Assembly: GCA_937873255.1 (NCBI GenBank)
Contig: CALMVM010000240.1
Location: 375-10,938 of the forward strand
DNA from: an uncultured Verrucomicrobiota bacterium
Lineage (GTDB): Bacteria > Verrucomicrobiota > Verrucomicrobiia > Chthoniobacterales > SZAS-18
DNA length: 10,564 bases
Direction of reading: 5' to 3'
The number at the start of each line of letters is the position of its first letter. The first letter of the stretch is position 1. Positions 1 to 10,564 of the stretch are shown piece by piece. The notes below the pieces were generated by a model, which saw only the letters and a list, made by a program, of their open reading frames with translations, was not told the origin of the DNA and did not search any database. The position numbers were made by a program, and so were the translations under genes.

Positions 1-271
1 GGGCAGGAGCTGATTCCGCAGCAACCGGAGCGGCGGGACGACGTGAATACGATTTGTTCGCCGGTTTCTGAACGGGCTTTTGCACCGACTTGTTCTCTTT
101 GGGCAACTGCTTGACCACCCAGAACACGGCGCGGATGGCGAGGATGAGAGCAATCCAACGAAAATTCCAATACCACGGATGCTGCGGAGGTTGGTACGGA
201 GGGATATTGAACTGTCCAAGGGAATGGACGAGCCGCCCTAAATCAGACCCGATCTGCATGCCGTCATTCAT
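1..271 (-). CDS. Membrane-anchored hypothetical protein, 3' end beyond the left edge
   Basis: The minus strand is open from an ATG at 271 to the left edge, giving at least 90 residues with no stop. Residues 1-35 are polar and Pro/Gln-rich (IPPYQPPQ). Residues about 38-53 (RWIALILAIRAVFWVV) are hydrophobic with aromatic flanks and look like one membrane span, although they include one Arg. After that comes a Lys/Pro/Ala-rich stretch with a repeated VQKP unit (63-70), typical of an extracytoplasmic or cytoplasmic linker. The rest of the protein lies outside the window, so any domain it carries is unseen. The alternative plus-strand reading frame here is Cys/Arg/Trp-rich and lacks coding character, whereas this frame has a plausible membrane-protein composition. 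ATG at 259 is another possible start. No clear Shine-Dalgarno is visible. It is transcribed divergently from the XRE gene at 347. No family is recognised. Confidence 0.6.
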   Translation of the reverse strand, partial: MNDGMQIGSDLGRLVHSLGQFNIPPYQPPQHPWYWNFRWIALILAIRAVFWVVKQLPKENKSVQKPVQKPANKSYSRRPAAPVAAESAPA

Positions 272-300
272 ACAGGACGACTCATTTATCGGTCAATGAA

Positions 301-319
301 ATACCGTAAATTGGAGTAT
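301..319. promoter_or_regulatory. Operator-like dyad in the divergent intergenic region
   Basis: The 19-base segment has the symmetric form ATAC-N3-AA-N-TT-N3-GTAT: 12 of its 18 non-central bases obey twofold symmetry. It lies in the 75-base gap between the minus-strand membrane gene and the XRE gene, starting 46 bases and ending 28 bases upstream of the XRE start codon. That is where an autoregulatory XRE dimer would be expected to bind. No convincing -35/-10 pair was identified around it. The operator role is inferred from symmetry and position only. Confidence 0.3.
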
Positions 320-346
320 CCTTTTGTGGGGTGAAAGCTGGCGGCC

Positions 347-631
347 ATGGAGCCGTATCGCTTTTCGAAGACGATCTACAGCCCCATCCACGAACAGATG
401 CTCGACCTGCTGTTGGCCGCCAGGAAGAAGGCGGGGCTGACACAGGTTGAAGCGGCGGCACTACTCGGCTGCCGTCAGACGTTTCTGAGCAAGATCGAGC
501 GGGGTGAGCGTCGGGTCGACGTGGTCGAGTTCATCGTGATCTGTCGTGCGTACAAAGCCGATCCTTCCGGGATCATCAAAACGCTTTCCAGGCACCAATC
601 GCTTTCCCCGAGAGGGAAACGAGCCTCATAA
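347..631 (+). CDS. Small XRE/Cro-type helix-turn-helix regulator
   Basis: A 94-residue protein made almost entirely of one HTH_3 (Cro/C1) domain at about residues 18-73. It begins with an LLLAARKKAGLTQ helix, followed by the turn-recognition segment AAALLGCRQTFLSKIERGER and the closing helix with a VICRAY segment. This is the classic five-helix XRE fold with the S-K-I-E-R-G signature. The short basic tail (SPRGKRAS) has no ligand-binding or catalytic domain, so it is probably a stand-alone repressor or antitoxin-like regulator. The start is the first in-frame ATG, with no strong Shine-Dalgarno. Its 3' end overlaps the convergent DUF72 gene by 6 bases (626-631). A symmetric dyad sits just upstream at 301-319, so autoregulation is plausible. 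The regulated genes are unknown; the divergent membrane gene is the obvious candidate. No toxin gene is visible beside it. Confidence 0.9.
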   Translation: MEPYRFSKTIYSPIHEQMLDLLLAARKKAGLTQVEAAALLGCRQTFLSKIERGERRVDVVEFIVICRAYKADPSGIIKTLSRHQSLSPRGKRAS

Positions 632-1585
632 AAATTCGCCCTGTTTTTGTGATTTCGGTTGGCGGATATTTTGTCTCAGTCGCCCTCGCAGCCGCTCCGC
701 TGCCTTGGGAGCGAAGTCCCGGGCGTTGTTGTTAAAGACGACATGAACCTCGTCGGCTTCGGAGGCCAAGTGGCGCGCACGCTCGGCAACTTCTCCGAGT
801 TCATCATCGGAATAGTCGTAATTGAACCGCTCGGCCACGGTTTTGCCCGTCAGGTATGCCTTCGGATCGCGCCCGTGCAGACGCAGGTACGCCAGCCGGG
901 GATCGGTAATCGCGTCCACGGCGGGCATGATGGTGAAGTGTTTCGCATCAGCCGGTGGACCATCGATGCTGGCGAGTGTGACACACTGTTCCTTCAAAAA
1001 GGCAATGGTTTCGTCCCGGTGTCGCGTGTTGAGCCAATCGTGGTGGCGCAATTCAAGCACGATTCTGCGAGCATGCTTTCCCCGACCTCTCAATTGCCGC
1101 AGGAGAGATTCGAGCGCCGTCAGGTCTGTGGTGCGCGGGGCAAACCCGGGCGTCATCTGTAGGAGCAGAGCGCCAAGTTGGCCCGCCGCTTCCAGCGGGG
1201 CCAGAGCTTCAAGGAACCGGCCGGCCACTTCCTCTTCGAGCGTGGGTGTGAGGATCACGTTGCCCCGGTCGGTCGTCTCCACCTGATCCTGCAAATCCTT
1301 GGGCAGCGCGTCGGCCTTCGTCGCGTGGCGCGAAAGCAGGCGGTGACACTTCGCATCGAAGAGAAATCCCTCCGGCGTCTCGCGCACCCACTTCTCGCAC
1401 ATCTTCGCCGCCGGGATGGCGTAGAACGAACTGTTCAACTCGACGTAATCGAAGTGTTGCGCGTAGAACGCCAATCGTTGCCCCGCCGCCAATCCTTTAG
1501 GATACCACCCGGCCTTGACGAACTCGGGCTCGCTCCACGACGCCGTGCCCACCCGGATGGCAGCGGTCGGGTGCGAGTGGCTCAT
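626..1585 (-). CDS. DUF72 (YecE-family) protein
   Basis: A 319-residue protein with the hallmarks of the DUF72/YecE TIM-barrel family. These are the N-terminal strand VGTASWSEPEFVKAGWYP (12-29), the YVELNSSFYAIP motif (47-58), LELRHHDW in mid-protein, YLRLHGRD in the C-terminal third and FNNNARDFAPKAAERL near the end. The length agrees with the longer members of the family. The fold resembles metal-dependent endonuclease or isomerase barrels, but the biochemical role of the family is not established, so no reaction is assigned. The ATG at 1585 overlaps the last bases of the HD gene as it reads now (ATGA). In the frame-corrected version of that gene the stop lies 9 bases before this ATG. Either way the two genes are a tight operon, and genes of this family are often found in small housekeeping operons. 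The last codons overlap the XRE gene on the other strand. Confidence 0.93.
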   Translation of the reverse strand: MSHSHPTAAIRVGTASWSEPEFVKAGWYPKGLAAGQRLAFYAQHFDYVELNSSFYAIPAAKMCEKWVRETPEGFLFDAKCHRLLSRHATKADALPKDLQDQVETTDRGNVILTPTLEEEVAGRFLEALAPLEAAGQLGALLLQMTPGFAPRTTDLTALESLLRQLRGRGKHARRIVLELRHHDWLNTRHRDETIAFLKEQCVTLASIDGPPADAKHFTIMPAVDAITDPRLAYLRLHGRDPKAYLTGKTVAERFNYDYSDDELGEVAERARHLASEADEVHVVFNNNARDFAPKAAERLRGRLRQNIRQPKSQKQGEFL

Positions 1586-2181
1586 GCGATGGATTTACGC
1601 CCGAGCGGTGAGCGTTTCCAGGTCACCCACGGTGAGTTCCAATTCACGGCGCAACGGCGTGCTGCCGTACGCCAAGAACGCATCGCACAATGCCCGGTAG
1701 TACCAGAGCGTGCCTTCCCTGCCGCCGTTGAAGCGCGACCACAGGGCGTTCCCCACTTCACGGAAGTCTGCAGGATGGTCCGGGCATTATAGAGCTTGTC
1801 CGAAGCGGAAACGAGCAGCACGGAAGGCAGTGCCCCGGCGAGGTGGGCGATGTACCGCTCCTTGCGCTCGCGCCACGGCGGCTTGGGGACGGTTTCGGCG
1901 TCCGTGCAGCCTTCAATGATAGCCAGCACCTTGTCGCCGAACTCGGCACGAAGGTGCGCCCGCAGCTTGTCCGCCCCGCCGAAGCTCTCGGCCTGATCCT
2001 CGATGCTGTCGTGCAACAACGCGGCGATGAACTCGTCCTCGTCCGCACCGTGTTCCAGCGCGATGCTGCACACGCCGAGCAGGTGCCCGATGTAGGGCAA
2101 CTCGCCACCCTTGCGGAACTGATGACGATACAACCGCACGGCAAAGGCGAGCGCGTTCTCGAAGCGTGTGGTGATCTTCAT
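1582..2181 (-). CDS. HD-domain protein, small alarmone hydrolase-like, apparently frameshifted
   Basis: The first 138 codons encode an HD-superfamily phosphohydrolase of the RelA/SpoT-hydrolase/Mesh1 type. Visible are PYIGHLLGV with H33, ALLHDSIED with H57, D58, E61 and D62, then SDKLYNAR with D128 and N132. Together these are the metal- and nucleotide-binding residues of ppGpp hydrolases. There is no synthetase or regulatory domain, so the likely role is cytoplasmic hydrolysis of (p)ppGpp or a related nucleotide. After Q138 the reading frame becomes Arg/Ser/Thr/Trp-rich and loses family character. Adding one G after the CAG codon (between 1767 and 1768) restores a frame reading DFREVGNALWSRFNGGREG and onward to a TAA at 1595, for a 195-residue protein of normal length. 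The HD core is intact, so the gene is either a recent frameshift mutant or carries a sequencing error. It lies directly upstream of the DUF72 gene. A pyrophosphohydrolase for another nucleotide remains possible. Confidence 0.85.
   Translation of the reverse strand: MKITTRFENALAFAVRLYRHQFRKGGELPYIGHLLGVCSIALEHGADEDEFIAALLHDSIEDQAESFGGADKLRAHLRAEFGDKVLAIIEGCTDAETVPKPPWRERKERYIAHLAGALPSVLLVSASDKLYNARTILQTSVKWGTPCGRASTAAGKARSGTTGHCAMRSWRTAARRCAVNWNSPWVTWKRSPLGRKSIA
1767..1768 (-). other. Point of probable single-base loss in the HD gene
   Basis: Reading the minus strand, CTG CAG is followed by ACTTCCGTGAAG. One more G after CAG would give GAC TTC CGT GAA GTG GGG AAC GCC CTG TGG (DFREVGNALW). This continues open for 57 codons with the acidic, Leu-rich character of a real C-terminus and ends at 1595. 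The unshifted frame gives an odd Arg/Ser/Thr tail. No slippery heptamer is present, so programmed frameshifting is unlikely. Confidence 0.7.
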
Positions 2182-2301
2182 GGTCGGATCTTCGCGGAGC
2201 GAGTACTCACTTGCACCAGTCTGAACTTATCGCCGTGGGAACAGGGATGCCAGCCGCATCTGATCGCCGGAAGCGGCCGGGTGAATCGATCTCCCGTGCC
2301 T
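2182..2301 (-). other. 120-base spacer between the 239-residue gene and the HD gene
   Basis: The spacer is GC-rich and contains a short GCCG/CGGC stem (near 2266-2277), but no T-tract that would make it a terminator. No good promoter or Shine-Dalgarno for the HD gene was found; a weak GAAG lies about 8 bases before its ATG. The spacer and the end of the preceding gene differ in character from the body of that gene and could be a dispersed repeat or insertion remnant. This cannot be tested from one copy. Confidence 0.3.
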
Positions 2302-3021
2302 TCAACCCTCGAACCAGCGGAACATGCACGGCTTGGACAAACGGTGGCGGCCAAATGCATCCGCCAACCGCCTTGCCACCACGCAAGAACGGATGGACTC
2401 ACCTTGCCGGGGTTTCTGATCCTCGCCGTGAAGGGGCCACCGTTCCTGCCATGCTCGGAGCAGGAACTCGATGAGCTTCCGGGTCTGTGCGATCCCGATG
2501 CCATCGGCTCCTTCTGGGAGCAAGCGAGGCCAGCCGGGATGCATGGCGAGCGATCCGGTCTGAGCTTGAACGGCGGCTGCCCCAGCCGGTGACAGAACCG
2601 CCGCCGGATCAACCCGGCTGGCGTGCAGGTCACAGACAACGGCCAGCGAGGCCGGGGACAGTTCACCGCGCGAGAACGCCGCGCCCGCGCAGGAAACGAT
2701 GTCGCCGTCGTAGTCGTAGTCGTAGTCGCCCTTGTCGATCTTGACGCTGCACGTCGTCAACCCCTTCTCGTCAAGCAGGCCGTAGAAGAAGCCGAAGGGA
2801 TCGTCGCTCAGCGCCATGGTCGCCCGCACGGTCTTCGTCGCCAGGATCGTATCCACGGCACGGTGGCGCGACTCGTCCAGCGCCCATTCCACGAGGAAAT
2901 CTTTGGTGGACTTCCACTGCTGCCAGCCGGGATACGCCTCCTCGAAGACGGGCCAGCGCATCGCCAGTGCCGGGTCAAGGACGGTCCTGTCAAAAAGGAC
3001 GTACTCGTGGATGTTTGGCAT
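2302..3021 (-). CDS. Hypothetical protein with a DYDYDYDG repeat
   Basis: A 239-residue protein of no recognised family. It is soluble, with no signal peptide or membrane span. The N-terminal half is rich in Trp, Phe and acidic residues (RWPVFEEAYPGWQQW, 22-36). Residues 98-107 read GDYDYDYDGD, encoded by a hexamer repeat; the segment D101-Y-D103-Y-D105-G106-D107-I108 matches the start of an EF-hand or dockerin calcium loop but lacks the acidic residue at position 12. A predicted helix (QTRKLIEFLLRAWQERW, 179-195) follows. The last 40 residues are Arg- and Cys-rich and may not belong to the original protein. The start is well supported: AAGGGGG lies 6 bases upstream of the ATG. The gene heads the minus-strand group that continues into the HD and DUF72 genes, but the 120-base gap leaves shared transcription uncertain. 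Confidence 0.65.
   Translation of the reverse strand: MPNIHEYVLFDRTVLDPALAMRWPVFEEAYPGWQQWKSTKDFLVEWALDESRHRAVDTILATKTVRATMALSDDPFGFFYGLLDEKGLTTCSVKIDKGDYDYDYDGDIVSCAGAAFSRGELSPASLAVVCDLHASRVDPAAVLSPAGAAAVQAQTGSLAMHPGWPRLLPEGADGIGIAQTRKLIEFLLRAWQERWPLHGEDQKPRQGESIRSCVVARRLADAFGRHRLSKPCMFRWFEG
2701..2730. repeat. Hexamer tandem repeat, GTCGTA x3 flanked by GTCGCC
   Basis: Five hexamers in a row read GTCGCC, GTCGTA three times, then GTCGCC. The repeat is in frame with the 239-residue minus-strand gene and encodes alternating Asp and Tyr. A whole number of codons per unit means changes in copy number would lengthen or shorten the Asp-Tyr run without breaking the frame. Confidence 0.8.
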
Positions 3022-3151
3022 TGGTGACCCCCTTCATGAAATCAAACGCCGCAAGTAGCGCAAGGCCTCTTGTGCCTCGGCCAAAGTGCGGAATTTTACG
3101 CCACACTCCGAGCTTTTCCTCTGCCGAAGCCTGCGACATAGATTGTCCCGC
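3022..3151. promoter_or_regulatory. Divergent intergenic region before the second XRE gene
   Basis: This region should carry promoters for the XRE/monooxygenase pair and for the 239-residue gene. It contains an imperfect stem with CTCGG (3076-3080) and CCGAG (3108-3112) arms and AGTG/CACT inner pairs, followed by CTTTTCC, near an AT-rich core. That could be an operator or a weak terminator-like hairpin. No confident -35/-10 set is assigned. Confidence 0.3.
3028..3034 (-). promoter_or_regulatory. Shine-Dalgarno of the 239-residue gene
   Basis: AAGGGGG on the minus strand, 6 bases before the ATG at 3021. It fixes the start of that gene and overlaps by one base the TGA of the small upstream reading frame (3034-3036). 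Confidence 0.65.
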
Positions 3152-3153
3152 AT
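3034..3153 (-). CDS. Possible small ORF or gene remnant upstream of the 239-residue gene
   Basis: A 39-codon minus-strand frame from an ATG at 3153 to a TGA at 3034-3036. Its last 20 residues (KFRTLAEAQEALRYLRRLIS) have the Ala/Glu/Leu composition of a genuine amphipathic helix, unlike its Cys/Arg-rich start. The stop codon touches the Shine-Dalgarno of the 239-residue gene, as in translationally coupled operons. Either it is a short real protein, or it is the surviving 3' end of a longer gene whose front was replaced when the adjacent XRE gene arrived. Its first bases overlap the plus-strand XRE start, which argues against both starts being correct. No homolog is recognised. Confidence 0.25.
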   Translation of the reverse strand: MRDNLCRRLRQRKSSECGVKFRTLAEAQEALRYLRRLIS

Positions 3154-3556
3154 GACGCTACACGAACGCCTGCGATTATTGCGTGAAGAGATGGGCATGT
3201 CGCAAAAGGAGATTGCTGCGCAGGGGTTTGTATCGGCTTCAGAATGGGCAAAGCTGGAAGGTGGTCAGCGCTCGCCCAGCGACAAAACGCTCATGCGTCT
3301 GGTCAGTTGGTTGATCAGGGAAAAGCATCTCAGCATGAACAGAGCGCCGAGAGTTTTGGAGGAACTGCTCACGCTCAAACATTTGAGCAACAGCTCGGCG
3401 TTTGTCCGTCGCCTCGTACGCAACTATGCCGAAGATCTGTTCGAAGGCACATCTCTGCGCTTGGCCGAAGATCCCGCCGTCTACCGGCCGAAATCCCGTC
3501 GAAAGCCGACGCAGCCAAAGACGGCGCAACCAAATGTGAGCGGGCTTCAGAAATGA
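3152..3556 (+). CDS. XRE-type regulator, partner of the monooxygenase gene
   Basis: A 134-residue protein with an N-terminal HTH domain: LHERLRLLREEMGMSQKEIA, then the recognition segment with SEWAKLEGGQRSPS (about residues 1-58). The domain is followed by helical sequence (60-100) and a basic Pro/Lys/Thr-rich tail (KSRRKPTQPKTAQP). The family role is DNA-binding repression or activation. The start chosen is the ATG at 3152, one residue before the usual first helix. A GTG at 3086 would add 22 Cys/Arg/His-rich residues that look non-coding. The stop overlaps the ATG of the FAD monooxygenase (ATGA at 3553-3556), so the two are translationally coupled. The regulator probably controls its own operon, perhaps in response to the monooxygenase substrate. 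It has no visible ligand-binding domain, so sensing may need a partner. It is unrelated in detail to the XRE protein at 347. Confidence 0.85.
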   Translation: MTLHERLRLLREEMGMSQKEIAAQGFVSASEWAKLEGGQRSPSDKTLMRLVSWLIREKHLSMNRAPRVLEELLTLKHLSNSSAFVRRLVRNYAEDLFEGTSLRLAEDPAVYRPKSRRKPTQPKTAQPNVSGLQK

Positions 3557-4698
3557 ATGTGCTAATCATTGGAGGCTCGCTTTCCGGCCTCACCCTTGCG
3601 TTGGCGTGCGCCCATCGCGGGATAACCGCCTGCGTCCTAGAACAATCGGACGGCCCACGGCGTCGTGGCGGGACTTTGGGCGTGAATCGGGGACTGCTGA
3701 TGAAAGTCATCGGAAAAGGCGCACGTCACAATGATGCGGGTCGCTTTTTTCCCGTCTTGGCTGGCAGGCGCATGGCGGTTGCTTGGCAGAACCTTTACGG
3801 TTGGCTACACGCCGAGGCGAGGTGCCACCCAGCCGTTACCCTTGAAGCCGGGGTATCGGTGGTGGAGATCAACCAAGATAGGGACGGCGTGACCGCAGTC
3901 GCCGCCGATGGCCGACAGTTCTGGTCAGATCTGATTGTCGGTGCCGACGGGTACCAGAGTTTCGTTCGCAAGGTAATCAATCCCGGTGAGGCTGAGGCCG
4001 CGTACGCGGGATACTTGCTCTGGCGGGGCCTAGTCGATGAGACGGAACTGCCTCTGGATCGTCTTCCGGGTGACCACGAGGAGGTCGTGCTGGTCAACAA
4101 GGCAGGACACCGCTTGGTCGCCTACGCGGTTGCTGGCCCGAATGGCTCGCTGGTGGCGGGCGAACGCCTGCTCAGTTTCACCTGGTACGACGGTGGACAC
4201 AGTGACCTTCTTCGCACGTCGGGTTGTGTCAGTGGTTCGGGTTACGTTCTCCGCACCTTGGCCGAGGAAAACATCCACGCCGAGGCAAGCGACAAGCTCT
4301 GCGAATTGGCCCGCCGCATCTGGCCGGCCCCCTGGCGCTCAGTCATCATCCACGCGTTTGAACGTCGTCAGGCTTTTGCTACGCCGGTGGCTGAATATCT
4401 TCCGCGGCATCTGGTTCACGGCCGTCTGGCGATGATCGGCGATGCTGCCCATGTCGTTTCGCCGGTCATGGGCAAAGGCTTTCTCAGTGGCATCGGTGAC
4501 GCAGCTACTCTGGTAGAATGCCTCGTTCGCTACGCTGGCGACTCAGGTCGAGCGGTCCCGGCGGCACTTGCTGCCTATGAGCACCGACGACTGCCGGAGG
4601 CACATGCGCTAGTATCAACTTCACAGCAGTGGAGCCGGGATTTTGTTGGAGCATGGACTTCCGCCGCCCAACGACCTCGACCAAAAGCCGAGGTGTAA
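3553..4698 (+). CDS. FAD-dependent aromatic monooxygenase (group A flavoprotein)
   Basis: A 381-residue NAD(P)H- and O2-dependent flavoprotein hydroxylase of the PHBH/UbiH class. The Rossmann dinucleotide motif is a variant, IIGGSLSG (5-12), ending at E30. The DG motif is VGADGYQSFVR (129-139) and the second FAD-ribityl motif is MIGDAAHVVSPVMGKG (294-309). YAGYLLWRG (151-159), RLVAYAVAG (187-195) and LLSFTWY (206-212) recall 2,6-dihydroxypyridine 3-monooxygenase and relatives. Substrate is therefore likely a hydroxylated N-heterocycle or phenol, but this is family inference. The long open frame begins further left at 3244. The true start is the ATG at 3553, which gives the canonical beta strand MNVLIIGG and overlaps the stop of the XRE gene. 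Length matches the family. No ring-cleavage or transport gene is nearby, so it may act alone or in a tailoring or detoxification role. Confidence 0.92.
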   Translation: MNVLIIGGSLSGLTLALACAHRGITACVLEQSDGPRRRGGTLGVNRGLLMKVIGKGARHNDAGRFFPVLAGRRMAVAWQNLYGWLHAEARCHPAVTLEAGVSVVEINQDRDGVTAVAADGRQFWSDLIVGADGYQSFVRKVINPGEAEAAYAGYLLWRGLVDETELPLDRLPGDHEEVVLVNKAGHRLVAYAVAGPNGSLVAGERLLSFTWYDGGHSDLLRTSGCVSGSGYVLRTLAEENIHAEASDKLCELARRIWPAPWRSVIIHAFERRQAFATPVAEYLPRHLVHGRLAMIGDAAHVVSPVMGKGFLSGIGDAATLVECLVRYAGDSGRAVPAALAAYEHRRLPEAHALVSTSQQWSRDFVGAWTSAAQRPRPKAEV

Positions 4699-4715
4699 GG
4701 CACGAGAAATTAATT

Positions 4716-4731
4716 CGTCGGTTCGCCGATG
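4716..4731. other. UUCG-type hairpin after the monooxygenase gene
   Basis: CGTCGG-TTCG-CCGATG forms a 6-bp stem with one G-T pair closing a TTCG tetraloop, 17 bases after the monooxygenase stop. There is no T-tract on the plus strand, so it is not a classic intrinsic terminator. It could protect the 3' end of the transcript. Confidence 0.3.
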
Positions 4732-4791
4732 AAACTGCGTACACGCCGCCATGACCCTCAGTGCAAGCCAGTTTTAGGTTGCTGGATGCGC

Positions 4792-4797
4792 AGGGGG
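4792..4797 (+). promoter_or_regulatory. Shine-Dalgarno that decides the start of the S24-like gene
   Basis: AGGGGG lies 7 bases before the ATG at 4805 but only 1 base before the upstream in-frame GTG at 4799. This favours ATG 4805. Confidence 0.6.
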
Positions 4798-4804
4798 CGT
4801 GTGC

Positions 4805-5941
4805 ATGAAAAAATCACTCCCTACACCGGCTGTCCAAGATCAGGTCTTTTTGCCGTGCGAAAGTAAACGCCGTGGTGCTGCCAAGCCCCCACGGTTCGTC
4901 ACACGCTTGGCTCCGACGCTTTTAGGAAAATCCCGGGCGGTCAGCTACATTCCAGGCGAAAAGCCCCGCAAAGAACCATCTGTCCTCCCCCGGCTCTTCA
5001 TCCGGGGGCCCAACGGCGGCAGCATCAAGCTGGACTTAGGTGGGGTGGGCATAGGCTTCTCCAAGGCCGCCTTCGCGCATTTAGTGGCCGACCACTCTCT
5101 TCTGTCGCTGCATGTCTGCCCGGGAGACATCGCTTTGATCGAACCGGCCGTCCGGCGTGTCCACAACGGAAATCTGATGCTGTTGGAGATCAATGGTCAG
5201 CCGGTGATCCGGCGGCTTCGAAGGGAGAAACGTCTCTGGATGCTGGATTTGGTGGGCAGGGGCTCGGATGGATCGATTCCGTTCGCCGAGTTGGGAATCC
5301 AAGGCGTGGTAATTGGGTTCGTGCGCTTGTTCAACGAAATCAGGCCCGTCAGGTACGAGGGCACCGATGCGAACTTCAGCATGGGGTTTGAGGTTCCAGT
5401 CCCACCAAAAAAAAGATGGAAGCAGGCAGCATTTCTGGAAAATCCTTGCAGTCGCGTACGTCTAGCTCGGGGCGGGGCCGACCTCGGGCACCTCTTTTCT
5501 GTGAATGAACTCGGCGAGGAGAAGACAATACACGATCATGGCAGCAGGCCCGCAGGGTCAAAAGTACTGCAACCGGTGGCCATGACCTCGGTGTCTTCCT
5601 GTGCCACGGATCAGGACGCAGACAGCGCAGGCAAAGGGGGGAACAAACGTAGGAGTGGGCGTGCTAGGCAGCAGGAAAAGTTGCCGCCCGCTGATTCGCT
5701 CGATACCCTTCTGCGGGAGCGGGAACGTCTCAAGAGAGAAAACCTACGACTCCTCAGAGCAAATAACCGGTTGATCCGCCAAATGCTCGCCGACGATCAG
5801 GCCGCTTTGAGCCGCAAGCATATACCTCCTGCGGCATCGCACACCGACTCACCGGCCACTACAGATCTATCTACCCCGGCGTCCGGCCCGATAGGCGCTG
5901 AAGGTGCTCCAGTTCAGCGTCGATCTCGCTCTTCGAAGTGA
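4805..5941 (+). CDS. LexA/S24-fold-like protein with C-terminal coiled coil
   Basis: A 378-residue protein (ATG 4805). Residues about 60-176 resemble the C-terminal LexA/UmuD (S24) fold: a Ser at S98 ten residues before the PGD turn (D108), then VHNGNLMLLEINGQPVIRRL (119-138) and the closing IQGVVIGFVRLF (165-176). The catalytic Lys position is Arg (R136), so self-cleavage activity would be lost or altered. No helix-turn-helix is seen in the basic 60-residue N-terminus. The middle is low complexity. Residues about 298-336 (LDTLLRERERLKRENLRLLR and following) form a Leu/Arg/Glu heptad coiled coil suited to dimerisation, and the tail is Ser/Pro/Thr-rich and basic. It is probably a regulator or adaptor. 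The S24 assignment is by eye and moderate; the coding call is firm. It overlaps the convergent sigma gene by 71 bases. Confidence 0.8.
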   Translation: MKKSLPTPAVQDQVFLPCESKRRGAAKPPRFVTRLAPTLLGKSRAVSYIPGEKPRKEPSVLPRLFIRGPNGGSIKLDLGGVGIGFSKAAFAHLVADHSLLSLHVCPGDIALIEPAVRRVHNGNLMLLEINGQPVIRRLRREKRLWMLDLVGRGSDGSIPFAELGIQGVVIGFVRLFNEIRPVRYEGTDANFSMGFEVPVPPKKRWKQAAFLENPCSRVRLARGGADLGHLFSVNELGEEKTIHDHGSRPAGSKVLQPVAMTSVSSCATDQDADSAGKGGNKRRSGRARQQEKLPPADSLDTLLRERERLKRENLRLLRANNRLIRQMLADDQAALSRKHIPPAASHTDSPATTDLSTPASGPIGAEGAPVQRRSRSSK

Positions 5942-6623
5942 CGGTGCGCCCGATTTCCTCTCGCAGGATCTCACGGAAACGCTGTCGCCAACGCGCCAGA
6001 GCGGCGTGCAGTGCATCCACGCTGGTGCCGAGTGACCAGGCAGCCTCCTGATATACAAACTCGCGGGGGCAGGCTTCCAGCACGGCGTCGAAATATCCGA
6101 ACAGGACCTCTCTACCTTTCGCTCGCATCTCCACGCGCAGTTCACCGAGCGCGTGCTCGATCAGGGTCGCTGCCCACTGACGCTCGTAAAATGCTTCGGG
6201 CGAGTCCTGTGTCACCAAACCCTTCAGGTAGAGCCCCTCCGCCTCTTGCGCGTCGAAGGAAACGACTTGGCTGCCCCACCCCCGCCACAAGGTCCAACGC
6301 CGGCGATGATGGCTGATCAAAAAGTGGCGCAAGGCGACGGAGAGGTACGAACGGAAGCGCCCTTTGGCCGCGTCCAACTGATCCAGCCATTTTCCTTTGA
6401 GCAGATGAACGAAAAATTCCTGTGTGAGGTCCTGAGCATCGTGCACGGAGTGGCCGTGGTGCCGGATGCACGCGTAAACCGGCCGCCAGTAAGCCTGGCA
6501 AAGCTCAGACAGTGCTACGCGGGCCTTCGCCTGATCATCCTGCAGACAAGCGGCGACCACCGACCAGCGCGTGGTCGAAAACACTCTGGCCGCGCCGATG
6601 CTGAACCAGTTGGTGTTTTCCAC
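5871..6623 (-). CDS. ECF-type RNA polymerase sigma factor
   Basis: A 250-residue sigma-70 family factor of the PVC-type ECF groups linked to Ser/Thr kinases. The N-terminal FSTTRWSVV (15-23) is typical. Region 2 contains DAQDLTQEFF (62-71) and the GRFRSYLSVALRHFL segment. Region 4 is YQEAAWSLGTSVDALHAALARWRQRFREILREEI (about 191-224, shown here in part: YQEAAWSLGTS and RFREILREEI). It should direct RNA polymerase to promoters of an unknown regulon. The open frame extends upstream to an ATG at 6809, but that ATG lies inside the kinase gene and the added residues look non-coding. GTG at 6623 gives the usual short lead before TTRW; GTG at 6584 is the alternative. No anti-sigma gene is visible. 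The divergent Ser/Thr kinase at 6777 is the likely signalling partner. Confidence 0.87.
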   Translation of the reverse strand: MENTNWFSIGAARVFSTTRWSVVAACLQDDQAKARVALSELCQAYWRPVYACIRHHGHSVHDAQDLTQEFFVHLLKGKWLDQLDAAKGRFRSYLSVALRHFLISHHRRRWTLWRGWGSQVVSFDAQEAEGLYLKGLVTQDSPEAFYERQWAATLIEHALGELRVEMRAKGREVLFGYFDAVLEACPREFVYQEAAWSLGTSVDALHAALARWRQRFREILREEIGRTVTSKSEIDAELEHLQRLSGRTPG

Positions 6624-6776
6624 GCGTTGGAAACTAAGGAATTCTCCCCGGCTAAGGCAAGCACCATCGCGCTGATGGAGCCCGACCTCGACAATAAATT
6701 GGCTTGTCTCACATCGGGTGCCAGCCTCAAAATTCCGTCCCCTTGAAGGGGGAGCATCCCAGAAACCCGTTTCCGT
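6624..6776. promoter_or_regulatory. Divergent promoter region of the sigma factor and kinase genes
   Basis: This 153-base gap must hold the promoters for both genes. It contains the perfect dyad CCCCTT-G-AAGGGG at 6739-6751, 25 bases before the kinase ATG. The dyad could be an operator, a hairpin in the kinase leader or, through its AAGGGGG half, a distant ribosome-binding element. No clear ECF-type GGAAC/CGTC promoter with correct spacing was found. Confidence 0.45.
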
Positions 6777-9503
6777 ATGGCACGAGGATCCACAGAAGGT
6801 GAAATCCAAGCAGACCCGTTCCCACTAGGAGCCTTGGCCGTCCGCCCTGCTCCAAGATGTGTGAACTGTGGCGGGCGCGCCTCGGGTCTGGCAACGGGCA
6901 AATCGCGCCTCTGTGAAAGCTGTGTGCTCGCTTGGGCGTTTGAACCGTGTGAACCGTCCGCTGATACCACTGACCCCACCCCGTCGTGGGAGAGCGATGC
7001 ACCGGTGCTCGGCCCCTATGTCTTGGTCGAGGAGATCGGCCGGGGCGGCATGGGTGTGATCTACCGGGCCGTGCATCGTGAGACGCGAGAGGTGGTGGCA
7101 CTCAAAACCGTTTTGCCGCAGTATGCAGACGACCCAGAAATTTTAGCCCGGTTCCGACGTGAAGCGGAGACAGCGCAGAACCTGGATCATCCGCACACGA
7201 TGCCGATTCTTGAGATTGGGTGCTCGGAGAAAGGCATGTCGTTTTTCACCATGCCGTTGGCTTTGGGCGGAAGTCTTCACCACCTCAACGCCAAGTACCG
7301 CGGACGGTGGCAGCGGATCGCCGAACTCATGGTGAAAGTTGCCCGTGCGGTCCATCATGCACACCTCCGAGGCATCCTTCACCGCGACATCAAGCCGGGC
7401 AACATCCTTTTCACGGAAGAGCATGAGCCGTTGATTGCTGATTTTGGTCTCGCAAAGCCGCTAATAGGATCCAACGATCTGACGCGTTCGTGTACGGTGC
7501 TGGGAACTCCGAACTACGTGGCACCCGAGCAGATCGCCGGAAAAGCCTCTGATCTGACTGCCGCGACGGACGTTTATGGTCTCGGCGCGGTGCTTTTCGA
7601 GTTGCTCACCGGTCGCCCTCCATTTGTGGGCAATAATTCACTGGAGGTGCTTGAACAAATCGGCAAACGGCCGGCCATTCGCTCAAGTCGACTCGTCTCC
7701 GGCGTACCTAAAGGGTTGGATCAAATCTGTGCACGTTGTTTGGAGCGTTTGCCTACGAACCGCTACCTTTCTGCAGGGGATCTAGCCAATGACTTAGAGT
7801 GTTGGCTAGATGGACGACCGATTGCCGATCTTCCGATGGGCTCGCGTCTGCGCAGGTGCCTTGAACGTCATCCAACAGTTCGGGCGTGGTGCGCCAGCGC
7901 AGGCGCATTGGCGACCGTAGCGCTGATCACGTGGATGGTCAGACCGTTCCCAACTCCGTCTCGGCCGGCGATTGGCGTGGCGGTGATAGTTGACGCAATG
8001 GACGGGGGACCAGTCTCCCGACAGATTGCTCAGCGGCTAACCAACGAATTGAGACAGGATCTTTCCGCCAACCACAATTTTGAACTGCAAGGTAGGCGGG
8101 ACAATCTTCCAGTCACGAAAACAACATTGCTTGATCCGTTGGCTTACGGTCGGATGGTCAACGCTCAGATTTTATTGACCTGCTACGTCAGGCAAGTGAG
8201 CGACGGTGCCCATTTGGTCGTGCGATTTATACGGTGTGACAGCGGAGACGCCATTTTTGAGAAAACCATAAGCGTGCCCAAAAACCATTCAGGCGGTACG
8301 CTGGCCGTGGCGGCCAAAACGTTCCTCAATGATCTTCCGAAATCTTGGAATGCTCTTCCAAGCAGTCTCGCCAAGGTGCCCACTTCTTCGTCCCCAGATG
8401 CCCAAGCGTTCTTCGCTCGCGCAATGGAATTGACCAAGCATCGCAATTCACGCGATATGGAGGCCGCGATTGAGCTGTTCCGAATGGCTAAGCAAGCAGA
8501 CCCACAATTTGTCGACGCGCACGCGATGCTAGGTCTCGCTTTGTGGACGATGGGTGACTCCTTCGGATACGTTGATCGGTACGCGGCTGCTTTCCAGAGC
8601 GCGCAAAGGGCTCTCACACTCGACCCGAATTGCGCACAAGCGCACCGGGTGGTTGCTGACTATCATTTCAGTGCGGCTCGCTATGAGGAGGCTTTACAAG
8701 AATATGGAAGGGCTGTGGAACTTAACCCGCGTTCGGCCGGCTGTTGCCAAGCACTCACCATCTGCTTGCGCCAAATGGGACACCTCGAAGAATCGCTTCC
8801 TTGGGCCAAGAGGGCTGTCTGGTTAGAACCCGCTCGCGGCACATTTTACGCTACATTGGGAGAAACGCTTAGCCTCTGCGGTTTGGATGATCAGGCGGAG
8901 ACGGCGCTGCAGCGAGCGGTAGAACTGGAGAAAGATTCACCCGATTCGCCGTTTGCTTTGGTAGCTTTGCGAATGTGGCAGAAGCGCTTTGATGAAGCTC
9001 GTATTTTGAGCGAGCAGATGCATAGCCGTTTTCCTGATTATTATTACGGCTTGAACTATGCCGCATGGATCGATTTTTGTAGCGGCCAATTGTCGGAGGC
9101 TCAAGGTTACTACGAGACGATGCGCTCAAAAAATTCCTATCAGAAGCAATGGGATTTTCATGGGGGGATCAACCCTGCTTCGGCCCTCGCTTACATCGAG
9201 CTCCGATCTGGTTCGGCCAAACAGGCACGAGCATTGGCTGGTGAGGCCCTTCTCATCGACCGTGAGTTGCTTGCCAAGTATCCAAATAATAACCGAATTC
9301 TGCACGACATCGCCGCAACCTACGCAGTCTTTGGCGATGAACAAAAAGCTTTGCTTTACCTAGAGCAAGCGCTGGCGGCAGGTTGGGCCGAGCACCGTTC
9401 AACAAGGATCGATCCAAGATTTGCTAAATTTGCTCGACTTGCTTCATTTGAAGTACTATTAAAAGGCGAAAAACCAAAATATAACGCAGTTGGGGACTTG
9501 TAG
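6777..9503 (+). CDS. Transmembrane Ser/Thr protein kinase with zinc ribbon and TPRs
   Basis: A 908-residue Hanks-type kinase. The N-terminus has a zinc-ribbon-like C28-x2-C31-x14-C46-x2-C49. The kinase domain (about 80-345) is complete: IGRGGMG (87-93), K110 in VALK, E129, HRDIKPGN (202-209), DFG (222-224) and APE (249-251). One membrane span follows (about 371-388), placing the kinase in the cytoplasm and the rest outside it. Residues 397-520 resemble the FlgO/TolB-N-like domain often found in such receptors. Residues about 540-895 form at least five TPR units (for example ALTLDPNCAQAH, AVELNPRSAG, AVELEKDSPDS) for protein binding. ATG 6777 is the first possible start, because an in-frame TGA lies at 6744. 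It is divergent from the ECF sigma gene, a pairing known in PVC bacteria, so it may phosphorylate that factor or a nearby regulator. The RiPP genes just downstream could be a target, but nothing proves it. Confidence 0.95.
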   Translation: MARGSTEGEIQADPFPLGALAVRPAPRCVNCGGRASGLATGKSRLCESCVLAWAFEPCEPSADTTDPTPSWESDAPVLGPYVLVEEIGRGGMGVIYRAVHRETREVVALKTVLPQYADDPEILARFRREAETAQNLDHPHTMPILEIGCSEKGMSFFTMPLALGGSLHHLNAKYRGRWQRIAELMVKVARAVHHAHLRGILHRDIKPGNILFTEEHEPLIADFGLAKPLIGSNDLTRSCTVLGTPNYVAPEQIAGKASDLTAATDVYGLGAVLFELLTGRPPFVGNNSLEVLEQIGKRPAIRSSRLVSGVPKGLDQICARCLERLPTNRYLSAGDLANDLECWLDGRPIADLPMGSRLRRCLERHPTVRAWCASAGALATVALITWMVRPFPTPSRPAIGVAVIVDAMDGGPVSRQIAQRLTNELRQDLSANHNFELQGRRDNLPVTKTTLLDPLAYGRMVNAQILLTCYVRQVSDGAHLVVRFIRCDSGDAIFEKTISVPKNHSGGTLAVAAKTFLNDLPKSWNALPSSLAKVPTSSSPDAQAFFARAMELTKHRNSRDMEAAIELFRMAKQADPQFVDAHAMLGLALWTMGDSFGYVDRYAAAFQSAQRALTLDPNCAQAHRVVADYHFSAARYEEALQEYGRAVELNPRSAGCCQALTICLRQMGHLEESLPWAKRAVWLEPARGTFYATLGETLSLCGLDDQAETALQRAVELEKDSPDSPFALVALRMWQKRFDEARILSEQMHSRFPDYYYGLNYAAWIDFCSGQLSEAQGYYETMRSKNSYQKQWDFHGGINPASALAYIELRSGSAKQARALAGEALLIDRELLAKYPNNNRILHDIAATYAVFGDEQKALLYLEQALAAGWAEHRSTRIDPRFAKFARLASFEVLLKGEKPKYNAVGDL

Positions 9504-9537
9504 TGCTGGTGCGGTTTAACAATCGTTCGGACTTATT

Positions 9538-9561
9538 AGGTTGTTCTCGTAGAACACACCT
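9538..9561 (+). other. Hairpin directly before the RiPP precursor start codon
   Basis: AGGTTGTTCT and AGAACACACCT pair over 10 bp with one bulged C and a CGT loop, ending 2 bases before the ATG at 9564. There is no T-tract, so it is not a typical terminator for the kinase gene. In mRNA it would hide the translation start region, where no Shine-Dalgarno is visible. As DNA it could be an operator. Confidence 0.4.
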
Positions 9562-9563
9562 AT

Positions 9564-9890
9564 ATGCCAACTAACAACATCACAAACCCATTGGACTGGA
9601 ACGAAGAGAACCTGGAGCGCGTCGTCACTGACCTGTACCGGGAGATCGAGTCGAACGAGGGCCTGCGCCAACGTCTGCTGGCCGATCCCTTCGAAGTGCT
9701 CAGCAGCAGGATCGCCATCCCCGAGAGCTATCGTGGCGGCATCCTCCTGACGCCGAAGGGGCAGGACACCATGGTGTTTTACGTGCCCCCTGCGAACGCG
9801 GGGCGCACCGAGGCCGCTGTGGAAGGCACTGCCGAGGAAACACCCCAGAAAAGCTACCAGATGCTCTGTACTGTCGGGACGTCGTGGTAG
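9564..9890 (+). CDS. NHLP-leader (proteusin-like) RiPP precursor peptide
   Basis: A 108-residue protein whose first 76 residues fit the nitrile-hydratase-like leader peptide family: an amphipathic acidic helix, LRQRLLADPFEVL (34-46), the IPE turn (52-54) and the strand DTMVFYVPP (68-76). In that family the leader is bound by maturation enzymes and the C-terminal core is modified and released. Here the region after PP is an Ala/Thr/Glu linker followed by SYQMLCTVGTSW (97-108). This tail has one Cys (C102) and Ser/Thr at 97, 103, 106 and 107 as possible sites of dehydration or cyclisation. A Gly-Gly cleavage site is missing near the tail; G58-G59 is inside the leader. The adjacent convergent gene is a LanM-type dehydratase, which supports the call. 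A stand-alone small NHLP protein with no processing is the main alternative. GC content is higher than in the end of the kinase gene. Confidence 0.7.
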   Translation: MPTNNITNPLDWNEENLERVVTDLYREIESNEGLRQRLLADPFEVLSSRIAIPESYRGGILLTPKGQDTMVFYVPPANAGRTEAAVEGTAEETPQKSYQMLCTVGTSW

Positions 9891-9893
9891 ACG

Positions 9894-10564
9894 CTACTGA
9901 CTAACGGTCTGGTACAGAACACCCTCGTTCGCTGCCGGTGCAAAAGCGTCGATAATAATGCTCTCCTGCTTCAGGAATGCTTCGATGTTCTGCACCGGCA
10001 GCGTCATCTCTTGTTTCCGCTCGTGTCCAATGACTTGTTCAAAATAGGGAACATCCATTTGTATGAGTGACGAGCGCTCATCCTCGGTGATGGGCAAGTC
10101 ATGCTGGCCGATGTGTAGACACTCGGCAGCGAAGCTCGCGGCTGTACGCAAGGATTGTGGCTCGATCATCCGTTCGATCACCGACCCATACCACGAGGTT
10201 GAACGAAGGATTCTACGCCGTCGATACTGAACCAAATCTTGCACCCAAAGTTCAAATCCTTGCTCTGGACAACGTTCTTCAAACACCTGCTTCCCGATCC
10301 AGTGGAAACCTGCTAGAATATCCGGCAGAAAATCTGGTGCCGGATGCGCAACACCCCCAAACACCGGCAGATGACGCGCTGCTTGGAGACTTGAATCTGG
10401 CTGGTGGCTGAGTGCATTCCATTCGTAAGTCGCACCGCGAAGTAGATCAGTTTGTGGGAGGAAACCGGTGCGCAATACCGCGTCGGCAGTTGGGTGATCT
10501 GCCGCGCCGATGTGCTCCTGCGGATGCCACAATGTTTCTAGGTCGATGAGCACAGGATGAGCGC
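9894..10564 (-). CDS. LanM-type (DUF4135) dehydratase without LanC cyclase domain, 5' end beyond the right edge
   Basis: The frame is open to the right edge and reads AHPVLIDLETLWHPQ there, so the apparent GTG start at 10553 is internal; only about 223 C-terminal residues are seen. The motifs follow the LanM dehydratase order: LIDLETLWHP (kinase-like lobe, metal-binding Asp), VLRTGFLPQ, the R-rich RRRRILRSTSWYG segment holding the Arg and Thr linked to phosphate elimination in this family, and LIQMDVPYFEQ near the end. LanM enzymes phosphorylate Ser/Thr of a precursor peptide and eliminate the phosphate to give Dha/Dhb. Full LanM proteins continue for about 350-400 residues as a zinc LanC cyclase. 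This one stops about 50 residues after the DVPYF motif. It is thus a dehydratase-only form, like PoyF of polytheonamide biosynthesis. Its stop lies 3 bases from the end of the convergent precursor gene. Confidence 0.82.
   Translation of the reverse strand, partial: AHPVLIDLETLWHPQEHIGAADHPTADAVLRTGFLPQTDLLRGATYEWNALSHQPDSSLQAARHLPVFGGVAHPAPDFLPDILAGFHWIGKQVFEERCPEQGFELWVQDLVQYRRRRILRSTSWYGSVIERMIEPQSLRTAASFAAECLHIGQHDLPITEDERSSLIQMDVPYFEQVIGHERKQEMTLPVQNIEAFLKQESIIIDAFAPAANEGVLYQTVSQ

Follow-up and report, generated by a model that had tools for sequence, protein, structure and literature searches.

A recurrent Chthoniobacterales gene cassette in which a LanM-type dehydratase faces an NHLP-like small protein beside a Ser/Thr kinase

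Introduction

Proteusin pathways of the polytheonamide type, with the gene names PoyA, PoyF and PoyD, combine a long precursor with an NHLP leader, a LanM-type dehydratase, an epimerase, a methyltransferase and a C39 exporter. Signalling proteins can also be encoded beside peptide-modification systems, as with the TOMM kinase/cyclase fusions of TIGR03903 and the peptide-modification cyclase of TIGR04510, and ECF sigma factors under kinase control are likewise known.

Among the characterised stand-alone LanM enzymes found in the literature searched, the nearest is EmbM, which according to the excerpts of PMC9259500 that deal with phospeptin (EmbA/EmbM, Ca. Eudoremicrobium malaspinii) has mutated dehydration-site residues and only phosphorylates, acting as the sole, LanC-less LanM maturase of a single precursor. 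For CylM, excerpts of PMC4550811 assign phosphorylation to Lys274, Asp347, His349, Asn352 and Asp364, and phosphate elimination to Asp252, His254, Arg506 and Thr512. The order Chthoniobacterales is named, in general terms, among prolific verrucomicrobial producers in an excerpt of PMC8692599.

Here we analyse a stretch of 10,564 nucleotides (the window) from a draft genome of this order, whose right-hand end had been annotated as the possible edge of a proteusin locus. Compared with its relatives, the locus looks like an undescribed kinase-linked route to modified peptides, and not like a textbook proteusin pathway.

Results

Gene content of the window

The window covers positions 375 to 10938 of contig C240 (CALMVM010000240.1; 17,828 bases), from a draft genome of 5.02 Mb in 642 contigs that is 89.98% complete and 3.68% contaminated by tool estimate. 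It lies between two scaffold gaps, one immediately to its left (contig positions 365-374) and a 10-N gap at contig positions 10939-10948 that its right end abuts exactly.

An ECF-type sigma factor gene (5871-6641, minus strand; TIGR02937, 43.7 bits, cut-off 42.9; PF04542) is divergent here from the gene of a 908-residue Ser/Thr protein kinase with TPR repeats (6777-9503, plus strand; Pfam Pkinase, 155.7 bits, and TPR). The kinase gene ends 60 bases upstream of an ORF on the same strand (9564-9890) for an NHLP-like small protein of 108 residues, the predicted LanM substrate, which has siblings on contigs C311 and C459 and belongs to a family of 38 proteins found by search. Its predicted core, delimited by motif conservation in relatives, consists of the last 11 residues, YQMLCTVGTSW (9855-9887, plus strand), with the pair Cys102-Thr103. 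Facing this ORF on the minus strand is the C-terminal half of a LanM-type (DUF4135) dehydratase gene (9894-10562), a frame of 222 residues that stays open past the window edge. As the first-pass annotation had stated, the two genes lie on opposite strands with 3 bases between their ends, and the core is very short. The LanM frame matches PF13575 (67.9 bits, cut-off 29) with no LanC domain found in it, as in a dehydratase-only LanM.

The left flank also holds genes for an S24-like protein and a FAD-binding protein. Past the LanM gene, the right flank encodes an HTH_31 helix-turn-helix protein, a DDE_3 transposase and a VKOR-domain protein, the only families above cut-off among 14 right-flank ORFs run against Pfam; the remaining 11 of these ORFs gave no family above cut-off, and none of the further RiPP genes anticipated to the right of 10564 was recognised among the 14. 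A reading of the region as a defence system was discarded, as PADLOC, run with five proteins, matched the window kinase only, within its kinase domain.

Distribution and order of the cassette

DUF4135 was present in 27 of the 213 Chthoniobacterales genomes searched. The source genome has four such loci, on contigs of 56-66% GC, among which those on C311 and C459 also show a related small protein convergent to LanM. The loci with LanM frames of up to 757 residues (short-frame loci, n = 24) comprise the window family (n = 8: C240, C311, C459, C583 or L015, L044, L045, L046 and L047) and a sister family, f8 (n = 16: L048-L058 and L145-L149). A kinase-TPR gene neighbours the LanM locus in all 24, and a small ORF lies between the two in 23, with none at C583. 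This ORF is opposite to LanM in 23/23 cases and on the kinase strand in 22/23, C459 being the exception. The opposite orientation, first annotated as unusual for a RiPP operon, is a conserved trait of a distinct cassette.

A sigma factor homologue stands beside the kinase in 17 of the 24 loci and is co-directional with it in relatives. It was found in 15 of the 16 sister loci, the remaining one being at a contig end, and in only 2 of the 8 loci of the window family, three of which are on contigs of about 5 kb or less. Clustering of the neighbouring genes revealed no exporter or protease common to the cassette loci, an ABC transporter being found near L049 and L054 only.

Among the long-frame LanM loci of the order (830-1064 residues, n = 8), a kinase was found at none of the seven that could be read for neighbours; L062 was too short to show them, sequence beside LanM is scarce on one side at L150 and L151, and the neighbourhood of L061 gave a weak TPR-only match. 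L060, typed as an ordinary class II locus that has NHLM exporters, is one of the eight. In even draws, 384 genomes of the class yielded one further frame below 700 residues, from another order (L144) and with no cassette genes found, and 387 genomes of the phylum yielded one further short frame, L156. When 84,980 species genomes were scanned with a single peptide pattern, 204 relatives were obtained; the cassette was present in 6 of the best 80, all six contigs being already counted in the sister family. The remaining 74 include six with a kinase-domain protein encoded near LanM, without the sigma factor and the small protein; at L135 it directly adjoins a full-length LanM.

The LanM-type enzyme

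The window LanM frame aligns to positions 345-473 of the 932 of TIGR03897 with 59.9 bits, below the cut-off of 304 because it is half a gene only, and stops 42 residues beyond this match. The gene resumes beyond the right gap (contig 10951-11748, minus strand; L002), where 187 bits were obtained against TIGR03897 positions 2-248, and extends to about 11748. Both halves meet at HREN / AHPVLID, where the alignment leaves about five residues between them.

The window half carries the equivalents of CylM Asp364, Arg506 and Thr512 and the half beyond the gap the other catalytic residues, so that the gene retains the equivalents of Asp252, His254, Arg506 and Thr512. In an alignment of the cassette enzymes, from which L047, L013, L015 and L145-L149 were left out, the equivalents of Asp252, His254, Asp347, His349, Asn352, Asp364 and Arg506 are retained in 16/16 rows with a letter; that of Lys274 is Arg in one row (L053), and that of Thr512 is Thr in 14/16 and Ser in L057 and L058. 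Judged by this alignment, the clade keeps nearly every residue predicted to serve phosphorylation and elimination, and dehydration would be expected of these enzymes because, unlike in EmbM, the catalytic residues are kept. The same comparison bears on a phospeptin-like reading, in which LanM would only phosphorylate the small protein: a sole LanC-less LanM maturase is indeed the phospeptin architecture (PMC9259500, in excerpt), but with the dehydration residues that those excerpts describe as mutated in EmbM present here (Asp252, His254 and Arg506 equivalents throughout, Thr512 in most), we consider this reading distinctly unlikely.

A tree was built with 20 cassette rows that represent 19 of the 24 loci, the window gene being entered as its two halves and L013, L015, L145, L146 and L148 being left out. 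The cassette LanMs form one clade in it (support 97/91), to which none of the 17 long LanMs and three further short ones belongs. LanC was undetected in all 24 cassette frames (two of them tested through a C-terminal piece only) and present in 7 of the 8 long frames of the order. The eighth, L061 (896 residues), has no LanC and no kinase neighbour either, so that absence of LanC is insufficient to define the cassette. A LanC-like protein encoded elsewhere was found in 2 of the 19 cassette genomes and not in the other 17, the source draft genome (searched with PF05147) included.

The small protein and its predicted core

The first-pass annotation had tied the NHLP-type leader, and with it the proteusin reading, to a match with TIGR03793. 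No such match, nor one to any other NCBIfam or Pfam family, was obtained for the window protein up to E = 1, and its siblings match TIGR03793 weakly (22.6, 19.4 and 21.5 bits, cut-off 50.9), with weak nitrile hydratase matches as well. When 19 family members were compared as a profile with four bona fide NHLP precursors by hhalign, a probability of 87 was reached (E 4e-6, 66 columns), and because of this profile-profile match the term NHLP-like holds at the level of the family, though not by any match of the window protein itself. The family is divergent: the C311 and C459 siblings share 27 and 23% identity with the window protein in the alignment, and the latter as sole query reaches the C311 sibling at E 0.44 only. 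The family profile also found a genuine-looking nitrile hydratase alpha chain (L167) at 3e-7.

An AlphaFold model of the window protein has pLDDT values of 81-85 at residues 11-50 and below 50 in the tail (75-108), and Foldseek returned no structural relative for it (best match E 4). With a model that is only partly confident, structural proof of an NHLP fold was set aside, the result being neither support nor refutation.

Conservation in relatives argues against a chance finding. All 14 proteins with a window-type leader, chosen by the leader word PESYR, contain Y-Q-x-L-C-T-x-x-x-x-W, in 13 of them at the very C-terminus. C-T or C-S occurs past residue 60 in 38/38 family proteins (in a search seeded with four window-family rows), and 21 of the 23 cassette ORFs have it near the C-terminus, all but L046 and L047; the leader of the L045 protein is rich in Lys and not of the NHLP kind. 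A common origin of the core Cys-Thr and the metal claw of nitrile hydratase (VCTLCSC in L167) was considered and set aside: judged by eye, the claw comes after the equivalent of the LLPP strand of the small proteins, about 20 residues before the core Cys-Thr.

The leader end typical of NHLP precursors, LSDxELExVAGG, is present in the precursors of L060, L063 and L156 and absent from all 19 aligned cassette proteins, a bare AGG (L044) or GG (L055) shortly before the core being found in these two only and not in the window protein. The family-level likeness to NHLP precursors and the dehydratase-only LanM are what the locus shares with the edge of a proteusin pathway, that is, with a PoyA-like long precursor and a PoyF-type dehydratase accompanied by an epimerase, a methyltransferase and a C39 exporter. 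Against this reading, the window protein lacks the TIGR03793 match, the leader-end motif is missing, the core has about 11 residues, no RiPP family appeared among the 14 right-flank ORFs, and the cassette LanMs do not share a branch with that of L156, a true proteusin-like locus. In addition, TIGR04517, the model for PoyD-type epimerases, had no match in the source genome (89.98% complete; controls were silent too), and the NCBIfam PoyD model does detect L156 (547 bits). The proteusin label originally given to the locus is thus not supported, and we regard a pathway of this kind as very improbable here.

An ordinary class II lanthipeptide, in which a cyclase encoded elsewhere would form (methyl)lanthionine from Cys and Dhb, also has to be weighed against the core. 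It would fit the joint presence of Cys and Thr, the second Thr or Ser that stands two or three residues past C-[T/S] in 24 of the 25 family members outside the window type, and the LanC-like protein of two genomes. However, the lack of LanC is common to the whole LanM clade, 17 of the 19 genomes including the source genome gave no LanC-like match, and a Cys with the directly following Thr would close a 7-membered ring only, so that we find this explanation unlikely.

A sister family with a haem peroxidase

In all 16 sister loci, a gene for an animal-type haem peroxidase lies upstream of LanM on the same strand; two of these enzymes were typed by Pfam, and the distal and proximal His motifs are kept in 15 aligned rows. 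A shared ECF promoter for both arms was not retained as a candidate: a block, ATTTTRTKCTTG, precedes the sigma gene in 7/7 aligned g22 loci, but nothing equally clear precedes the peroxidase gene.

Small proteins of the sister type are common, 973 being found at E up to 1e-3. In the 120 of them that were listed, C-[T/S]-aromatic-x-x-aromatic is present in 118, of which 113 have T and five S; the remaining two belong to the type that accompanies a peroxidase only. Tyr and Trp are constant in these 118 cores, and variation is seen at the two positions that precede Trp; the replacement of Thr by Ser is what a Ser/Thr dehydratase would allow. The named proteins among the 120 are all annotated as hypothetical protein, except P0001. 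In pairwise comparisons of five small-protein genes of the sister family, pN was 0.08-0.18 versus a pS of 0.52-0.95.

At seven further loci (L157-L163), the same peroxidase is convergent with the same small protein and no LanM adjoins. Their cores, read by eye, are in order WIGTWVPY, WVATWPPY, WVAAWPPY/WIAAWSPY, MMCCYQAW, FRCTWFPY, FKGAWFPY and FQGCFTKF/FEGFYFVW. The C-T/S pair is therefore kept at 16/16 sister loci with LanM versus 1/7 with the peroxidase only, and is absent from most loci that lack LanM, whereas the aromatic residues mostly stay; these counts leave out L166 and L168, which have no small protein on the contig, and L164, L165 and L169, in which it is truncated. The association between LanM and core has a Fisher p of 7e-5, a descriptive value only because related loci are treated as independent. 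On the peroxidase tree, LanM presence changes four times and the core three times, and as the trees of LanM and peroxidase branch alike, losses are favoured over gains. In a test with independent pairs, 2.6 of 3 agreed (p 0.25), significance being unreachable with so few. The one exception is L161, where RCTWFPY is retained although no LanM adjoins; its sister is a locus with LanM, and a LanM is encoded elsewhere in its genome (G057).

At L160 and L163, inspection by eye shows N-termini that resemble signal peptides in the small proteins and twin-arginine signals in the paired peroxidases, which fits the presence of a putative enzyme and its substrate in one compartment.

The peroxidase of the sister family was absent from the window genome in a search with E up to 1e-10, and a genus-mate (G002) has a distant peroxidase (L173) away from any cassette. 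A strict rule by which an aromatic core would mean a peroxidase was dropped: the window-type core keeps Tyr and Trp in a genome where the family peroxidase was not found, so that aromatics are no simple marker of this enzyme.

Discussion

Gene order, enzyme residues and core motif all appear to point to the same enzyme-substrate pair. The explanation that we hold to be likely, as far as sequence comparison can tell, is a conserved Chthoniobacterales cassette in which the Thr that adjoins an invariant Cys in the NHLP-like small protein would be dehydrated by LanM, probably under the control of the kinase and the ECF sigma factor. We infer the relation between LanM and its substrate, the dehydration and the regulatory control from these features.

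From their position, kinase and sigma factor would probably respond to a signal by turning on the small protein. Its N-terminal, NHLP-like part may then dock it on LanM, which would phosphorylate the Thr (or Ser) after the conserved Cys near the C-terminus, and elimination of the phosphate would leave Cys-Dhb (or Cys-Dha). The Cys could remain a free thiol that forms a reactive pair with the neighbouring alkene, add without a cyclase to a dehydro-residue such as the dehydrated second Thr of C-T-x-x-T cores, or cross-link two molecules. Enzymatic ring closure is argued against by the lack of a LanC-like match in most cassette genomes. In the sister family, the haem peroxidase may oxidise the flanking Tyr and Trp. 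Since neither an exporter nor a GG protease site is a conserved part of the cassette, the leader may still be attached when the product acts.

Another possible explanation, and one we lean against, is that the small protein has a sensory or regulatory part in the kinase/sigma circuit, where its modified tail would serve as a reactive switch or protein-bound cofactor and not as a released product. The position of its gene alongside those of the kinase and sigma factor would agree with such a role, as would the want of a common exporter, protease or GG site (the ABC transporter genes near L049 and L054 apart) and the N-termini of the L160 and L163 proteins and their peroxidases. Nevertheless, an NHLP-like leader together with LanM is elsewhere natural-product machinery, the positions between the conserved core residues vary as in secreted peptides, and AGG and GG stand shortly before the core in L044 and L055.

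Taking the likely reading of a LanM that dehydrates the core Thr one step further, we tentatively propose, as something that could well be so, a new RiPP-like class: a kinase-ECF sigma circuit, a cyclase-free LanM acting on one Cys-Thr/Ser pair and, in the sister family, a peroxidase acting on Tyr/Trp, these being separable enzymes, each present or absent along with its target residues. The product might be a protein-bound reactive tail or cofactor, and not a released antibiotic.

The cassette is recurrent and apparently undescribed so far. Among the matches listed in the open-licence literature, no description of the kinase/LanM/small-protein arrangement was found, a description elsewhere being possible, and no paper on the pairing of a peroxidase with a RiPP, which leaves its absence unproven. 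If the proposal is true, Ser/Thr kinase/ECF-sigma signalling in an order of mostly uncultured bacteria would be tied to RiPP chemistry, and an animal-type haem peroxidase would enter RiPP biosynthesis. The loci without LanM provide natural 'mutant' cores, which makes the substrate residues directly testable.

Compared with known systems, the cassette resembles proteusins in its leader of the NHLP family and its cyclase-less LanM dehydratase. A textbook proteusin-like cluster exists in the same phylum, at L156, where a PoyD epimerase (547 bits) and a methyltransferase accompany two NHLP precursors (95 and 101 bits) and a dehydratase-only LanM. In contrast, no PoyD epimerase or methyltransferase was found with the cassette, which lacks the AGG motif at the leader end and has a core of about 11 residues, a convergent orientation, a kinase, a sigma factor and a separate LanM clade. 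With phospeptin it shares a single precursor and a single LanC-less LanM, but the elimination residues that the excerpts of PMC9259500 describe as mutated in EmbM are conserved in the cassette enzymes, and an NHLP-like leader, a kinase, a sigma factor and, in relatives, a peroxidase are added.

Class II lanthipeptides with an NHLP leader, as at L060, have the DUF4135 dehydratase domain in common with the cassette. L060 differs by a LanM of 1059 residues with a LanC half, by NHLM exporters with a peptidase domain and by an NHLP leader of 70.5 bits; the window locus has the full catalytic set of the LanM domain, with no LanC cyclase found either fused or in its own draft genome. The systems recognised by TIGR03903 and TIGR04510 also have a kinase and/or TPR protein beside modification genes, although the window kinase scores far below both cut-offs (107 bits versus 705.75 and 21 bits versus 400, respectively). 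Finally, the peroxidases of the sister family resemble animal-type haem peroxidases (PF03098) in their GQFxxHD-type and FRFGHSM motifs and in their matches to lactoperoxidase and myeloperoxidase chains, and differ from them in being encoded beside LanM and paired with a small protein.

Four cassettes in one draft genome

The draft genome to which the window belongs carries four cassettes, on contigs with GC contents of 56% (L013), 65% (L014), 66% (L015, contig C583) and 59% (L002, the whole contig of the window). The LanM gene of C311, one of these four contigs, contains an in-frame stop, and that of C583 seems to undergo a frame shift. On the basis of these observations and of the GC values, some of the copies may be decaying or may derive from another organism.

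Genes and sequences flanking the cassettes

A FAD-binding protein (PF01494) is encoded near the cassette of the window (3394-4698), and a search for homologues at the other 23 cassette loci found none. This protein could take the place of the peroxidase and supply the oxidative chemistry on the Tyr/Trp core. The same cassette is bracketed by two related helix-turn-helix proteins (E 4e-26), one on the left (window 3086-3556) and one on the right (L002:11803-12240), and a third related protein (E 4e-35) is located close to the L044 cassette. S24/LexA-like proteins were detected at three cassette loci, all of the family of the window: at 4799-5941 in the window itself, and divergent from LanM both at L013:3299-4363, where the assignment was made by similarity only, and at L044:6106-7053. 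A DDE_3 transposase (L002:13970-14947) lies about 2 kb beyond the window cassette.

Upstream of the sigma gene, a conserved block, ATTTTRTKCTTG, was found in seven of seven loci (L048, L050, L051, L052, L056, L147 and L148), and it is possible that it constitutes an autoregulated promoter.

Variants of the small protein

The small ORF adjoining the LanM of genome G004 (L045:10063-10323) has a Lys/Ala-rich, histone-like leader and not one of NHLP type; nonetheless, its C-terminal end is ECTQGGGTNPPT. Two small-protein units are fused head to tail in a single frame at L159:7677-8405 and at L163:8868-9620, each unit with a separate core, and in both cases a peroxidase adjoins the fusion and LanM is absent. 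In L053, L054 and L055, the coding region of the small protein runs, tail to tail, 60-111 bases into that of LanM, which places the sequence encoding the core antisense to the 3' end of LanM.

LanM loci outside the cassette set

A long LanM-like frame of 896 aa (L061:8625-11315) comes from the same taxonomic order as the cassettes; no LanC was detected in it, and its neighbours include no kinase. At a Myxococcaceae locus (L135:9527-16828), a full-length LanM is directly adjoined by a 1343-aa kinase-domain protein, possibly representing a further kinase-linked lanthipeptide locus. Elsewhere in the phylum, a proteusin-like cluster of the textbook type (L156:3084-10749) comprises a PoyD epimerase, a methyltransferase, a LanC-less LanM and two NHLP precursors.
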